Position numbers and translations under genes: made by a program
Shown: in pieces, positions 1 through 64,000 of the stretch
How positions within the stretch are numbered: position 1 is the first letter of the stretch
Layout: every line of letters starts with the position of its first letter
Source: Brevundimonas sp.
GTDB lineage: Bacteria; Pseudomonadota; Alphaproteobacteria; Caulobacterales; Caulobacteraceae
Assembly: GCF_016742135.1 (NCBI RefSeq)
Contig: NZ_JACVCG010000002.1
Location: 558,001-622,000 of the forward strand
Reading direction: 5' to 3'
Length of the DNA stretch: 64,000 nucleotides
Notes under the pieces: generated by a model
Told to the model about the DNA's origin: nothing
The model's database searches: none
The model's input: only the letters and a program-made list of their open reading frames with translations

Positions 1-795
1 CATGGCCGCCGCGACCCCGCCGACCCGGGGGCCCAGCCGTTCGACCAGCCGCTCGGCCAGTCCAAATCGGAACTGGTTGACCGCCATCCGGATACGCAGG
101 GAGCGTGGTGGCGGCGGCAGGTCGATCCAACGGGTCTGGCCCAGTTCGAAGCCCACCCCGCCCATGCTCTGGAACCAGGCCGTACGGCCGAAGTCGTAGG
201 CCCCGGGCGCGGCCGGCCCCGGCGGCGGGTTGAGAATGGCGAACACGCTGACCGCGTCGCCCGGCCGGGGAGTCTCGCCGCGCACCGTGACGCGCAGCCG
301 CATCGGGGTGTGGTCGGGCGCCAGTCCTTGCACTCGAACCGGTGCCATGATGATCCGCGCGCCCCGCGTGCCCGGGCTGTCGACATCCAGCACCCAGCCT
401 TCGACCACCACAGGATCACCTGTCGCCGGGGCGATGGGCGCGGCGACATTGTCCGACCGCATCTTGGTCACCGACAGACCGGCACAGAGGCAGGTCAGCA
501 GCATCAGCGGGACGGTGACGGCACGCCCGAAGCCCTGTCGCCGTGCTCCGGCCCACAGACCCGCGCTGACCAGCGCCGCCAGCAGCAGGGGCCACAGCGG
601 CGGCTCGGCCTTCAGCACAAAATAGAGACCGCACCCGCCCCCGAACGCCACAGGGGCCCACAGGCGCCAGCGGTCGGTCTGGGCCAGAAGGGCCGCGCGC
701 GCGCCCTCGACGACCCGCCCGGCAAATCGCCTTGCGAGGCTGGGCAGAGGCCCCTCAGGCGCTATAAGGGCGGCCTCGTCCTGAACCTTGGCCAA
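1..795 (-). CDS. comEC: ComEC/Rec2 competence protein, N-terminal part (runs off the window)
   Basis: ComEC forms the inner-membrane channel for single-stranded DNA in natural transformation. Only 265 codons are present; the 3' end lies beyond base 1. Reading on the minus strand from a TTG at 795 gives a charged N-terminus, two hydrophobic segments (about residues 45-60 and 65-100) and then a soluble region of the type found in the N-terminal DUF4131 domain, with GDPVVVEGWV and a PGAYDFGRTAWFQ motif typical of ComEC. A purine-rich GGGGAACGGGA sits just before the TTG, which supports that start. No ATG is available nearby. The gene diverges from gltX with only 11 bases between the start codons. 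The channel and metallo-beta-lactamase domains cannot be judged here. Confidence 0.85.
   Translation of the reverse strand, partial: MAKVQDEAALIAPEGPLPSLARRFAGRVVEGARAALLAQTDRWRLWAPVAFGGGCGLYFVLKAEPPLWPLLLAALVSAGLWAGARRQGFGRAVTVPLMLLTCLCAGLSVTKMRSDNVAAPIAPATGDPVVVEGWVLDVDSPGTRGARIIMAPVRVQGLAPDHTPMRLRVTVRGETPRPGDAVSVFAILNPPPGPAAPGAYDFGRTAWFQSMGGVGFELGQTRWIDLPPPPRSLRIRMAVNQFRFGLAERLVERLGPRVGGVAAAM
762..768 (+). promoter_or_regulatory. Candidate -10 element for gltX
   Basis: GCTATAA at this position resembles the Caulobacter housekeeping -10 (GCTANAWC) and lies about 40 bases upstream of the gltX TTG, inside the comEC coding region. No convincing -35 is seen at the expected distance, so this is a weak call. 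Confidence 0.3.
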
Positions 796-806
796 TCCCG
801 TTCCCC

Positions 807-2201
807 TTGACCGATCCCCACGCCCCCACTGACGTCGTCACGCGCTTTGCTCCCTCTCCCACGGGATACCTGCATATTGGGGGTGCAAGAACGGCGCTTT
901 TCAACTGGCTTTTTGCGCGTCACCATGGCGGACGCTTCCTGATCCGGGTCGAGGACACCGACCGCGAGCGCTCGACCGAGGCGGCGGTGAAGGCGATTTT
1001 CGACGGGCTGGACTGGCTGGGCCTGACCGCCGACGCCTCGCCCGTCTTTCAGCACGCCCGCGCCGACCGCCACCGCGAGGTTGTCGAGGTTCTGGTAGAG
1101 ACTGGCCATGCCTATCGCGACTGGACCTCTACCGAAGAGACCGGTCGCCTGCGCGACGAGGCCAAGGCCGAAAAGCGCGCCTTTGTCTCGCCCTGGCGTG
1201 ATCGCGACCCGTCCGAAGGCGACCCGGACCAGCCGCATGTAGTCCGTTTTCGGCGTCCGCTGGGTCAAAGCGTGGAGATCGCGGACGCCGTTCAGGGCAC
1301 GGTTCGCTGGCGTGCCGAGGATCTGGACGACCTCGTCCTGCTGCGTTCTGACGGAAATCCGACCTATAATCTGGCGGTTGTTGCCGACGACCATGACATG
1401 GGCGTGACCCATGTGATCCGGGGGGATGACCATCTGAACAATGCCGCGCGTCAGGCCCTGATCTATGACGCCCTCGGCTGGACCCGCCCGGTGTTCGCTC
1501 ACATCCCCCTGATCCACGGCCCCGATGGCGCCAAACTGTCCAAGCGCCACGGCGCCCAGGCGGTGCACGAATATGCCGACATGGGCTACCTCCCTGAGGC
1601 CATGCGCAACTATCTGGCCCGCCTCGGCTGGGCCCATGGCGACGACGAGCTGTTCGATGACGCACAAGCAATTGAATGGTTTACGCTTTCCGGGATCAAC
1701 AAGGCTCCGGCACGGCTGGACTTCGCCAAGCTGGCGCACGTCAATGCCCACTGGATCCGGCAGGCAGATGTCACCCGCTTGGTCGATCTGGTGGCGCGGG
1801 CCGAGGATGAGAAGGCCGCCCTCGTCAGGGTCATTCCGCATATCCAGGACCGGGCCACGACCCTGATTGAACTGCGCGACCAGGCGGCCTTCGCGCTCGC
1901 CCGCCGCCCGATCCGCATTTCGGAAAAGGCGGCCGGTCAGCTGACGCCCGAGGCGACCGAACGTCTCGCGAGGCTAATCCCCGGGCTGCGCGATCAGGTT
2001 GATTGGACGGTCGAGGCGCTTGATTCGACGCTGAAAACCTTTGCCGAGAGCGAGGGCGTCGGCTTTGGCAAGATCGGCCCGCCACTACGCGCGGCCTTGA
2101 CGGGGGGGGCAGCCTCTCCCGATATCGCACGCACCCTGGCCTCATTATCGCGGGAAGACGCCCTCGGTCGCTTGGATGATGCGCTGCAACATACTAAGTG
2201 A
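807..2201 (+). CDS. gltX: Glutamyl-tRNA synthetase
   Basis: Class I aminoacyl-tRNA synthetase that charges tRNA-Glu (and in many alphaproteobacteria tRNA-Gln, later amidated by GatCAB). Length 464 aa, normal for the family. The nucleotide-binding HIGH-type motif is HIGG at residues 23-26 after RFAPSPTGYL, and the KMSKS-type motif is KLSKR at 243-247. The C-terminal anticodon-binding domain is alpha-helical. The start is TTG: an in-frame stop at 765-767 and the lack of any ATG or GTG between it and the conserved N-terminus leave no other choice. There is no obvious Shine-Dalgarno before it. gltA follows in the same direction. Many alphaproteobacteria have a second gltX; this window cannot show which copy charges which tRNA. 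Confidence 0.96.
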   Translation: MTDPHAPTDVVTRFAPSPTGYLHIGGARTALFNWLFARHHGGRFLIRVEDTDRERSTEAAVKAIFDGLDWLGLTADASPVFQHARADRHREVVEVLVETGHAYRDWTSTEETGRLRDEAKAEKRAFVSPWRDRDPSEGDPDQPHVVRFRRPLGQSVEIADAVQGTVRWRAEDLDDLVLLRSDGNPTYNLAVVADDHDMGVTHVIRGDDHLNNAARQALIYDALGWTRPVFAHIPLIHGPDGAKLSKRHGAQAVHEYADMGYLPEAMRNYLARLGWAHGDDELFDDAQAIEWFTLSGINKAPARLDFAKLAHVNAHWIRQADVTRLVDLVARAEDEKAALVRVIPHIQDRATTLIELRDQAAFALARRPIRISEKAAGQLTPEATERLARLIPGLRDQVDWTVEALDSTLKTFAESEGVGFGKIGPPLRAALTGGAASPDIARTLASLSREDALGRLDDALQHTK

Positions 2202-2286
2202 ACGGCCATAACTCATTTGCGGATCGCGACTCCTAGCGGTTCGCCCCGGTCGGGGGCACCCGGTCGGCATGCACACAGGGACGCAG

Positions 2287-3588
<1,302 letters not shown>

Positions 3589-3618
3589 CCGGACCCGCCT
3601 TTCGCGGAACCGTTCGAG

Positions 3619-3648
3619 AGGGCGCGGCACCGGTCGCGCCCTTTTCGT
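3619..3648 (+). terminator. Intrinsic terminator of gltA
   Basis: GGGCGCG (3620-3626) pairs with CGCGCCC (3635-3641) around an 8-base loop and is followed by TTTTCGTTT. It lies 30 bases after the gltA stop codon. Confidence 0.85.
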
Positions 3649-3685
3649 TTGCGTCTGTTCCTCCCGGGCTTTGGCCACGGAAAAG

Positions 3686-3704
3686 CCCGTGCTAGCCATA
3701 CGGG
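3686..3704. promoter_or_regulatory. Inverted repeat over a candidate promoter of the DUF305 gene
   Basis: CCCGT (3686-3690) and ACGGG (3700-3704) form a perfect inverted repeat with a 9-base centre. The centre contains GCTAGCC, a plausible -10 with TTGGCC about 16 bases upstream. The arrangement would suit a repressor or metalloregulator site, but five-base arms are short and the assignment is tentative. Confidence 0.3.
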
Positions 3705-3729
3705 ACCACTGTCCTGGGGAGTAAAGTCG

Positions 3730-6171
3730 TTGAAGAAATCCGATCCGTCGATCCGCAAGCTGCTCGGGGGCTCCGCTGCCCTGGGTGCCCTTCTGTTCGC
3801 CAGCAGCGCCTTTGCCCAGCAAGCTCCCCTTATCCAGCCGGGTGCGCCCGGACAGGCCAGCCGCACGCTGGAAGGCCGGGAAGCCGCCCGGATCGCCGAC
3901 AACCGCTATTCCGCGGACGACGTCGCCTTCATGCAGGGCATGATCCTGCACCATGGCCAGGCCGTCGAGATGTCGATGCTCGCGGCCCAGCGCACCAACA
4001 CCCCGGCCATTCTGGATCTTGCGGCGCGAATCCTGGCGTCGCAGGAGGACGAGATCGCCTTCATGCGTGGCTGGCTGACCGAGCGCGGCGAAATGGCGCC
4101 GATGCCGCAGCCGACGGGCGCCATGGACCACGCTGCCCACGGAGGGATGGACCACTCCACCCACGGCGGCATGGATCATTCCGCCCACGGCGGTCATGTC
4201 GGCATGCCGGGAATGGCCACCCCCGAGCAGGTGGCCCGACTGACGGCGGCCCGGGGACCCGAATTCGACCGCCTGTTCCTCGAGCTGATGATCCCGCATC
4301 ACGAGGGCGCCCTGATCATGGTGTCCCAGCTGCTGGCCCGGTCGGGCTCGGCCTACGACCCCATCCTGTTCCGCTTCGTCAATGACATCGCCAATGAACA
4401 GCAGGCCGAGATCAACCGCATGACGGGCATGATCCGGTCGGCCTCGCCCGATCCCCGCACAAATCTGCGGGCCGGGTTCCGTGACGCCGAAGAAGCGGCG
4501 CTCAACATGCAGTTGATCGCCAGCCTGCCGAAGCCGACCGGCTTCTTCGATCCCAGCAACCCCGAGGGGCTGCCGCCGCGCGTCGGGGACGAAACCGGGC
4601 GTCGTGCCCCCTTCCTCAGCTTCTCGAACACCGACATGGCCTTCCAGGGGGACCTGCTGGCGGTGGGCAATTACCACGGGATCAACCTGTACCGCCTGAC
4701 CGACGCGCCGGAGCCGCAGCTGATCAGCTCGATCGTCTGCCCGGGCGGACAGGGCGATGTGTCGATCTACGGCAACCTGATGCTGATGTCGGTCGAGTCG
4801 ACCAACGGTCGTGTCGACTGTGGACGCGAGGGTGTGGGACCTGACCCCAGCCCGGACCGCTTCCGGGGCCTGCGCATCTTCGACATTTCCGATCCGGTGC
4901 GCCCGGTCCAGGTCGGTCAGGTGCAGACCTGTCGCGGTTCACACACCCACACGGTGGTAGCCTCGGACGAGCGCCACCTGATCGTCTACAACTCGGGCAC
5001 CGCCAGTGTGCGCGACGAGCGCGAACTGGCCGGCTGCGTCGTCGGCCAGCCGGGCGACGAACGCACGGCCCTGTTCCGTGTCGACGTCATCGAGATTCCG
5101 TTGGCCGACCCGTCCCGGTCGCGCATCATCGACAGCCCCGCCGTCTTTATGGATGAGGAAACGGGCGAGATTGCTGGCCTGTGGCGCGGCGGGGACCATG
5201 GTGAGGGAACGCAGACCACCCGGCAGACGGATCACTGTCACGACATCACCATTTTCCCGACCCGCAGCATCGCGGCGGGCGCCTGCTCCGGCAACGGTGT
5301 GCTGTTCGATGTATCCAACCCGCGGGCGCCGCGGCGTATCGATGCCGTGGTCGACGAGGGCTTTGCCTACTGGCATTCGGCGACCTTCAACAATGACGCG
5401 ACGAAGGTGGTGTTCACCGACGAGTGGGGCGGTGGCGGGCGTCCGCGCTGCCGCGTGCAGGATCCCATGACCTGGGGCGCCAACGCCATCTATGACATCG
5501 TCGACGGCAAGATGGAGTTCCGGGGCTATTACAAGCTGCCGGCCGCCCAGACCGAGCTCGAGAACTGCGTCGCGCACAACGGCTCGCTGATCCCGGTGCC
5601 CGGACGTGATCTGTTCGTCCAGGCCTGGTACCAGGGCGGGCTGTCGATCAGCGACTTCACTGATTCCTCGAATGCATTCGAGATCGCCTATTTTGACCGG
5701 GGTCCGGTCAACGCCGAGCGCCAGGGTTCGGGCGGCTACTGGTCGGTCTACTGGTACAACGGCCGGGTCTATGGCTCGGAAATCGGACGCGGCCTGGACG
5801 TCTTCACCCTGACGCCCAGCGAGCATCTGACGGCGAACGAGATCGCGGCCGCCGCCATGGCGGACGAAGGCGGCACGGTCAATCCGCAGCAGCAATACCC
5901 CGTCACCTGGCCGGCCCACCCGGTCGTGGGTCGCGCCTATCTGGACCAGTTCGCCCGCGACGGCGGTCTGGACACCGGGCTGGCCGGCCGCGTCGCGGCG
6001 GCTCTGGATCGGGCAGAACCACTCGTGGAGGGCAATCGCAAGGATCCCGCCCTCGCCCGCGATCTGCTGGCTCTCGCCGGCGAAATCGACCCCTCCGGCC
6101 GTGATCAGGCCGGCAAGCGTCGGGCCGGTCTGCGCGACACCCTGACGGGTATCGCGGCGCTCATCGGCTGA
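3730..6171 (+). CDS. Exported DUF305 and LVIVD-repeat protein with Met/His-rich insert
   Basis: About 813 aa. The N-terminus has a lysine pair, a hydrophobic stretch and SSAFAQQ, a signal peptide for the periplasm. Residues about 50-235 are a DUF305 domain with its two paired-histidine motifs, His74-His75 (MILHHGQAVEM) and His190-His191 (MIPHHEGALIM). Between them lies a repeat of MDHxxHGG units (about 132-162), which looks like a soft-metal ligand array. The rest (about 240-740) carries LVIVD-type beta-propeller repeats with GDVSIYGNLMLMS, GLRIFDISDP and VLFDVSNPRAPR. DUF305 proteins such as cyanobacterial CopM bind copper, so copper handling is a reasonable inference for this one. The TTG start at 3730 is chosen because GGGGAGTAA precedes it; an in-frame ATG at 3649 would add residues before the signal peptide and overlaps the terminator. 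The 3' end overlaps the next, convergent gene by 11 bases. Confidence 0.8.
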   Translation: MKKSDPSIRKLLGGSAALGALLFASSAFAQQAPLIQPGAPGQASRTLEGREAARIADNRYSADDVAFMQGMILHHGQAVEMSMLAAQRTNTPAILDLAARILASQEDEIAFMRGWLTERGEMAPMPQPTGAMDHAAHGGMDHSTHGGMDHSAHGGHVGMPGMATPEQVARLTAARGPEFDRLFLELMIPHHEGALIMVSQLLARSGSAYDPILFRFVNDIANEQQAEINRMTGMIRSASPDPRTNLRAGFRDAEEAALNMQLIASLPKPTGFFDPSNPEGLPPRVGDETGRRAPFLSFSNTDMAFQGDLLAVGNYHGINLYRLTDAPEPQLISSIVCPGGQGDVSIYGNLMLMSVESTNGRVDCGREGVGPDPSPDRFRGLRIFDISDPVRPVQVGQVQTCRGSHTHTVVASDERHLIVYNSGTASVRDERELAGCVVGQPGDERTALFRVDVIEIPLADPSRSRIIDSPAVFMDEETGEIAGLWRGGDHGEGTQTTRQTDHCHDITIFPTRSIAAGACSGNGVLFDVSNPRAPRRIDAVVDEGFAYWHSATFNNDATKVVFTDEWGGGGRPRCRVQDPMTWGANAIYDIVDGKMEFRGYYKLPAAQTELENCVAHNGSLIPVPGRDLFVQAWYQGGLSISDFTDSSNAFEIAYFDRGPVNAERQGSGGYWSVYWYNGRVYGSEIGRGLDVFTLTPSEHLTANEIAAAAMADEGGTVNPQQQYPVTWPAHPVVGRAYLDQFARDGGLDTGLAGRVAAALDRAEPLVEGNRKDPALARDLLALAGEIDPSGRDQAGKRRAGLRDTLTGIAALIG

Positions 6172-6439
6172 AGCCGCGATACAGGAGGGCCCCCGTGTCC
6201 GGATCCTCGGCCGTGATCACCTCGGCCGAGGACAGGGCGGACACGGGCGCGGCCGGCACCCGGGGCGACAGGTTGAGCGTCAGGTGTTCCCACTCGGCCG
6301 CATAGTCCATGCCCCAGGCGCAGTTCAAGGCCAGAACGTCCCGACCACCGCTGAGGCGCAGTCGGGTCGGACGTCCTCGACGTTGCCCCAGCAAACGCAC
6401 CAGGCCGGCCCCCTGCCCCGGCAGGATCAGATCAACCAT
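6161..6439 (-). CDS. Small protein of unknown function
   Basis: 92 aa, not recognised. It begins MVDLILPGQGAG and ends GALLYRGFSR; no signal peptide or membrane segment. The motif DPDTGALLYRG and the mostly hydrophilic sequence suggest a small beta-rich soluble protein, but that is a guess. The start at 6439 has GCGAGGAATG upstream, a usable ribosome binding site. A longer reading frame continues upstream to 6631 but would run into the divergent regulator gene, so I use the shorter form. Convergent with the DUF305 gene and divergent from the winged-helix regulator. Confidence 0.5.
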   Translation of the reverse strand: MVDLILPGQGAGLVRLLGQRRGRPTRLRLSGGRDVLALNCAWGMDYAAEWEHLTLNLSPRVPAAPVSALSSAEVITAEDPDTGALLYRGFSR

Positions 6440-6533
6440 GATATCATTCCTCGCATTGCCTTTGCGCCCGCCTTGGTGGACGCTCGCACTGTGAGGTCGC
6501 CGCGCCTGAGCGGCATGAGCGACGGCTGAGGAA

Positions 6534-7637
6534 TTGCTGAAATTGACGCCAGACGGCCTTCGCTTCGGTGCCTTCACCCTTGATCCCACGAACCGGCGGC
6601 TGACGCGGGACGGAGCGGTCGTCGACATCAATGGCCGCTATCTGGACGCCCTGATCCTGATGGTCGGGCGGCCGGGCCAGCTGGTGACCAAGGACCAGTT
6701 TCTGGACGAGGTCTGGCGCGGAGTGCCGGTCACGGACGAGGCCCTGACCCAGTGCATCCGCGCACTCCGGAAACAGCTGGGCGACACTGCGGGCCGGCCG
6801 CGATTCATCGAAACGGTCCCCAAGCACGGCTATCGCTTCATTGCCCCTGTGTCAGCGGTCGAGACGGAGCAGGCCGAGCCGCGACCGCCGGTCTCTGCTG
6901 CTGAGCTGCTCGCCGCTGACGCTCCCTATGACCTCAAGCGGACCCTGCTGCTGGGCGGCGCGGGCGTCCTGGGCGGTGGCCTGGCCGGGGTGATCGGCGG
7001 GCTGATCTATGGGCTGATTGCGGTCGCCCATCCGCTGCAGCCAGGCATGGGGTCGGGGTCGATCCTGCTGGTGCTGGTGTGGCTGACCACCCTGGTGGCC
7101 CTGATGGGCGGGGCGGCGGTCGGCATCGGCATGGCGGCCACCGGCCTCGGACGACGCCGGCCCGGCCCCTGGATCATCTTCGGCGGCGCGCTGGGTGGCA
7201 TGACCGTGGGCGGGGCGGTCAAGCTGCTGGGGCTGGATGCCTTCAACCTGCTGATCGGACGCTCGCCGGGCGACATCACGGGGGGCATGGAGGGCTTTAT
7301 TCTGGGCGGCGCCATCGGTCTGGGGTTATGGCTGGGCGCGCGCGGGCGTGATCCCCTGCCCCTTCGGCGCTGCATGATCACGGCCGGAGTGGCGGCGGCG
7401 CTGGCGGGCATGGCCATTCCGCTGTTCGGCGGCCGGCTGATGGGCGGTAGCCTTGACCTGCTGGCCAGGACATTCCCGGAGTCGCAACTGCAGCTGGGCA
7501 TGATCGGAAGCTGGTTCGGCGAGACCGGCTTCGGCCCGATCGCCCAGAGCGTCACCGGCGGCCTCGAAGGCCTGCTGTTCGCCCCCTGTCTGGTCGGCGC
7601 CATGATCCTTGCGCGACGGGGGATGCAGGCCGATTAG
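6534..7637 (+). CDS. CadC/ToxR-like winged-helix regulator with polytopic membrane domain
   Basis: 367 aa. Residues about 8-105 form an OmpR/PhoB-type winged helix (FGAFTLDPTNRRLTRDG, then TDEALTQCIRALRKQLGD and FIETVPKHGYRFIAPV), the DNA-binding domain of the CadC/ToxR class. After a short linker, residues about 135-365 contain roughly six Gly/Ala-rich hydrophobic segments. There is no receiver domain, so signalling would go directly through the membrane part. Most CadC-like proteins have one membrane helix and a periplasmic sensor; here the sensor seems to be the membrane domain itself. The start is uncertain: TTG at 6534 lies too close to GAGG, and TTG at 6543 is the alternative. Its stop overlaps that of convergent lpxB by three bases. 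Confidence 0.7.
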   Translation: MLKLTPDGLRFGAFTLDPTNRRLTRDGAVVDINGRYLDALILMVGRPGQLVTKDQFLDEVWRGVPVTDEALTQCIRALRKQLGDTAGRPRFIETVPKHGYRFIAPVSAVETEQAEPRPPVSAAELLAADAPYDLKRTLLLGGAGVLGGGLAGVIGGLIYGLIAVAHPLQPGMGSGSILLVLVWLTTLVALMGGAAVGIGMAATGLGRRRPGPWIIFGGALGGMTVGGAVKLLGLDAFNLLIGRSPGDITGGMEGFILGGAIGLGLWLGARGRDPLPLRRCMITAGVAAALAGMAIPLFGGRLMGGSLDLLARTFPESQLQLGMIGSWFGETGFGPIAQSVTGGLEGLLFAPCLVGAMILARRGMQAD

Positions 7638-8803
7638 CCGGCGGACCGGGCGGCGATCACCTCCAGCACGGCGTCGGCCGCAATCTCGGACGGATCGCGG
7701 CCTTCGCGGCCCATGAGGTCGAGGGCGGCGGTCTGGCGGAGGGACTGGCCCGCGCAGAGGGCGGGATCGTTCAGCAGGCGCTCGACGGCCGGGACCAGCT
7801 TGTCCGGCGTGGCATCCTTCTGGATGTATTCCGGCGCGATTTCCTCATCGGCGGCGTGATTGAACAGGGTCGCGTATTTGCCGGTGAAGAAGGGCCGCAT
7901 GATCGCATAGCTGAGCGGCTGGAAGCGGTAGGCGATGATCATGGGGGCGCCGGCCAGCGCCAGCTCGGTCGAAACGGTGCCGCTGGTGGCCAGCGCGACG
8001 GTCGCGGCCTTCATCGCGGCGTATTTGTCTACTTCCTCGACCAGATGGGCTTCAACGGGCCAGTTCGTGACCTGGGCGCGAACGCTAGCGGCCACGGTTC
8101 CGGCGACGACCACCGCAACCTGCAGGTCGGGCAGGGAGGCTTTCAGCCTGGCGACCGTCTCGGCGTAGACCGGGGTCATCAGACGGATCTCGGACGGACG
8201 GCTACCGGGCAGGACCAGCAGCAGCGGAGCATCGGGGGCGATGCCGCGCTCGGCCCGGAACGCCTCCGGATCGGCCGCCGACATGTCGACATGCAGCGCC
8301 TGTGAGCCCACGACGGTGGTCGGCAGGCCCTCGCGCTCGAACCATGGCGCATCGAACGCATAGAGCGCCAGCAGGTGATCGACAGCTGCCGCCAGCGTCT
8401 TCGCCCGGCCCGGACGCGACGCCCAGACCTGGGGCCCGACGTATTTGATCAAAGGCACCTCCGGCATGAGAGCCCGGACGGCCTCGGCCACGCGGATGGT
8501 GAAGCCCCAGCTATCGATCAGGACCACGGCATCGGGCCGCTCGCGCGCGGCCAGTTCCGCCGTGTCCGCCACGCGTCGCTTGACCAGGCCATAGGCCCTC
8601 AGACCCTCCAGCCAGCCGTGGATCGACAGGTCAGCGATGTCAAAGGGGCTGGCGATGCCCTCGGCGGCCATACGCGGCCCACCGATGCCGACGAGAGTCA
8701 GGTTGTCACCCAGCCGCGTCTTCAACGCCTGCGCCAGCCCGGCCCCCAAGGCATCGCCAGACGCCTCGGCGGCGACCAGCATGATCTTCAGGGGGCGGGT
8801 CAC
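7634..8803 (-). CDS. lpxB: Lipid-A-disaccharide synthase
   Basis: Family GT19 glycosyltransferase that joins UDP-2,3-diacylglucosamine and lipid X into the tetra-acyl disaccharide of lipid A, at the inner face of the inner membrane. 389 aa, usual length. Typical motifs: MLVAAEASGDALGAGL at the N-terminus, GIGGPRMAAEG, VLIDSWGFTIRV, YVGPQVWASRPGR and LPGSRPSEI, then SGTVSTELALAGAPMI. It is the last gene of the long envelope operon and its ATG overlaps the lpxI stop, so the two are translationally coupled. Confidence 0.96.
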   Translation of the reverse strand: MTRPLKIMLVAAEASGDALGAGLAQALKTRLGDNLTLVGIGGPRMAAEGIASPFDIADLSIHGWLEGLRAYGLVKRRVADTAELAARERPDAVVLIDSWGFTIRVAEAVRALMPEVPLIKYVGPQVWASRPGRAKTLAAAVDHLLALYAFDAPWFEREGLPTTVVGSQALHVDMSAADPEAFRAERGIAPDAPLLLVLPGSRPSEIRLMTPVYAETVARLKASLPDLQVAVVVAGTVAASVRAQVTNWPVEAHLVEEVDKYAAMKAATVALATSGTVSTELALAGAPMIIAYRFQPLSYAIMRPFFTGKYATLFNHAADEEIAPEYIQKDATPDKLVPAVERLLNDPALCAGQSLRQTAALDLMGREGRDPSEIAADAVLEVIAARSAG

Positions 8804-9639
8804 GAGGCTTCACCCCAGACGAACAGGCCCAGCCGGTCGGCCGTCTCGAGCATGGCAGCGCGGTCGATCAGGATCAGACGCCCGGCTTGCCCCCCCACCC
8901 CGGCAAGGCCAGCTTCGGCCGCCAGTTCGAGCGTGCGCACGCCCATGACCGGCATGTCGACGCGCAGGTCCTGGATGGGTTTGGGCGCCTTGCCGAGTGC
9001 GCCTTTCGGCTGTGCAGGGCTGCCTCGCAGGTCAGCGGGAAGACCCGCCACCCGGCGCAGCATGGCGTCGGTACCTTCCTGAGCCTCGACCGCCAGCACC
9101 AGGCCGTCACAAACGACCGCGCCCTGCCCGATATCGAGTTCGCCTGATTTTTCCGCGACGTGCAGCGCCTTCCTGAGGTCAGAAAGCTGCTCCGCTGTGG
9201 GATGAACGCGGCCCAGAGTGCCGACCGGCAGGCTGTCGCCGCCCAGAATGTCGTCGGCTCCCTCGACTCCGAACCCCTCGCTCTCGAAGATCGACAGGAT
9301 CTTGCGCAGCAGGGCGTCGTCACCCCTGGTCGCCGCAGCAATGATGCCCGGCAGCAGGGTCGCACCCTTGAGGTCGGGGCGCAGGGTCTTGAAGTCGGGG
9401 CGGCTGACGGTGCCCGCGAGGCAGACAACCTGACAGCCCGCCGACTTCATCTCGGACAGGATGCGGCCGATCTCGGCCATGCCGGCCTCGACGCCCGGAT
9501 AGCGAACCAGATGGGAATCCGCGAACCCGGCCAGACGGATGACGTGCAGGTCGCGTCCCTCGGCCTCACACCGGGCCGCGACCGCCAGCGGCAGGGCCCC
9601 GCCCCCGGCGATCAGGCCCAGCTTTCCCCGCGCGACCAT
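8800..9639 (-). CDS. lpxI: UDP-2,3-diacylglucosamine diphosphatase, LpxI type
   Basis: Hydrolyses UDP-2,3-diacylglucosamine to lipid X and UMP, the step done by LpxH in gammaproteobacteria. 279 aa with the DUF1009 layout: an N-terminal domain starting LGLIAGGGALPLAVA and a catalytic C-terminal domain with DLRVDMPVMGVRTLE. The family was defined with the Caulobacter crescentus enzyme, which lies between lpxA and lpxB as here. The start at 9639 has GAGGGTTGAG before it and lies one base from the lpxA stop; a longer frame to 9825 only runs into lpxA. Confidence 0.93.
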   Translation of the reverse strand: MVARGKLGLIAGGGALPLAVAARCEAEGRDLHVIRLAGFADSHLVRYPGVEAGMAEIGRILSEMKSAGCQVVCLAGTVSRPDFKTLRPDLKGATLLPGIIAAATRGDDALLRKILSIFESEGFGVEGADDILGGDSLPVGTLGRVHPTAEQLSDLRKALHVAEKSGELDIGQGAVVCDGLVLAVEAQEGTDAMLRRVAGLPADLRGSPAQPKGALGKAPKPIQDLRVDMPVMGVRTLELAAEAGLAGVGGQAGRLILIDRAAMLETADRLGLFVWGEAS

Positions 9640-9640
9640 C

Positions 9641-10429
9641 TCAACCCTCGGGCAGGCAGAGCGGACGACGGGTATCCCGGCGAATGAAGTCCACGATCTC
9701 GACGATCTCGGGCAGGTCGGCATAGGTGCCGGCGACCGCCTCCAGGCGCTGGGCGAAAGGCTGGTCCTTGCTCTCGAACAGATCGCGATAGGCGGCCAGC
9801 AGGCGCCGGATGGCCGCCTTGTCATAGCCCTTCCGCTTCAGGCCGATCAGATTGAGACCCCGCAGTTGCGCATGGTTGCCCCAGGCCGAACCATAGGGGA
9901 TGACGTCGCGGGTCACCGCAGCGAGACCGCCGACGATAGCGCCCTGCCCCACCCGTCCGAACTGATGCACGGCACACAGGCCACCGAGGAAGACCCTGTC
10001 TCCAATCTCGGCATGCCCGCCAAGCGTCGCATTGTTGGCAAAGGTGATTTGGCTGCCGACGATGGAGTCGTGGCCGACGTGAGCCCCGGTCATGAACAGA
10101 TTGTCCGACCCGATCACGGTTTCGCCCGTGCCTTGGGGCGTGCCCCGGTTGAAGGTGCAATGCTCGCGGATGATGTTGCGCTCGCCAATCGTCAGGGTGA
10201 CGCGCTCGCCCTTGTAGCCCGTGTGCTGGGGATCGCCCCCGATGACGGCGAAGGGATGAATAACCGTGCCCGCGCCGACGATCGTGTCGCGCGGGATGAC
10301 GACATGGCTGACCAGCCGGACGCCGACCGCGAGCGTTACGTCCGGGCCGACCGTACACCACGGACCGATCTCGACGTCGTCAGCAAGTTCACAGCTGGCA
10401 TCGACCGAAGAGGTGGGATGAATGGCCAT
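9641..10429 (-). CDS. lpxA: UDP-N-acetylglucosamine acyltransferase
   Basis: First enzyme of lipid A synthesis; transfers the 3-hydroxyacyl chain from acyl carrier protein to UDP-GlcNAc in the cytosol. 262 aa, the usual size. Begins MAIHPTSSVDASCELADDVEIGPWC and continues with hexapeptide repeats of the left-handed beta-helix. The catalytic His lies in GAHVGHDSIVG, and HQFGRVGQGAIVGGLAAVTRDVIPY is the usual end of the helix. Its start overlaps the fabZ stop by one base. Confidence 0.97.
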   Translation of the reverse strand: MAIHPTSSVDASCELADDVEIGPWCTVGPDVTLAVGVRLVSHVVIPRDTIVGAGTVIHPFAVIGGDPQHTGYKGERVTLTIGERNIIREHCTFNRGTPQGTGETVIGSDNLFMTGAHVGHDSIVGSQITFANNATLGGHAEIGDRVFLGGLCAVHQFGRVGQGAIVGGLAAVTRDVIPYGSAWGNHAQLRGLNLIGLKRKGYDKAAIRRLLAAYRDLFESKDQPFAQRLEAVAGTYADLPEIVEIVDFIRRDTRRPLCLPEG

Positions 10430-10890
10430 CAGCGGATCGGCTGTTCGACCGTCGAGGCCATGGCCGCGAAATCTGCTTCGGCCGCGAGTTTGCCGTCGAT
10501 GAAGGTCTCGCCCCGGAATTTGAAAATGTCGCCGCGCTGTTTGGTGACGATCACTTTCATCCGGAGCTGGTCACCCGGGCGGGCCGGCTTGCGAAAGCGC
10601 ACACCGTCGATCGACATGAACAGGATGACCTTGCCCTCTACCGAGACATCCAGCGATTTGGACATCAACAGCGCCCCCGTCTGGGCCATGGCCTCGACGA
10701 TCATCACGCCGGGCATGACCGGATCGATCGGGAAATGGCCGGGGAAGTAGGGTTCGTTGTGGGTGACGTTCTTGATGCCGGTGATCGAAGTGCCCGACAC
10801 GAAATCCTCGGCCCTGTCCACCAGCAGGAAGGGGTAGCGGTGCGGAAGTCGTCGCATCACCTCGGCATAGTCAATCCGGTCGTCTGCCAT
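10429..10890 (-). CDS. fabZ: 3-hydroxyacyl-ACP dehydratase FabZ
   Basis: Dehydrates 3-hydroxyacyl-ACP in fatty acid elongation and competes with LpxA and LpxD for the hydroxyacyl-ACP substrate, hence its usual place between their genes. 153 aa. The hot-dog fold motifs are clear: LPHRYPFLLVDR, then NEPYFPGHFPIDPVMPGV with the catalytic His, and the catalytic Glu in VEAMAQTGA. The gap to lpxD is 12 bases. Confidence 0.96.
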   Translation of the reverse strand: MADDRIDYAEVMRRLPHRYPFLLVDRAEDFVSGTSITGIKNVTHNEPYFPGHFPIDPVMPGVMIVEAMAQTGALLMSKSLDVSVEGKVILFMSIDGVRFRKPARPGDQLRMKVIVTKQRGDIFKFRGETFIDGKLAAEADFAAMASTVEQPIR

Positions 10891-10902
10891 CGAATCCTCG
10901 CG

Positions 10903-11904
10903 TCAGCCCTTGGTCTTGCTGACCTGTTTGGCCAACCAGACGGCTTCGCGCAAGGATTGGCGGAGCGGCTTGGCGGGATAACCCGACCATGTCTCGCCAG
11001 GGGGGATGTCGGCCAGGACACCGGCACCGGCCGCCACCCGGGCCCCCTCGCCGATCGTGATGTGGTCACCGACCCCGGCCCGACCGCCGAACATGACATT
11101 GTCGCCCACCGTCACCGAGCCCGAGAGTCCCGTATGCGCCGCCAGAAGGCCGTTGCGCCCGATCACGACATTGTGGCCGATCTGGACCTGGTTATCGATC
11201 TTGGAGTTCTCGCCGATCACCGTGTCGTTAAACGCCCCGCGGTCGATGCAGGTGTTGGCCCCGATCGTCACGCCGTCCTGCAGGATAACGCGTCCCAGTT
11301 GCGGGATATCGACCGGGCCCGTCTTTGAAGGCGCCGCGCCAAAGCCGGCCTCGCCGATGCGCGCACCGGCCAGAATGCGGACGCGATCTCCGATCAGGGC
11401 ATGGGACAGGCTGACCAGGGAGCCAATCTGGCAGTCGCGACCGATCTGGACCCCGGGGCCGATCACGGTATTGGCGCCTATTCGCGTTCCCCGACCGATG
11501 CTGACGCCCTGACCCAGAACGACGCCCGGCTCCACGATCACGCTGTCGTCCTCGAACCAGGCCCCCGGCGTGGCCGACAGGTCGATGGAATAGGGCTGGT
11601 AGAAAAGATCGGCAGCCCGGGCCCAGGCGGCCTGCACCTCGGTCGAGAGGATCACGGCGGCTTCTGGCGGTGCCTGATCGGCCAAGGCTTCCGACAGCAG
11701 TACGGCCCCGGCGCGGGTCTCCGCCAGGGCCGATTTCATGCGACGGTCAGAGAGGAACGTCAGATCGCCGGACGCCGCCCGGGCCAGCGGGGCTACCCCC
11801 GATATAATCCTGTCACCGCCCCGAACGACCTGCCCCCCGATGGCGGCGGCCAGGTCATCGACCGTGCTTTCGGGGAGGGTCTGAAAGAAGCGGTTGTCCG
11901 GCAT
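10903..11904 (-). CDS. lpxD: UDP-3-O-acylglucosamine N-acyltransferase
   Basis: Third step of lipid A synthesis: N-acylation of UDP-3-O-acylglucosamine. 333 aa. An N-terminal domain (about 1-105) with SGVAPLARAASGDLTFLSD precedes a hexapeptide-repeat beta-helix and the C-terminal helix ending in LREAVWLAKQVSKTKG. The active-site His is in IDNQVQIGHNVVIG. Follows skp with a 15-base gap. Confidence 0.96.
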   Translation of the reverse strand: MPDNRFFQTLPESTVDDLAAAIGGQVVRGGDRIISGVAPLARAASGDLTFLSDRRMKSALAETRAGAVLLSEALADQAPPEAAVILSTEVQAAWARAADLFYQPYSIDLSATPGAWFEDDSVIVEPGVVLGQGVSIGRGTRIGANTVIGPGVQIGRDCQIGSLVSLSHALIGDRVRILAGARIGEAGFGAAPSKTGPVDIPQLGRVILQDGVTIGANTCIDRGAFNDTVIGENSKIDNQVQIGHNVVIGRNGLLAAHTGLSGSVTVGDNVMFGGRAGVGDHITIGEGARVAAGAGVLADIPPGETWSGYPAKPLRQSLREAVWLAKQVSKTKG

Positions 11905-11919
11905 CCTCTCCCGATGCGC

Positions 11920-12510
11920 CTATTGCTGGACCGGAACCGGCATGCGGTTGAACGACAGCGAGGGCAGCTGGCTGTTCAGGCGCTGGATGACGAGGTCCGT
12001 GATGTCCATCTGCGGGTTGGCCTCATACACCGCCTCACCGCTGATCAGGATGCCGCAACCACGTTCCTGATAGACAGCGACCAGGATGGGGTCGACGGCG
12101 CGAGCGATGGCCACACGCTGTTGGGACAGGGTGTACTCCAGCTCCTGCCCACGGGTCTGCTCCAGTTGCTCGGCTTCGGAGATACGCTGCTGCACGGCAC
12201 GGCTGCGCTGGGCGAACTCGTCCTGGGGAATGGTGTCCCGGCCCTGTTGCAGGGCCTGGATTTCGGCACCGATCGTCTGGCCATAGGGGGCCAGTTCGTT
12301 GACGACTTCGTCGGTCAGGCGACGCATGCCTTGCTGCACCGACTGGCCGACCGTCGACTGGGCCATCAGGCGGGCATTGTTATAGACGCACAGACCCGGG
12401 ATGACCGGACCGGGGTTCTGGGGGCCAGCGGCCTGGGCCAGAACCGGGGTGGCGGTCAGGGTCGCCAGGGCAACGGCGGCGATTGCGAACAACTTCATGG
12501 TCTTACTCAC
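11920..12510 (-). CDS. skp: OmpH/Skp-family periplasmic chaperone
   Basis: 196 aa. The N-terminus (MKLFAIAAVALATLTATPVLAQ after MSKT) is a signal peptide. The remainder has the OmpH pattern: a short beta region beginning GLCVYNNARLMAQSTVGQ, a long charged helical arm rich in Gln and Glu (about 65-150), and a C-terminal beta part ending ITDLVIQRLNSQLPSL. Skp holds unfolded outer-membrane proteins in the periplasm for BamA, which is encoded immediately upstream with a 25-base gap. Confidence 0.88.
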   Translation of the reverse strand: MSKTMKLFAIAAVALATLTATPVLAQAAGPQNPGPVIPGLCVYNNARLMAQSTVGQSVQQGMRRLTDEVVNELAPYGQTIGAEIQALQQGRDTIPQDEFAQRSRAVQQRISEAEQLEQTRGQELEYTLSQQRVAIARAVDPILVAVYQERGCGILISGEAVYEANPQMDITDLVIQRLNSQLPSLSFNRMPVPVQQ

Positions 12511-12535
12511 ATAACGGCGTCGGAGATGACGCCTA

Positions 12536-14971
12536 TTAGAATTGGGTGGAGGTCGAGAAGCGGAAGCCCTCGGTCTTGTCGTAGTCTTCTTTCGCGAAGA
12601 TCTTGGAGATATCGAAGCGGATGGGCCCCACCGGGGCGCGCCAGTGAATGCTGATACCGGCGGAGCCGCGGATCGCCAGATCGTCGACGATGCGCGTGTT
12701 TCGCAGGCCCGTCACGGGGTCGAACAGATAGCGGTCATCCAGGACGCCGACCGTGCCGACGTCGGTGAAGAGCGAGGTGCGGATTCCGTATTCTTCGGGC
12801 AGACCGTTCGGCACGGTCAACTCCAGGGTACCGATGACATAGAAGTTCCCACCGAGGGCATCCGTGGTCAGGGTATCGCGCGGCCCGAGGCCGGCGGTTT
12901 CGAAACCGCGGAAGCTGTTACCGCCCTTGAAGAAGCGGTCGTTGATCCGGACGGGGTCGCCCCCCCACCCTGACACATAGCCGGTCTGGAACTGGGCCGT
13001 GACCACCCATTCCGGACGAATGCCCCAATAGGCCGAGGCTTCGGCTTCGGAGCGTATGTAATTCACATCCCCGCCGAGACCGGCAAGGTCCTGACGGATC
13101 GTGCCGACCCAGCCGCGGGTCGGTCGCACAGGATCATTTCGCCGGTCAACCAGGACGGTGTAGCCCGCCGAGGAGTTCACAAAGGACCCGACCTGATCAC
13201 ACAGGGCAGATGACCCCTGCCCGCCCCGACAGAAGCTGGCGGGGACGATCACCTCATCCGCCTTGAGGAAGTAGCGGGTGCTGAACAGCGTATAGCCATT
13301 CAGGGGGTACGACAGGCGCAGACCCGCGCCGGTCGACCGGTAATCGTAGGACGAGAATTCACTCAGGTCGTAGCGCGAATGGAAGATATCGAAACCGACC
13401 CGCAGGTCCCGGCCCATGAATTTCGGCTCGGTGAAGCGGAAGTCGATGTTCTGGCGCAGGGAGCCCCATTCGATACGGGCCACGACCGCCTGACCCCGCC
13501 CCCGGAAGTTGCTCTCGGAGACCCCGAGATTCACGACAAAGGAGTCGACGGAACTGAACCCGGCACCGACGGACAGTTCGCCGGTGGGCTGCTCCTGGAC
13601 GGTGACATTGACCACCGAGCGATCGGGCGCCGAACCGCGCACCTCCTCGATCGTCACGTCCTTGAAGAAGCCCAGGCGCCGCAGATTGTTGCGCGAACGC
13701 TCGACGAGGGTCCGGTTGAAGGCATCCCCCTCGGTCAGGGCCAGTTCACGACGAATGACCGGATCGATGGTCCGGGTATTGCCCACCACATTGATGCGCT
13801 CGACATAGACCCGCTGACCCTCGCGGACGTTGAAGGTGACGTCGACCGTATCGGTCTCGGGGTTGGGGCGGTAGCTGGGCGTGATCTCGACGAAGGCGTA
13901 GCCCGCCGAACCGGCGGCATAGGTCAGGGTGTCGACCGCCTGCTCGATCTTGCGACTTTCATACAGATCGCCCGTCCGGATCGGCAGGATCAGCCTGAGG
14001 AAGTCAGCGTTCAGCCGGTCGTTCTCGGTGACCACACTGACTTCGCCGAAATTGTAACGATCCCCTTCGTCCACCGTCAGCGTGATGGTGAAGGCGCTGT
14101 TGTCCGGCAGCAGCTCGGCAACCGCCGACAGAACGCGGAAGTCGTAATAGCCCCGGTTCGTATAGAACTCGCGCAGCTGTTCGCGGTCGTAATCCAGACG
14201 GTTCGGGTCGTAGTTGTCGTTGCTGGTGAACAGCCGCCACCAACGCGACTGCTTGGAGACCATGACTTCGCGCAGGTCGCGGTCGGAAAAGGCCCGGTTG
14301 CCGATGAAGGTGATGGCCTGCAGACCGGTCTCGGGACCTTCATCGATCTCGAAGATCACATCGACGCGGTTCTGTTCCAGCTGAACGATCTTGGGCGTGA
14401 CGCTGGCCGAAATCCGTCCGGACAGGCGATACAGTTCCACGATCTTGCCCACGTCGTCCTGGATGCGGGCCCGGGTGTAGATGCCGCGGGGGCGGATGGT
14501 GACTTCCTCGCGGAGCTTGTCGTCGCCGATCGCGCCGTTCCCCTCGAAGATCACCTGATTGATGATGGGGTTCTCGACCACCTCGACGATCAGGACGCCA
14601 TTCTGGACGCCCATCTGGACGTCGGCGAACAGACCGGTGCGCGACAGGGTGCGCACGGCAACGTCCAGCACCACGGGATCGACCATGTCACCGGGACGGA
14701 TGGGCAGATAGGACAGCACAGTGGCGTCCTCGATACGCAGATTGCTGCCTCGTACCTCAATGGCCGTCACCAGCCAGCGCTCTTCCTGTCCGGGATCCTG
14801 AGCGGTCTGCTGGGCCGCAGCGGGCGGCGGTGCCTCCTGGGCGAGAACGGGTCCGGCCAGGCCCGCGCCGATCACCAGCGCAACCGCACTGACGCGACCG
14901 GCGAGAACAGAAGAAGCGGAAAAGGAAGATTTGTGCATCACGGGTCCCATCGGGGGCTGGCGCTGGCTCAC
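12536..14971 (-). CDS. bamA: Outer membrane protein assembly factor BamA
   Basis: Central component of the BAM complex, which inserts beta-barrel proteins into the outer membrane. 811 aa. A signal peptide ending near AGPVLAQ is followed by five POTRA domains (about 60-440; starts VTAIEVRGSNLRIEDATVL) and a 16-strand barrel (about 440-811) ending STSTQF with the terminal Phe expected of outer-membrane proteins. The barrel carries the conserved RGF motif in KGGNSFRGFETAGLGPRD. The ATG at 14971 overlaps the rseP stop (ATGA); ATGs 7 and 11 codons further in are alternatives that give a more ordinary signal peptide. Confidence 0.96.
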   Translation of the reverse strand: MSQRQPPMGPVMHKSSFSASSVLAGRVSAVALVIGAGLAGPVLAQEAPPPAAAQQTAQDPGQEERWLVTAIEVRGSNLRIEDATVLSYLPIRPGDMVDPVVLDVAVRTLSRTGLFADVQMGVQNGVLIVEVVENPIINQVIFEGNGAIGDDKLREEVTIRPRGIYTRARIQDDVGKIVELYRLSGRISASVTPKIVQLEQNRVDVIFEIDEGPETGLQAITFIGNRAFSDRDLREVMVSKQSRWWRLFTSNDNYDPNRLDYDREQLREFYTNRGYYDFRVLSAVAELLPDNSAFTITLTVDEGDRYNFGEVSVVTENDRLNADFLRLILPIRTGDLYESRKIEQAVDTLTYAAGSAGYAFVEITPSYRPNPETDTVDVTFNVREGQRVYVERINVVGNTRTIDPVIRRELALTEGDAFNRTLVERSRNNLRRLGFFKDVTIEEVRGSAPDRSVVNVTVQEQPTGELSVGAGFSSVDSFVVNLGVSESNFRGRGQAVVARIEWGSLRQNIDFRFTEPKFMGRDLRVGFDIFHSRYDLSEFSSYDYRSTGAGLRLSYPLNGYTLFSTRYFLKADEVIVPASFCRGGQGSSALCDQVGSFVNSSAGYTVLVDRRNDPVRPTRGWVGTIRQDLAGLGGDVNYIRSEAEASAYWGIRPEWVVTAQFQTGYVSGWGGDPVRINDRFFKGGNSFRGFETAGLGPRDTLTTDALGGNFYVIGTLELTVPNGLPEEYGIRTSLFTDVGTVGVLDDRYLFDPVTGLRNTRIVDDLAIRGSAGISIHWRAPVGPIRFDISKIFAKEDYDKTEGFRFSTSTQF

Positions 14972-16185
14972 GAAGCGAGCCCGCCGAGGAATTTGAACAG
15001 GTTCAGCTTTTGTAGATCGTTCCAGGTGGCGAACAACATCAAACCTGCCAGCAAAGCAAGACCGACCCTGAACCCCGCCTCCTGAAAGCGGGCCGCAACA
15101 GGCTTCTTGGCAACAGCTTCATAGCCATAAAAAACCAGGTGTCCCCCATCCAGGATCGGTATCGGCAGAAGGTTTAGAAAGCCAATTCCGATCGAAAGTA
15201 TGGCAGCGAAGCTTGTCATGGTGACAATCAGATTGAAAGCGGTCGCTCCCGGGTCCGGATTGGCCTCGACGGCCGCACTGGTCAGGGCTCCGGAGGCCTT
15301 GGCGATACCGATCGGGCCGCTCAACTGGTCGCCGCTCTCGCGACCCGTGAAGATGCGACCGATGTAGCGCATGCTGGTCCCCAGAACGTCCGCCGTCTGG
15401 GAGACCCCCCTTCCCATGGCCTCGATCGGACCATAGCGGACGTGCCTGACCTCATCGACAGCCGGCAGCAGGCCCAGGCCAATCCGCCCGACGCTGATCC
15501 GTCCGGCGACGGGATGGGTGATGGTCTCGCGCTCCGGCACGGCAATGAGAGTCAACTCCGCCCCCCCCCGTTCGACCTGAAACCGCAACCGTTCGCCGCT
15601 GCTGAGAGACACGATCGTGGTCACGTCACGCTGATCCTCGACCCGGCGGCCATTGATGCCCGTGATCAGATCCCCGGGCTGGAAGCCCGCCGATGCCGCG
15701 GGACTTCCGGCGGAAACCTGGGCCACCCGGGCCGGCAGAATCTGGACGCCGATCAGCGAGAACAGCAGGGTGAAGATGAAGATGGCGAGGACAAAATTGG
15801 CCATCGGCCCGGCCACCACGATCAACGCGCGCTGCCAGACCGGCTTGAAGTGGAAATAATCCCGTATGGCCGCGGGGCCCCGTTCGGCGATGATCCGGCC
15901 CTTCAGCTCCGCCAGACCCGCCTGATCCGGCACACTGGACGGATCCAGGTCACCGGAAAATTTCACATAGCCACCCAGCGGGATCCACCCCAGCCGCCAT
16001 TCCGTGCCGTGGCGATCGGTGCGACTCAGCAGTCCACGGCCAAAGCCGATGGCGAAACGGTCGATCTTGACGCCAAATGCCCGCGCCACGAGGAAATGGC
16101 CCAGTTCGTGGACAGTCACCACCAGCGTCAGGACAAGCAGAAAGGGCACCACATAGAGCGGCGCCTGGGCCAGGAAGTCCGTCAT
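14968..16185 (-). CDS. rseP: Site-2 intramembrane metalloprotease RseP
   Basis: 405 aa, M50 family. The zinc motif HELGH is at residues 26-30 in the first membrane segment; the third ligand Asp is in LPIPILDGGHLVFYG near 347. A periplasmic PDZ region occurs near 130-215 (VSAGSPAASAGFQPGDLITGINGR). Such proteases cut anti-sigma factors and leftover signal peptides; Caulobacter has a homologue, MmpA, that cleaves PodJ. Which substrates apply here cannot be read from the sequence. The gap to dxr is 37 bases. Confidence 0.95.
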   Translation of the reverse strand: MTDFLAQAPLYVVPFLLVLTLVVTVHELGHFLVARAFGVKIDRFAIGFGRGLLSRTDRHGTEWRLGWIPLGGYVKFSGDLDPSSVPDQAGLAELKGRIIAERGPAAIRDYFHFKPVWQRALIVVAGPMANFVLAIFIFTLLFSLIGVQILPARVAQVSAGSPAASAGFQPGDLITGINGRRVEDQRDVTTIVSLSSGERLRFQVERGGAELTLIAVPERETITHPVAGRISVGRIGLGLLPAVDEVRHVRYGPIEAMGRGVSQTADVLGTSMRYIGRIFTGRESGDQLSGPIGIAKASGALTSAAVEANPDPGATAFNLIVTMTSFAAILSIGIGFLNLLPIPILDGGHLVFYGYEAVAKKPVAARFQEAGFRVGLALLAGLMLFATWNDLQKLNLFKFLGGLAS

Positions 16186-16222
16186 GCGGTCGCTCTACTC
16201 CCCCTCGTCGATCCGGACAGGA

Positions 16223-17416
16223 TCATGCAGCCTTCTCACGACGGTCCAGACAAATCCGCGCCAGCCGACGGGCCTGCCGATCCACGGCCAGGGCTGCCTC
16301 GCAGGCAGTCCCGGACGGATCGACGTGGCCCGACGCCGACGCCATTTCCAGCGTGTCGGCTATGACTGCGGCAATATTGAGAAAGCCCAGACGACGGTCA
16401 AGAAAACCGAGGGCCGCCACCTCATTGGCGGCATTGAAGATGGCGGGCGCTGCGCCTCCGGCCCTCAGGGCCTGACGGGCCAGGTCCAAAGCGGGGAATC
16501 GTTCGGTATCCGGGGCTTCGAAGGTCAATTGCCCAAGAGATACCAGATCCAGCGGCGGGGCCTGCCAGGCCATGCGATCAGGCCAGGCCAGGGCATAGGC
16601 GATCGGCGTCCGCATGTCCGGTGGCCCCATCTGGGCCAGGGTTGATCCATCCACGCATTCCACAAGGCTGTGGATAATCGACTCCGGGTGGACCACAACG
16701 TCGATCCGCGTCTCGGGCAGACCGAACAGATAGGCCGCCTCGATCATCTCCAGGCCCTTGTTGGCGAGGGTCGCGCTGTCGACGGAAATCTTGGCCCCCA
16801 TGCTCCAGTTCGGGTGGTCCACGGCGCGCTCGGGCGTGACCCGCGCCAGCCCGGAAAGCGGCGTCAGGCGAAACGGGCCGCCGGACGCTGTCAGCACCAG
16901 CCGCCGTACCCCTTCGGGGCGATCATGGGGGAAAACCTGATAGATCGCCGAATGCTCGGAATCGACCGGCAGGATGCGCCCCCCGGCGCGGGTCGCCCGT
17001 TCCATCAGGGCCGGGCCACAGCAGACCAAACTCTCCTTGTTGGCCAGGCCCACGACTGCACCCGTTCCGGCCGCAGCCCAGGTCGACCGCAAGCCTGCGA
17101 CGCCGACGATGGCGGCCATGATCCAGTCCGCCGGCCGCAGCGCGGCCTCGACCAGCGCCTCCTCTCCGGCGGCGACCGCGATTCCGGTGCCCGAAAGCGC
17201 GTCCTCAAGCTCGGGCTTCAACTCGGGCCATGCCGTGACAGCCAGTTCGGGACGCCAGCGCCGCGCCGCTTCCGCAAGACGCAGGATATTCCGCCCTCCG
17301 GTCAGGGCAGAGACCTCGAACCGGGCCGTACCTGCCCGCTCGGCCTCGTCCATGAGGGCCAGGGTCGAGCCGCCGACCGAGCCTGTCGCCCCCAGAATGC
17401 TGACGCGGCGATGCAT
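16223..17416 (-). CDS. dxr: 1-deoxy-D-xylulose 5-phosphate reductoisomerase
   Basis: Second enzyme of the MEP isoprenoid pathway; makes MEP from DXP with NADPH. 397 aa. NADPH site [14 protein letters not shown] at the N-terminus, metal and substrate residues in [21 protein letters not shown] and [25 protein letters not shown]. The ATG at 17416 overlaps the cdsA stop as TGATG; a GTG one codon earlier is possible. Its position between cdsA and rseP is the standard order and links isoprenoid supply with undecaprenyl synthesis two genes upstream. Confidence 0.96.
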
Positions 17417-18234
17417 CACGCGGTCGCATCCATGAGAATGAACAGCAGGCGCGCGGCGGCCAGCACCACGGCGGCAAACATCAGGCCATCAACCCGGTCA
17501 AGCAGACCGCCATGGCCGGGAATGAGACCGCCGGCATCCTTGACGCCAAAGCGCCGCTTGATGGCTGACTCCCACAGATCTCCGGCCATGGTCGCCAGAG
17601 CTGCCGCAAGTCCCAGCAGGAAGCCCCACGCAGGGTGCGGCACGTCGAGAGGAATGGACCAGGCAATCACGCCGCCCGCCAGGGCTCCGGCGACCAGACC
17701 TCCGATAAAGCCGGACCACGTCTTGTTTGGGGAGTATCGGGGCCACAGTTTCGGGCCCTTGAGCACGCTGCCGACCACGAACGCCGCCACGTCGGCCGAC
17801 CAGGCCACCACGAAGACGAGAATGGTCCAGCTGAGTCCGACGCCCGACTGGCCGTCCCGCAGCCAGATCAGCAGAATGGCCGGCCAGCCGAGGTAGAGAA
17901 CCCCGTAGGCCGCATCGAGGCCTTCCTGGCCGACGCGTTTCGCGAACAGACCGGCCGCTGCAGCCGCAAACACCAGTGTCACAAGGGCCGGCGACATGGC
18001 GCCGGTGTGAGCGATGGCGGTCACTGCGATGAGGGCGAGGGCCACGGCCCAGAAGACCGGGGCCGCGTTCCGGGGGGCGCTCATCTCGGCCCATTCCCGT
18101 GCCAGCACCACACAGGCCGCCAGCATGATGGCGAGGAACCAGAGACTTCCGGCCCAGATCGCCAGCACCGCCAGAGGTGCCAGCACCAGGGCCGAGACCA
18201 CCCGCATCCCCAGATTGCCGAAGGGAATGGCCAT
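17416..18234 (-). CDS. cdsA: Phosphatidate cytidylyltransferase
   Basis: Makes CDP-diacylglycerol, the precursor of all phospholipids, in the inner membrane. 272 aa with about seven hydrophobic segments. The family signature S-x-x-KR-x(4)-KD-x-GxxxPGHGGxxDRxD is seen as [20 protein letters not shown] followed by GLLDRVDG. The ATG at 18234 ([11 protein letters not shown]) overlaps the uppS stop as TGATG; a longer frame to 18381 would run through uppS and is rejected. Confidence 0.95.
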
Positions 18235-19013
18235 CAGGACGCGACCGCCTGCGGCTCTGCCCGTCCGCCAAAGCGCCGGTCCCGACGACGGTACTCGCGG
18301 ACGGCCTCGTTCAGCGCGTCGGGCCCGTAATCCGGCCAGAGGATGTCCTGAAACACCATCTCGGCATAGGCGGCTTCCCACAGCAGGAAATTGGACAACC
18401 TCTGCTCGCCGGAGGTGCGGATGATCAGGTCCACTGGCGGCCCGCGACGGGTCGACAGGGCGGCGCTGATGTCCTCCTCGGTGATGTCAGGAGCACCCTC
18501 GCCGCGCCGGATGGCCTGCTGGAGGAGCCCGTTGACCGCATCGGTGATGTCGGCCCGGCCTCCATAGTTGAACGCGACCTGCAGCAGAAAGCGATCATTG
18601 TGGGCGGTTTCCCGCTCGGCCCGGTCCACAATCGCGGCGATATCGTCCGGCAGCCCCTGCCTGCGTCCGAGAATATGGATCCGCACACCCTCGCGCTTCA
18701 GCCGGTCCAGATCGCTGCCAACGTAGGCCCGCACCAGCCCCATGAGGTCAGAAACCTCCTCCGTGGAGCGCTTCCAGTTCTCGGTCGAAAAGCCAAAGAC
18801 GGTCAGGCACTGAATACCCAGGTCGGCAGCCCCCCTGACGGTGCGCTTCAGCGCCTGGACCCCCTCGCGATGGCCGGCGGCGCGTGGCAGGCCCCGCCCC
18901 GCCGCCCAGCGGCCGTTGCCGTCCATGATCAGGGCGACATGGGCCGGTCCCGTAACCGCACCGGTCCGGGAAGAAGACGCATCTGACGCGGTGGGGGGGC
19001 CGGGCGTCGTCAC
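18234..19013 (-). CDS. uppS: Undecaprenyl diphosphate synthase (cis-prenyltransferase)
   Basis: Builds the C55 lipid carrier for peptidoglycan and O-antigen from farnesyl diphosphate. 259 aa with a short hydrophilic N-terminal tail. Catalytic Asp is in [20 protein letters not shown]; further motifs are [30 protein letters not shown] and [24 protein letters not shown]. The start is GTG at 19013, overlapping the frr stop (GTGA), which implies coupled translation. Confidence 0.95.
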
Positions 19014-19567
19014 ACCTGCATGATCTCGATTTCCTTGGCCTTCATCATCTCGTCGATGCGCTTGATGGCAGCATCGGTATCCTTCTGGACCTCGGCTTCC
19101 ATCTTCTTCTGCTCATCCTGACTGATGTCGCTGGCCTTTTCCGCCTTCTTGAGATCATCGTTGGCGTCGCGCCGCACGTTGCGGACGGCGATCTTCTGTT
19201 GCTCGGCATATTTGCCGGCCAGCTTCACCAGTTCCCGGCGGCGTTCCTCGGTCAGCGGCGGCACCGGGATGCGCAACGTCTGGCCGTCGACGATGGGATT
19301 CAGGCCCAGACCGGCCGCGCGAATCGCCTTCTCCACCGACACCACCATGCCCCGGTCCCAGACATTGACGGTGATCATGCGCGGTTCGGGCACGCTGATG
19401 GCGGCCACGGCATTGAGCGGTGAGGTCGAGCCGTAGGCCTCCACCTGGACCGGATCCAGCAGGCCGGCATTGGCCCGGCCCGTTCGCAGTCCCGCGAACT
19501 CCTCCTTGAGCGCGCCGACCGCCTTGTCCATGCGGTCGCGATAGGTTTTCAGGTCGGGCTTTGCCAT
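19010..19567 (-). CDS. frr: Ribosome recycling factor
   Basis: With EF-G, splits post-termination ribosomes. 185 aa, the standard length, with the helical motif [20 protein letters not shown], the sheet region [17 protein letters not shown] and [29 protein letters not shown]. The pyrH-frr pair is conserved across bacteria; the gap to pyrH is 27 bases. Confidence 0.97.
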
Positions 19568-19594
19568 CTTGGTCTCGCTCTCGTCTCAGTTCGC

Positions 19595-20341
19595 TCAGCC
19601 GTCGCTTCTAGCGCCGGAGTGTATGACGGTGAAGGCACCTTCCCCACGAAGCACCTTGTCGAGGGAATCGTCCTCCCGGATCGAAAAGACAACGATCGGA
19701 ATGCCGCTGTCGCGCATCAGGGCGACGGCCGAGGCATCCATGACGCGCAAGTCCTTCGCCAGCACATCATGATAGGTCAGGGTATCGTAGCGGGTGGCTG
19801 ACGGCACCTTCTTGGGGTCGGCGCTGTAGACACCGTCGACGCTGGTGCCTTTCAGCAGGGCATCGCAGCCCATTTCCGCGGCCCGCAGCGCAGCCCCCGA
19901 ATCCGTCGTGAAGAACGGGGCCCCGACACCGGCGGCGAAGATCACGACCCGGCCCTTCTCAAGGTGCCGCAGGGCGCGGCGGCGAATATAGGGTTCGGCC
20001 ACGGCATTCATGGTCAGGGCGCTCTGCACGCGTGTCTGGACGCCGATCTTCTCAAGCGCCCCCTGCATGGCCAGGGCATTCATGACGGTTGCCAGCATGC
20101 CCATGTAGTCTGCCGTGGCGCGCTCCATACCGGCAGCGGCCTTGGAGACGCCGCGGAAGATGTTGCCTCCGCCGATCACCAGACAAATCTCAACCCCCTG
20201 ACGGGCGACACGGGCCACGGCCTCAGCGACCGAATCGACCGTACCGATGTCGATACCGAACCCCTGATCCCCCATCAGGACCTCGCCCGACACCTTCAGC
20301 AGGACGCGCTTGTATCGATATCCGGACGCGGGTGAGGGCAT
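19595..20341 (-). CDS. pyrH: Uridylate kinase
   Basis: Phosphorylates UMP to UDP, feeding both RNA and UDP-sugar synthesis. 248 aa with amino-acid-kinase motifs: [47 protein letters not shown] and the uridine-nucleotide site [18 protein letters not shown]. It is the first gene of the envelope operon; the 133-base gap to tsf contains a terminator, so a promoter should lie shortly before 20341, although I could not define one. Confidence 0.97.
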
Positions 20342-20384
20342 GATCTATCCGTAAACATGGAAGCCGCGCGGGTCGGCGGCCATA

Positions 20385-20425
20385 AACAAGGGGCGCGTGG
20401 GCCTTCAAAGCCCAACGCGCCCCCG
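20385..20425 (-). terminator. Terminator of the rpsB-tsf operon
   Basis: Read on the minus strand, GGGGCGCGTTGGGC pairs with GCCCACGCGCCCC (one bulged T) around TTTGAAG and is followed by TTGTTTATGG. It is 50 bases after the tsf stop codon and separates rpsB-tsf from the pyrH operon. Confidence 0.75.
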
Positions 20426-20474
20426 TATGCAACGCTCCGATCACAGATCGGAACGGTATTCGACCAATCGGCCC

Positions 20475-21413
20475 TTAGCCGGCGGTCATCGACGCCACTT
20501 CGGCGGCGAAGTCCGGGCCTTCGACCTTTTCAACGCCCTCACCCAGCGCCAGACGGACGAATCCGGCCAGCTTCAGGTTCGAGGAGCCGAGCTCCTTGGC
20601 CGTGTCGGCGACCAGTTGCTCGACAGTGACGTCGGGATTCATGACGAACGGCTGCTTGGACAGCACCACGTCCTTCTGGAACTTGGCGATCTGACCAGAC
20701 ACAATCTTGTCGATCATGTTCTCGGGGCGGCCTTCTTCCCTGGCCTTTTCGGTCAGGACAGCGCGTTCCTTCTCTACGGCCGCGGGATCCAGATCGTCAG
20801 TGTTCAGCGACAGCGGCGCCGTGGCGGCGACGTGCATGGCGATCTTGCGGCCCAGCTCGCGCAGGGCAGCCTTGTCACCCGCGCCTTCCAGCGCGACCAG
20901 CACACCGATGCGACCGACGCCCGGCGACACGGCATTATGGACGTAGGAGGCGACGACGCCTTCGTCGACCGACAGGCGGGCGGCGCGGCGCAGTTGCATG
21001 TTCTCGCCGATCGTGGCGATCAGGCGGGTCACTTCGTCCTGGACCGTCGATCCGCTCTCGAGCGTGGCACCGTGGATGGCCTCCACGGTGTGGTGCTCGA
21101 GGCCCAGTTGGGCGAACGACTTGGCCGCGTCCTGGAACAGGTCGTTGCGGGCCACGAAGTCGGTCTCGGCGTTAAACTCGATGGCAGCACCGATCTCGCC
21201 CTTGCCGTCTTCACGGGTGGCGACGGCCACGAGGCCTTCGGCGGCGACGCGGTCGGCCTTCTTGGCGGCCTTGGACAGGCCCTTGGCGCGCAGCCAGTCG
21301 ATGGCGGCGGTGATGTCACCGTCGGTTTCCTGCAGGGCCTTTTTGCAGTCCATCATGCCCACGCCCGAACGCTCGCGCAGTTCCTTCACGAGGGCGGCGG
21401 TGATCTCGGCCAT
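20475..21413 (-). CDS. tsf: Translation elongation factor Ts
   Basis: Nucleotide exchange factor for EF-Tu. 312 aa. Begins [20 protein letters not shown] with MDCKKAL, the conserved N-terminal module; the core contains [12 protein letters not shown] and the dimerisation part includes VALEGAGDK and AATAPLSLN. The ATG at 21413 is chosen over a TTG two codons upstream because AGGAG lies before it at normal distance and MAEIT is the conserved start. Confidence 0.97.
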
Positions 21414-21444
21414 GTTCAATCTCCTGATATTCGTAATGCGGGAA

Positions 21445-21469
21445 CGGCCGGGCTGGTTTAGCCCGGCCG
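21445..21469 (-). other. Hairpin between rpsB and tsf (possible attenuator)
   Basis: A perfect 9-base-pair stem, CGGCCGGGC with GCCCGGCCG around a 7-base loop, lies in the rpsB-tsf gap, with a second, weaker hairpin at 21481-21500. A long T tract is missing, so this would be a partial terminator or an RNA-processing structure that sets the rpsB:tsf ratio. Confidence 0.55.
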
Positions 21470-21505
21470 CGTAACAGTTTGGCGGTCGCGGTGAACCGCC
21501 GGGTT

Positions 21506-22414
21506 TCAGGCCTCGGCCTTGTCCGCCTCGGCGGCTTCCGGAGCAGCTTCCTCGGCAGCGGGCGCTTCCTCGGCAGCGGGCGCTTCCTCGGCGGCGATCA
21601 TCTCCTCGGCGACGGGATCGGCGTCCGCCGGTGCGGCTTCGGCCTCAGCCTTGGGGGCCTTGGCGTTCAGGGCCGGCTCGACCGGGGGGGCTTCCGAGGC
21701 ACCGATGTCGATACCCGAGGCCGACTGACCGGCGGCCAGCCCGTCCAGGACAGCGTCGGCGATCAGGTCGCAGTAGGTCTGGATGGCACGGGCGGCGTCG
21801 TCATTGCCCGGGATGGGATAGGTGATGCCGTCGGGATCGCAGTTGGTGTCGAGGATGGCGATCACCGGAATGTTCAGCTTGCGGGCTTCCAGGATGGCGA
21901 TCGCTTCCTTGTTGGTGTCGATCACGAACATGATGTCCGGCAGGCCGCCCATGTCCTTGATCCCGCCCAGCGACAGCTCCAGTTTGTCGCGCTCGCGGGT
22001 CAGGGTCAGCAGTTCCTTCTTCTGGCGGCCTTCGCCACCGGTTTCCAGAAGGGCGTCCAGTTCGCGCAGGCGCTGGATCGAACCGGACACGGTCTTCCAG
22101 TTGGTCAGGGTACCGCCGAGCCAGCGGTTGTTCATATAGTACTGGGCGCAGCGCTTGGCGGCCTCGGCCACCGGATCCGACGCCTGACGCTTGGTGCCCA
22201 CGAACAGCACGCGGCCGCCCTTGGCGGCAACATCGCGCACGGCGACCAGCGCCTGGTGCAGCAGCGGGATCGACTGCGACAGGTCGATGATGTGGATGTT
22301 GGAGCGCGAGCCGAAGATGTAGCGCTCCATCTTCGGGTTCCAGCGGTGGGTCTGGTGGCCGAAGTGGGCGCCCGCTTCCAGCAGGGTGCGCATCGAGAAT
22401 TCAGGCAGAGCCAT
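21506..22414 (-). CDS. rpsB: 30S ribosomal protein S2 with acidic C-terminal tail
   Basis: 302 aa; the S2 core occupies about residues 1-245 ([102 protein letters not shown]). The remaining 55 or so residues are a low-complexity Ala/Glu tail with repeated EEAPAA units. S2 tails of this sort are known in alphaproteobacteria but vary in length. The start at 22414 is the conserved one; a TTG-initiated longer frame adds residues with no family support. Followed by tsf after 92 bases. Confidence 0.96.
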
Positions 22415-22539
22415 GATCGTGTCGTCCTTTTTCCGATTCAATCCGCCGCAGACGGTGAAAAGGACCGACGGGTCCCTCGGAACGGCTCGACCGGGATGTC
22501 TCCCCGGACCGCGCCACGCCTGCGTGTGAAGTGCGCGGG

Positions 22540-22568
22540 CATATAGGCGAGATCGCCGGAAAGGGCAA
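22540..22568 (-). promoter_or_regulatory. rpsB: Candidate housekeeping promoter of rpsB-tsf
   Basis: On the minus strand TTGCCC (22563-22568) and TATATG (22540-22545, within CTATATG) are separated by 17 bases, about 125 bases upstream of the rpsB ATG. This fits a sigma-70-type promoter and leaves a leader of roughly 120 bases. Confidence 0.5.
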
Positions 22569-22592
22569 GCGCCCGGCTCCCACGCGGGACGA

Positions 22593-22954
22593 TCAGACCT
22601 TGTTCAGCCCGTCGAAGCGGATCGTCTCGAGAGTCCAGGGCTCGATGTCATCGAGGGTGCGGACGTTGACGGCGATCATGTCGCGACCATCCGGGGACTT
22701 TCCGGCCCCGAAGGGCTCGACGCCGCATACCCGGCAGAACCGGTGGCTGATCACATGCCGGTTGAATAGATATTCGCTCAACCGGTCCTCGCCCCGGATC
22801 AGGCGAAACGCGTCGGGCGTGACGAAACCCAGCATCAGCCCCTTGCGATAGCAGTGGGTGCAGTTGCACTCGATCACGCCCGACAGGTCCATATCGGCTT
22901 CGAAAGCCACCGCCCCGCAGTGGCAGGACCCCTTGTGGGTTGTCGCCTCGCTCA

Positions 22955-22955
<1 letters not shown>
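22593..22955 (-). CDS. GFA/CENP-V-fold zinc protein
   Basis: 120 aa. The pattern of cysteines, [12 protein letters not shown], then [10 protein letters not shown] and [11 protein letters not shown], defines the glutathione-dependent formaldehyde-activating (GFA/CENP-V) family, which binds two zinc ions. Few members have a proven reaction; formaldehyde-glutathione condensation was originally proposed. The ATG overlaps the dnaE stop as TGATG, so it is the downstream gene of the dnaE transcript. No functional link to replication is obvious. Confidence 0.85.
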
Positions 22956-26416
<3,461 letters not shown>

Positions 26417-26526
26417 CGACCGTCTCCCTGGCCCGCAGCCCACACATCCGATGACTATGGAAGGATTCTGGCCTCAAGAACCCCGCCCGTTCCAATCCAT
26501 CCCCAGCCGCGCGACAGGTCGGTGGA

Positions 26527-26616
26527 TCAATAGGCCAGCAGCGCCGCCTGCCAGGCCATCCAGACAAAGCCGCCGCAGGATGCCAGTGACAAAACTTCCC
26601 GAACCCAGCGCGCCAT
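26527..26616 (-). CDS. sidA: SidA-like 29-residue SOS cell-division inhibitor
   Basis: A 29-codon gene. It starts MARWVREVLSLAS, then has a hydrophobic stretch from about residue 10 to the end (CGGFVWMAWQAALLAY), so it should be a single-span inner-membrane peptide. GAGG is placed 7 bases before the ATG. In Caulobacter crescentus SidA is a 29-residue LexA-controlled membrane protein that blocks division through FtsW/FtsN. Length, membrane topology, location next to dnaE and two LexA boxes over the promoter all agree. I infer orthology from these features without having an alignment. It would be missed by length cut-offs in automatic annotation. Confidence 0.8.
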   Translation of the reverse strand: MARWVREVLSLASCGGFVWMAWQAALLAY

Positions 26617-26634
26617 GATCAACCTCGTGATAAT

Positions 26635-26675
26635 GTTCTGCGTCTGTTCTATGTTCTGCTTACGTTCTTTGTCAA
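26635..26675 (-). promoter_or_regulatory. sidA: SOS promoter with two tandem LexA boxes
   Basis: Two perfect alphaproteobacterial LexA sites, GTTC-N7-GTTC, lie at 26635-26649 and 26653-26667, offset by 18 bases. On the minus strand TTGACA (26670-26675) is the -35; the upstream box fills the spacer and the downstream box covers the -10 region (TAGAAC). LexA bound here would block RNA polymerase fully. The ATG of the 29-codon gene is 19 bases from the nearer box. Confidence 0.88.
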
Positions 26676-26700
26676 CCGGATTTGCCCAACCTTTTTCGTG

Positions 26701-26718
26701 CCGCCCGGCTCCGGGCGG
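26701..26718. other. GC-rich hairpin after the short-chain dehydrogenase gene
   Basis: CCGCCCGG and CCGGGCGG form an almost loopless palindrome 24 bases after the stop of the dehydrogenase gene. No T tract follows on the minus strand, so it is not a good intrinsic terminator, though it may slow polymerase before the SOS promoter. Confidence 0.35.
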
Positions 26719-26742
26719 GAGGACGCGGCAGACGAACCGACT

Positions 26743-27600
26743 TCAGCCGATTTTGACGCCGGGCGGCGGCACACTGTCCGCCGGAACGAAGAAGTCGGGC
26801 ATCAGCGGCTTGCTCGGATCGACGCGATAGATGTCGAAGTCCCGCACGCCCTGCTCGTAGAGGAAGCTGTCGTCGATCAGGAAGCGGCCCGTATTCTGGC
26901 GCGCCGGCAGACAGAACAGGGCGTGGGCCGCGTCGGCCAGAATCTCGGGCGTGCGGCAATGGGCCAGGCCCTCCCTGCCCGTCAGGGCAAACTCAATGGC
27001 CGCCGTGGCCACGGCCGTACGCGGCCACAGGGCATTGAAGGCAATGCCGTCGCCCTTGAACTCCTCGGCCATGCCCAGCATCGCGAGGCTCATATTGTAC
27101 TTGGCCATCGAATAGGCGACGTGCGAGCCGAACCAGTGCGGCGACAGGTCCAGCGGCGGCGACAGCGCCAGCACATGCGGATTGGCCGCCTGCTTCAGAT
27201 GCGGAATACAGGCCTTCGACACCAGAAAGGTGCCGCGCCCGTTGACCTGGTGCATCAGGTCGTAGCGCTTCATGTCGGTGGTCAGCGTCCCGGTCAACTG
27301 GATGGCCGAGGCATTGTTCACGCAGATGTCGATGCCGCCGAACCGATCGACCGTGGCCTCGACCGCCGCCATGACAGAGTCCTCGCTCCGCACATCCACC
27401 ACCAGCGGCAGGGCCTTGCCGCCCGCCGCCTCGATCTCCTCGGCAGCGGAATAGATGGTCCCGGGCAGGTGTTTGTGCGCCTCGGTGGTCTTGGCGGCGA
27501 TGACGACATTGGCACCGTCCCGGGCGGCCCGCAGGCCGATGGCAAGACCGATTCCGCGGCTGGCCCCCGTGATGAACAGGGTTTTTCCATTGAGCGACAT
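26743..27600 (-). CDS. Short-chain dehydrogenase/reductase, HSDL2-like
   Basis: 285 aa. Cofactor site TGASRGIGLAIGLR near the N-terminus, NNASAIQ after strand 4, and the catalytic YSMAK near residue 160; a Ser precedes it in LALSPPLDL. The insert AAKTTEAHKHLPGTIYSAAEE is characteristic of the HSDL2-like subgroup, thought to act on fatty acyl or steroid substrates. The ATG at 27600 (MSLNGKTLFITGAS) is preferred to one seven codons upstream. Divergent from the dienoyl-CoA isomerase gene, which fits a role in fatty acid breakdown, but the substrate is unknown. Confidence 0.85.
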   Translation of the reverse strand: MSLNGKTLFITGASRGIGLAIGLRAARDGANVVIAAKTTEAHKHLPGTIYSAAEEIEAAGGKALPLVVDVRSEDSVMAAVEATVDRFGGIDICVNNASAIQLTGTLTTDMKRYDLMHQVNGRGTFLVSKACIPHLKQAANPHVLALSPPLDLSPHWFGSHVAYSMAKYNMSLAMLGMAEEFKGDGIAFNALWPRTAVATAAIEFALTGREGLAHCRTPEILADAAHALFCLPARQNTGRFLIDDSFLYEQGVRDFDIYRVDPSKPLMPDFFVPADSVPPPGVKIG

Positions 27601-27674
27601 CGTCAGGGCCCTCCAGTGCATTTCGATGGAAAACCGATAGCATCGGCTTTACCTCCAATCGCGATGGCACTGAC

Positions 27675-28505
27675 ATGACCGAGACCCAGCCCTTTCAGAT
27701 CACCCGCGAGGGAGCCGTGGCCCACCTGAGGCTGTCACGCCCGGAAGCGTCCAATGCGCTGGACATGCGCTTCTGGGCGGGGCTGGGACCGGCCCTGAAA
27801 GACCTGGACGCCACCGGTGAGGTGCGCGCCATGGTCCTGTCGGGCGAAGGACGGAACTTCTGCGCCGGCATGGACATCTCCGTCTTCACCGGTGGTGCCA
27901 TCATGGGCACGGATACCGCCGCCGAGCGGCAGGCCTTCCACCAGGCCGCGCGCGACCTGCAGGACGCCCTGTCGATGCTGGAGCGGGTGCGCTTTCCGGT
28001 GATCGCCGCAGTCCAGGGGGCCTGCGTGGGAGCCGGGCTGGACATGATCGCCGCCTGCGACCTGCGGCTTGCCTCGGCGGAGGCCTATTTCCGTATCGAG
28101 GAGATCAACATCGGCATGATGGCCGACGTCGGCAGCCTGCAGCGCCTGCCCCGGCTGCTGCCCGAGGGCGTGGTGCGAGAACTGGCCTATCTGGGGACAA
28201 GCCTGACGGCCGGGCGTGCGGAGCGCCTCGGCTTCGTCAATGCCGTCCTGCCCGACGCCGATGCCCTGCAGGCCGCCGCCATTGAGATGGCGCAGGCGAT
28301 CGCCGCCAAGGCCCCACTGGCGATCTCGGGGTCCAAGGCCGCCATCACTTATGCGCGCGACCATACTGTGGCTGACGGACTGGAATGGGCCGCGGTCATG
28401 CAGGGCTCGATCTGGAACACCGCAGACATCCTGGGTGCCATTCAGGCCCGGGCCACGAAGAGTCCGGCCCGGTTCGCCGATCTCAAACCCTATCCGAAGC
28501 CGTGA
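27675..28505 (+). CDS. Crotonase-family protein, dienoyl-CoA-isomerase-like
   Basis: 276 aa. Oxyanion-hole segments ALDMRFW and GEGRNFCAGMDIS, and GACVGAGLDMIAACDLRL, are of the enoyl-CoA hydratase/isomerase superfamily. The active-site block FRIEEINIGMMADVGSLQRLP matches the ECH1 type (delta3,5-delta2,4-dienoyl-CoA isomerase), with acidic residues at both positions used by that enzyme (Glu and Asp eight residues apart) and a third Asp in GLDMIAACD. It would help degrade unsaturated fatty acids with odd-numbered double bonds. Its stop is four bases from that of convergent lolD. Confidence 0.82.
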   Translation: MTETQPFQITREGAVAHLRLSRPEASNALDMRFWAGLGPALKDLDATGEVRAMVLSGEGRNFCAGMDISVFTGGAIMGTDTAAERQAFHQAARDLQDALSMLERVRFPVIAAVQGACVGAGLDMIAACDLRLASAEAYFRIEEINIGMMADVGSLQRLPRLLPEGVVRELAYLGTSLTAGRAERLGFVNAVLPDADALQAAAIEMAQAIAAKAPLAISGSKAAITYARDHTVADGLEWAAVMQGSIWNTADILGAIQARATKSPARFADLKPYPKP

Positions 28506-28509
28506 TCGC

Positions 28510-29220
28510 TCAGTAGGCGTGGCTTTCCGCCGGCCGCTCTTCCAGATGGCCGTCCTTCAGCGCAAAGACGCGGTCCATATGGCCGGCCAATTCCATGTTG
28601 TGGGTGGCGATCAGGGCCGCGACGCCGGACTTCTTGGCCAGATCGTGCAGCGCCTCGAACACCGTCTGGCTGGTGGTCGGATCCAAGTTGCCTGTCGGCT
28701 CATCGGCCAGGAGCAGGCGCGGTCGGTTGGCAAGCGCCCTGGCCACGGCGACCCGCTGGCGCTCTCCCCCCGACAGCTGCGATGGCTGATGGGTCAGCCG
28801 ATCGGCCAGCCCCAGGGCCTCCAGCAGTTCCTCGGCCCGCTCGCGCGCAGCTCCCAGCCGGTGTCCCGCGATGCGGAGCGGCAGGGCGACGTTATCCCGG
28901 GCATCAAACTCCGGCAGCAAGTGATGGAATTGATAGACGAAACCGATCCGCGCCAGACGGATGTGGGTGCGCGCCCGCTCGGGCAGGCCGCCCACGGCCT
29001 CCCCGTCGATCCGCACCTCGCCCGAGGTGGGGTGCTCGAGCAGACCGGCGGCATGCAACAGGCTGGACTTTCCAGACCCCGACGGCCCGATCAGGCCGAC
29101 AATCTCGCCCGCCCGGACATCCAGATTGACGCCGCGCAGGACCGTCAGCCCGCCGGCCGCGGTCTCATAGGTCCGGGTCAGGTCGTGCACGGACAGCACG
29201 GGCGGCGTGGGGCTATTCAT
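28510..29220 (-). CDS. lolD: Lipoprotein-releasing ABC transporter ATPase LolD
   Basis: Powers release of outer-membrane lipoproteins from the inner membrane to LolA. 236 aa with Walker A GPSGSGKSS, Q-loop FVYQFHHLLPEF (the FHHLL is typical of LolD), signature LSGGERQRVAVARAL and Walker B LLLADEPTGNLD. Overlaps lolC by eight bases and is the last gene of the 24-kb transcription unit. Confidence 0.95.
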   Translation of the reverse strand: MNSPTPPVLSVHDLTRTYETAAGGLTVLRGVNLDVRAGEIVGLIGPSGSGKSSLLHAAGLLEHPTSGEVRIDGEAVGGLPERARTHIRLARIGFVYQFHHLLPEFDARDNVALPLRIAGHRLGAARERAEELLEALGLADRLTHQPSQLSGGERQRVAVARALANRPRLLLADEPTGNLDPTTSQTVFEALHDLAKKSGVAALIATHNMELAGHMDRVFALKDGHLEERPAESHAY

Positions 29221-30511
29221 AGCGAAGGGCCTCCACCGGATCGAGGCGCGCCGCCTGCCACGACGGGATCAAGCCGGCCACGCAACTCATGAAGAAAGAC
29301 CACATCGCCACCCAGAACACGTCAACGGGATCCACCAGGGCCGGGACAGCGTCCAGCATATAGACGTCGGCATTGAACAGCTCGACCTGGAAGACCCACT
29401 CCAGGAAGTGTTGGATGGTCCCGATGTTCAGGCAGAACAGCAGACCCAGCACCAGACCCGTGACCGTGCCCGCCACCCCAATGGCCGCGCCCGAAATGAA
29501 GAAGACCCGCAACATGGATGACTGGCTGGCCCCCACCGTCCGCAGGATGGCGATGTCCCGCGTCTTGTTTTTCACCAGCATGACGATGCCCGAGATGATG
29601 TTGAGCGCGGCGATCGCCACGACGAGGCCGAGGATGATGCTCATCGCCACCCGCTCGACCTTCAGCGCGCCCCAGAAGGCGGCCAGACGATCACGCCAGT
29701 CACTGACCAGATTGCCCTCGCCCACCGCAGCGCGCACCGGGGCCCGGAGGGCCTCCACGCGATCCGGCTCGGCCGTCTTGATTTCGATGATGTCCCACAG
29801 CCCTTCCTTGCCGAAGAACAGCTGCGCCTGCTCCAGGGGCATGAAGACAAAGGCCCGGTCGTAGTCCGCCGTGCCCGAGCTGAAGATGCCGCCGACCACA
29901 TAGGTCTTGGACAGTCCCCCCAGATTGCCGAAGGCGCTATCTGCCCCCGTAGGCGAATAGAGGGTGATGGGCGAGCCGACCCCGATGCCCAATTCCTCGG
30001 CCAGCGACTTCCCGATCAGGACGTAGTCCCCGCCATAATTCCCCCGGCCGAACATGTCGCGCGCGGTCTGTGACAGGCTGTCATAGACATAGGTCATCGA
30101 GGTCATGTCCTCGGGCCGGATACCGCGCACCAGACCGCCGGTCGCCCGGCCGGACGCCTGGAACATGGCCGGAGACTCGACCAGAGGGGTGACGCTGACG
30201 ATGCCCGGCACCTCGCGTAGTCGCTCAAGCGCCAGATCCCGTTCCGGGTCGTTCAGCACCTGGCCCTGCACATACATGTGCCCGTTGAACGACAGCATGC
30301 GGCTGAGCAGCTCCGCGCGGAAGCCCGCCATGATGCTCATCACCACGATCAGCGCCATGACCGCCAGAGCCACCGCGACGTAGGAGATGATGGCGATCAG
30401 GGCGATGCCGCCCTCCTTGCGCTTGGCGCGCAGGTAGCGCAGCGCCAGCCCGATCTCCCAGGCGGAGAACGGCCCGGCCGGCTTCGGGGTCTTGCCGCCG
30501 ATCCTGGTCAT
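29213..30511 (-). CDS. lolC: Lipoprotein-releasing ABC transporter permease
   Basis: 432 aa with one N-terminal membrane helix (about 35-65), a large periplasmic domain (about 70-280), and three C-terminal helices (about 285-420), the LolC/LolE layout. Motifs: [20 protein letters not shown] at the N-terminus and [18 protein letters not shown] before the last helices. Only one permease gene is present in this operon; alphaproteobacteria often have a single LolC/E hybrid (sometimes called LolF). Its start overlaps the proS stop as ATGA. Confidence 0.92.
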
Positions 30512-31830
30512 GCGGTCAGCCGGGCAATGGCCTCATCGAGAGGCACGCTCAGCTTCTCGCCGGTCGCCCGGCGCTTCAGCTCCACGACGCCGTCCGCCAG
30601 TCCCTTGGGGCCGATGGTCAGCTGCCACGGAATGCCGATCAGGTCGGCGGTGGCGAACTTGCCGCCCGGGCGCTCGTCGGTGTCGTCGTAGAGCACCTCC
30701 TTGCCGAGCGCTTCCAGACGACCGACCGCCTCCTCGCACGCGTTGCAGACGCCCTCGTCGCTGGCCCGCAGGTTGATTACGACGACATCGAACGGCGCCA
30801 CGGCGTCGGGCCAGATGATGCCGGAGGCGTCATGGCTGGCCTCGATGATGGCGCCCAGCAGGCGGGAGACGCCCACGCCATAGCTGCCCATATGGACATC
30901 GGCGTCGCGCCCGTCGGGGCCCTGGACCCGGGCCTTCATGGGCGTCGAATATTTGGTGCCGAAATAGAAGATGTGCCCGACCTCAATGCCGCGCGCGGTC
31001 AGGCGGTCGCCCTCGGCAGTCTCGGCCTCAAAACGGGCCGCCTCGTGCATCTCCTCGGTCGCCGCATAGAGGGCGGTCCGCTGGTCGACGATGGACTGCA
31101 GGTCATTCCAGTCGACATCCCCGCCCGGAGCCGGCATCTCGACCAGCTTGCGGTCGCAGAACACCTGGCTTTCGCCGGTGTCCGCCAGAACGATGAACTC
31201 GTGGCTGAGATCGCCACCGATCGGGCCGGTATCGGCGCGCATGGGCACGGCCTTCAGCCCCATGCGGGCAAAGGTGTTGAGATACGCCACGAACATGCGG
31301 TTGTAGGCCTTGCGGGCCGAGGCCTCGTCCAGATCGAAGGAATAGGCATCCTTCATCAGGAATTCGCGCCCGCGCATGACACCGAACCGCGGACGGCGCT
31401 CGTCCCTGAACTTCCACTGGATGTGAAACAGGTTCAGCGGCAGCGACTTGTAGCTCTTCACATAGGCCCGGAAGATGTCGGTGATCATCTCCTCATTGGT
31501 GGGGCCGTACAGCAGCTCACGCTCGTGCCGGTCCTTGATGCGCAACATCTCGGGACCATAGGCGTCATAGCGGCCCGACTCGCGCCAGAGGTCGGCCAGC
31601 TGCAGCGTCGGCATCAGCAGCTCGACGGCCCCGGCCCGTTCCTGTTCCTCGCGCACAATCTGCTCGATGCGCCGAAGCACGCGCAGCCCCAGCGGCAGCC
31701 AGGCATAGATGCCGGCGGCCTCCTGACGGATCAGACCCGCCCGCAGCATCAGCTGATGCGAGACGATCTGGGCGTCGGCGGGCGCCTCTTTCAGCGTGGG
31801 CAGGAAATAGCGCGACAGGCGCATGGGCAC
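30508..31830 (-). CDS. proS: Prolyl-tRNA synthetase (short alphaproteobacterial form)
   Basis: Charges tRNA-Pro. 440 aa, well short of the 570 aa of E. coli ProRS because the editing insertion between motifs 2 and 3 is missing. Class II motifs: [20 protein letters not shown] (motif 1), [25 protein letters not shown] (motif 2 region) and [16 protein letters not shown] (motif 3), then the anticodon-binding domain with [12 protein letters not shown]. The lack of the insertion means mischarged Ala-tRNA-Pro needs a separate ProXp-type editing protein. Starts 78 bases after the DUF1467 gene. Confidence 0.96.
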
Positions 31831-31908
31831 ATCCGGAAGCGAGCAACAGGGTCAGTCCGTGCTTTAGCCGGGACGGAGGCCCAAAAGCTAGACCAGTCTG
31901 CGGGCAGG

Positions 31909-32166
31909 TTAGGTCCCGCCGACATCCGGCATGGGAACCAGCCCCAGAAAGATGACCACCATGATCACAGCCCACAGGATGGCGCCCACCCAGGTGGTGG
32001 TGATGAACTTCCGCTTCAGGTCCGGCTTGTCGGGCGCACCCCACTGGGCTCCGTCGGTCGGGGGCTTCTGGTCCCGCTGGTTCATGCCAAGCGGCAGGAC
32101 CATGAAGAGCGCCACCCACCAGCAGATGACATAGATGGAAAACATGGTGATCGGCCCGATCGGCAT
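31909..32166 (-). CDS. DUF1467 family small membrane protein
   Basis: 85 aa with two membrane helices, about 5-28 (MFSIYVICWWVALFMVLPLG) and 57-78. The loop NQRDQKPPTDGAQWGAPDKP is characteristic of DUF1467, a family found almost only in alphaproteobacteria and nearly always next to mce or proS. Function unknown. The ATG overlaps the mce stop as TGATG. Confidence 0.88.
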   Translation of the reverse strand: MPIGPITMFSIYVICWWVALFMVLPLGMNQRDQKPPTDGAQWGAPDKPDLKRKFITTTWVGAILWAVIMVVIFLGLVPMPDVGGT

Positions 32167-32591
32167 CAGTGCGCTCCATCCTTCGGCGTTTCCATAAGCT
32201 CGACCAGGACCCCGCCCATATCCTTTGGATGGACGAACAGGATCGGCGTGCCATGCGCCCCGATGCGGGGTTCCCCCGTGCCAAGGATGGTTGCCCCCCT
32301 GGCTCGCAAGGCGTCGCGGGCGGCCAGAATATCCTCGACCTCGAAACAGACATGGTGCTGTCCGCCCTTCGGGTTCCTGGCCAGAAATCCGTGGATCGGG
32401 CTGTCGTCGCCCAGCGGCTCGATCAGCTCGATCTGGCTGTTCGGCAGATCGATGAAGCACACGCGCACGCCTTGCGCCGGCAGGTCGAACGGGTCGTGCG
32501 CCCGGGTCGCTCCCAGCAGGTCGCGGTACATCGCCACGCTGTCGGCAATGGAGGGCGTCGCTACGCCGACATGATTGAGACGACCGATCAT
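32166..32591 (-). CDS. mce: Methylmalonyl-CoA epimerase
   Basis: Interconverts (S)- and (R)-methylmalonyl-CoA in propionate catabolism. 141 aa of the vicinal-oxygen-chelate fold. Metal ligands are His in LNHVGVATPSI, His in GQHHVCFEVEDI and Glu in GVLVELME. The start at 32591 (MIGRLNHVGVA) overlaps the upstream lipoprotein stop as ATGA; a longer frame to 32696 runs into that gene. Confidence 0.93.
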   Translation of the reverse strand: MIGRLNHVGVATPSIADSVAMYRDLLGATRAHDPFDLPAQGVRVCFIDLPNSQIELIEPLGDDSPIHGFLARNPKGGQHHVCFEVEDILAARDALRARGATILGTGEPRIGAHGTPILFVHPKDMGGVLVELMETPKDGAH

Positions 32592-33076
32592 CCGCAGACC
32601 ACCGGGCTGTCCGGCAGGTTCACATCGCTGCGCAGCAACCAGTGCCCCTGTTCCTCGACCTCCGCGATCCGCCATTCGCCCGCAGAGGTTCGGCACAGGG
32701 TGTACAACATGGCGGGGCCCAGCACCCCGCCCGTAACCCTTACGACCGCGCTGTCGTCCGAGCTCGTAACCTCCTCGAACTCGTAAGGGGGCGGATTCGT
32801 GATGGCGGCCGCCTCGGGCGGCGTCACGAGGTTACGACGGAAGTCGTGAGGGGTGGCACCCGCCTCAATTGCTTCAGCAACGTCCTGAGCCAGAAAAGCT
32901 TCGGCGACGGCGGACTCTGTCGGCGCCCCGGGTGCCTCAAAAAAGCGTTCGACAAAGGCCACCGGCAACACGGCTGCCCGCACCGGAGCGTCGGGCGTCG
33001 GGGCTGGCTCCGGCTCGCTGCAGGCCGAGACGCCCATCAGAGCAGCGGCGGCGATCATCACAGGAAGGACGCGCAT
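32588..33076 (-). CDS. Putative lipoprotein of unknown function
   Basis: 162 aa. The N-terminus MRVLPVMIAAAALMGVSACSEPEP has a lipobox with Cys at about residue 19, and no Asp at +2, so outer-membrane sorting through Lol is expected. The rest has no recognised domain; the last 70 residues (VVRVTGGVLGP, TLCRTSAGEWRIAEVEEQGHW) look like a small beta-rich fold. Encoded two bases after rnj. Confidence 0.72.
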   Translation of the reverse strand: MRVLPVMIAAAALMGVSACSEPEPAPTPDAPVRAAVLPVAFVERFFEAPGAPTESAVAEAFLAQDVAEAIEAGATPHDFRRNLVTPPEAAAITNPPPYEFEEVTSSDDSAVVRVTGGVLGPAMLYTLCRTSAGEWRIAEVEEQGHWLLRSDVNLPDSPVVCG

Positions 33077-33078
33077 CT

Positions 33079-34752
33079 TCAGACCCTCAGCACAATGGTT
33101 TCTACGATGGGCCGGCGATCCCAGATGCCCTGACTGGCCTTTTTCAGCGCCCGGGCGACCGCCTGTTCGATGACCATTTCGTCTTCCAGCGCCTCGCCTT
33201 TCAGCTTGCGGACCGCATCCTCGGCCCGCTCGGCCAGTTCGTCCAGAAGATCGCCCAGCGGCTGATCCTCATCGCCGGGCAGACCGATCCCGCGCACATC
33301 GATGCTGGACGCCAGCTTGCCCCGCCGGTCGAGAGCAAAGCTGACCAGAATCAGGCCGTTCGAGGCCGCATGGCGGCGCTCGCGCAGCGCCTCGCCCATC
33401 TCTTCGACCAGCATGCCGCCGTCGACGAACAGACGGCCGGAGGGCACCTCGTCGATGATCGCCGCCGGTCCCGGGGCCAGCCGCACCATGTCGCCATTTC
33501 GCGGCGTCACGGTCTCGGGGACCTGCATCTCCTTGGCCAGCATCGCATGTTCGGCGATGTGGCGGCGCATGCCGTGGGTCGGAATGGCGATTTGCGGCCG
33601 CGCCCACTGGTACATCTGGCGCAACTCGTCGCGGCACGGGTGGCCCGAGACATGGATGCCCGGATGATCCCGGTCGGTGTAGATGCGCACGCCGCGCTCG
33701 GACAGGGCATCCTGCAGTCGTCCGATGGCCAGCTCATTGCCCGGGATCATCCGCGACGAGAAGATGCAGTGGTCGCCCTTGCCCAGCTTGATGAAGGGGT
33801 GATTGCCCTCGGCCACACGCGAGAGGGCGGCGCGCGGCTCTCCCTGACTGCCGGTGCAGAGGTACAGCAATTGATCCGCTGGCCAGCGCCGGGCCTCTTC
33901 CTCGCTCAGGAAGGGCTTGATGTCCGACAGCATGCCGACCGATTTGGCCGCCGCCGTGATCCGGTGCATCGACCGTCCGGCCAGGGCTACACGCCGGCCC
34001 GCTGCCTCTGCGGCCCGCACCACACTGTCCAGGCGCGCGACGTTCGACGCGAAACAGCCGACCGCGATTCGCCCTGACAGACCGCCGATCAGCTCGGCCA
34101 GGGCATCGCGGACCTCGCCTTCCGACCCCGCCGATCCCTCGACGAACACATTGGTGGAATCGCACACCATGGCCAGCACCCCCTCGTCGCCGAGGCGGCG
34201 GATGGTGTCGATATCGGTGCGTTCACCCACCACCGGGTCGTTGTCGATCTTCCAGTCGCCCGTGTGCAGGATCAGACCCAGCGGCGTGGTGATGGCCAGA
34301 CCGTTCGGCTCGGCCGTCGAATGGGTGATGGTCACCATTTCGATGTGGAAGGGATTCAGATCGATGGTCCCGCCCAGCGGCACCTCATGAATCTTGACCC
34401 GGTCGCCGAGGCCCGCGTCGCGCAGCTTTTCGCGGATCAGATAGGCCGTGAACGGCGTGGCATAGAGGGGCGCCTTCAGACGCGGCCACAGCCAGCCCAG
34501 CGCCCCGATATGGTCCTCGTGCGCATGGGTCAGCACGATGCCGAGAATGGTCTCGCCCTCAAGGAAGGTCGGATCGGGCACGATCACATCGACACCCGGC
34601 GTCGTGTGGTCGCCGAAGGTCACCCCGACATCGACCAGAATCCACTTGCGATCATGGGCCGGCCCGAACCCGTAGGCATTCAGGTTCATGCCGATCTCGT
34701 TGGACCCGCCCAGCGGCAGGAAGACCAGTTCGTCGGTTTTGGCTTTACTCAT
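33079..34752 (-). CDS. rnj: Ribonuclease J
   Basis: Metallo-beta-lactamase/beta-CASP ribonuclease with endo- and 5'-3' exonuclease activity, used by alphaproteobacteria in RNA decay and rRNA maturation. 557 aa. Zinc motif [14 protein letters not shown], further ligands in [11 protein letters not shown] and HTGDWKID, beta-CASP motifs [10 protein letters not shown] and [12 protein letters not shown], and [15 protein letters not shown]. The start overlaps the coaX stop as ATGA. Confidence 0.95.
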
Positions 34753-35525
34753 ACTGTTTTTCCGGAGTTGCGACGCCAGACGTCCAGCAGGCCGCGAAGG
34801 GTAAGGTCAGGGTCGAAATGATCGATATGGTCGGTGGCACCCTCGAACAGGGAGGCGACGCCCCCGGTGCCGATGACCGTCATGGGCTTGCCCCACTCGG
34901 CCTTGATGCGTTGGACTAGGCCCTCGATCAGGGCGATATAGCCCCAGAACACGCCCGCCTGCATATTGGTCACCGTGTCCTTGCCGATCACGCGGCCGGG
35001 CCTCTGGATGGCGATGCGCGGCAGCATGGCGGCAGCCTCGTGCAGGGCCTGCAGCGACAGATTGATGCCGGGCGCGATCACCCCGCCCTCGAAAGCCCCG
35101 TCGGCGGCGACGACATCGAATGTCGTGGCGGTGCCGGAATCGATGACAATCAGGTCGCCCGGGTATTTCAGATGCGCGCCGATGGCATTGACCAGCCGGT
35201 CGGCCCCGGCCTCGGACGGCTTGTCGATCCGCGCCTCCATGCCCAGGTCGACATTCTGGCCGATGACCATGGGCTCGACGTCCAGATAGCGCCGCGACAG
35301 GTTCCTCAGATTGAAGATCGACTGCGGCACGACGCTGGAGATGATGCAGCCGTCGAGCGCCGTCAGGTCCAGCCCGCTCATCGCCAGCAACTGGGTCAGC
35401 CATACGGCGTACTCGTCCGCCGTGCGGCTGGCGGCAGTCGCCGTGCGCCACTGGGCGATCCAGCGCTCACCGTCATGCACGGCGAACAGCGTATTGGTGT
35501 TGCCCTGTTCGATCGCCAGCAGCAT
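34749..35525 (-). CDS. coaX: Type III pantothenate kinase
   Basis: First step of coenzyme A synthesis, needing a monovalent cation and not feedback-inhibited by CoA. 258 aa. Phosphate-binding motif at the N-terminus is [13 protein letters not shown], where most members have Asp at the Glu position; the catalytic block [11 protein letters not shown] and [13 protein letters not shown] is intact, as is [15 protein letters not shown]. The start overlaps the birA stop as TGATG. Confidence 0.93.
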
Positions 35526-36274
35526 CAGGCACTCTCTCCAAAAAAGACGTCGCCTGCCGATATAAGCCGAAGCGAGCCGTCGGCCAGCCTCAGCCGCAGG
35601 GCGCCGTCGTCAGCCAGCCCTTCGGCCACACCCTCGACCGTCTCATGGCCCAGCCGGGCGACGGCCGGGGCGTTCAGGCCGTGGGCCCGCCGGGTCCAGG
35701 CGTCCCGGATGACTTCAAATCCCAAAGACTCGCGCCGGGTCGTCCAGCCCGCCCAGGCCTCGGCCAGAACCGGCAGGGCCTCCTCCAGCGTCGGGGTCCG
35801 CATCACGCCCTCGGCCAGATGGCGGGCGACGGCGGTGGCCGGGCGCTCCACATCGTCCGGAGCATGGGCCAGGTTCACGCCGATTCCGACCGCCAGCCAC
35901 AGGCCACCGGGCGGCGCGGGCCCGGATTCGACCAGTATCCCGGAGATCTTGCGGCCCTCCACCAGCACATCATTGGGCCATTTGATCGTCACACAGGGCG
36001 GCGGGACATAACGGTCCAGCAGATCGGCCACAGCCAGTGCAGCGATGAAGCCCGCCTGCGCCGCCTCCGCCGGTGGCCGCCGGGTCACCGACAGGTGGGT
36101 GGCGGCCAGATTGCCGGTATGGCTGGACCAGGCCCGGCCGCGTCGGCCGCGCCCGGCGGTCTGGCTGCGGGCGGCGATCCAGATCGGTCCGGTGTGCCCG
36201 GCCTCGGCCAGTCGCCGGGCCTCGGCATTGGTGGAGTCGATCTCGTCGAGGATCAGCAGCTCGGCGGGCGACAC
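35525..36274 (-). CDS. birA: Biotin-[acetyl-CoA-carboxylase] ligase
   Basis: Attaches biotin to the carboxyl carrier protein. About 249 aa, catalytic and C-terminal domains only; the N-terminal helix-turn-helix of E. coli BirA is absent, so this form is not a repressor. Motifs: [17 protein letters not shown], the ATP/biotin loop [11 protein letters not shown], and [19 protein letters not shown]. The GTG at 36274 lies four bases after the nuoN stop; the ATG at 36307 would overlap nuoN by 29 bases and is less likely. Confidence 0.92.
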
Positions 36275-36278
36275 CGCC

Positions 36279-37742
36279 CTACCCGGCTCCGAAGCCGGAT
36301 GCAGCAATCGCGGTCAGCGGCTCCAGCCAGATCAGTCCGACGATCACCACCGGGAAGGCAAAGGCGGCCGAGGCCAGGGCCAGGGTGCGCGCCTCGATCG
36401 GCTGGGCATCGGTCGTGGCCTGCTCGTCAAGCGGCGGGTCGAACCACATCAGCTTGATGATCCGCAGATAGTAGAAGGCCGCCACAACCGAGGCCACCAG
36501 ACCCGCCGCCGCCACCATCCAGTAGCCGGCGTCCGCCGCAGCCCCGAATACATAATACTTGCCCCAGAAGCCTGAGAACGGCGGCATGCCCAAAACCGAC
36601 AGCGACAGAATGGTCAGGACCACGGTGGTCAGCGGACGGGTCTTCTTCAGCCCGGCCAGATCGGCGATCCGGCGGATCGGCTTGCCGCCACGCGACAGCG
36701 ACAGCAGCACAGCGAAGAAGCCGATCTGGTCGATCACATACAGGGTCATGAACATCAGCATGGCCTGCAGGCCAGCCTCCGTACCCGCGACAATCCCCAG
36801 CAGGGCGTAGCCGATGTTGGCGATCGAGGAATAGGCCAGCAGCCGCTGGAGATCGCGCTGCGCCAGGCCGCCGATGGCCCCCACCACGAACGAGGCCAGA
36901 CAGATCAGCACCAGCACCTGGGCCCACTGGTCATGGATGGCACCAAAACCCTCGCTCAGCACCCGGGCGACCAGCACCATGGCGGCCATCTTGGGCGCCG
37001 TCGAGAACAGGGCCACGACCGGCGTCGGCGCCCCCTCATAGACGTCGGGTGTCCACATATGGAACGGCGCGGCCGAGACCTTGAACGCCAGACCACACAG
37101 CAGGAAGACCAGACCGAAGATCAGGCCTGCGGAGCCACCATCTGCCACCGACCGGGCCGACAGGGCGATGTCCTCGAACTGCATCGAGCCGGAGAAGCCG
37201 TAGATCAGGCTGACGCCATACAGCAGCAGGCCGGACGACAGCGCGCCCAGCACGAAATACTTGAGCCCCGCCTCGGAGGCCTTGAGGTCATCGCGGTGGA
37301 AGGCCGCCAGCACATAGAGGGCCAGCGAGTGCAGCTCGATCCCGACATAGAGGGAGATCAGGTCACCCGACGACACCATCATCGCCATGCCGACCGAGGC
37401 CAGCACGATCAGCACCGGATATTCGAACCGGGCAATGCGCGTACGCGCCATCCAGCCGTCACCGAGCACCACGGCCACGGCGCTGAGCAGATAGATGGCG
37501 ACCTTGCCATAGACCGCCAGCGGATCGGCCACGAAGGCGCCGTTGAAGGCTTGGCCCAACGGGGCATTGATCGCGAGCGCCGAGGCGGCAACCAGCAGGG
37601 CCACCGACAGGATCGAGATCAGCCGGGTCGACTTCTCGCCCATGAAGGCACCGAGAAGCAGCAGGACCATGGCCCCGACGGCAAGGGTCACTTCAGAGGC
37701 GGCGAGCTGGAGGGCGGAGGACAGGTCAGGCATGGGGATCAT
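36279..37742 (-). CDS. nuoN: Complex I subunit N (NuoN)
   Basis: Antiporter-like proton-pumping subunit. 487 aa with about 14 membrane helices. Conserved features include [24 protein letters not shown] with the charged residue in helix 5, the [24 protein letters not shown] helix 7 region with its Lys, and [13 protein letters not shown]. The ATG at 37742 overlaps the nuoM stop as ATGA. Last of the fourteen nuo genes. Confidence 0.97.
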
Positions 37743-39235
37743 CCACCGATCGCGGCGCGGAAGCCGGCAGTCAGGGCCTCGACGGAGGTCGAGGTCAGGT
37801 CAAGCACAGCCGCCGGATAGACGCCCAGCCACAGGGTCCCCACGATCAAGGGCACGAAGACGATCAGCTCACGGCGGTCGATGTCGGTGATGGCCTTGAG
37901 CGCCGGGTTGGTGATCTCGCCGAACATGACGTTGCGGTACAGGGTCAGCGCGTAGACCGCCGAGAAGATCACGCCCGAGGCCGCGAACAGCGCCGTCCAG
38001 GTCGACACCTCATAGACCGCCGTCAGGGTCAGGATTTCACCGATGAAGCCCGAGGTGCCCGGCAGGCCGACATTGGCCATGGTGAACATCAGGAAGATGG
38101 CCGCGAACCACGGCATCTTCGACGTCAGACCGCCATAGAAGGCAATCTCGCGCGTGTGCATCCGGTCATAGACTACGCCGACGCACAGGAAGAGCGCGCC
38201 CGAGATCAGACCGTGGCTCAGCATCTGGAAGACCGCGCCCTGCACGCCCTGATCATTGCCCGCGAATATGCCCATGGTGACAAAGCCCATGTGGGCCACC
38301 GACGAATAGGCGATCAGCTTCTTGATATCCGTCTGACGGAAGGCGACCAGCGAGGTGTAGACGATGGCGATGGCCGACAGGGCGAACACCAGCGGACGGA
38401 ACATTTCGGACGCCTGCGGGAACATCGGCAGGTTGAACAGCAGGAAGCCGTAGCCGCCCAGCTTCAGCAGGATGCCGGCCAGGATGACCGAGCCCGCCGT
38501 CGGCGCCTGAACGTGCGCGTCGGGCAGCCAGGTGTGGACCGGCCACATCGGCATCTTGACGGCGAAGGAGGCGAAGAAGGCCAGCCACAACAACGGCTGC
38601 ACGGTCTCGCTGAAGGCATACTCCTTGAGCAGCGGGATCGAGGTGGTGCCCGCTTCCGCCGCCATCCACAGCATGGCCAGCAGCATCAGCACCGAGCCCA
38701 GCAGGGTGTAGAGGAAGAATTTGTAGGCCGCATAGATGCGGTTCTGACCACCCCAGATGCCGATGATCAGGAACATCGGCACCAGGGTGCCCTCGAAGAA
38801 GATGTAGAACAGGAACAGGTCCAGCGAGGTGAAGACGCCGATCACCAGAGTCTCAAGCACCAGGAAGGCGATCATATAGTCAGCGACGCGGTCCTTGATC
38901 GTCGTCCAGCTGGCCAGGATGCAGAGCGGCAGCAGGAAGGCGGTCAGCAGGACGAACAGGATCGAAATCCCGTCCACGCCCATGTGATAAGCGGCGCCCG
39001 CGAACCACTGATAGTGCTCGACGAACTGATAGGCGGCGTTCGAGGCATCGAAGCGCGCGACCAGCAGGATCGACACCGCCAGCGTGATAAGGGTCGTGAC
39101 GAAGGCGATGCGGCGGGCGGCCGGCGCGACGGAGGCATCCGACTTGCCCAGAAGGCGCACGGCCAGCAGCACCCCGGCCCCGACGAGCGGCAGGAAGGTG
39201 ACGAGGCTCAGGATGTGAGACATCAACAGGGACAC
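37739..39235 (-). CDS. nuoM: Complex I subunit M (NuoM)
   Basis: Antiporter-like proton-pumping subunit, 498 aa. Motifs: [69 protein letters not shown] with the essential Lys, and [14 protein letters not shown]. The frame begins with GTG at 39235; the ATG at 39223 ([10 protein letters not shown]) is a good alternative. Follows nuoL after four bases. Confidence 0.97.
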
Positions 39236-39239
39236 GTGA

Positions 39240-41348
39240 TCAGCCCCCCCAGGTGGCGATGGCGAAGGCGAGCAGAGCGGCCACGCCCAGCAGCATCACG
39301 AACGCATAGTGATAGACGTAGCCCGACTGCATCTTCGACAGACGCGCTGCGGATTTCAGCGAGGCCCAGGCGGCCCCGTTCGGTCCCAGACCGTCGATGA
39401 TCTTCACATCACCGACCTTCCAGAACAGGTCGCCGAGCGCCTTGGTGCCCCTGACGAAGAGGAAGTCGTATACCTCGTCGAAGAACCACTTGTTGTAGAA
39501 GAAGGTGTGCAGCGGCCCACCCCGTTCCGCCATCCTGCGGCCGAGGCCTTCCTTCAGCACATAAACGTAAATGGCGATCAGCGTGCCGAGGCCGGACACC
39601 ACCAGCGGCGCCCAAAGCACCCAGGTCGGCACCTCGTGGCTGTCGTGCAGCACGTGATTCTCCGGGCCGGTAAAGATGGCACCACGCCAGAAGTCATGCT
39701 CGTGGTAGCCGACGAACTGATCGTAGAAGGCGAAGCCGGAGGCCACCGCGCCCACCGCCAGCACCAGCAGCGGCACGATCATGACCCAGGGGCTTTCGTG
39801 CGGCTTCAGCGGTCCGTGGTGATGGTGATTGTCATGCGCGCTGTCATGGTCGTGATGCGCGGCCACGGCGTCGTTCATCAGCGGCTCTGTGTGGGTTTCC
39901 TTCTGGGCGTCGGTCGCATGATCATCGTGATGATGCTCGACCGGAGCATGTTCATCCTTCCAGACCGGCTTGTTGTGGAAGGTCATGAACACCAAACGCC
40001 ATGAGTAGTAAGCCGTCAGACCCGCAGCAAACAGGCCGATGAAGAAGACGAACATCCCGACCGGATTGTCCGCCCCGGCGGCAAAGGCGCTCTCGAGGAT
40101 CGAGTCCTTGGAATAGAAGCCGGCGAAGCCCCACTTCAGTCCGGGGATGCCCAGGCCGGTGATGGCGATCGTGCCGATCATCATGACGCCGTAGGTAATG
40201 GGCAACAGCTTCATCAGCCCGCCCATTTTCCGCATGTCCTGTTCATGGTGCATGCCGTGGATCACTGAGCCGGCGCCCAGGAACAGCAGGGCCTTGAAAA
40301 AGGCGTGGGTGAACAGGTGGAACATGGCGGCCTGATAGGCGCCGATGCCCGCCGCAAAGAACATGTATCCGAGCTGCGAACAGGTCGAATAGGCGATGAC
40401 CCGCTTGATGTCGTTCTGGGCCAGACCGACGGTCGCCGCGAACAGGGCCGTGATCGCCCCGGTGATGGCGACCAGCATGGCCGCCGTCGGCGCATACTCA
40501 TAGATCGGGCTGAGCAGGCAGACCATATAGACGCCGGCGGTCACCATGGTCGCCGCGTGGATCAGGGCCGAGACCGGGGTCGGGCCCTCCATGGCGTCGG
40601 GCAGCCAGGTGTGCAGGAAGAACTGGGCCGACTTGCCCATGGCGCCGATGAACAGCAGCACACCCGCCAGATCCAGCGCCGACCAGCTGTAGCCCAGGAA
40701 CTCCCAGCTCGTGCCGGCGCGATCCGCGATCATGGGGAACAGCTCGGCGAACTGGATCGTGCCGAACATCCAGAAGACGGTGATGATGCCCAGGGCAAAG
40801 CCGAAGTCACCGACCCGGTTGACCACAAAGGCCTTGATGGCGGCCGCCGACGCCGTCGGCTTCTTGTACCAGAACCCGATCAGCAGATAGGAGGCCAGCC
40901 CCACCCCTTCCCAGCCGAAGAACAGCTGCATGAAGTCGGCGGCAGTGACCAGCGCCAGCATGGCGAAGGTAAACAGCGACAGATAGGCGAAGAACCGTGG
41001 CTTGTCGGGGTCCTCGGCCATATAGCCCCAGGAATAGAGGTGCACGAGCGACGACACGGTCGTCACCACGATCAGCATCACGGCCGACAGGGCATCGATC
41101 CGGATCGACCAGGTCGACTGGAAATCACCGACATTGATGAAGGGCAGAAGCTCGATGGTGAAGGCATCCATCCCGCCCCAGGTGTGCCGGGCAAACACCG
41201 TCCAGGCCACGGCACAGGCAAAGAACAGCAGGCCGGTGGTCACCGCCTGGGAGGCGATGTTGCCGATCCGGCGTCCAGTCAGGCCCGCGATCGCCGCACC
41301 CAGCAGCGGCGCGAAGATGCCAAGGGTGATCAGGGTTTCGAAGCTCAC
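39240..41348 (-). CDS. nuoL: Complex I subunit L (NuoL) with His-rich loop
   Basis: Largest antiporter-like subunit, with the lateral helix that ties the membrane arm together. 702 aa. Motifs: [66 protein letters not shown]. Residues about 452-518 form a hydrophilic loop rich in His and Asp (segments HHHDDH, HHDHD and HHHHG), before the next membrane helix. Short loops are usual here in alphaproteobacteria; this one is long and could bind metal. The C-terminal segment (about 600-700) carries the lateral helix. Confidence 0.97.
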
Positions 41349-41353
41349 GTCGA

Positions 41354-41662
41354 TCAGCCCTTCATCACGGACGCGTCGTCCACGGCGATGTCGCCGCGGT
41401 TACGGAAGAAGGTCACCAGAATGGCCAGCCCCACTGCCGCTTCGGCGGCCGCTACGGTCAGGACGAACATGGCCATGATCTGCCCCGCCACATCGTTCAG
41501 GTGGGTCGAGAAGGCCACGAAGTTGATGTTCACGGCCAGCAGGATCAACTCGATCGACATCAGGATGATGATGACGTTCTTCCGGTTCACGAAGATGCCG
41601 AACACCCCGATCGTGAACAGCATGGCCCCCACGGCCAGATAGTGGGACAGGGTGATGTCCAT
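41354..41662 (-). CDS. nuoK: Complex I subunit K (NuoK)
   Basis: 102 aa, three membrane helices. Contains [18 protein letters not shown] with the conserved intramembrane Glu and a second Glu in [12 protein letters not shown], both needed for proton transfer. The ATG overlaps the nuoJ stop as TGATG. Confidence 0.97.
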
Positions 41663-42288
41663 CAGGAAAGCTCCTCGGAGGAAACGCCCTGGCCGGTCGG
41701 GATCGACTTGACCTCCATGGCCTTGCCCGCGTCGCGACCGACCTGCCTGTCGATCTTCTGGCGCTTGATGCCCGGCTTGTGGCGCAGCGTCAGGGTGATG
41801 GCCCCGATCATGGCCACCAGCAGCACGATACCGGCCGCCTGGAAGAAGTAGACATAGTCGGTGTAGAGCACCCGGCCGATGGCCTCGATATTGGTCTGGT
41901 CGGGCGTGGCAACGACCGGCACCGTGGCGTCCGCGGCCACGCCGCCCTGCACCACCGCCAGGGTGATCATGATCATCTCGGCCAGCAGCACGCCGGCCAC
42001 AATAGCCGCCAGCGGCAGGTAGCGGGCATACCCCTCACGCAGACGCACGAAATCGACGTCCAGCATCATGACCACGAACAGGAACAGCACGGCGACCGCG
42101 CCGACGTAGACCACGACCAGCAGCATGGCGAGGAACTCGGCCCCCATCAGCACGAACAGACCGGCTGCCGAGAAAAAGGCCAGGATCAGCCACAGCACGG
42201 AGTGCACGGGGTTACGGGCCGTAACGACCAGCAGGGCCGCGACCACGGTCACCGTGGCCATCAGATAGAAGGCGATCGATGCAATCAC
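41662..42288 (-). CDS. nuoJ: Complex I subunit J (NuoJ)
   Basis: 208 aa with five membrane helices; the conserved block [18 protein letters not shown] (helix 3, the flexible pi-bulge helix) is clear, as is [22 protein letters not shown]. The start is GTG at 42288, with GGAG seven bases before it and the usual beginning [10 protein letters not shown]; a longer frame to 42393 would enter the intergenic region. A candidate internal promoter precedes it. Confidence 0.95.
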
Positions 42289-42355
42289 TCGACGGCTCCG
42301 GCTGGGGCGAATGGGGTTACGGGGACCGAGTCGCCCCCCGCGTGCGCGCGGCGAC

Positions 42356-42385
42356 CTTCTAGACCCGTGCGTCCGGCCTTGCCAA
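42356..42385 (-). promoter_or_regulatory. Candidate internal promoter before nuoJ
   Basis: On the minus strand TTGGCA (42380-42385) is 18 bases from TAGAAG (42356-42361). The -10 context GGGTCTAGAA is the same as in the candidate nuoA promoter. It lies in a 142-base gap, the largest within the nuo operon. An overlapping palindrome (GGCCTTG-CCAAGGCC, 42375-42389) makes an alternative reading as an RNA hairpin possible. Confidence 0.35.
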
Positions 42386-42430
42386 GGCCGCAAGCCTTCG
42401 GGATCGGGTTATGCAAGGACAGGGCGCTCA

Positions 42431-42922
42431 TCAGCGGTACGGAGCATCCATTTCGAGGTTGCGCGCGATCTGGCGTTCCCAGCGGTCGCCATTGTCCAGC
42501 AGGCGAGCCTTGTCGAAATACAGCTCCTCGCGCGTCTCGGTCGCGAACTCGCTGTTCGGGCCCTCGACAATGGCATCAACCGGGCAGGCTTCCTGGCACA
42601 GACCGCAATAGATGCACTTCACCATGTCGATGTCATAGCGGGTCGTGCGACGGCTGCCGTCGGCGCGCGGCTCGGACTCTATGGTGATGGCCTGGGCCGG
42701 ACAGATGGCCTCGCACAGCTTGCAGGCGATGCAGCGTTCTTCGCCATTGGGATAGCGGCGCAGGGCATGCTCGCCCCGGAAGCGCGGCGACTGCGGGTTC
42801 CGCTCGAACGGGTAGTTCACCGTCATCTTGGGCTTCAGCAGATAGCCGAAGGTCAGGAAGAAGGCGCCCACGGCGTCAACCAGCAGGGCCCCCTTCACGG
42901 TCTGTTTGATACGGGAAATCAT
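42431..42922 (-). CDS. nuoI: Complex I subunit I (NuoI)
   Basis: Carries clusters N6a and N6b in the peripheral arm. 163 aa with two 4Fe-4S motifs: [17 protein letters not shown] and [19 protein letters not shown]. The N-terminal amphipathic helix and [17 protein letters not shown] are typical of alphaproteobacterial and mitochondrial (TYKY) forms. Confidence 0.97.
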
Positions 42923-42949
42923 GTCAAAGCGATCTTTGGTTGCAGGGGC

Positions 42950-43171
42950 TCAGCGGCGGTTCTTGCAGTCACGGTCCCAGCGCGGATCATCCCGATCCAG
43001 TCGCTGGCAATGAAGTATCCGGTCGGTCTCGGCCTGATCCCGACGTTCGCGGCGCTCCAGCCGTTCGGCCGGGCTGCCGGGGACGGCGACCTCCTGCATC
43101 GGACCCGGAAAGGTGCACCCACCGGTCCCGAAGCCGACACCGGCCAGAACGATCAGGGCGGCCGCGCGCAT
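42950..43171 (-). CDS. Small exported protein between nuoH and nuoI
   Basis: 73 aa, not recognised. The N-terminus [19 protein letters not shown] is a signal sequence with a Cys at residue 19, a weak lipobox. The rest is charged and rich in Arg and Asp (ERLERRERRDQAETDRILHCQRL) with two further cysteines. The ATG overlaps the nuoH stop as TGATG, so it belongs to the operon. No homologue family comes to mind; it may be an accessory of complex I or a passenger. Confidence 0.6.
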   Translation of the reverse strand: MRAAALIVLAGVGFGTGGCTFPGPMQEVAVPGSPAERLERRERRDQAETDRILHCQRLDRDDPRWDRDCKNRR

Positions 43172-44247
43172 CACGACCCTACCACGAAGACGCGCCACGC
43201 CGACACGGCCACGACGGCCACCAGAGAGGTGGGAAGGAAGATCTTCCAGCCCAGTCGCATCAGCTGGTCATAGCGATAGCGCGGCACGAAGGCCTTCACC
43301 ATGGCGAACATGAAGAACCAGACGACGATCTTCACGCACAGGACCAGCAGATAGAACAGGTTCGCGGCCCATTGCGGCCAGTCCGGCAGGCCGATCAGGG
43401 CCACATCGAAGCCCGGGTTCCAGCCGCCGAAGAACAGGATGCTGATCATGGCGCACATGAAGACGATGTTGACGTACTCGCCCATCATGAACAGCAGATA
43501 CGGCGTCGAGCTGTATTCCACCTGATAACCGGCCACGAGCTCGGACTCGGCCTCGGGCAGGTCGAACGGGGGCCGGTTGGTCTCGGCGAGCGCCGAAATG
43601 AAGAAGACCATGGCCATCGGGAACATGATCAGCACCAGCGGCCAGGTGTCCGCTCCGCCTCCAAAGGCGAACCAGTTCCAGATCCAGCCCTCCTGCTGCG
43701 TCACGATCGACGTCAGGTTCATGGTCCCGGCCAGCAGGATCACATTGATGATCACCAAACCGATGGAGACCTCATAGGACACCATCTGCGCGGCGGATCG
43801 CAGGCTGCCGAGGAAGGGGTATTTCGAGTTGGAGGCCCACCCCCCCATGATGATGCCGTACACTCCCAGCGACGACACCGCGAAAACATAGAGGATGCCG
43901 ACGTTCAGGTCCGACATCACCCAGCCGGGGGCAAACGGAATAACCGCCCACGCCATGAAGGCCAGGATGACGGTGATGATCGGCGCCAGCAGGAAGACCG
44001 TCTTGTCGGCCCCGGCCGGCACGACAATTTCCTTCAGCACGAACTTCAGCATGTCGGCGAACGACTGCAGCAGGCCGAAGGGACCCACGACGTTCGGGCC
44101 CTTGCGCATCTGTACGCCCGCCCAGATCTTGCGGTCGGCCAGCAGCAGGAAGGCCACGCCCAGAAGCACGCCGACGCTGATCAGCAGCGCCGCGCCGGTC
44201 GAGGCCAGCGTCCAGCCGAGGGGCGAGTTCCAGAAACCGTTGTCCAT
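43171..44247 (-). CDS. nuoH: Complex I subunit H (NuoH)
   Basis: 358 aa, eight or nine membrane helices, forms much of the quinone chamber. Motifs: [25 protein letters not shown], the charged loop [27 protein letters not shown] split by the acid residues of the E-channel, and [18 protein letters not shown]. Follows nuoG after three bases. Confidence 0.97.
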
Positions 44248-44250
44248 GGC

Positions 44251-46296
44251 TTACTCCGCCGCCATCGCGACCGGGGCGATCCGCTGGGCGGACAGCTCGG
44301 CCATGGTCGCGCTGGCCCGCGCGATCGGGTTGGAAAGATAGGGGTCGCGGATCGGGCTGGCGAAGGCGACATCGCCCAGATCGCCCTTCACGCCCAGCTT
44401 CGAGGGATCAAAGGCCGCTGCGGGTGCCAGATAGTCGATCCGCCCGAACGTCGGATGATCGGCCATCAGCTTCGCGCGCAGCTGGTCCAGCGTATCGTAC
44501 GGCAGGGTGTGACCGACCCGCTCCGACAGGGCGCGCAGAATGGCCCAGTCTTCCTTGGCCTGTCCCTTGGGGAAGACGACCCGTTCGGCCATCTGCACCC
44601 GGCCTTCCGTATTCACATACAGGCCTGACTTCTCCGTATAGGCCGCGCCCGGCAGGATGACGTCGGCGCCATGCGCGCCCCGGTCCCCGTGGCTGCCCAG
44701 ATAGACGGTGAAGGCGCCGGAGGCCGAAGCGTCGATCTCGTCGGCGCCCAGCAGGAACAGCAGGTCCAGCTGGCCCTTCTTGACCATATCCGTGGCCGAC
44801 AGACCGCCCTCGCCCGGCACGAAGCCCATGTCGAGGCCACCCACCCGGCTGGCCGCCGTGTGCAGGACGTTGAAGCCGTTCCATCCATCCGCGATGACGC
44901 CGTACTTCTTCGCCAGCACACCCAGCGCGTTCAGAACGGCCGGCCCGGTCTCGCCTGCCAGCGCCCCGGCGCCGACGATGATGGCCGGGCGTTCGGCCTT
45001 CGAGAGCATGTCAGTGGCCGCCTTGGGCAGCTTCGACAGCGTCCTCGATCCCGCACCCAACCAGCTGTAATCATAGCTCAGATCGACCTTCTGGCCGATC
45101 AGGGCGACTTCGGCCTTGCCCGCCAGCCAGATCTTGCGCAGGCGCGTGTTCAGCAGCGGCGCCTCAACCCGCGGGTCCGCACCCACGATCAGCACGGCAT
45201 CCGCCGCCTCGATCCCGGCCAGGCCCGAATTGAACAGCCAGCCTTCGCGGGTGTCACCGCCCAGCGGCGATCCGTCCTGGCGGCAGTCGGTGTGGGGTGA
45301 GCCGAGCGCCCGGAACAGGTCCAACGCCGCCTTCATCGACTCGGCGTCTTGCAGGTCACCCGCGACCACGCCGATGCGATCCGCAGCGGCAGCCTTCAGT
45401 TTGTCGGCCACGACGCCCAGCGCCTCGTCCCAGCTGGCGGCGCGCAGCTTGCCGTTTTCGCGCACGAACGGACGGTCCAACCGGCGGGTGGTCAGACCGT
45501 CGACGACGTAACGGCTCTTGTCCGACAGCCATTCCTCATTGATGCCCTCGTGCACGCGCGGGAGGATGCGCATGACCTCGGCGCCGCGTGCATCGGCCCG
45601 GATGTTCGAGCCGAGGGCGTCCATGACATCGATGGTCTCGGTCTTCCTCAGTTCCCACGGCCGATAGTGGAAGGCCCACGGCCGGTGCGTCAGCGCCCCG
45701 ACCGGGCACAGGTCGTTGACGTTGCCCGAAAGCTCCGAGTTCACCGAGCTTTCCAGATAGGTGGTGATCTCGGCGCTTTCGCCGCGCGAGATCATGCCGA
45801 TGTCCGGCACGCCCGCCACCTCGGTGATGAAGCGCACACAGCGCGTGCACTGGATGCAGCGCGTCATATAGGTCTTGATGGTCGGACCCATGTGCTTTTC
45901 TTCGACCGCGCGCTTGTTCTCGGCATAGCGAGAGCCGTCGCGGCCATAGCCCATGGCCTGATCCTGCAGGTCGCACTCGCCGCCCTGATCGCAGATCGGG
46001 CAGTCCAGCGGGTGGTTGATGAGCAGGAACTCCATCACCCCTTCGCGGGCCTTCTTCACCATCGGCGTGTCGGTGAAGATCTCCTGCCCATCGGCGGCCG
46101 GCAGGGCGCACGACGCCTGCGGCTTGGGCGGTCCGGGCTTCACCTCGACCAGGCACATCCGGCAGTTGCCGGCGATCGACAGTCGCTCATGATAGCAGAA
46201 GCGCGGGATCTCTTCCCCGGCGCGCTCCGCCACCTGCAGCACGGTCATGCCGGGCTCGAATTCGACGTCTACGCCGTTGACCTTGGCGACGGGCAT
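44251..46296 (-). CDS. nuoG: Complex I subunit G (NuoG)
   Basis: Carries clusters N1b, N4 and N5. 681 aa. 2Fe-2S ligands in CYHERLSIAGNCRMCLVEV; N5 His/Cys in HPLDCPICDQGGECDLQD; N4 in TRCIQCTRCVRFITEV; then a molybdopterin-oxidoreductase-like domain (about 220-600) without a cofactor. The extra cluster N7 motif of E. coli is not seen. Its ATG overlaps the following lipoprotein gene's stop by one base. Confidence 0.97.
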   Translation of the reverse strand: MPVAKVNGVDVEFEPGMTVLQVAERAGEEIPRFCYHERLSIAGNCRMCLVEVKPGPPKPQASCALPAADGQEIFTDTPMVKKAREGVMEFLLINHPLDCPICDQGGECDLQDQAMGYGRDGSRYAENKRAVEEKHMGPTIKTYMTRCIQCTRCVRFITEVAGVPDIGMISRGESAEITTYLESSVNSELSGNVNDLCPVGALTHRPWAFHYRPWELRKTETIDVMDALGSNIRADARGAEVMRILPRVHEGINEEWLSDKSRYVVDGLTTRRLDRPFVRENGKLRAASWDEALGVVADKLKAAAADRIGVVAGDLQDAESMKAALDLFRALGSPHTDCRQDGSPLGGDTREGWLFNSGLAGIEAADAVLIVGADPRVEAPLLNTRLRKIWLAGKAEVALIGQKVDLSYDYSWLGAGSRTLSKLPKAATDMLSKAERPAIIVGAGALAGETGPAVLNALGVLAKKYGVIADGWNGFNVLHTAASRVGGLDMGFVPGEGGLSATDMVKKGQLDLLFLLGADEIDASASGAFTVYLGSHGDRGAHGADVILPGAAYTEKSGLYVNTEGRVQMAERVVFPKGQAKEDWAILRALSERVGHTLPYDTLDQLRAKLMADHPTFGRIDYLAPAAAFDPSKLGVKGDLGDVAFASPIRDPYLSNPIARASATMAELSAQRIAPVAMAAE

Positions 46297-46793
46297 CAGC
46301 GGGCCTCTTCTTCAGTCGTGACGCCCTCAGCGGTCGTCGTCGTCGTTCCATCGGGCAGGCTCTGGCTGACCATCACGGCCGAGCCCTCCAGCGAATAGGT
46401 GACCACCGGATCGCCCGGCTGGTCCATCCAGCGGTTCTCTTCGGCGACCGGCCGGTCCAGCGGGCGCCACAGCACGCGGTCCCCCTCAACCCGGCATTCC
46501 GCAGTCAACTGGCCTCCGTCGACCGGCGCGCGCCAGCCCACGGTAATCACGCCACCCGCCCGGTTCAGCACCGCCACCTCGGAACCCGGCTGGCCAAAGA
46601 CCGCCCCCACGCCCGCCCGGCAGACATCCGCCACCAGGGTTTCGCTCAACGTCATGGGTGTGGCCGACGGGCCCGCCCCCGTCTGCCCTTCGGTCGAAGC
46701 CACACGGGTCGGCGCATCGGCAGGCTCGCTCGCCGGCTCGCCGCATGCGGCGAGGACGAGGGCTCCGGCCAACAGCGTATGGGTGGCGCGCAT
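46296..46793 (-). CDS. Putative lipoprotein between nuoF and nuoG
   Basis: 165 aa. MRATHTLLAGALVLAACGEPA is a lipoprotein signal with lipobox LAAC (Cys about 17). The body is hydrophilic and Thr/Asp rich, with VADVCRAGVGAVFGQPG and a single further Cys pair candidate in TAECRVEGDRVLW; no named domain. It lies three bases after nuoF and abuts nuoG. Likely a Caulobacterales-type insertion in the operon; function unknown. Confidence 0.68.
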   Translation of the reverse strand: MRATHTLLAGALVLAACGEPASEPADAPTRVASTEGQTGAGPSATPMTLSETLVADVCRAGVGAVFGQPGSEVAVLNRAGGVITVGWRAPVDGGQLTAECRVEGDRVLWRPLDRPVAEENRWMDQPGDPVVTYSLEGSAVMVSQSLPDGTTTTTAEGVTTEEEAR

Positions 46794-46796
46794 CTC

Positions 46797-48110
46797 CTAC
46801 TCCGCCGCGATCGCGTGGCCGGCGAAGTTCGCGCGGCGGCTGCGGTACTGCGAGATGCGGTCTTCGATCTCGTGGCGGAAATGGCGGATCAGGCCCTGCA
46901 CCGGCCAGGCGGCGGCATCGCCGAGCGCGCAGATGGTGTGACCCTCAACCTGCTTGCTGACATCCAGCAGCAGGTCGATCTCGGTCGGATCGGCCTCGCC
47001 GACGGCCATCCGCTCCAGCACGCGCCACATCCAGCCCGTGCCTTCGCGGCACGGCGTGCACTGGCCGCAGCTCTCGTGCTTGTAGAAATAGCTGATGCGG
47101 GCGATCGCCTTCACCAGATCGGTCGACTGGTCCATGACGATGACCGCCGCCGTGCCCAGGCCCGACTGCATATCGCGCAGGCTGTCGAAGTCCATCAACG
47201 CGACCTCAGACATCTCGCGGGTGATCATCGGCACCGACGATCCGCCCGGGATGATGGCCTTCAGATTGTCCCAGCCGCCACGCACGCCGCCGCAATGGTC
47301 CTCCAGCAGCTGTTTCAGCGGGATCGACATCGCCTCTTCGACATTGCACGGGCGGTTCACGTGGCCGCTGATCGACATGATCTTGGTGCCGGTGTTGTTC
47401 GGACGACCAAAGCCCGCGAACCACTCGGCCCCGCGCCGCAGGATGGTGCCCACGACCGCGATCGATTCCACGTTGTTGACCGTCGTCGGGCAGCCATACA
47501 GGCCCGCGCCCGCCGGGAACGGCGGCTTCAGCCGCGGCTGACCCTTCTTGCCCTCCAGGCTCTCCAGCAGGGCCGTTTCCTCGCCGCAGATATAGGCGCC
47601 GGCGCCGTGGTGGATATAGACGTCGAAGTCCCAGCCGTGGACGTTGTCCTTGCCGATCAGCCTGGCGTCATAGGCCTGCTTGACCGCAGCCTCCATGCGC
47701 TCGCGCTCCAGCACATATTCGCCGCGCAGATAGATGTAACAGGCGTGCGCCTGCATGGCGAAGCTGGCGATCAGGCAGCCCTCGATCAGCAGGTGCGGAT
47801 CATGGCGCATGATCTCGCGGTCCTTGCAGGTGCCAGGCTCCGATTCATCCGCATTCACAACCAGATAGTGCGGGCGGTCCTTCACCTCTTTCGGCATGAA
47901 GGACCACTTCAGACCGGTCGGGAAGCCGGCACCGCCACGGCCGCGCAGGCCCGAGTTCTTGACGTTGGTGATGACCCAGTCCCGGCCGAGGTCGAGCATG
48001 TCCTTCGTGGCATTCCACGCGCCACGCTTCTTCGCGCCGTCCAGCGTCCAGTCCTGAAGGCCGTACAGGTTGGTGAAGATGCGGTCTTTGTCTTGAAGAA
48101 TGCCGACCAT
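46797..48110 (-). CDS. nuoF: Complex I subunit F (NuoF)
   Basis: NADH-oxidising subunit with FMN and cluster N3. 437 aa. FMN/NADH site [16 protein letters not shown], then [17 protein letters not shown] and [17 protein letters not shown]; cluster N3 ligands in [11 protein letters not shown] and HTICALGDA. The ATG overlaps the stop of the upstream small membrane gene by one base. Confidence 0.98.
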
Positions 48111-48397
48111 CAGGAGGACGTCTCTCGTTTGAGTGTCTGCATACGCTGCCGGTGGTGCCGGGTGCGCATGAAGACGGCGGTGATCACCAGCACCCAGCCG
48201 AGTGCCAGCATGCCATAGCCGATGATGATGGCGTCTTCGGTCAGGCCGAACATCTCACGCGAGGCCACGACCACGAACACGGCGGCCAGAAGGATCAGCG
48301 CCAGACCTGCCGTCCGCACCGGCATGGCGACGGCCCGCAGTTCCTTGCGGTAGGCGGCGCGACCCGCTTCGGTTTCCAGATCAGGAGCCTCGGTCAT
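48110..48397 (-). CDS. Small two-helix membrane protein between nuoE and nuoF
   Basis: 95 aa, not recognised. A charged N-terminal third (about 1-25) is followed by two hydrophobic segments, about 28-45 ([17 protein letters not shown]) and 55-77, and a basic C-terminal tail ([15 protein letters not shown]). The start overlaps the nuoE stop as ATGA, so it is co-translated with complex I genes. An assembly or accessory role is only an inference. Confidence 0.65.
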
Positions 48398-49062
48398 GCG
48401 GGGGCCTTCTCCGGCTCGGAGTTCGGCAGCTTCCTGATCGGTTCGGCGGCCGAACCGTCATACAGCTTCGGATCGGTCAGGGTCAGCGCCCCGCCCTCGG
48501 GCTCGGAGCTGGTGCGACCCACCCGGCTACCCGGCTTCGGCGTCTTGCCGGCGGCAAAGTCGTCGATGATCTGCGCCATATCGTCGGCGGACAGGTCTTC
48601 GAAATAATAGTCGTTGATCTGGGCCATCGGCGCATTGGCACAGGCGCCCAGGCACTCGACCTCCTGCCAGGTGAAGCGCCCGTCGGCGGACAGCTTGTCC
48701 TTGGGCCCGATCTTGCTCTTGCAGACGGCCATCAGATCCCCGGCCCCGCGCAGCATGCAGGGCGTCGTGCCGCAGACCTGGATCAGGGCGCTGGTGCCCA
48801 CCGGCTCCAGCATGAACATGGTGTAGAAGGTCGCGACCTCCAGCACCCGGATGGTCGGCATGTCCAGCAGTTCGGCGATGGCGCGGATGGCGGGCTCGGA
48901 CACCCAGCCCTCCTGCTTCTGGACCAGCCACAGGATCGGGATGACCGCCGACTGTTTCCGGTCGGCCGGATATTTGGCGATCCACCAGTCGCACTTGGCC
49001 TTGGTCGCCTTCGAGAAGGCGAACGAGGCCGGCTGTTCCTTGGCGAGACGACGAACGCTCAT
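48394..49062 (-). CDS. nuoE: Complex I subunit E (NuoE) with C-terminal tail
   Basis: 24-kDa subunit with the 2Fe-2S cluster N1a. 222 aa. Ligands: VCGTTPCMLRG and LGACANAPMAQIND. The last 50 residues (after FAAGKTPKPGSRVGR) are a hydrophilic tail rich in Pro, Glu and Ser, found in alphaproteobacterial forms. Its ATG overlaps the upstream small gene's stop by one base. Confidence 0.97.
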   Translation of the reverse strand: MSVRRLAKEQPASFAFSKATKAKCDWWIAKYPADRKQSAVIPILWLVQKQEGWVSEPAIRAIAELLDMPTIRVLEVATFYTMFMLEPVGTSALIQVCGTTPCMLRGAGDLMAVCKSKIGPKDKLSADGRFTWQEVECLGACANAPMAQINDYYFEDLSADDMAQIIDDFAAGKTPKPGSRVGRTSSEPEGGALTLTDPKLYDGSAAEPIRKLPNSEPEKAPA

Positions 49063-49250
49063 CAGACTTCCATTTCCGTGGCGACGACACCGTCACCCAG
49101 CATTTTCTTTCGCACCGTCAGAACCTTGTGCTGACTGTTTCGAGTCAGCAGGAAGTTGTGGTGCCAGGTTTCACCGCTCGAGTCGGTGACGGAATAGCTC
49201 ACGACCTGCCAGCCCTGCCGAACCAGATCACTCAGGGGGGTATGGCTCAT
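49062..49250 (-). CDS. Small soluble protein in the nuo operon
   Basis: 62 aa, not recognised. Starts MSHTPLSDLVRQGWQVVSYS and has a beta-strand pattern (GETWHHNFLLTRNSQHKVLTVRK). The ATG at 49250 overlaps the preceding gene's stop as ATGA and its own stop overlaps nuoE by one base. Two-sided coupling supports it as a real gene. Confidence 0.65.
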   Translation of the reverse strand: MSHTPLSDLVRQGWQVVSYSVTDSSGETWHHNFLLTRNSQHKVLTVRKKMLGDGVVATEMEV

Positions 49251-49648
49251 CGCGCGCGCCCCATCCAGCGACCGACCCGCGCCTTCCACACATCCCGACC
49301 GGCATCACGCAGCGCACGCGTCAGCAGCGAGAAGGGCGGAACGAACCGCACCACCAGCTGTCCCAGCAGGATGGCCCCGCTCATCCAGACCACCGAACGA
49401 AGGTTGGCTTCGATAAAGCCCCTGCCCTCCTCCAGATAGCCGAGCCGGTAGGCCCCGCGTACCAGGGTGATGCCCGCCACCGCAGGGGTCGCGACCACGG
49501 CCGAGGCCGCCGCGAACGTCAGACCGCCCATGATCGCCCGGCGGCGCGGCGAAAAGGCCAGTTGCACCGCGACGCCCAGCGTCAGCAGCGCCGCGAACCA
49601 GATCGCCTGCGTCGTCGTGAAGATCGGCTGGACGGCAAAGGCCTGCAT
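49247..49648 (-). CDS. Small membrane protein between nuoD and nuoE
   Basis: 133 aa, not recognised. Three hydrophobic segments: about 14-32, 38-62 and 85-103, then a basic C-terminal region (LTRALRDAGRDVWKARVGR). The ATG overlaps the nuoD stop as TGATG. Possibly an accessory of the complex I membrane arm; nothing in the sequence proves this. Confidence 0.62.
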   Translation of the reverse strand: MQAFAVQPIFTTTQAIWFAALLTLGVAVQLAFSPRRRAIMGGLTFAAASAVVATPAVAGITLVRGAYRLGYLEEGRGFIEANLRSVVWMSGAILLGQLVVRFVPPFSLLTRALRDAGRDVWKARVGRWMGRAR

Positions 49649-50922
49649 CAGCGATCCACCTCGCCGAACACGATATCGAGCGAGCCGAGGATGGCCGAAA
49701 CGTCCGCCAGCATGTGACCGCGGTTCATCCAGTCCATGGCCTGCAGGTGGCGGAAGCCGGGGGCCGAGATCTTGACCCGGTACGGCTTGTTGGTGCCGTC
49801 CGACACCAGATAGATGCCGAACTCGCCCTTGGGAGCCTCGACGGCGGCATAGACCTCACCCTCGGGGGTGTGGAAGCCCTCGGTATACAATTTGAAGTGG
49901 TGGATCAGCGCTTCCATCGAGCGCTTCATCTCGCCCCGGCGCGGCGGCACGATCTTGTGGTCCTCGACCATGACCGGCTCACCCGGACAGTTGCGCAGCC
50001 GGTGGATGCACTGCTCCATAAGGCGCACCGACTGGCGCATCTCTTCCATGCGGCACAGATAGCGGTCCCAGCAGTCGCCGTTCTTGCCGACCGGCACGTC
50101 GAACTCCAGCTCGGCATAGCATTCGTACGGCTGTGACTTGCGCAGGTCCCAGGCGATGTCCGACCCACGCAGCATGACGCCGGTAAAGCCCCACTCCAGC
50201 GCCTGCGCCTTGGTCACCACACCGATGTCGACGTTGCGCTGCTTGAAGATGCGGTTCTCGGTGACCAGGGAGTCGATGTTCTTGAGCGCCCGCGGGAACT
50301 CCTTGCACCAGCGGTCGATGTCGTCGATCAGCTGGGGCGTCAGGTCCTGGTGGACGCCGCCCGGCCGGAAGTAGTTGGCGTGCATGCGCGAGCCGCTGGC
50401 CCGCTCATAGAAGACCATCAGCTTTTCGCGCTCTTCAAAGCCCCACAGCGGCGGGGTCAGGGCACCGACGTCCATGGCCTGGGTCGTCACGTTCAGCAGA
50501 TGCGACAGGATACGGCCGATCTCGGAATACAGCACCCGGATCAGCTGCGCCCGATAGGGCACATCCAGCATCAGCAGCTTTTCGATAGCCAGGCAGAAGG
50601 CGTGCTCCTGATTCATCGGCGCGACGTAATCCAGCCGGTCCAGATAGGGCACGTTCTGAAGATAGGTGCGCGCCTCCATCAGCTTTTCGGTGCCGCGGTG
50701 CAGCAGGCCGATGTGCGGATCGACCCGCGTCACCAGTTCGCCGTCCAGCTCCAGCACCAGACGCAGCACGCCGTGGGCAGCCGGGTGCTGGGGGCCGAAG
50801 TTGATCGTGAACTTGCGCTCGTCCATCTCGCGCGCATGGGCCGTGCGGCCATCGTGCTCGACAGGCATGTCGTCAAAAACGGTCGTGCCGACCGTCGCGG
50901 AAGCAGGCGTCAGATTGCTCAT
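49648..50922 (-). CDS. nuoD: Complex I subunit D (NuoD)
   Basis: 49-kDa subunit that lines the quinone site. 424 aa. After a 35-residue N-terminal tail come [23 protein letters not shown] and [21 protein letters not shown], with the quinone-binding His, and near the end [18 protein letters not shown]. The start at 50922 ([12 protein letters not shown]) overlaps the nuoC stop as ATGA. Confidence 0.97.
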
Positions 50923-51554
50923 GCCTTGTCCCCCGCCGCAGCCTTCTCGTCGCCCGGCAGGACCGGCGCCGGATAATCGGCCCCTTCCCACGGGGACAGG
51001 AAGTCGAAGTTGCGGAACTCCTGGTTCAGCTTGACGGGCTCATAGACGACCCGCTTCTCGGCCTCGTCATAGCGGACCTCGACATAGCCGGTCATCGGGA
51101 AGTCCTTGCGCAGCGGATGCCCCTGAAAGCCATAATCGGTCAGGATACGGCGCAGGTCCGGATGACCGGAGAACAGGATGCCGTACATGTCGAACGCCTC
51201 GCGCTCGAACCAGTCGGCGCAGGGAAAGACCGGCGTGACGCTCGGCACCGGCGTGGCCTCGTCCGTCGCGACCTTCACGCGAAGGCGCACATTCCGGGTC
51301 AGCGACAGCAGGTGATACACCACCTCGAACCGCGCCTCGCGATCCGGATAGTCCACGCCACACAGGTCGATCAGTTGCTGAAAGCCAAAGCGGTCGCGCA
51401 GGACCGTCAGGGCTTCCACGATCCCGTCCCGGTCCGCGACCAGGTTCAACTCGCCGTGGGCGACCCAGGCCTGGACGCCCAGCTCGGCGACCATTTCGGT
51501 GCCCAGGGGGGTCAGCGCCGTCTCAATGGCGGTCAGGGCTTCGAGCGCGCTCAT
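50919..51554 (-). CDS. nuoC: Complex I subunit C (NuoC)
   Basis: 30-kDa subunit, 211 aa. Motifs: [25 protein letters not shown], the family signature [31 protein letters not shown] given here in parts as [12 protein letters not shown] and [21 protein letters not shown]. The ATG at 51554 overlaps the nuoB stop as ATGA; C and D are separate genes, unlike E. coli. Confidence 0.97.
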
Positions 51555-52138
51555 CGGTCGATGGTCCCTGTGCGGCGGATCTTCTTCTGCAGCTGCAGCA
51601 GGCCGTACAGCAGCGCCTCGGCCGTCGGCGGGCACCCGGGCACGTAAACGTCCACCGGCACGATCCGGTCGCACCCCCGTACAACGCTGTAACTATAGTG
51701 ATAATAGCCGCCACCGTTGGCGCAGCTGCCCATCGACAGGACATAGCGCGGGTCGGGCATCTGGTCATAGACCTTGCGCAGCGCGGGGGCCATCTTGTTG
51801 GTCAGGGTTCCGGCCACGATCATCAGGTCCGACTGGCGCGGGCTGGCGCGCGGAGCCATGCCGAACCGCTCCATGTCGAAGCGCGGCATCGACGCCTGCA
51901 TCATCTCGACCGCGCAGCAGGCCAGGCCGAAGGTCATCCACATCAGCGAGCCGGTGCGCGCCCAGGTGATGACGTCATCCAGCGAGGCGGTCATGAACCC
52001 TTCCTTGCCGACCTCGGTGTTCACGGCCTCAAAGAATTTGTCGTGGATCTTGGGGTCATAACCCTGAACCGTGGACCGGGCCCCCTGGCCAAACGCGGTG
52101 CTCGCGGGACGGCCGTCCGGGGTGACGATCACTCCCAT
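51551..52138 (-). CDS. nuoB: Complex I subunit B (NuoB)
   Basis: Carries cluster N2, the electron donor to quinone. 195 aa. Ligands: [26 protein letters not shown] and [13 protein letters not shown] 40-residue N-terminal part begins [14 protein letters not shown]. The start overlaps nuoA by ten bases. Confidence 0.98.
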
Positions 52139-52506
52139 TCCAGGGCTCCTCGTTTCCACTCGTAGATAAAGCCGACGGTCAGCACGCCGAGGAACACCAT
52201 CATCGACCAGAAGGCGAAGATCATTCCGCCCGTCGACAGGTCGAACATCGACACCGCCCATGGGAACAGGAAGGCGACTTCGAGATCGAAAATGATGAAC
52301 AGGATCGAGACCAGATAGAAGCGCACATCGAACTTCATGCGCGCATCGTCAAAGGCATTGAATCCGCACTCATAGGCCGAGAGCTTCTCGGAGTCGGGGT
52401 TGGACGGCGCCAGGGCCCAGGCCCCGACCATGAACAGGATGCCGATGATCGCCCCGATCGCGAGGAAGATCACGACCGGCAGGTACTCGATCAGATATGC
52501 ATTCAT
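52129..52506 (-). CDS. nuoA: Complex I subunit A (NuoA)
   Basis: 125 aa, three membrane helices; conserved [26 protein letters not shown] loop with Cys and acid residues, seen here as [14 protein letters not shown]. First gene of the operon, about 43 bases downstream of a candidate promoter -10. Confidence 0.97.
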
Positions 52507-52548
52507 CAGATGGGGCCTCGCGCACCGGGGAGACGGCGGATTCGGCGC

Positions 52549-52577
52549 TTTCTAGACCCAAGCCGTCCCGGGTTCAA
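52549..52577 (-). promoter_or_regulatory. nuoA: Candidate promoter of the nuo operon
   Basis: On the minus strand TTGAAC (52572-52577) and TAGAAA (52549-52554, in GGGTCTAGAAA) are 17 bases apart. The transcript would start about 35 bases before the nuoA ATG. The sequence fits a sigma-70-type promoter moderately well. Confidence 0.45.
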
Positions 52578-52700
52578 ACCCATGCGGCAAAAGGTTTTTC
52601 TTGAGAATGGTTCGCAGTTTATACCGGGGAATCGACAGGCTTCCCGGCCTTTGCCAAGGTCCACGTCCAAGACTGGGGCATAGCTGAGGGAATCTGGCAC

Positions 52701-54365
52701 ATGGGTATTGGCAACTGGTTGCTGAACGGGGTGGAAAAGGCGGGCAACCGCCTGCCGGACCCCGTCTTCATCTTCGTCTGGCTAATTCTGGGGCTGATGG
52801 GCTTCAGCGTCTTCGCCGCCGCCCAGGGCTGGCAGGCCCTGAATCCGATCACAGGCGATGTGATCGCGGCCCAGAGCCTGTTCTCCGGAGCAAATCTTCG
52901 ACGTCTGTTCGAGGATATGCCGAGGACCCTGACCGGCTTTGCGCCGCTCGGTTATGTCCTGGTCGTGATGCTGGGGGCAGGCGTGGCCGAACGCACGGGC
53001 CTGTTCTCGTCGGCGATGAAGGCCGGCGTTTCCAAAGCTCCCCGGGCCCTGCTGACGCCGATTGTGATTTTTGTGGCCATCGTCGCCAACCACGCGGCTG
53101 ACGCGGCCTATGTGGTTCTGATCCCGCTGGCGGCGGCCATCTATGCCGCGGCCGGTCGGCACCCGATCGCCGGGATCGCGGCCGGCTTTGCCGGTGTGTC
53201 CGGCGGTTTCTCGGCCAACATCTTCCCCGGTCAGTTGGATGCGCTCCTGCTGGGTCTTACCGAGCCGGCGGCGCAACTCGTCGATCCGTCCTTCTCGATC
53301 AACATCGCGGGCAACTGGTGGTTCATCGTGGGCATGACCCTGCTGTTCGTGCCCGTCGGCTGGTGGGTGACCGACAAGATCGTCGAACCCCGCCTCGGCA
53401 CCTGGACCCCGATCGCCGGCGCGCCCATCGAGGACGCCGAAAAGCCGCTGGAAAGCCGTGAGCGGGCGGGCCTGGTCTGGGCTGGTCTGGCCGCCCTGCT
53501 GGTCATCGGCCTGTTCGCCTGGCTGGTCCTGTCACCTGGCGCCCCGCTCATCGACCCCGAGGGAACGACCCAGGCCGCGCGCCTGCAGCCCTTCTATCAC
53601 TCGCTGGTCGCGGCCTTTTTCCTGCTGTTCCTGTTGACGGGCACGGCCTACGGAATCGTGGCCAAGACGATCAGGAGCCATCGCGACATCGTGCGCATGA
53701 CCTCCCAGGCCATGGCCGACATGGGGCCCTACATCGTCCTGGCCTTTGTCGCCGCCCACTTCGTCGCCCTGTTCAACTGGTCGGGACTGGGCCCGATCAT
53801 GGCCGTGGCGGGCGCGGAGCAGATCCGGCTCCTGTCCGGGATCGAACCGGGATCGACCGAGCCGATCGGCGCGATGCAGTTGTTCATCCTGCTGGTTTCG
53901 ATCGTGGTGGTGGCCGCCCTGGTCAACATCTTCGTCGGCTCGGCCTCGGCCAAATGGGCCTTCCTGGCCCCCATCCTGGTGCCGATGCTGATGCTGGTAG
54001 GCGTCAGCCCCTATATGACGACCGCCGCCTACCGGATGGGTGATTCGACCACCAACATCATCACGCCGCTGATGGTCTACTTCCCGCTGATTCTGACCTT
54101 CGCCCAGCGATGGGTGAAAGAGTTCGGCCTCGGCAGCCTGATGGCGGTGATGCTGCCATATTCGATCGCCTTTTCGATCACCGGGGCGATTATGACGGGC
54201 CTGTGGGCGGCCTTCCAGCTTCCCCTAGGGCCCGGTGAAAGCGTGCGCTACCAGCCTCCGCCGCCGGCCGTGGCCGCTCAGCCGGAGGCCCTGACCGGTC
54301 CCTCGTCTCCGCCAGAGGCAGCAGCGACCTCGGCACCCCCTGCCCAGACGGTTCCGCCGCGTTGA
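52701..54365 (+). CDS. AbgT-family transporter
   Basis: 554 aa with about 11 to 13 hydrophobic segments. AbgT proteins were described as p-aminobenzoyl-glutamate importers and, in other species, as sulfonamide exporters driven by protons. Family features: NRLPDPVFIFVWLILGLMG near the N-terminus, NHAADAAYVVLIPLAA, GFSANIFPGQLDALLLG, FVGSASAKWAFLAPILVPML and STTNIITPLMVYFPL. The last 45 residues form a Pro/Ala-rich tail not usual for the family. GAGGGA lies nine bases before the ATG. Divergent from nuoA; substrate cannot be deduced. Confidence 0.88.
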   Translation: MGIGNWLLNGVEKAGNRLPDPVFIFVWLILGLMGFSVFAAAQGWQALNPITGDVIAAQSLFSGANLRRLFEDMPRTLTGFAPLGYVLVVMLGAGVAERTGLFSSAMKAGVSKAPRALLTPIVIFVAIVANHAADAAYVVLIPLAAAIYAAAGRHPIAGIAAGFAGVSGGFSANIFPGQLDALLLGLTEPAAQLVDPSFSINIAGNWWFIVGMTLLFVPVGWWVTDKIVEPRLGTWTPIAGAPIEDAEKPLESRERAGLVWAGLAALLVIGLFAWLVLSPGAPLIDPEGTTQAARLQPFYHSLVAAFFLLFLLTGTAYGIVAKTIRSHRDIVRMTSQAMADMGPYIVLAFVAAHFVALFNWSGLGPIMAVAGAEQIRLLSGIEPGSTEPIGAMQLFILLVSIVVVAALVNIFVGSASAKWAFLAPILVPMLMLVGVSPYMTTAAYRMGDSTTNIITPLMVYFPLILTFAQRWVKEFGLGSLMAVMLPYSIAFSITGAIMTGLWAAFQLPLGPGESVRYQPPPPAVAAQPEALTGPSSPPEAAATSAPPAQTVPPR

Positions 54366-54367
54366 TG

Positions 54368-54409
54368 AAAAAATGGGGCCTCGACCCGCTTGACGTCGGT
54401 CGAGGCCCC
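54368..54409 (-). terminator. Hairpin with minus-strand T tract
   Basis: GGGGCCTCGACC (54375-54386) pairs perfectly with GGTCGAGGCCCC (54398-54409). On the minus strand the stem is followed by ATTTTTT, so it can end transcripts from the dehydrogenase gene at 54572-55558. On the plus strand no T tract follows, so it is a poor terminator for the AbgT gene although it starts ten bases after its stop. Confidence 0.6.
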
Positions 54410-54455
54410 GCCTAAACGACGCCCTCCTTCGGGCGGCAACGTCCGAACGGGAAAC

Positions 54456-54532
54456 GCGGGTGTAGCTCAGTTGGTTAGAGTGCCGGCCTGTCACGCCGGA
54501 GGTCGCGGGTTCGAGCCCCGTCACTCGCGCCA
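54456..54532 (+). tRNA. tRNA-Asp (GTC)
   Basis: 77 bases with encoded CCA. Acceptor GCGGGTG pairs with CACTCGC (one G-U), D arm with GTAGCTCAGTTGGTTAGA, anticodon stem GCCGG/CCGGC closing a loop with GTC, and T arm with GGTTCGAGCC. Complete cloverleaf. Confidence 0.96.
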
Positions 54533-54571
54533 TTCCTGACATGGTCGGAATGGCGTCGCGTTTCCCCTCCC

Positions 54572-55558
54572 CTACCCTCCGCCATAGCCTCCGATGATCG
54601 GCAGAATTTCGCCGGTGATGTAGCTCGAGCACTGCGGTGAGGCGAGGAAGACATAGGCCGGGGCGATTTCCTCGGGCTGGGCCGGACGCTTCATCACCGT
54701 CCCCGAGCCGAACTTCGATGTCGCCTCCGCGTCACGATCCGCCGGATTGAGCGGGGTCCAGACCGGGCCGGGTGCCACCACATTCACCCGGATGCCACGT
54801 GGCGCCAGGTGAGTGCCCAGCGAACGGGCAAAGGCGTGAATGCCGCCCTTGGTCATCGAATAATCCAGCAGCTGGTCATTGCCCATGATCCCGGTCACCG
54901 AGCCGGTCATCACGATGGCCCCGCCGGTCTTCAGGTGCGGGACAGCCGCCTGGCAGATGTTGAAATAGCCATAGAGGTTGGTCTTCAGCGTCCGGTCAAA
55001 ATGCTCGTAGGTCAGGTCCTCGAACGACGGCACATGCTCCTGGAAGGCGGCATTCGGCACCACGACATCCAGCCGTCCGAAGGCATCCACGGTCGCCTGG
55101 ACTGCGGCCTGCGCGAATGTGGGGTCAGCGACATCCCCCTTCAGCACGATCGCCTTCCGGCCCTCGGCCTCGACGGCCTTGCGCGTGTCTTCGGCATCGC
55201 CCTCCTCGTCCAGATGACAGATGGCGATGTCGCAGCCCTCGCGCGCGAACAACACGGCCACCGCGCGACCGATGCCGGAGTCGCCCCCGGTTATCAGGGC
55301 GGCGAATCCGTCCAGCTTGCCCGACCCCTTCCAGAAGGGCGCATCATACATTGGCGCGGGGTCCAGAGCCGCCTCGTCGCCCGGCTTGGTCTGATGTTGC
55401 TTCGGGAATGGCGGCTCGGGATAGGTCCGCGCCCCCGCCTGCACGGCCCCGGTCGGTTCTTCGCCACCGGATCGGGCCTCCCGGGCGTCGATATTCGACT
55501 GGATATCGCGTTCGTGGTCGGCGATGCGGTCCGCGCGGGCTTCAAAACGATCATTCAT
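54572..55558 (-). CDS. Stress-type short-chain dehydrogenase
   Basis: 328 aa, of the long SDR subgroup that includes Bacillus general stress protein 39 (YdaD/YhxC) and E. coli YghA. The N-terminal extension (1-82) has RTYPEPPFPKQHQTKPGDEAALDPAP, given here by its core PFPKQHQTKPG. Cofactor site ITGGDSGIGRAVA, then NAAFQEHV, catalytic YSMTKGG and a C-terminal PIIGGYGGG. AAGGAGG precedes the ATG. A possible general-stress (EcfG) promoter lies directly upstream. Substrate unknown. Confidence 0.9.
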   Translation of the reverse strand: MNDRFEARADRIADHERDIQSNIDAREARSGGEEPTGAVQAGARTYPEPPFPKQHQTKPGDEAALDPAPMYDAPFWKGSGKLDGFAALITGGDSGIGRAVAVLFAREGCDIAICHLDEEGDAEDTRKAVEAEGRKAIVLKGDVADPTFAQAAVQATVDAFGRLDVVVPNAAFQEHVPSFEDLTYEHFDRTLKTNLYGYFNICQAAVPHLKTGGAIVMTGSVTGIMGNDQLLDYSMTKGGIHAFARSLGTHLAPRGIRVNVVAPGPVWTPLNPADRDAEATSKFGSGTVMKRPAQPEEIAPAYVFLASPQCSSYITGEILPIIGGYGGG

Positions 55559-55583
55559 GGCTGGCCTCCTTGGTCAGGATGCC

Positions 55584-55609
55584 AATGCACCGGATCGATC
55601 CGATGTTCC
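55584..55609 (-). promoter_or_regulatory. Possible EcfG (SigT) stress promoter
   Basis: On the minus strand GGAAC (55605-55609) is followed 17 bases later by CATT (55584-55587), one mismatch from the alphaproteobacterial general-stress consensus GGAAC-N16/17-CGTT. Start of transcription would be just before the AAGGAGG of the stress-type dehydrogenase gene. Confidence 0.4.
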
Positions 55610-55622
55610 GAACGGTCAGGCT

Positions 55623-56144
55623 TCAGCAGGTGCTGGCTGCGCCGTATCTCAGCGTTTCACCGGATACCCGGCCCTCTCTCAATTCGATCCGGATCAAGCG
55701 GTCATACTCGCACTCCGGCATGTCCGGTGTCTCATAACCCAGGGCGCGCGCGATCAGCGGCACGGTATTGCTGTGGCCCGAGATCAGGACGACCGCGTCC
55801 TCCGGCAGGGCCAGCACACCCCGTTGGATGGTCGCCACGTGGGCTTCTACGCCGCCGTCGAGGGGGCTCACGGTCACGAACGCCCCCGACGCCGTAATCG
55901 TTGGCGCGGCGGTCAGACGGGTGCGCTGCATGGGGCTTACCACCACCAGGTCGGGCATCCGGTCGGCGAACAGGGCCGCCACCGCCTCGGCACGTGCCAT
56001 GCCGGCCTCGGACAGCACCGGGTCCCGTTCGGTATCGCTGGCCTTTTCGGCATGGCGCACAATGTAGACCGTCTGGGCCGAAGCCCCGGTCGCGCACAGG
56101 GTTAGCCCGACGGCAAGGGCCAGCCCGGTGATCAGGGTTTTCAT
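55623..56144 (-). CDS. Exported histidine phosphatase family protein
   Basis: 173 aa. Signal peptide MKTLITGLALAVGLTLCATG ending near ASAQ, then the catalytic VRHAEK, with the second His in LISGHSNTVPLIARALG and Arg in SPMQRTRLTA. This is the phosphoglycerate-mutase-like fold acting in the periplasm; the phosphoester substrate is not known. The ATG overlaps the glycosyltransferase stop as ATGA, so it is the last gene of that operon. Confidence 0.85.
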   Translation of the reverse strand: MKTLITGLALAVGLTLCATGASAQTVYIVRHAEKASDTERDPVLSEAGMARAEAVAALFADRMPDLVVVSPMQRTRLTAAPTITASGAFVTVSPLDGGVEAHVATIQRGVLALPEDAVVLISGHSNTVPLIARALGYETPDMPECEYDRLIRIELREGRVSGETLRYGAASTC

Positions 56145-57460
56145 GATTCTGCTTTCCTCCGGGTGAACGCCGCCTCACCGCTGGCCTCGCCATAGACCCG
56201 GCACAGGTCCTCGAACACACGATCCCAGGCAAAGCGGGTCTCCGCCTTGATGCGGGCCGCCCGACCGATGGCGTCCAGATCCCGCTCGAACAGGGCCGAA
56301 ACGGCCTCGGCATAGGCCCGGGGTTCGGCCCGATCGGCCAGCTGTCCAACCGTCGTATCGACCGTCTCGGCCACACCGCCGGCGTTGACCCCGACGACCG
56401 GACGCCCGCAGGCCATGGCCTCCAGCACGATCAGGCCGAACGGCTCCTTGTCATTCGCGTGGACGAAGGCATCACAGCTGGCGATGATCCTGGCGACCGC
56501 CTTGGGATCGGTCTCATAGGGCATGGCGATCACCCGATCCTCAGGGGGCATGCCGGTGCCGGCGCCGACCAGAACCAGATGATAGGGATCCCCAAGCAGC
56601 TGCACGGCCTCGATCAGGACGTCGATGTTCTTTTCCTTGGCCGGACGCCCGGCAAAACACAGCAGTCGCGCGCTGTCGGGCAGGCCCAGATGATCCAGCA
56701 GCCACTGCCGATCCCGACGATCCGGCCGGAAGGTGTCGATCTCAACCCCCAGCGGGCGGATGACGATGTTCTGGATCCCGGCCTCTTCCAGGCGGCGCGC
56801 GATGAACCGGCTGGGGGAAACCACCGCGTCGAATTGCGAGAACAGGCGGGACCAGCGCTTCTCGACCGGCTTCTTGGCCCATTCGCCGAAATGAAGGGCA
56901 GCCAGCCCGGCCGGATCCGAATGGCAAAAACCGATGACCGGACACCCGACCCTCTGCCCCGCCTCAAGGGCACCCTGCCCCGGTGTATAGGGGTCGCCCG
57001 CCTCGATCACCGAGGGCTTCAGCGCCGCGACCCAAGCACCCCAGCGGCGCACCGAGGAGGGCCAACGATAGCCATCCCCGAACGGCAGCTTCGCTGCATG
57101 CAACCGCACAATGTCATCGCTGCCTACCCGGTGGCGGGCACCGGGAACAACCAGGCTATGGGCGATGTCCGGTCGATGGTCAGCCAGCCAAGCCTTCTTG
57201 GATAGAAGATACCGCTTCACCCCGCCGGATCGCGGCGCATAGAGCATCGTCGTGTCGACCAGCCGGGGACGGACATCCGCCGCAACCTTCCTCACGGCCT
57301 GAAAGGCTTCCGAAACCTCTTCATCGAGGCCCGGTATGAGCCGAAGTTCAGTCTCCTGAACCTCCTGCCCCCGAAGACTGCGGGCCAGTTTCAGGCCGGT
57401 CTCGCGACCCGCGCTGTCGGTCAGAGATTTTTGTTTCAGGCCGGTCTTTGACTTTACCAT
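56141..57460 (-). CDS. Glycosyltransferase family 4
   Basis: 439 aa, GT-B fold. N-terminal residues 1-65 are a charged extension; the fold starts at LVDTTMLYAPRSGGVKRYLL. Acceptor-domain motif FCHSDPAGLAALHFG, donor domain with IRPLGVEIDTFRP, LCFAGRPAKEKNIDVLIEA and the EX7E motif in EPFGLIVLEAMACGRPVVG. It may add a sugar to a lipid or polysaccharide, but the acceptor is unknown. A 15-base direct repeat codes for TGLK twice in the extension (residues about 5-9 and 20-24). Lies 30 bases after the RHH gene. Confidence 0.85.
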   Translation of the reverse strand: MVKSKTGLKQKSLTDSAGRETGLKLARSLRGQEVQETELRLIPGLDEEVSEAFQAVRKVAADVRPRLVDTTMLYAPRSGGVKRYLLSKKAWLADHRPDIAHSLVVPGARHRVGSDDIVRLHAAKLPFGDGYRWPSSVRRWGAWVAALKPSVIEAGDPYTPGQGALEAGQRVGCPVIGFCHSDPAGLAALHFGEWAKKPVEKRWSRLFSQFDAVVSPSRFIARRLEEAGIQNIVIRPLGVEIDTFRPDRRDRQWLLDHLGLPDSARLLCFAGRPAKEKNIDVLIEAVQLLGDPYHLVLVGAGTGMPPEDRVIAMPYETDPKAVARIIASCDAFVHANDKEPFGLIVLEAMACGRPVVGVNAGGVAETVDTTVGQLADRAEPRAYAEAVSALFERDLDAIGRAARIKAETRFAWDRVFEDLCRVYGEASGEAAFTRRKAES

Positions 57461-57490
57461 GATCGCCCGTAACGCCAGCGCGGGACAATC

Positions 57491-57673
57491 TCAAGTCTCG
57501 TCCGTGTCCGGCCTGTCTTCGTCGATCCGCCGCCCTCTTCGACCCAGCGCTTCCCGTATCAGAACCTCGATCTGGGCATTGACCGAGCGAAACTCCGCGG
57601 CAGCCAGCCGCTCGACCGCGGCCATGACCTTGGGCGAGGTTCTGAGCAGAAAGGCTTTGCGGTCTTTCGGCAT
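57491..57673 (-). CDS. Arc-type ribbon-helix-helix DNA-binding protein
   Basis: 60 aa. Beta strand KAFLLRTSP, helix A VMAAVERLAAAEFRSV, turn N, and helix B AQIEVLIREALGRRG match the ribbon-helix-helix fold; EFRSVNAQIE is the conserved core of small RHH proteins that accompany SPFH proteins. It begins eight bases after the SPFH stop. No toxin gene is adjacent, so a repressor of its own operon is more likely than an antitoxin. The probable binding site is the repeat array at 58599-58626. Confidence 0.82.
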   Translation of the reverse strand: MPKDRKAFLLRTSPKVMAAVERLAAAEFRSVNAQIEVLIREALGRRGRRIDEDRPDTDET

Positions 57674-57681
57674 ATCGGGGA

Positions 57682-58584
57682 TCAGCCGTACAGCGTGCCC
57701 GTATTGACCACGGGCTGGGCCTCACGGTCCGCGCACAGCACGACCAGCAGGTTCGAGACCATGGCGGCCTTGCGATCCTCGTCCAGATCGACAACGCCGC
57801 GGTCATTCAGGTCCTCAAGGGCGCTCTCGACCATCTCGACCGCACCCCGGACGATCAGGCGGCGGGCCGCCAGCACAGCCTCGGCCTGCTGACGTCTCAG
57901 CATGGCACCGGCGATCTCCGGGGCATAGGCCAGGTGCGCGATCCGCGCCTCGTCCACGGCCACGCCGGCCACCGCGATGCGGCCAACCAGTTCCTCGCGA
58001 AGGCGGGCGGCGACTTCCTCCGCATCGGCGCGGAGAGTCAGTTCATGCTCCTCACCGTGGTCATAGGCATAGTGGGCCGACATGTCCCGCAGGGCAGTAT
58101 CCACCTGGATGTTCACGAAGGCGCGGAAATCATCGACATCGAACAGGGCCTGGGCCGAATCCTCCACCCGCCAGACGACGTTGGCCGCGATTTCGATCGG
58201 ATTGCCTCGCTTGTCATTCACCTTCAGCTTGTCGCTGGTCAGATTACGGACACGCAGACTGATCTTCTTGCGGGAGTACCAGGGCAGAACCCAGCGTAGG
58301 CCGGTCTTACGATCCGTCCCGCGATAGTCGCCGAATAGCAGGATGGCCATCGCCTCGTTCGGCTGCAGTGCATAGAGACCGCACATCAGGATGAAGCCGA
58401 GCGAAAGCAGCAGTATCCCCCCGACCAAATTGAGCGGCGAGCCGGATTGGGCGGCAATGGTCAGGCCCCCGGCCACCATCAGGGCCAGAGAGATCAACAA
58501 CATCAGAATGCCGTTTCCCGTGCGGGCCGGATGTTCCCGGGACAGCGAATGAGAACGGGTCGATGGGGATTGAGCGTCGGTCAT
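57682..58584 (-). CDS. SPFH/Band 7 domain membrane protein
   Basis: 300 aa. Two hydrophobic segments at about 25-48 and 52-72 are followed by an SPFH domain (YALQPNEAMAILLFGDYRGTDR, LRVRNLTSDKLKVNDKRGNPIEI, VNIQVDTALRDMSAHY, LAYAPEIAGAMLRRQQAEAVLAAR). SPFH proteins form membrane scaffolds. The ATG at 58584 has GGAGGGTG six bases upstream; an ATG at 58668 would place the operator inside the coding region and is rejected. First gene of the four-gene operon. Confidence 0.9.
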   Translation of the reverse strand: MTDAQSPSTRSHSLSREHPARTGNGILMLLISLALMVAGGLTIAAQSGSPLNLVGGILLLSLGFILMCGLYALQPNEAMAILLFGDYRGTDRKTGLRWVLPWYSRKKISLRVRNLTSDKLKVNDKRGNPIEIAANVVWRVEDSAQALFDVDDFRAFVNIQVDTALRDMSAHYAYDHGEEHELTLRADAEEVAARLREELVGRIAVAGVAVDEARIAHLAYAPEIAGAMLRRQQAEAVLAARRLIVRGAVEMVESALEDLNDRGVVDLDEDRKAAMVSNLLVVLCADREAQPVVNTGTLYG

Positions 58585-58598
58585 TTGCACCCTCCAGT

Positions 58599-58626
58599 CA
58601 TACCAAAATGATATCACATAGATATC
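58599..58626 (-). promoter_or_regulatory. Three-site phased repeat upstream of the SPFH/RHH operon
   Basis: On the minus strand GATATC (58621-58626), GATATC (58610-58615) and GGTATG (58599-58604) occur at exact 11-base intervals. Sites phased by one helical turn are typical of ribbon-helix-helix operators. It lies 15 bases before the SPFH ATG, over the leader or promoter. No clear -10/-35 pair could be fixed. Confidence 0.55.
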
Positions 58627-58782
58627 CAATCGCGCAAGCCACACCCCTCGCCGAAGTGGCCAAATCAACCTCTTGGCCTTGCATTCGCCTCAAATTCGGG
58701 AAACTTGGGACAGAACCGGCACCATCCTGCTAGATGGTCTGAATCTGACGGCTCGCGAGTTTCCACGAGGGGTTTGTTCCGA

Positions 58783-61700
58783 ATGCGTTATCTGTATGCG
58801 ACCGCAGCGGCGATCGCTCCCCTTCTCTTCGCCTGCGGTGCGAATGCTCAGGTCTCCATCGACACGACCCGCACGACACCCATCACCACGTCCAATGCGA
58901 CGGGTAGCGGACCGGCCAATATCTTTATCGTCAACGGCGGTATGATCAGCCTGACGTCCGGAACGGCGGTGACCATCGACTCCAACCACACGTTTGAGCT
59001 CTACGAGCGAGGCAGCATATCCCTGGTAAACTCGGCCAGCGGCTCCACGGGCATTCTGGTTCAGGCCGGAAACACCACCACCCTGACGATAGCCGGCACG
59101 ATCGCCGTGACCGACACCCACGAGGCTGAGGACACCGACAAGGACGGCGATAACGACGGGCCGTTCGCTACCGGTACCGACCGGTACGGCATCCGCTTCG
59201 CCGGTGCCGGGGCTGTGACAGGAAACCTCAGTCTGCTTACCAGCTCGACGATCCTCGTTGAGGGTAATGAGTCTTTCGGCATCTCAGTGGAAAGCGACCT
59301 GATCGGAAATCTTGTTTCGCAAGGGACCATCCGGGTGGTCGGCGACAACAGCATGGCCGTGCGCAGTCTCGGAACCATCGACGGCAACGTTTATCTGGGC
59401 GGATCGATCACGACTGTCGGGGGCGGATCCACCGCTGTAGGCATTTTCGGTGATATCAACGGCGGTCTAAGCATCCAGGGTGCAATAACGTCCTCAGGTT
59501 ACCGGTTCACCAGTCGCCCCAGTGACGAGGTGATTGCAAAGCTTGACGCTGACGACCTGCTTCAAGGCGGGCCTGCCGTGATCATCGCGAGTAATGTCAC
59601 CGGGGGTGTCACCTTCGGACGTCCTCCGACCAATCAGGACGATGACAACCCTGATGAAGACAACGATGGTGTGCCGGACAGTTCCGAAACGACGGCCGAG
59701 ATCAATGTTTACGGCGAGGCTCCGGCGGTTGTGGTGGGGTCAGCGACCCAGGACGTGACACTTGGTGTCGCGGGCACGGGCGATCTCGCCTATGGCTTCA
59801 TCAACCAGGGCCAGATCAGTGCCCAGGGCATCTATGATGGGGTTACGGCCAATGCCATCCAGTTCGGCGTTGACGGTGGCCACTCGGTCTTCATCGAAGG
59901 CGGGATCTTCAATTCGGGAACGATCGCAGCCCTCGCCTATGACGCGGACGCCGTCGCGATTCGGCTCTCTGCCGGCGTGTCCACTGATCAGTTCATCAAC
60001 AACGGTGCTCTCACCGCCGCCTCAGCTTCTGACGTCACTTCCAATGTAACCACCCTGTTGATCGAGGCGGGTGCCAATCTGCCCGTCTTCATCAACAACG
60101 GACAGTTCCTCGCCTCATCGGGCGGTGGCACAGCCGACCTGACGGGCATACTGGATCTCAGCGGCACCCTGACATCGATCACCAACACTGGATCGATGCA
60201 GGCGAACATCTTTGCCAACGACAATGGTGATCCGATTACGGGCACCACTACCCTCATCAACGTCGAGGCCAACACCACGGGTGTCACCCTGATCCAGGAA
60301 GGCATCGTGGACCCCGACAGTGACGGGCCGGATACGGACGGCGACGGCGTGCCGGACAATAGAGAACCGGCGATGGTCGGGAACATCCGCCTGGGCTCCG
60401 GCGCGGATCTGGTTGATATCCGCAACGGCACAGTGCTCGGCGACATTTCCTTCGGGGATGGACTGGATACCTTCCTGATCTCGGGCGGCGCCATCGTGCG
60501 CGGCGCGATCGAGGACAGCGACGGCCTTCTCGATATCACCGTCGCAAATGGCGTTCTGGACCTCAACCAGACAACCACCACCGACATATCCAACCTGACG
60601 ATCGGTGGCGACGGGCGGTTGGTTGTAAACATCGACGGCAACACCAATTCGGCTTCAGGTTTCAACGTCTCGGGGACGGCGACGGTAGAGGATGGTGCCG
60701 AGTTGGGCGTCCGCTTCACCTCCCTGATTGATGGCCCCAGCCGCTTCACCGTCATCGACGCCGGTACCCTGAACTTCGGCAACCTCGATATGGACGGCAT
60801 CGCGGCCAATGCCCCTTACCTCTTCATTCTGGACGCCGGAGCCGATCTGCCGAACAATCAGGTTTATGTCGATGTCCGTCGCCGCACGGCCGAGGAAGCC
60901 GGCTTCATCCGTGTCGAGGCATCAGCGTATGATGCCATCTACGAAGCTCTGGATCGCGATTCCCGCGTTTTGAGCGCCTTCCTCAACCAGACCGGTCGCG
61001 ACGACTTCATCAATCTCTATGAGCAGATGTTGCCCGACCATTCGGGCGGTCCGCTGCTGTCCCTGGCAAGCGGGGTCGACGCGGTCACGCGCGCTCTGGT
61101 CGGTCGCAACGCCTCTGCCCAGCCGGGGGAAGCCAGCGCCTGGGTTCAAGAGATCACCTTCTACGCCGACAAGGACAAGACCGACACCTACGGCTTTCGC
61201 TCCGAAGGCTTCGGCGTGGCGGGTGGCGTGGAGTATGGCACCCGCAACGGCGCGGTGGGCGTCAGCATCGCCTTCACCTCTTCGGATCTTGAGGACCCCG
61301 AGTCCGAGGCCCAGGAGAACCTGACCGCCAGCCTCGTGGAGCTGGGGCTCTATTGGCGTGCCCAGGGTCAGTACTGGACCACGTGGGCGCGGGCTGCGGC
61401 CGGTTACGCTTCTTTCGACGCGACGCGTCAACTGGTCGGCGGTGGTGTCAACATCACGAATGAATCCAGCTGGAACGGCTATACCCTCGCCGCAGCCGGG
61501 GGCGCATCCTACGAGCGCGACTACGGTCGTTTCACCCTGCGCCCCGAAGTTTACGCCGAGTATTTCTCTCTCAGCGAGGATGCGCGCGAGGAAGTCGGCG
61601 GCGGCGACGGGTTCGATCTGATCATCGACGGGCGTGACGGACATATGTTCTCGGCCGTTGCGGCCATGAACGTCGCCTATAGCCTGGGAGAGAACAGCTG

Positions 61701-61953
61701 GCTCAAGCCGGAATTCCGTATCGGCTGGCGTCAGAATATCTCGGTCGATCCGGGCTCGACCATCGCCCGGTTTGCCAGCGGTGGCCCCTCCTTCAGCCTC
61801 GATCCGGATACCATTGAGGGCGGCGGCCCCATCGTCGGTTTCCGCCTGAATGTCGGGAATGAACTGGGCATGCTGAGTGTCAGCGCCGATGCCGAGATGA
61901 TCGGCGACTATATGCGCTACATGCTGCTGCTGCGGGCCAGCTTCCGCTTCTAG
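58783..61953 (+). CDS. Autotransporter with calcium-motif inserts
   Basis: 1056 aa. Signal peptide MRYLYATAAAIAPLLFACG ending near GANAQ; a passenger of about 750 residues built from beta-helix-like repeats rich in Gly, Asn, Thr and Ser (for example GTIAVTDTHE, NNGALTAAS); then the C-terminal beta-barrel (about 775-1056) ending MLLLRASFRF with terminal Phe, as required for BAM insertion. Three Asp-rich DxDxDG-type clusters near residues 111-122, 286-300 and 511-528 resemble thrombospondin type 3 calcium loops. The ATG at 58783 has GAGGGG ten bases upstream; a longer ORF start at 58705 lacks a signal peptide. Cell-surface exposure is inferred. Confidence 0.88.
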   Translation: MRYLYATAAAIAPLLFACGANAQVSIDTTRTTPITTSNATGSGPANIFIVNGGMISLTSGTAVTIDSNHTFELYERGSISLVNSASGSTGILVQAGNTTTLTIAGTIAVTDTHEAEDTDKDGDNDGPFATGTDRYGIRFAGAGAVTGNLSLLTSSTILVEGNESFGISVESDLIGNLVSQGTIRVVGDNSMAVRSLGTIDGNVYLGGSITTVGGGSTAVGIFGDINGGLSIQGAITSSGYRFTSRPSDEVIAKLDADDLLQGGPAVIIASNVTGGVTFGRPPTNQDDDNPDEDNDGVPDSSETTAEINVYGEAPAVVVGSATQDVTLGVAGTGDLAYGFINQGQISAQGIYDGVTANAIQFGVDGGHSVFIEGGIFNSGTIAALAYDADAVAIRLSAGVSTDQFINNGALTAASASDVTSNVTTLLIEAGANLPVFINNGQFLASSGGGTADLTGILDLSGTLTSITNTGSMQANIFANDNGDPITGTTTLINVEANTTGVTLIQEGIVDPDSDGPDTDGDGVPDNREPAMVGNIRLGSGADLVDIRNGTVLGDISFGDGLDTFLISGGAIVRGAIEDSDGLLDITVANGVLDLNQTTTTDISNLTIGGDGRLVVNIDGNTNSASGFNVSGTATVEDGAELGVRFTSLIDGPSRFTVIDAGTLNFGNLDMDGIAANAPYLFILDAGADLPNNQVYVDVRRRTAEEAGFIRVEASAYDAIYEALDRDSRVLSAFLNQTGRDDFINLYEQMLPDHSGGPLLSLASGVDAVTRALVGRNASAQPGEASAWVQEITFYADKDKTDTYGFRSEGFGVAGGVEYGTRNGAVGVSIAFTSSDLEDPESEAQENLTASLVELGLYWRAQGQYWTTWARAAAGYASFDATRQLVGGGVNITNESSWNGYTLAAAGGASYERDYGRFTLRPEVYAEYFSLSEDAREEVGGGDGFDLIIDGRDGHMFSAVAAMNVAYSLGENSWLKPEFRIGWRQNISVDPGSTIARFASGGPSFSLDPDTIEGGGPIVGFRLNVGNELGMLSVSADAEMIGDYMRYMLLLRASFRF

Positions 61954-61971
61954 GCTGCGGACAACATAGAT

Positions 61972-62008
61972 AAAGGGCCGTCGGATCACTCCGGCGGCCC
62001 TTTCTTTT
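61972..62008 (+). terminator. Bidirectional terminator
   Basis: GGGCCGTCGG (61975-61984) pairs with CCGGCGGCCC (61991-62000), one G-U, and is followed by TTTCTTTT. On the minus strand the stem is followed by TTTATCT, so it can also end tRNA-Val transcripts. It is 21 bases after the autotransporter stop. Confidence 0.88.
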
Positions 62009-62009
62009 C

Positions 62010-62086
62010 TGGTGGGCGGCGAGGGGTTCGAACCCCCGACCCCCTCGGTGTAAACGAGGTGCTCTGACCAGCTGAGCTAGCCGCCC
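62010..62086 (-). tRNA. tRNA-Val (TAC)
   Basis: 77 bases with encoded CCA. Acceptor GGGCGGC pairs with GCCGCCC; anticodon stem CCTCG/CGAGG closes the loop TTTACAC with anticodon TAC; T arm GGGGGTTCGAACCCC is perfect. Lies between the terminator and the HU gene. Confidence 0.97.
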
Positions 62087-62112
62087 GTCCCTGTGGCTAT
62101 GCCCGCGTGGGC

Positions 62113-62388
62113 TCAGCCATTCAAGGCGCTTTTCAGGCCTTCGCCCGGCCTGAAGCGGACCGTGCGCGTGGCTGGCTGGACAAGCCGCTCGCCCGTGGCC
62201 GGATGACGCCCCTCCCGTTGCGGCCGATCCGCAGGCACGAAGGCCCCGAACCCGGTCAGACGCACGGTGTGGCCCTGCGCCAGGCCCTGGGTAATGCCGT
62301 CAAGCACGGCATCCAGCGCCGCTCGCGCCTGATCGGGCGTGAGGTCGGCCGCCCGGGCGATGCGTCCGACCAGTTCGGGCCGGGACAT
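62113..62388 (-). CDS. HU-family DNA-binding protein
   Basis: 91 aa, nucleoid protein. N-terminal helices [25 protein letters not shown], then VRLTGFGAFVPADRPQREGRHPATGERL and TVRFRPGEGLKSALNG; the beta-arm tip motif RxGRHPxTGE matches RPQREGRHPATGE, and the usual PGKxLK reads PGEGLK. The ATG overlaps the lon stop as TGATG. lon followed by an HU gene is common in proteobacteria; Lon degrades HU in E. coli. Confidence 0.93.
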   Translation of the reverse strand: MSRPELVGRIARAADLTPDQARAALDAVLDGITQGLAQGHTVRLTGFGAFVPADRPQREGRHPATGERLVQPATRTVRFRPGEGLKSALNG

Positions 62389-64000
62389 CAGTGGCTGACG
62401 ACGGCGTCGGGACCCGGTTCAGTGCCCGGCACCCGCGGCGGCAGGGGATCGGTCGCCTCGTCCCATTCCACGGGGGTGAGGGTTCCGACAAGAGCCCACT
62501 TCAGCGCCTCATCGGCGGTCGAGACCGGAACGATCTCCAGCGCCTCCTTCACCGTATCGGGCAAATCGGCCAGGTCCTTCTCGTTTTCCTGCGGGATCAG
62601 CACCGTCTTCACACCGGAGCGGAGCGCCGCCAGCAGCTTTTCCTTCAGCCCGCCGATGGCCGTGACCCGGCCCCGCAAGGTGATCTCGCCGGTCATGGCG
62701 ATATCCTTGCGCACCGGGATGCCCGTCAGGACGGACACCATGGCGACCGTCATCGCCACCCCGGCCGAAGGACCGTCCTTGGGGGTCGCGCCGTCCGGTA
62801 CGTGGACGTGGATGTCGGTCTTTTCAAATACCGGCGGCTTGACGCCGAAGGTCAGCGCCCGGGCCCGCACATAGCTGGCGGCCGCCGAGATCGACTCCTT
62901 CATCACATCCTTGAGGTTGCCGGTCACGGTCATGCGGCCGCGGCCCGGCATCTTGATCGCCTCAATGGTCAGGATATCGCCGCCGAACTCAGTCCAGGCC
63001 AGACCGGTGACGATGCCGACCTGATCCTCCTCGTCGGTCTCGCCATAGCGGTATTTACGAACGCCCGCGTACTCGGCCAGCTTGTCCGCATCGACGGTGA
63101 TCGTCAGCAGCTTGCCCCGGGCCATTTCCCGGACGGCCTTGCGCGCCAGGCCGCCCAGGGCCCGCTCCAGCGAGCGCACCCCCGCTTCGCGGGTGTAGTA
63201 GCGGATCAGATCCCGGATGGTCTCATCCGGCACGATCCATTCGCCGTCCTTGAGGCCATGATCCTTGATCAGCTTGGGCAGCAGGTGGCGCTTGGCGATC
63301 TCGACCTTCTCGTCCTCGGTGTAGCCGGCGACGCGGATCACCTCCATGCGGTCCAGCAGGGGCTGGGGCATGTTCAGGCTGTTGGCCGTGGTTACGAACA
63401 TGACGTTCGACAGATCGTAGTCGACCTCCAGATAGTGATCGCCAAAGTTGGCGTTCTGGGCCGGGTCCAGCACCTCGAGCAGGGCCGAGGACGGGTCGCC
63501 GCGCCAGTCGGCACCCAGCTTGTCGATCTCGTCCAGCAGGATGAAGGCGTTGGTGGTCTTTGCCTTCTTCATCGACTGGATAATCTTGCCCGGCATGGAG
63601 CCGATATAGGTCCGGCGGTGGCCACGAATCTCGGCCTCGTCCCGCACCCCGCCCAGCGACATGCGCACATATTCCCGGCCGGTGGCCTTGGCGATCGATT
63701 TGGCCAGCGAGGTCTTGCCCACACCGGGAGGGCCGACGAGGCACAGGATGGGGCCCTTCAGGCTGTTGGTCCGCGCCTGCACCGCCAGATATTCGATGAT
63801 GCGTTCCTTGACCTTCTCCAAGCCATAGTGATCCTCCTCGAGGATTGCCTCGGCCTTGTCGAGGTTGATGGCCTTGGCCCGCGCCTTGCCCCAGGGGATT
63901 CCCAGCAGCCAGTCCAGGTAGTTCCGCACGACGGTCGACTCGGCCGACATGGGGCTCATATTGCGCAGCTTCTTGACCTCGGCCTCCGCCTTGGCGCGCG
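62388..64000 (-). CDS. lon: ATP-dependent protease Lon, C-terminal part (runs off the window)
   Basis: At least 537 codons; the N-terminal domain lies beyond base 64000. Present are the end of the linker ([20 protein letters not shown]), the AAA+ module with Walker [16 protein letters not shown] and Walker [13 protein letters not shown], and the protease domain with the catalytic Ser in [12 protein letters not shown] and Lys in [12 protein letters not shown]. In Caulobacter Lon degrades CcrM, DnaA and SciP. Confidence 0.97.

Follow-up and report, generated by a model that had tools for sequence, protein, structure and literature searches.

The short gene directly before dnaE in the window (the whole 64-kb stretch of Brevundimonas DNA analysed here) is very probably sidA. 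LexA on two tandem operators is predicted to keep it off; after DNA damage it would give an inner-membrane peptide of one helix, predicted to block septation via FtsW/FtsI/FtsN. The initial annotation had proposed a 29-codon SidA-like gene under two tandem LexA boxes just before dnaE. The features of the locus are collected in Table 1.

Table 1. Coordinates, in window positions, of the sidA promoter, sidA and dnaE1.
Feature	Position	Strand	Remarks
sidA, 29-codon ORF MARWVREVLSLASCGGFVWMAWQAALLAY	26527..26616	(-)	predicted single-pass inner-membrane peptide; NF033228 match
Shine-Dalgarno-like GAGG	26623..26626	(-)	6 nt ahead of the sidA ATG; read from sequence
Proximal LexA box GAAC-N7-GAAC	26635..26649	(-)	predicted; first half-site ends the -10
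Predicted -10 TAGAAC	26646..26651	(-)	RpoD TANAWC core
Distal LexA box GAAC-N7-GAAC	26653..26667	(-)	predicted; within the promoter spacer
Predicted -35 TTGACA	26670..26675	(-)	18-bp spacer to the -10; read from sequence
dnaE1, DNA polymerase III alpha	22955..26443	(-)	PRK05673, 1444 bits (cut-off 1002)

The reading frame runs from an ATG at 26616 to a stop at 26527 and has the claimed 29 codons, and the ribosome site described in the initial annotation is the GAGG before this ATG. An automated ORF listing takes a TTG two codons earlier as the start and reports 31 aa; the ATG start is common to nearly all homologues read. Against NCBIfam the sole match of the peptide is NF033228 (SidA; E 2.1e-4, 21.2 bits), spanning profile positions 1-27 of 29, and Pfam at E up to 1 gave only a weak match to PsaJ (E 0.11, under its cut-off). 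The curated cut-off of NF033228 is 35 bits, so naming by cut-off would miss the gene. This cut-off is passed by 42 of 398 Caulobacterales genomes, two of them Brevundimonas, and judged by their sequences these same-genus SidAs (G159, 36.4 bits; G047, 35.5 bits) bridge the cut-off-passing SidAs to that of the window.

The window peptide was aligned with SidA relatives, C. crescentus SidA being represented in the comparison by its relatives and by the NCBIfam SidA model. It is 41-59% identical to 11 SidAs of the Caulobacter/Phenylobacterium type, our own label for a sequence group. M1, S13, F17, V18 and W19 are invariant in 19 sequences of the family, and R3, R6, M20 and A25 are nearly so. The proposed SidA-like identity is thereby supported by both the profile match and the alignment. 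The single membrane-type segment was also borne out, though as a modest one: the peptide has one hydrophobic stretch, with a best 17-residue hydropathy of 1.36 compared to 2.26 in a Caulobacter-type SidA, and a membrane helix is predicted. A SidA search of phage and plasmid records returned no match. With high probability the gene is an ortholog of SidA that falls below the standard cut-off, its function being assigned from C. crescentus by homology.

Conservation of the ORF was named beforehand as a point on which the proposal could fail. The peptide was found in 60 of 61 Brevundimonas genomes including that of the window (E at most 4.4e-6), the one genome without it being G025, which is 70% complete; outside Brevundimonas, no peptide match in the same genome sample was better than 0.034. 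The 69 distinct Brevundimonas-type sidA genes yielded a pN/pS of 0.36, and the shifted-frame controls on the same set 1.19 and 2.05. For 29 Caulobacter/Phenylobacterium-type genes the value was 0.29. The position before dnaE, likewise claimed from the sequence, could be compared across genomes. In the window the DNA polymerase III alpha gene follows, its true start likely being the GTG at 26416, about 110 bp past the sidA stop. Across genomes dnaE was found beside sidA in 139 of 140 loci (the miss is L177), including all 60 of L001-L060, and lay downstream on the same strand in 79/79 oriented loci where it was found. The distance from the sidA ATG to the DnaE motif ranged from 138 to 571 nt over these 79 loci. 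Loci L001-L060 and L121-L200 overlap partly in source genomes, and removal of duplicates reduced the 140 sidA loci to 111 promoters. The dnaE neighbourhood, the LexA-type array and the length of SidA are conserved across Caulobacteraceae.

Other features near the locus were also recorded. An SDR oxidoreductase gene at 26743-27621 (NF006133, 442.8 bits) lies on the other side of sidA and is found near it only in the closest relatives of the window (8/140 loci, in two partly overlapping collections). A GFA-domain protein at 22593-22955 (PF04828, 54.1 bits) follows dnaE and shares its last base. Between sidA and dnaE, an inverted GAAC-N7-GTTC at 26478-26492 is not of the direct-repeat LexA form and is probably a chance occurrence.

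The window holds just two perfect GTTC-N7-GTTC sites, and both lie before sidA, where the tandem pair had been reported. A single perfect box is expected 1.49 times per window by chance, and single boxes are not beyond chance, whereas the 18-bp tandem of boxes is. In coding orientation the array reads GAAC-N7-GAAC-ATA-GAAC-N7-GAAC, and the exact four-half-site pattern, with any three bases between the boxes, has a single occurrence in each of 52 out of 131 Brevundimonas genomes; the reversed pattern occurred in none of the same 131 genomes. When 30 of these 52 places were examined as loci, dnaE was present in 30/30, and an FVW-bearing SidA ORF started within 60 nt of the array in 26, the other four failing this strict test. 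When up to two of the sixteen positions could mismatch and the gap could be 2-3, the tandem array was detected in 106 of the 111 non-duplicate Caulobacteraceae promoters versus 3 of 2220 shuffles. The double box is the usual design in Caulobacteraceae, a point that extends the initial annotation. That it is a local peculiarity of the window was considered and is ruled out by the family-wide array and by its presence in f5 and part of f3, two of the other Caulobacterales families described below.

The overlap of the boxes with the promoter, as first described, is seen in the predicted layout, the distal box lying in the spacer and the proximal box beginning inside the -10. The Caulobacter RpoD -10 consensus is given as GCTANAWC in PMC8144410, and the predicted -10 of the window fits its TANAWC core. 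A TANAWC hexamer is ended by the third half-site, GAAC, in 69 of 70 Brevundimonas-type arrays, and a TTG -35 lies 17 bp upstream in 61 and 18 bp upstream in five of the 70. The TANAWC core falls on the third half-site in 6/37 Caulobacter/Phenylobacterium-type arrays, 11/15 arrays of f5 and 1/4 of f3; the first of these counts indicates that the -10 overlap is a feature of Brevundimonas rather than family-wide. The predicted -10 of this genus incorporates a LexA half-site, and we read the two boxes of the window as one predicted operator of four half-sites, the third of which ends the -10. A scan of 26380-26760 with an E. coli-type promoter model found nothing. Most Caulobacter-type rows have one imperfect half-site per box, and some have a further GAACATCTTGTGAAC upstream of the array. 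Given these imperfect half-sites, a motif finder could count the Caulobacter-type sidA promoter as single-box.

The same box pattern occurs at 84 places in the genome, against 9 for a reversed control whose base composition match is inexact. Genes beside the boxes were read in 12 stretches hand-picked from the 84 places, some of which gave no nameable gene. Boxes precede uvrA, ssb and a polymerase IV-like (Y-family) gene, Ssb scoring above the TIGR00621 cut-off and the UvrA and polymerase fragments under their full-length cut-offs, as well as a YifB/ComM-like gene (over its cut-off) and an ImuA-like gene (under its cut-off). The use of this box in the SOS response of the genome is supported by its position before these other SOS-type genes. 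A lexA gene of this genome was not among the matches listed. Further perfect boxes (L442, L444) precede a radical-SAM repair gene and coaBC.

The place before dnaE was then read in four other Caulobacterales families, which carry the working labels f2 to f5 and were represented by 26-27 genomes each. The DnaE N-terminus served as an anchor, matches under 44% identity being dropped from the dnaE-anchored sets, and up to 420 nt upstream were searched for ORFs of 25-45 codons starting with ATG and holding a strongly hydrophobic stretch (hydropathy 1.5), a threshold that would miss the SidA of the window itself (1.36). Such micro-ORFs were found before dnaE in 23/25 loci of f4, 24/24 of f5, 9/25 of f3 and 0/25 of f2; at this hydropathy none was seen in 2/25, 16/25 and 25/25 loci of f4, f3 and f2, respectively. 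A perfect LexA box preceded the ORF in 17 loci of f4, 20 of f5, 6-7 of f3 and none of f2. Of the dinucleotide shuffles, 1.3-4.3% contained an ORF and 0/3960 a box together with an ORF, and the reverse-strand control gave an ORF in 0, 1, 4 and 5 loci of f2, f3, f4 and f5 and box plus ORF in none. Chance as the source of the order-wide micro-ORFs is ruled out by the shuffles, by the reverse strand and by their absence from all 25 loci of f2. In f2 (L204-L230) a perfect LexA box precedes dnaE in 1/25 loci and a SidA-like ORF in 0/25. The tandem array, scored as 14 or more of 16 matches, accompanies 13/24 ORFs in f5, 4/9 in f3 and 1/23 in f4.

The peptides of these families are linked to SidA stepwise. 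A profile comparison of f4 with SidA scored 29.7, a value reached by 0/200 block-shuffles (maximum 18.0), and f5 with f4 scored 24.4, again reached by 0/200 (maximum 18.5). The direct comparison of f5 with SidA was not significant, 56/200 block-shuffles scoring as high. Alignment A4 omits five of the 24 f5 ORFs, removed by hand for an unusual length or start codon position, and alignment A3 omits one of the 23 f4 ORFs, a duplicate. Measured on one length class from each of the two families, pN/pS was only 0.65 (f4) and 0.62 (f5), at near-saturated pS. An NCBIfam scan of 22 f4 and 19 f5 peptides gave no SidA match. The relation of this wider family to SidA within Caulobacterales is supported by the likeness of the predicted peptides and by their place.

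Similar predicted mini-genes reach beyond Caulobacterales, which is a second addition to the initial annotation. A dnaE-anchored sample of the class (37 genomes, 30 loci) gave box plus candidate ORF in three of 29 non-window loci, namely L349, L356 and the weaker L363. L363, of family f9, has a 33-codon hydrophobic ORF 258 nt before the DnaE motif, with a LexA box; it is a possible but weak member, and its genome, G490, is without a match to profile A5. This profile, which holds the L349 and L356 peptides among its rows, was searched against 387 class genomes, and at E up to 1 its matches seem mostly to be noise. Sixty-four out-of-order loci were examined, made up of 25 of the 28 in L372-L399 and 39 of a further 40, the four others being within the order. 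A DnaE N-terminus was present in 15 of these loci and absent from 49. On a rough estimate, about one 3-kb stretch in a thousand would include the start of dnaE by chance, and the 15 loci are thus not luck. In every one of these loci dnaE is preceded by a SidA-like ORF with a perfect LexA box ahead of it, though the ORF of L375 lacks an ATG and its start codon would be GTG or TTG.

The 15 loci fall in seven families: three in f8, five in f14, three in f115 and one each in f158, f70, f23 and f162. Among their genomes, G489 and G495 supplied rows of the profile and four more belong to the same two genera, while the remaining nine come from seven genera absent from the profile. Features common to the out-of-order peptides, judged by eye, are a length of about 28-47 residues and an acidic residue ahead of the hydrophobic part; many also have an A-L-x-S/V core followed by W. 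No SidA match was obtained when 10 of them were scanned against NCBIfam. We lean, by a narrow balance, towards seeing SidA as the conspicuous part of an SOS checkpoint that is ancient in alphaproteobacteria. On this view a one-helix micro-gene under LexA control lies directly before dnaE across much of Caulobacterales and in no fewer than seven further families of the class; it would drift in sequence too fast for annotation and supply the so far missing SOS division inhibitor of each lineage, working on FtsW/FtsI/FtsN. Counting against one wide family are the Caulobacterales loci that lack the ORF, the few candidates in the dnaE-anchored class sample, the non-significant match of f5 to SidA, the pN/pS values of f4 and f5, the near absence of the tandem from f4 and the 49 out-of-order profile matches that have no dnaE.

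C. crescentus SidA is described in PMC4211646 as a 29-residue inner-membrane product of the SOS response that interacts with FtsW and FtsN and is thought to keep FtsW/FtsI/FtsN inactive; its over-production blocks division, and mutations in ftsW or ftsI suppress this. Its promoter is reported in PMC12700426 to be an early and strong SOS promoter, and deletion of sidA to abolish the filamentation of a lexA mutant. By analogy, LexA on the two tandem operators of the window would keep sidA off, and DNA damage would release LexA through RecA and induce sidA early (PMC4211646, PMC12700426). The peptide would insert in the inner membrane as one helix, contact FtsW and FtsN, act on FtsW/FtsI/FtsN and arrest division. 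The layout of the promoter further suggests two layers of repression: as the -10 includes the third half-site, LexA at the proximal box would keep RNA polymerase away, and LexA at the distal box would form the second layer, so that little of a division-blocking peptide would leak. FtsW is present in this genome (L201), with 248 of 383 aligned residues identical to a Caulobacter-type FtsW. No offset was found that places the suppressor residues reported for FtsW (A31, F145 and A246) on a Caulobacter-type FtsW.

The short distance from sidA to dnaE, their adjacency in nearly all loci and in distant families, and a scan of 26380-26760 that found no terminator-like site would agree with an array serving dnaE. 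The two genes would then form one transcript, with the micro-ORF as a leader or coupling peptide setting SOS-time synthesis of DnaE. We consider this unlikely. Over-produced C. crescentus SidA blocks division, as cited above from PMC4211646, the word dnaE is absent from the main text of PMC12700426, supplements aside, and the selection on the peptide measured by pN/pS speaks against a mere leader. The more than fourfold range of distances between the sidA ATG and the DnaE motif argues against translational coupling.

TisB and DinQ are small SOS peptides with one hydrophobic segment and a LexA-type promoter. The window gene shares this gross design and might encode a membrane-depolarising SOS peptide of their kind instead of a divisome inhibitor, a reading that we regard as improbable in view of the sequence relation and the shared locus with SidA. 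The ORF is also very short, and single boxes are expected in the window by chance, which leaves some room for a chance ORF under a genuine LexA promoter making a non-coding RNA. The pN/pS of the true frame, against values above 1 in shifted frames, and the presence of the peptide in all but one of the genus genomes make this by far the least credible explanation. A predicted SOS-controlled SidA acting on the divisome is preferred.

In the literature, the titles and abstract openings surveyed describe no SidA outside Caulobacter, though the original SidA paper (Modell 2011) may mention homologues. The window gene is a SidA missed by the cut-off of the standard model, and the wider extension matters more. 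The conserved spot before dnaE provides a concrete list of short, unrecognised ORFs as candidate SOS division inhibitors. The four-half-site operator, with a half-site in the predicted -10 in Brevundimonas, offers a way into the question of why a gene that blocks division would need to be repressed twice when about 97% of Caulobacter SOS promoters are reported to have one box (PMC12700426).

The window peptide resembles C. crescentus SidA (NF033228) in its 29 aa, in a basic N-terminus followed by one hydrophobic segment and in the FVW core, and the genes have in common a LexA-type promoter and, in Caulobacter-type genomes, the adjoining dnaE. It differs from Caulobacter-type SidA in having CGGFVWMxW where those have SVxGFVWMxC, and from members of the SidA model in scoring under the cut-off. 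Its four LexA half-sites are all perfect, unlike those of most Caulobacter-type rows. SulA of E. coli is likewise an SOS division inhibitor, but it is a soluble inhibitor of FtsZ and not a membrane peptide. YneA of Bacillus and SosA of Staphylococcus, which are likened here by description and belong to another phylum, are also SOS-induced division inhibitors, and YneA is reported to interact with FtsW (PMC13396833, PMC6851548). DidA of C. crescentus is described as a small transmembrane protein that, like SidA, inhibits division through FtsW/I/N (PMC4211646); it differs in that it is SOS-independent, driven by DriD and binds FtsN.
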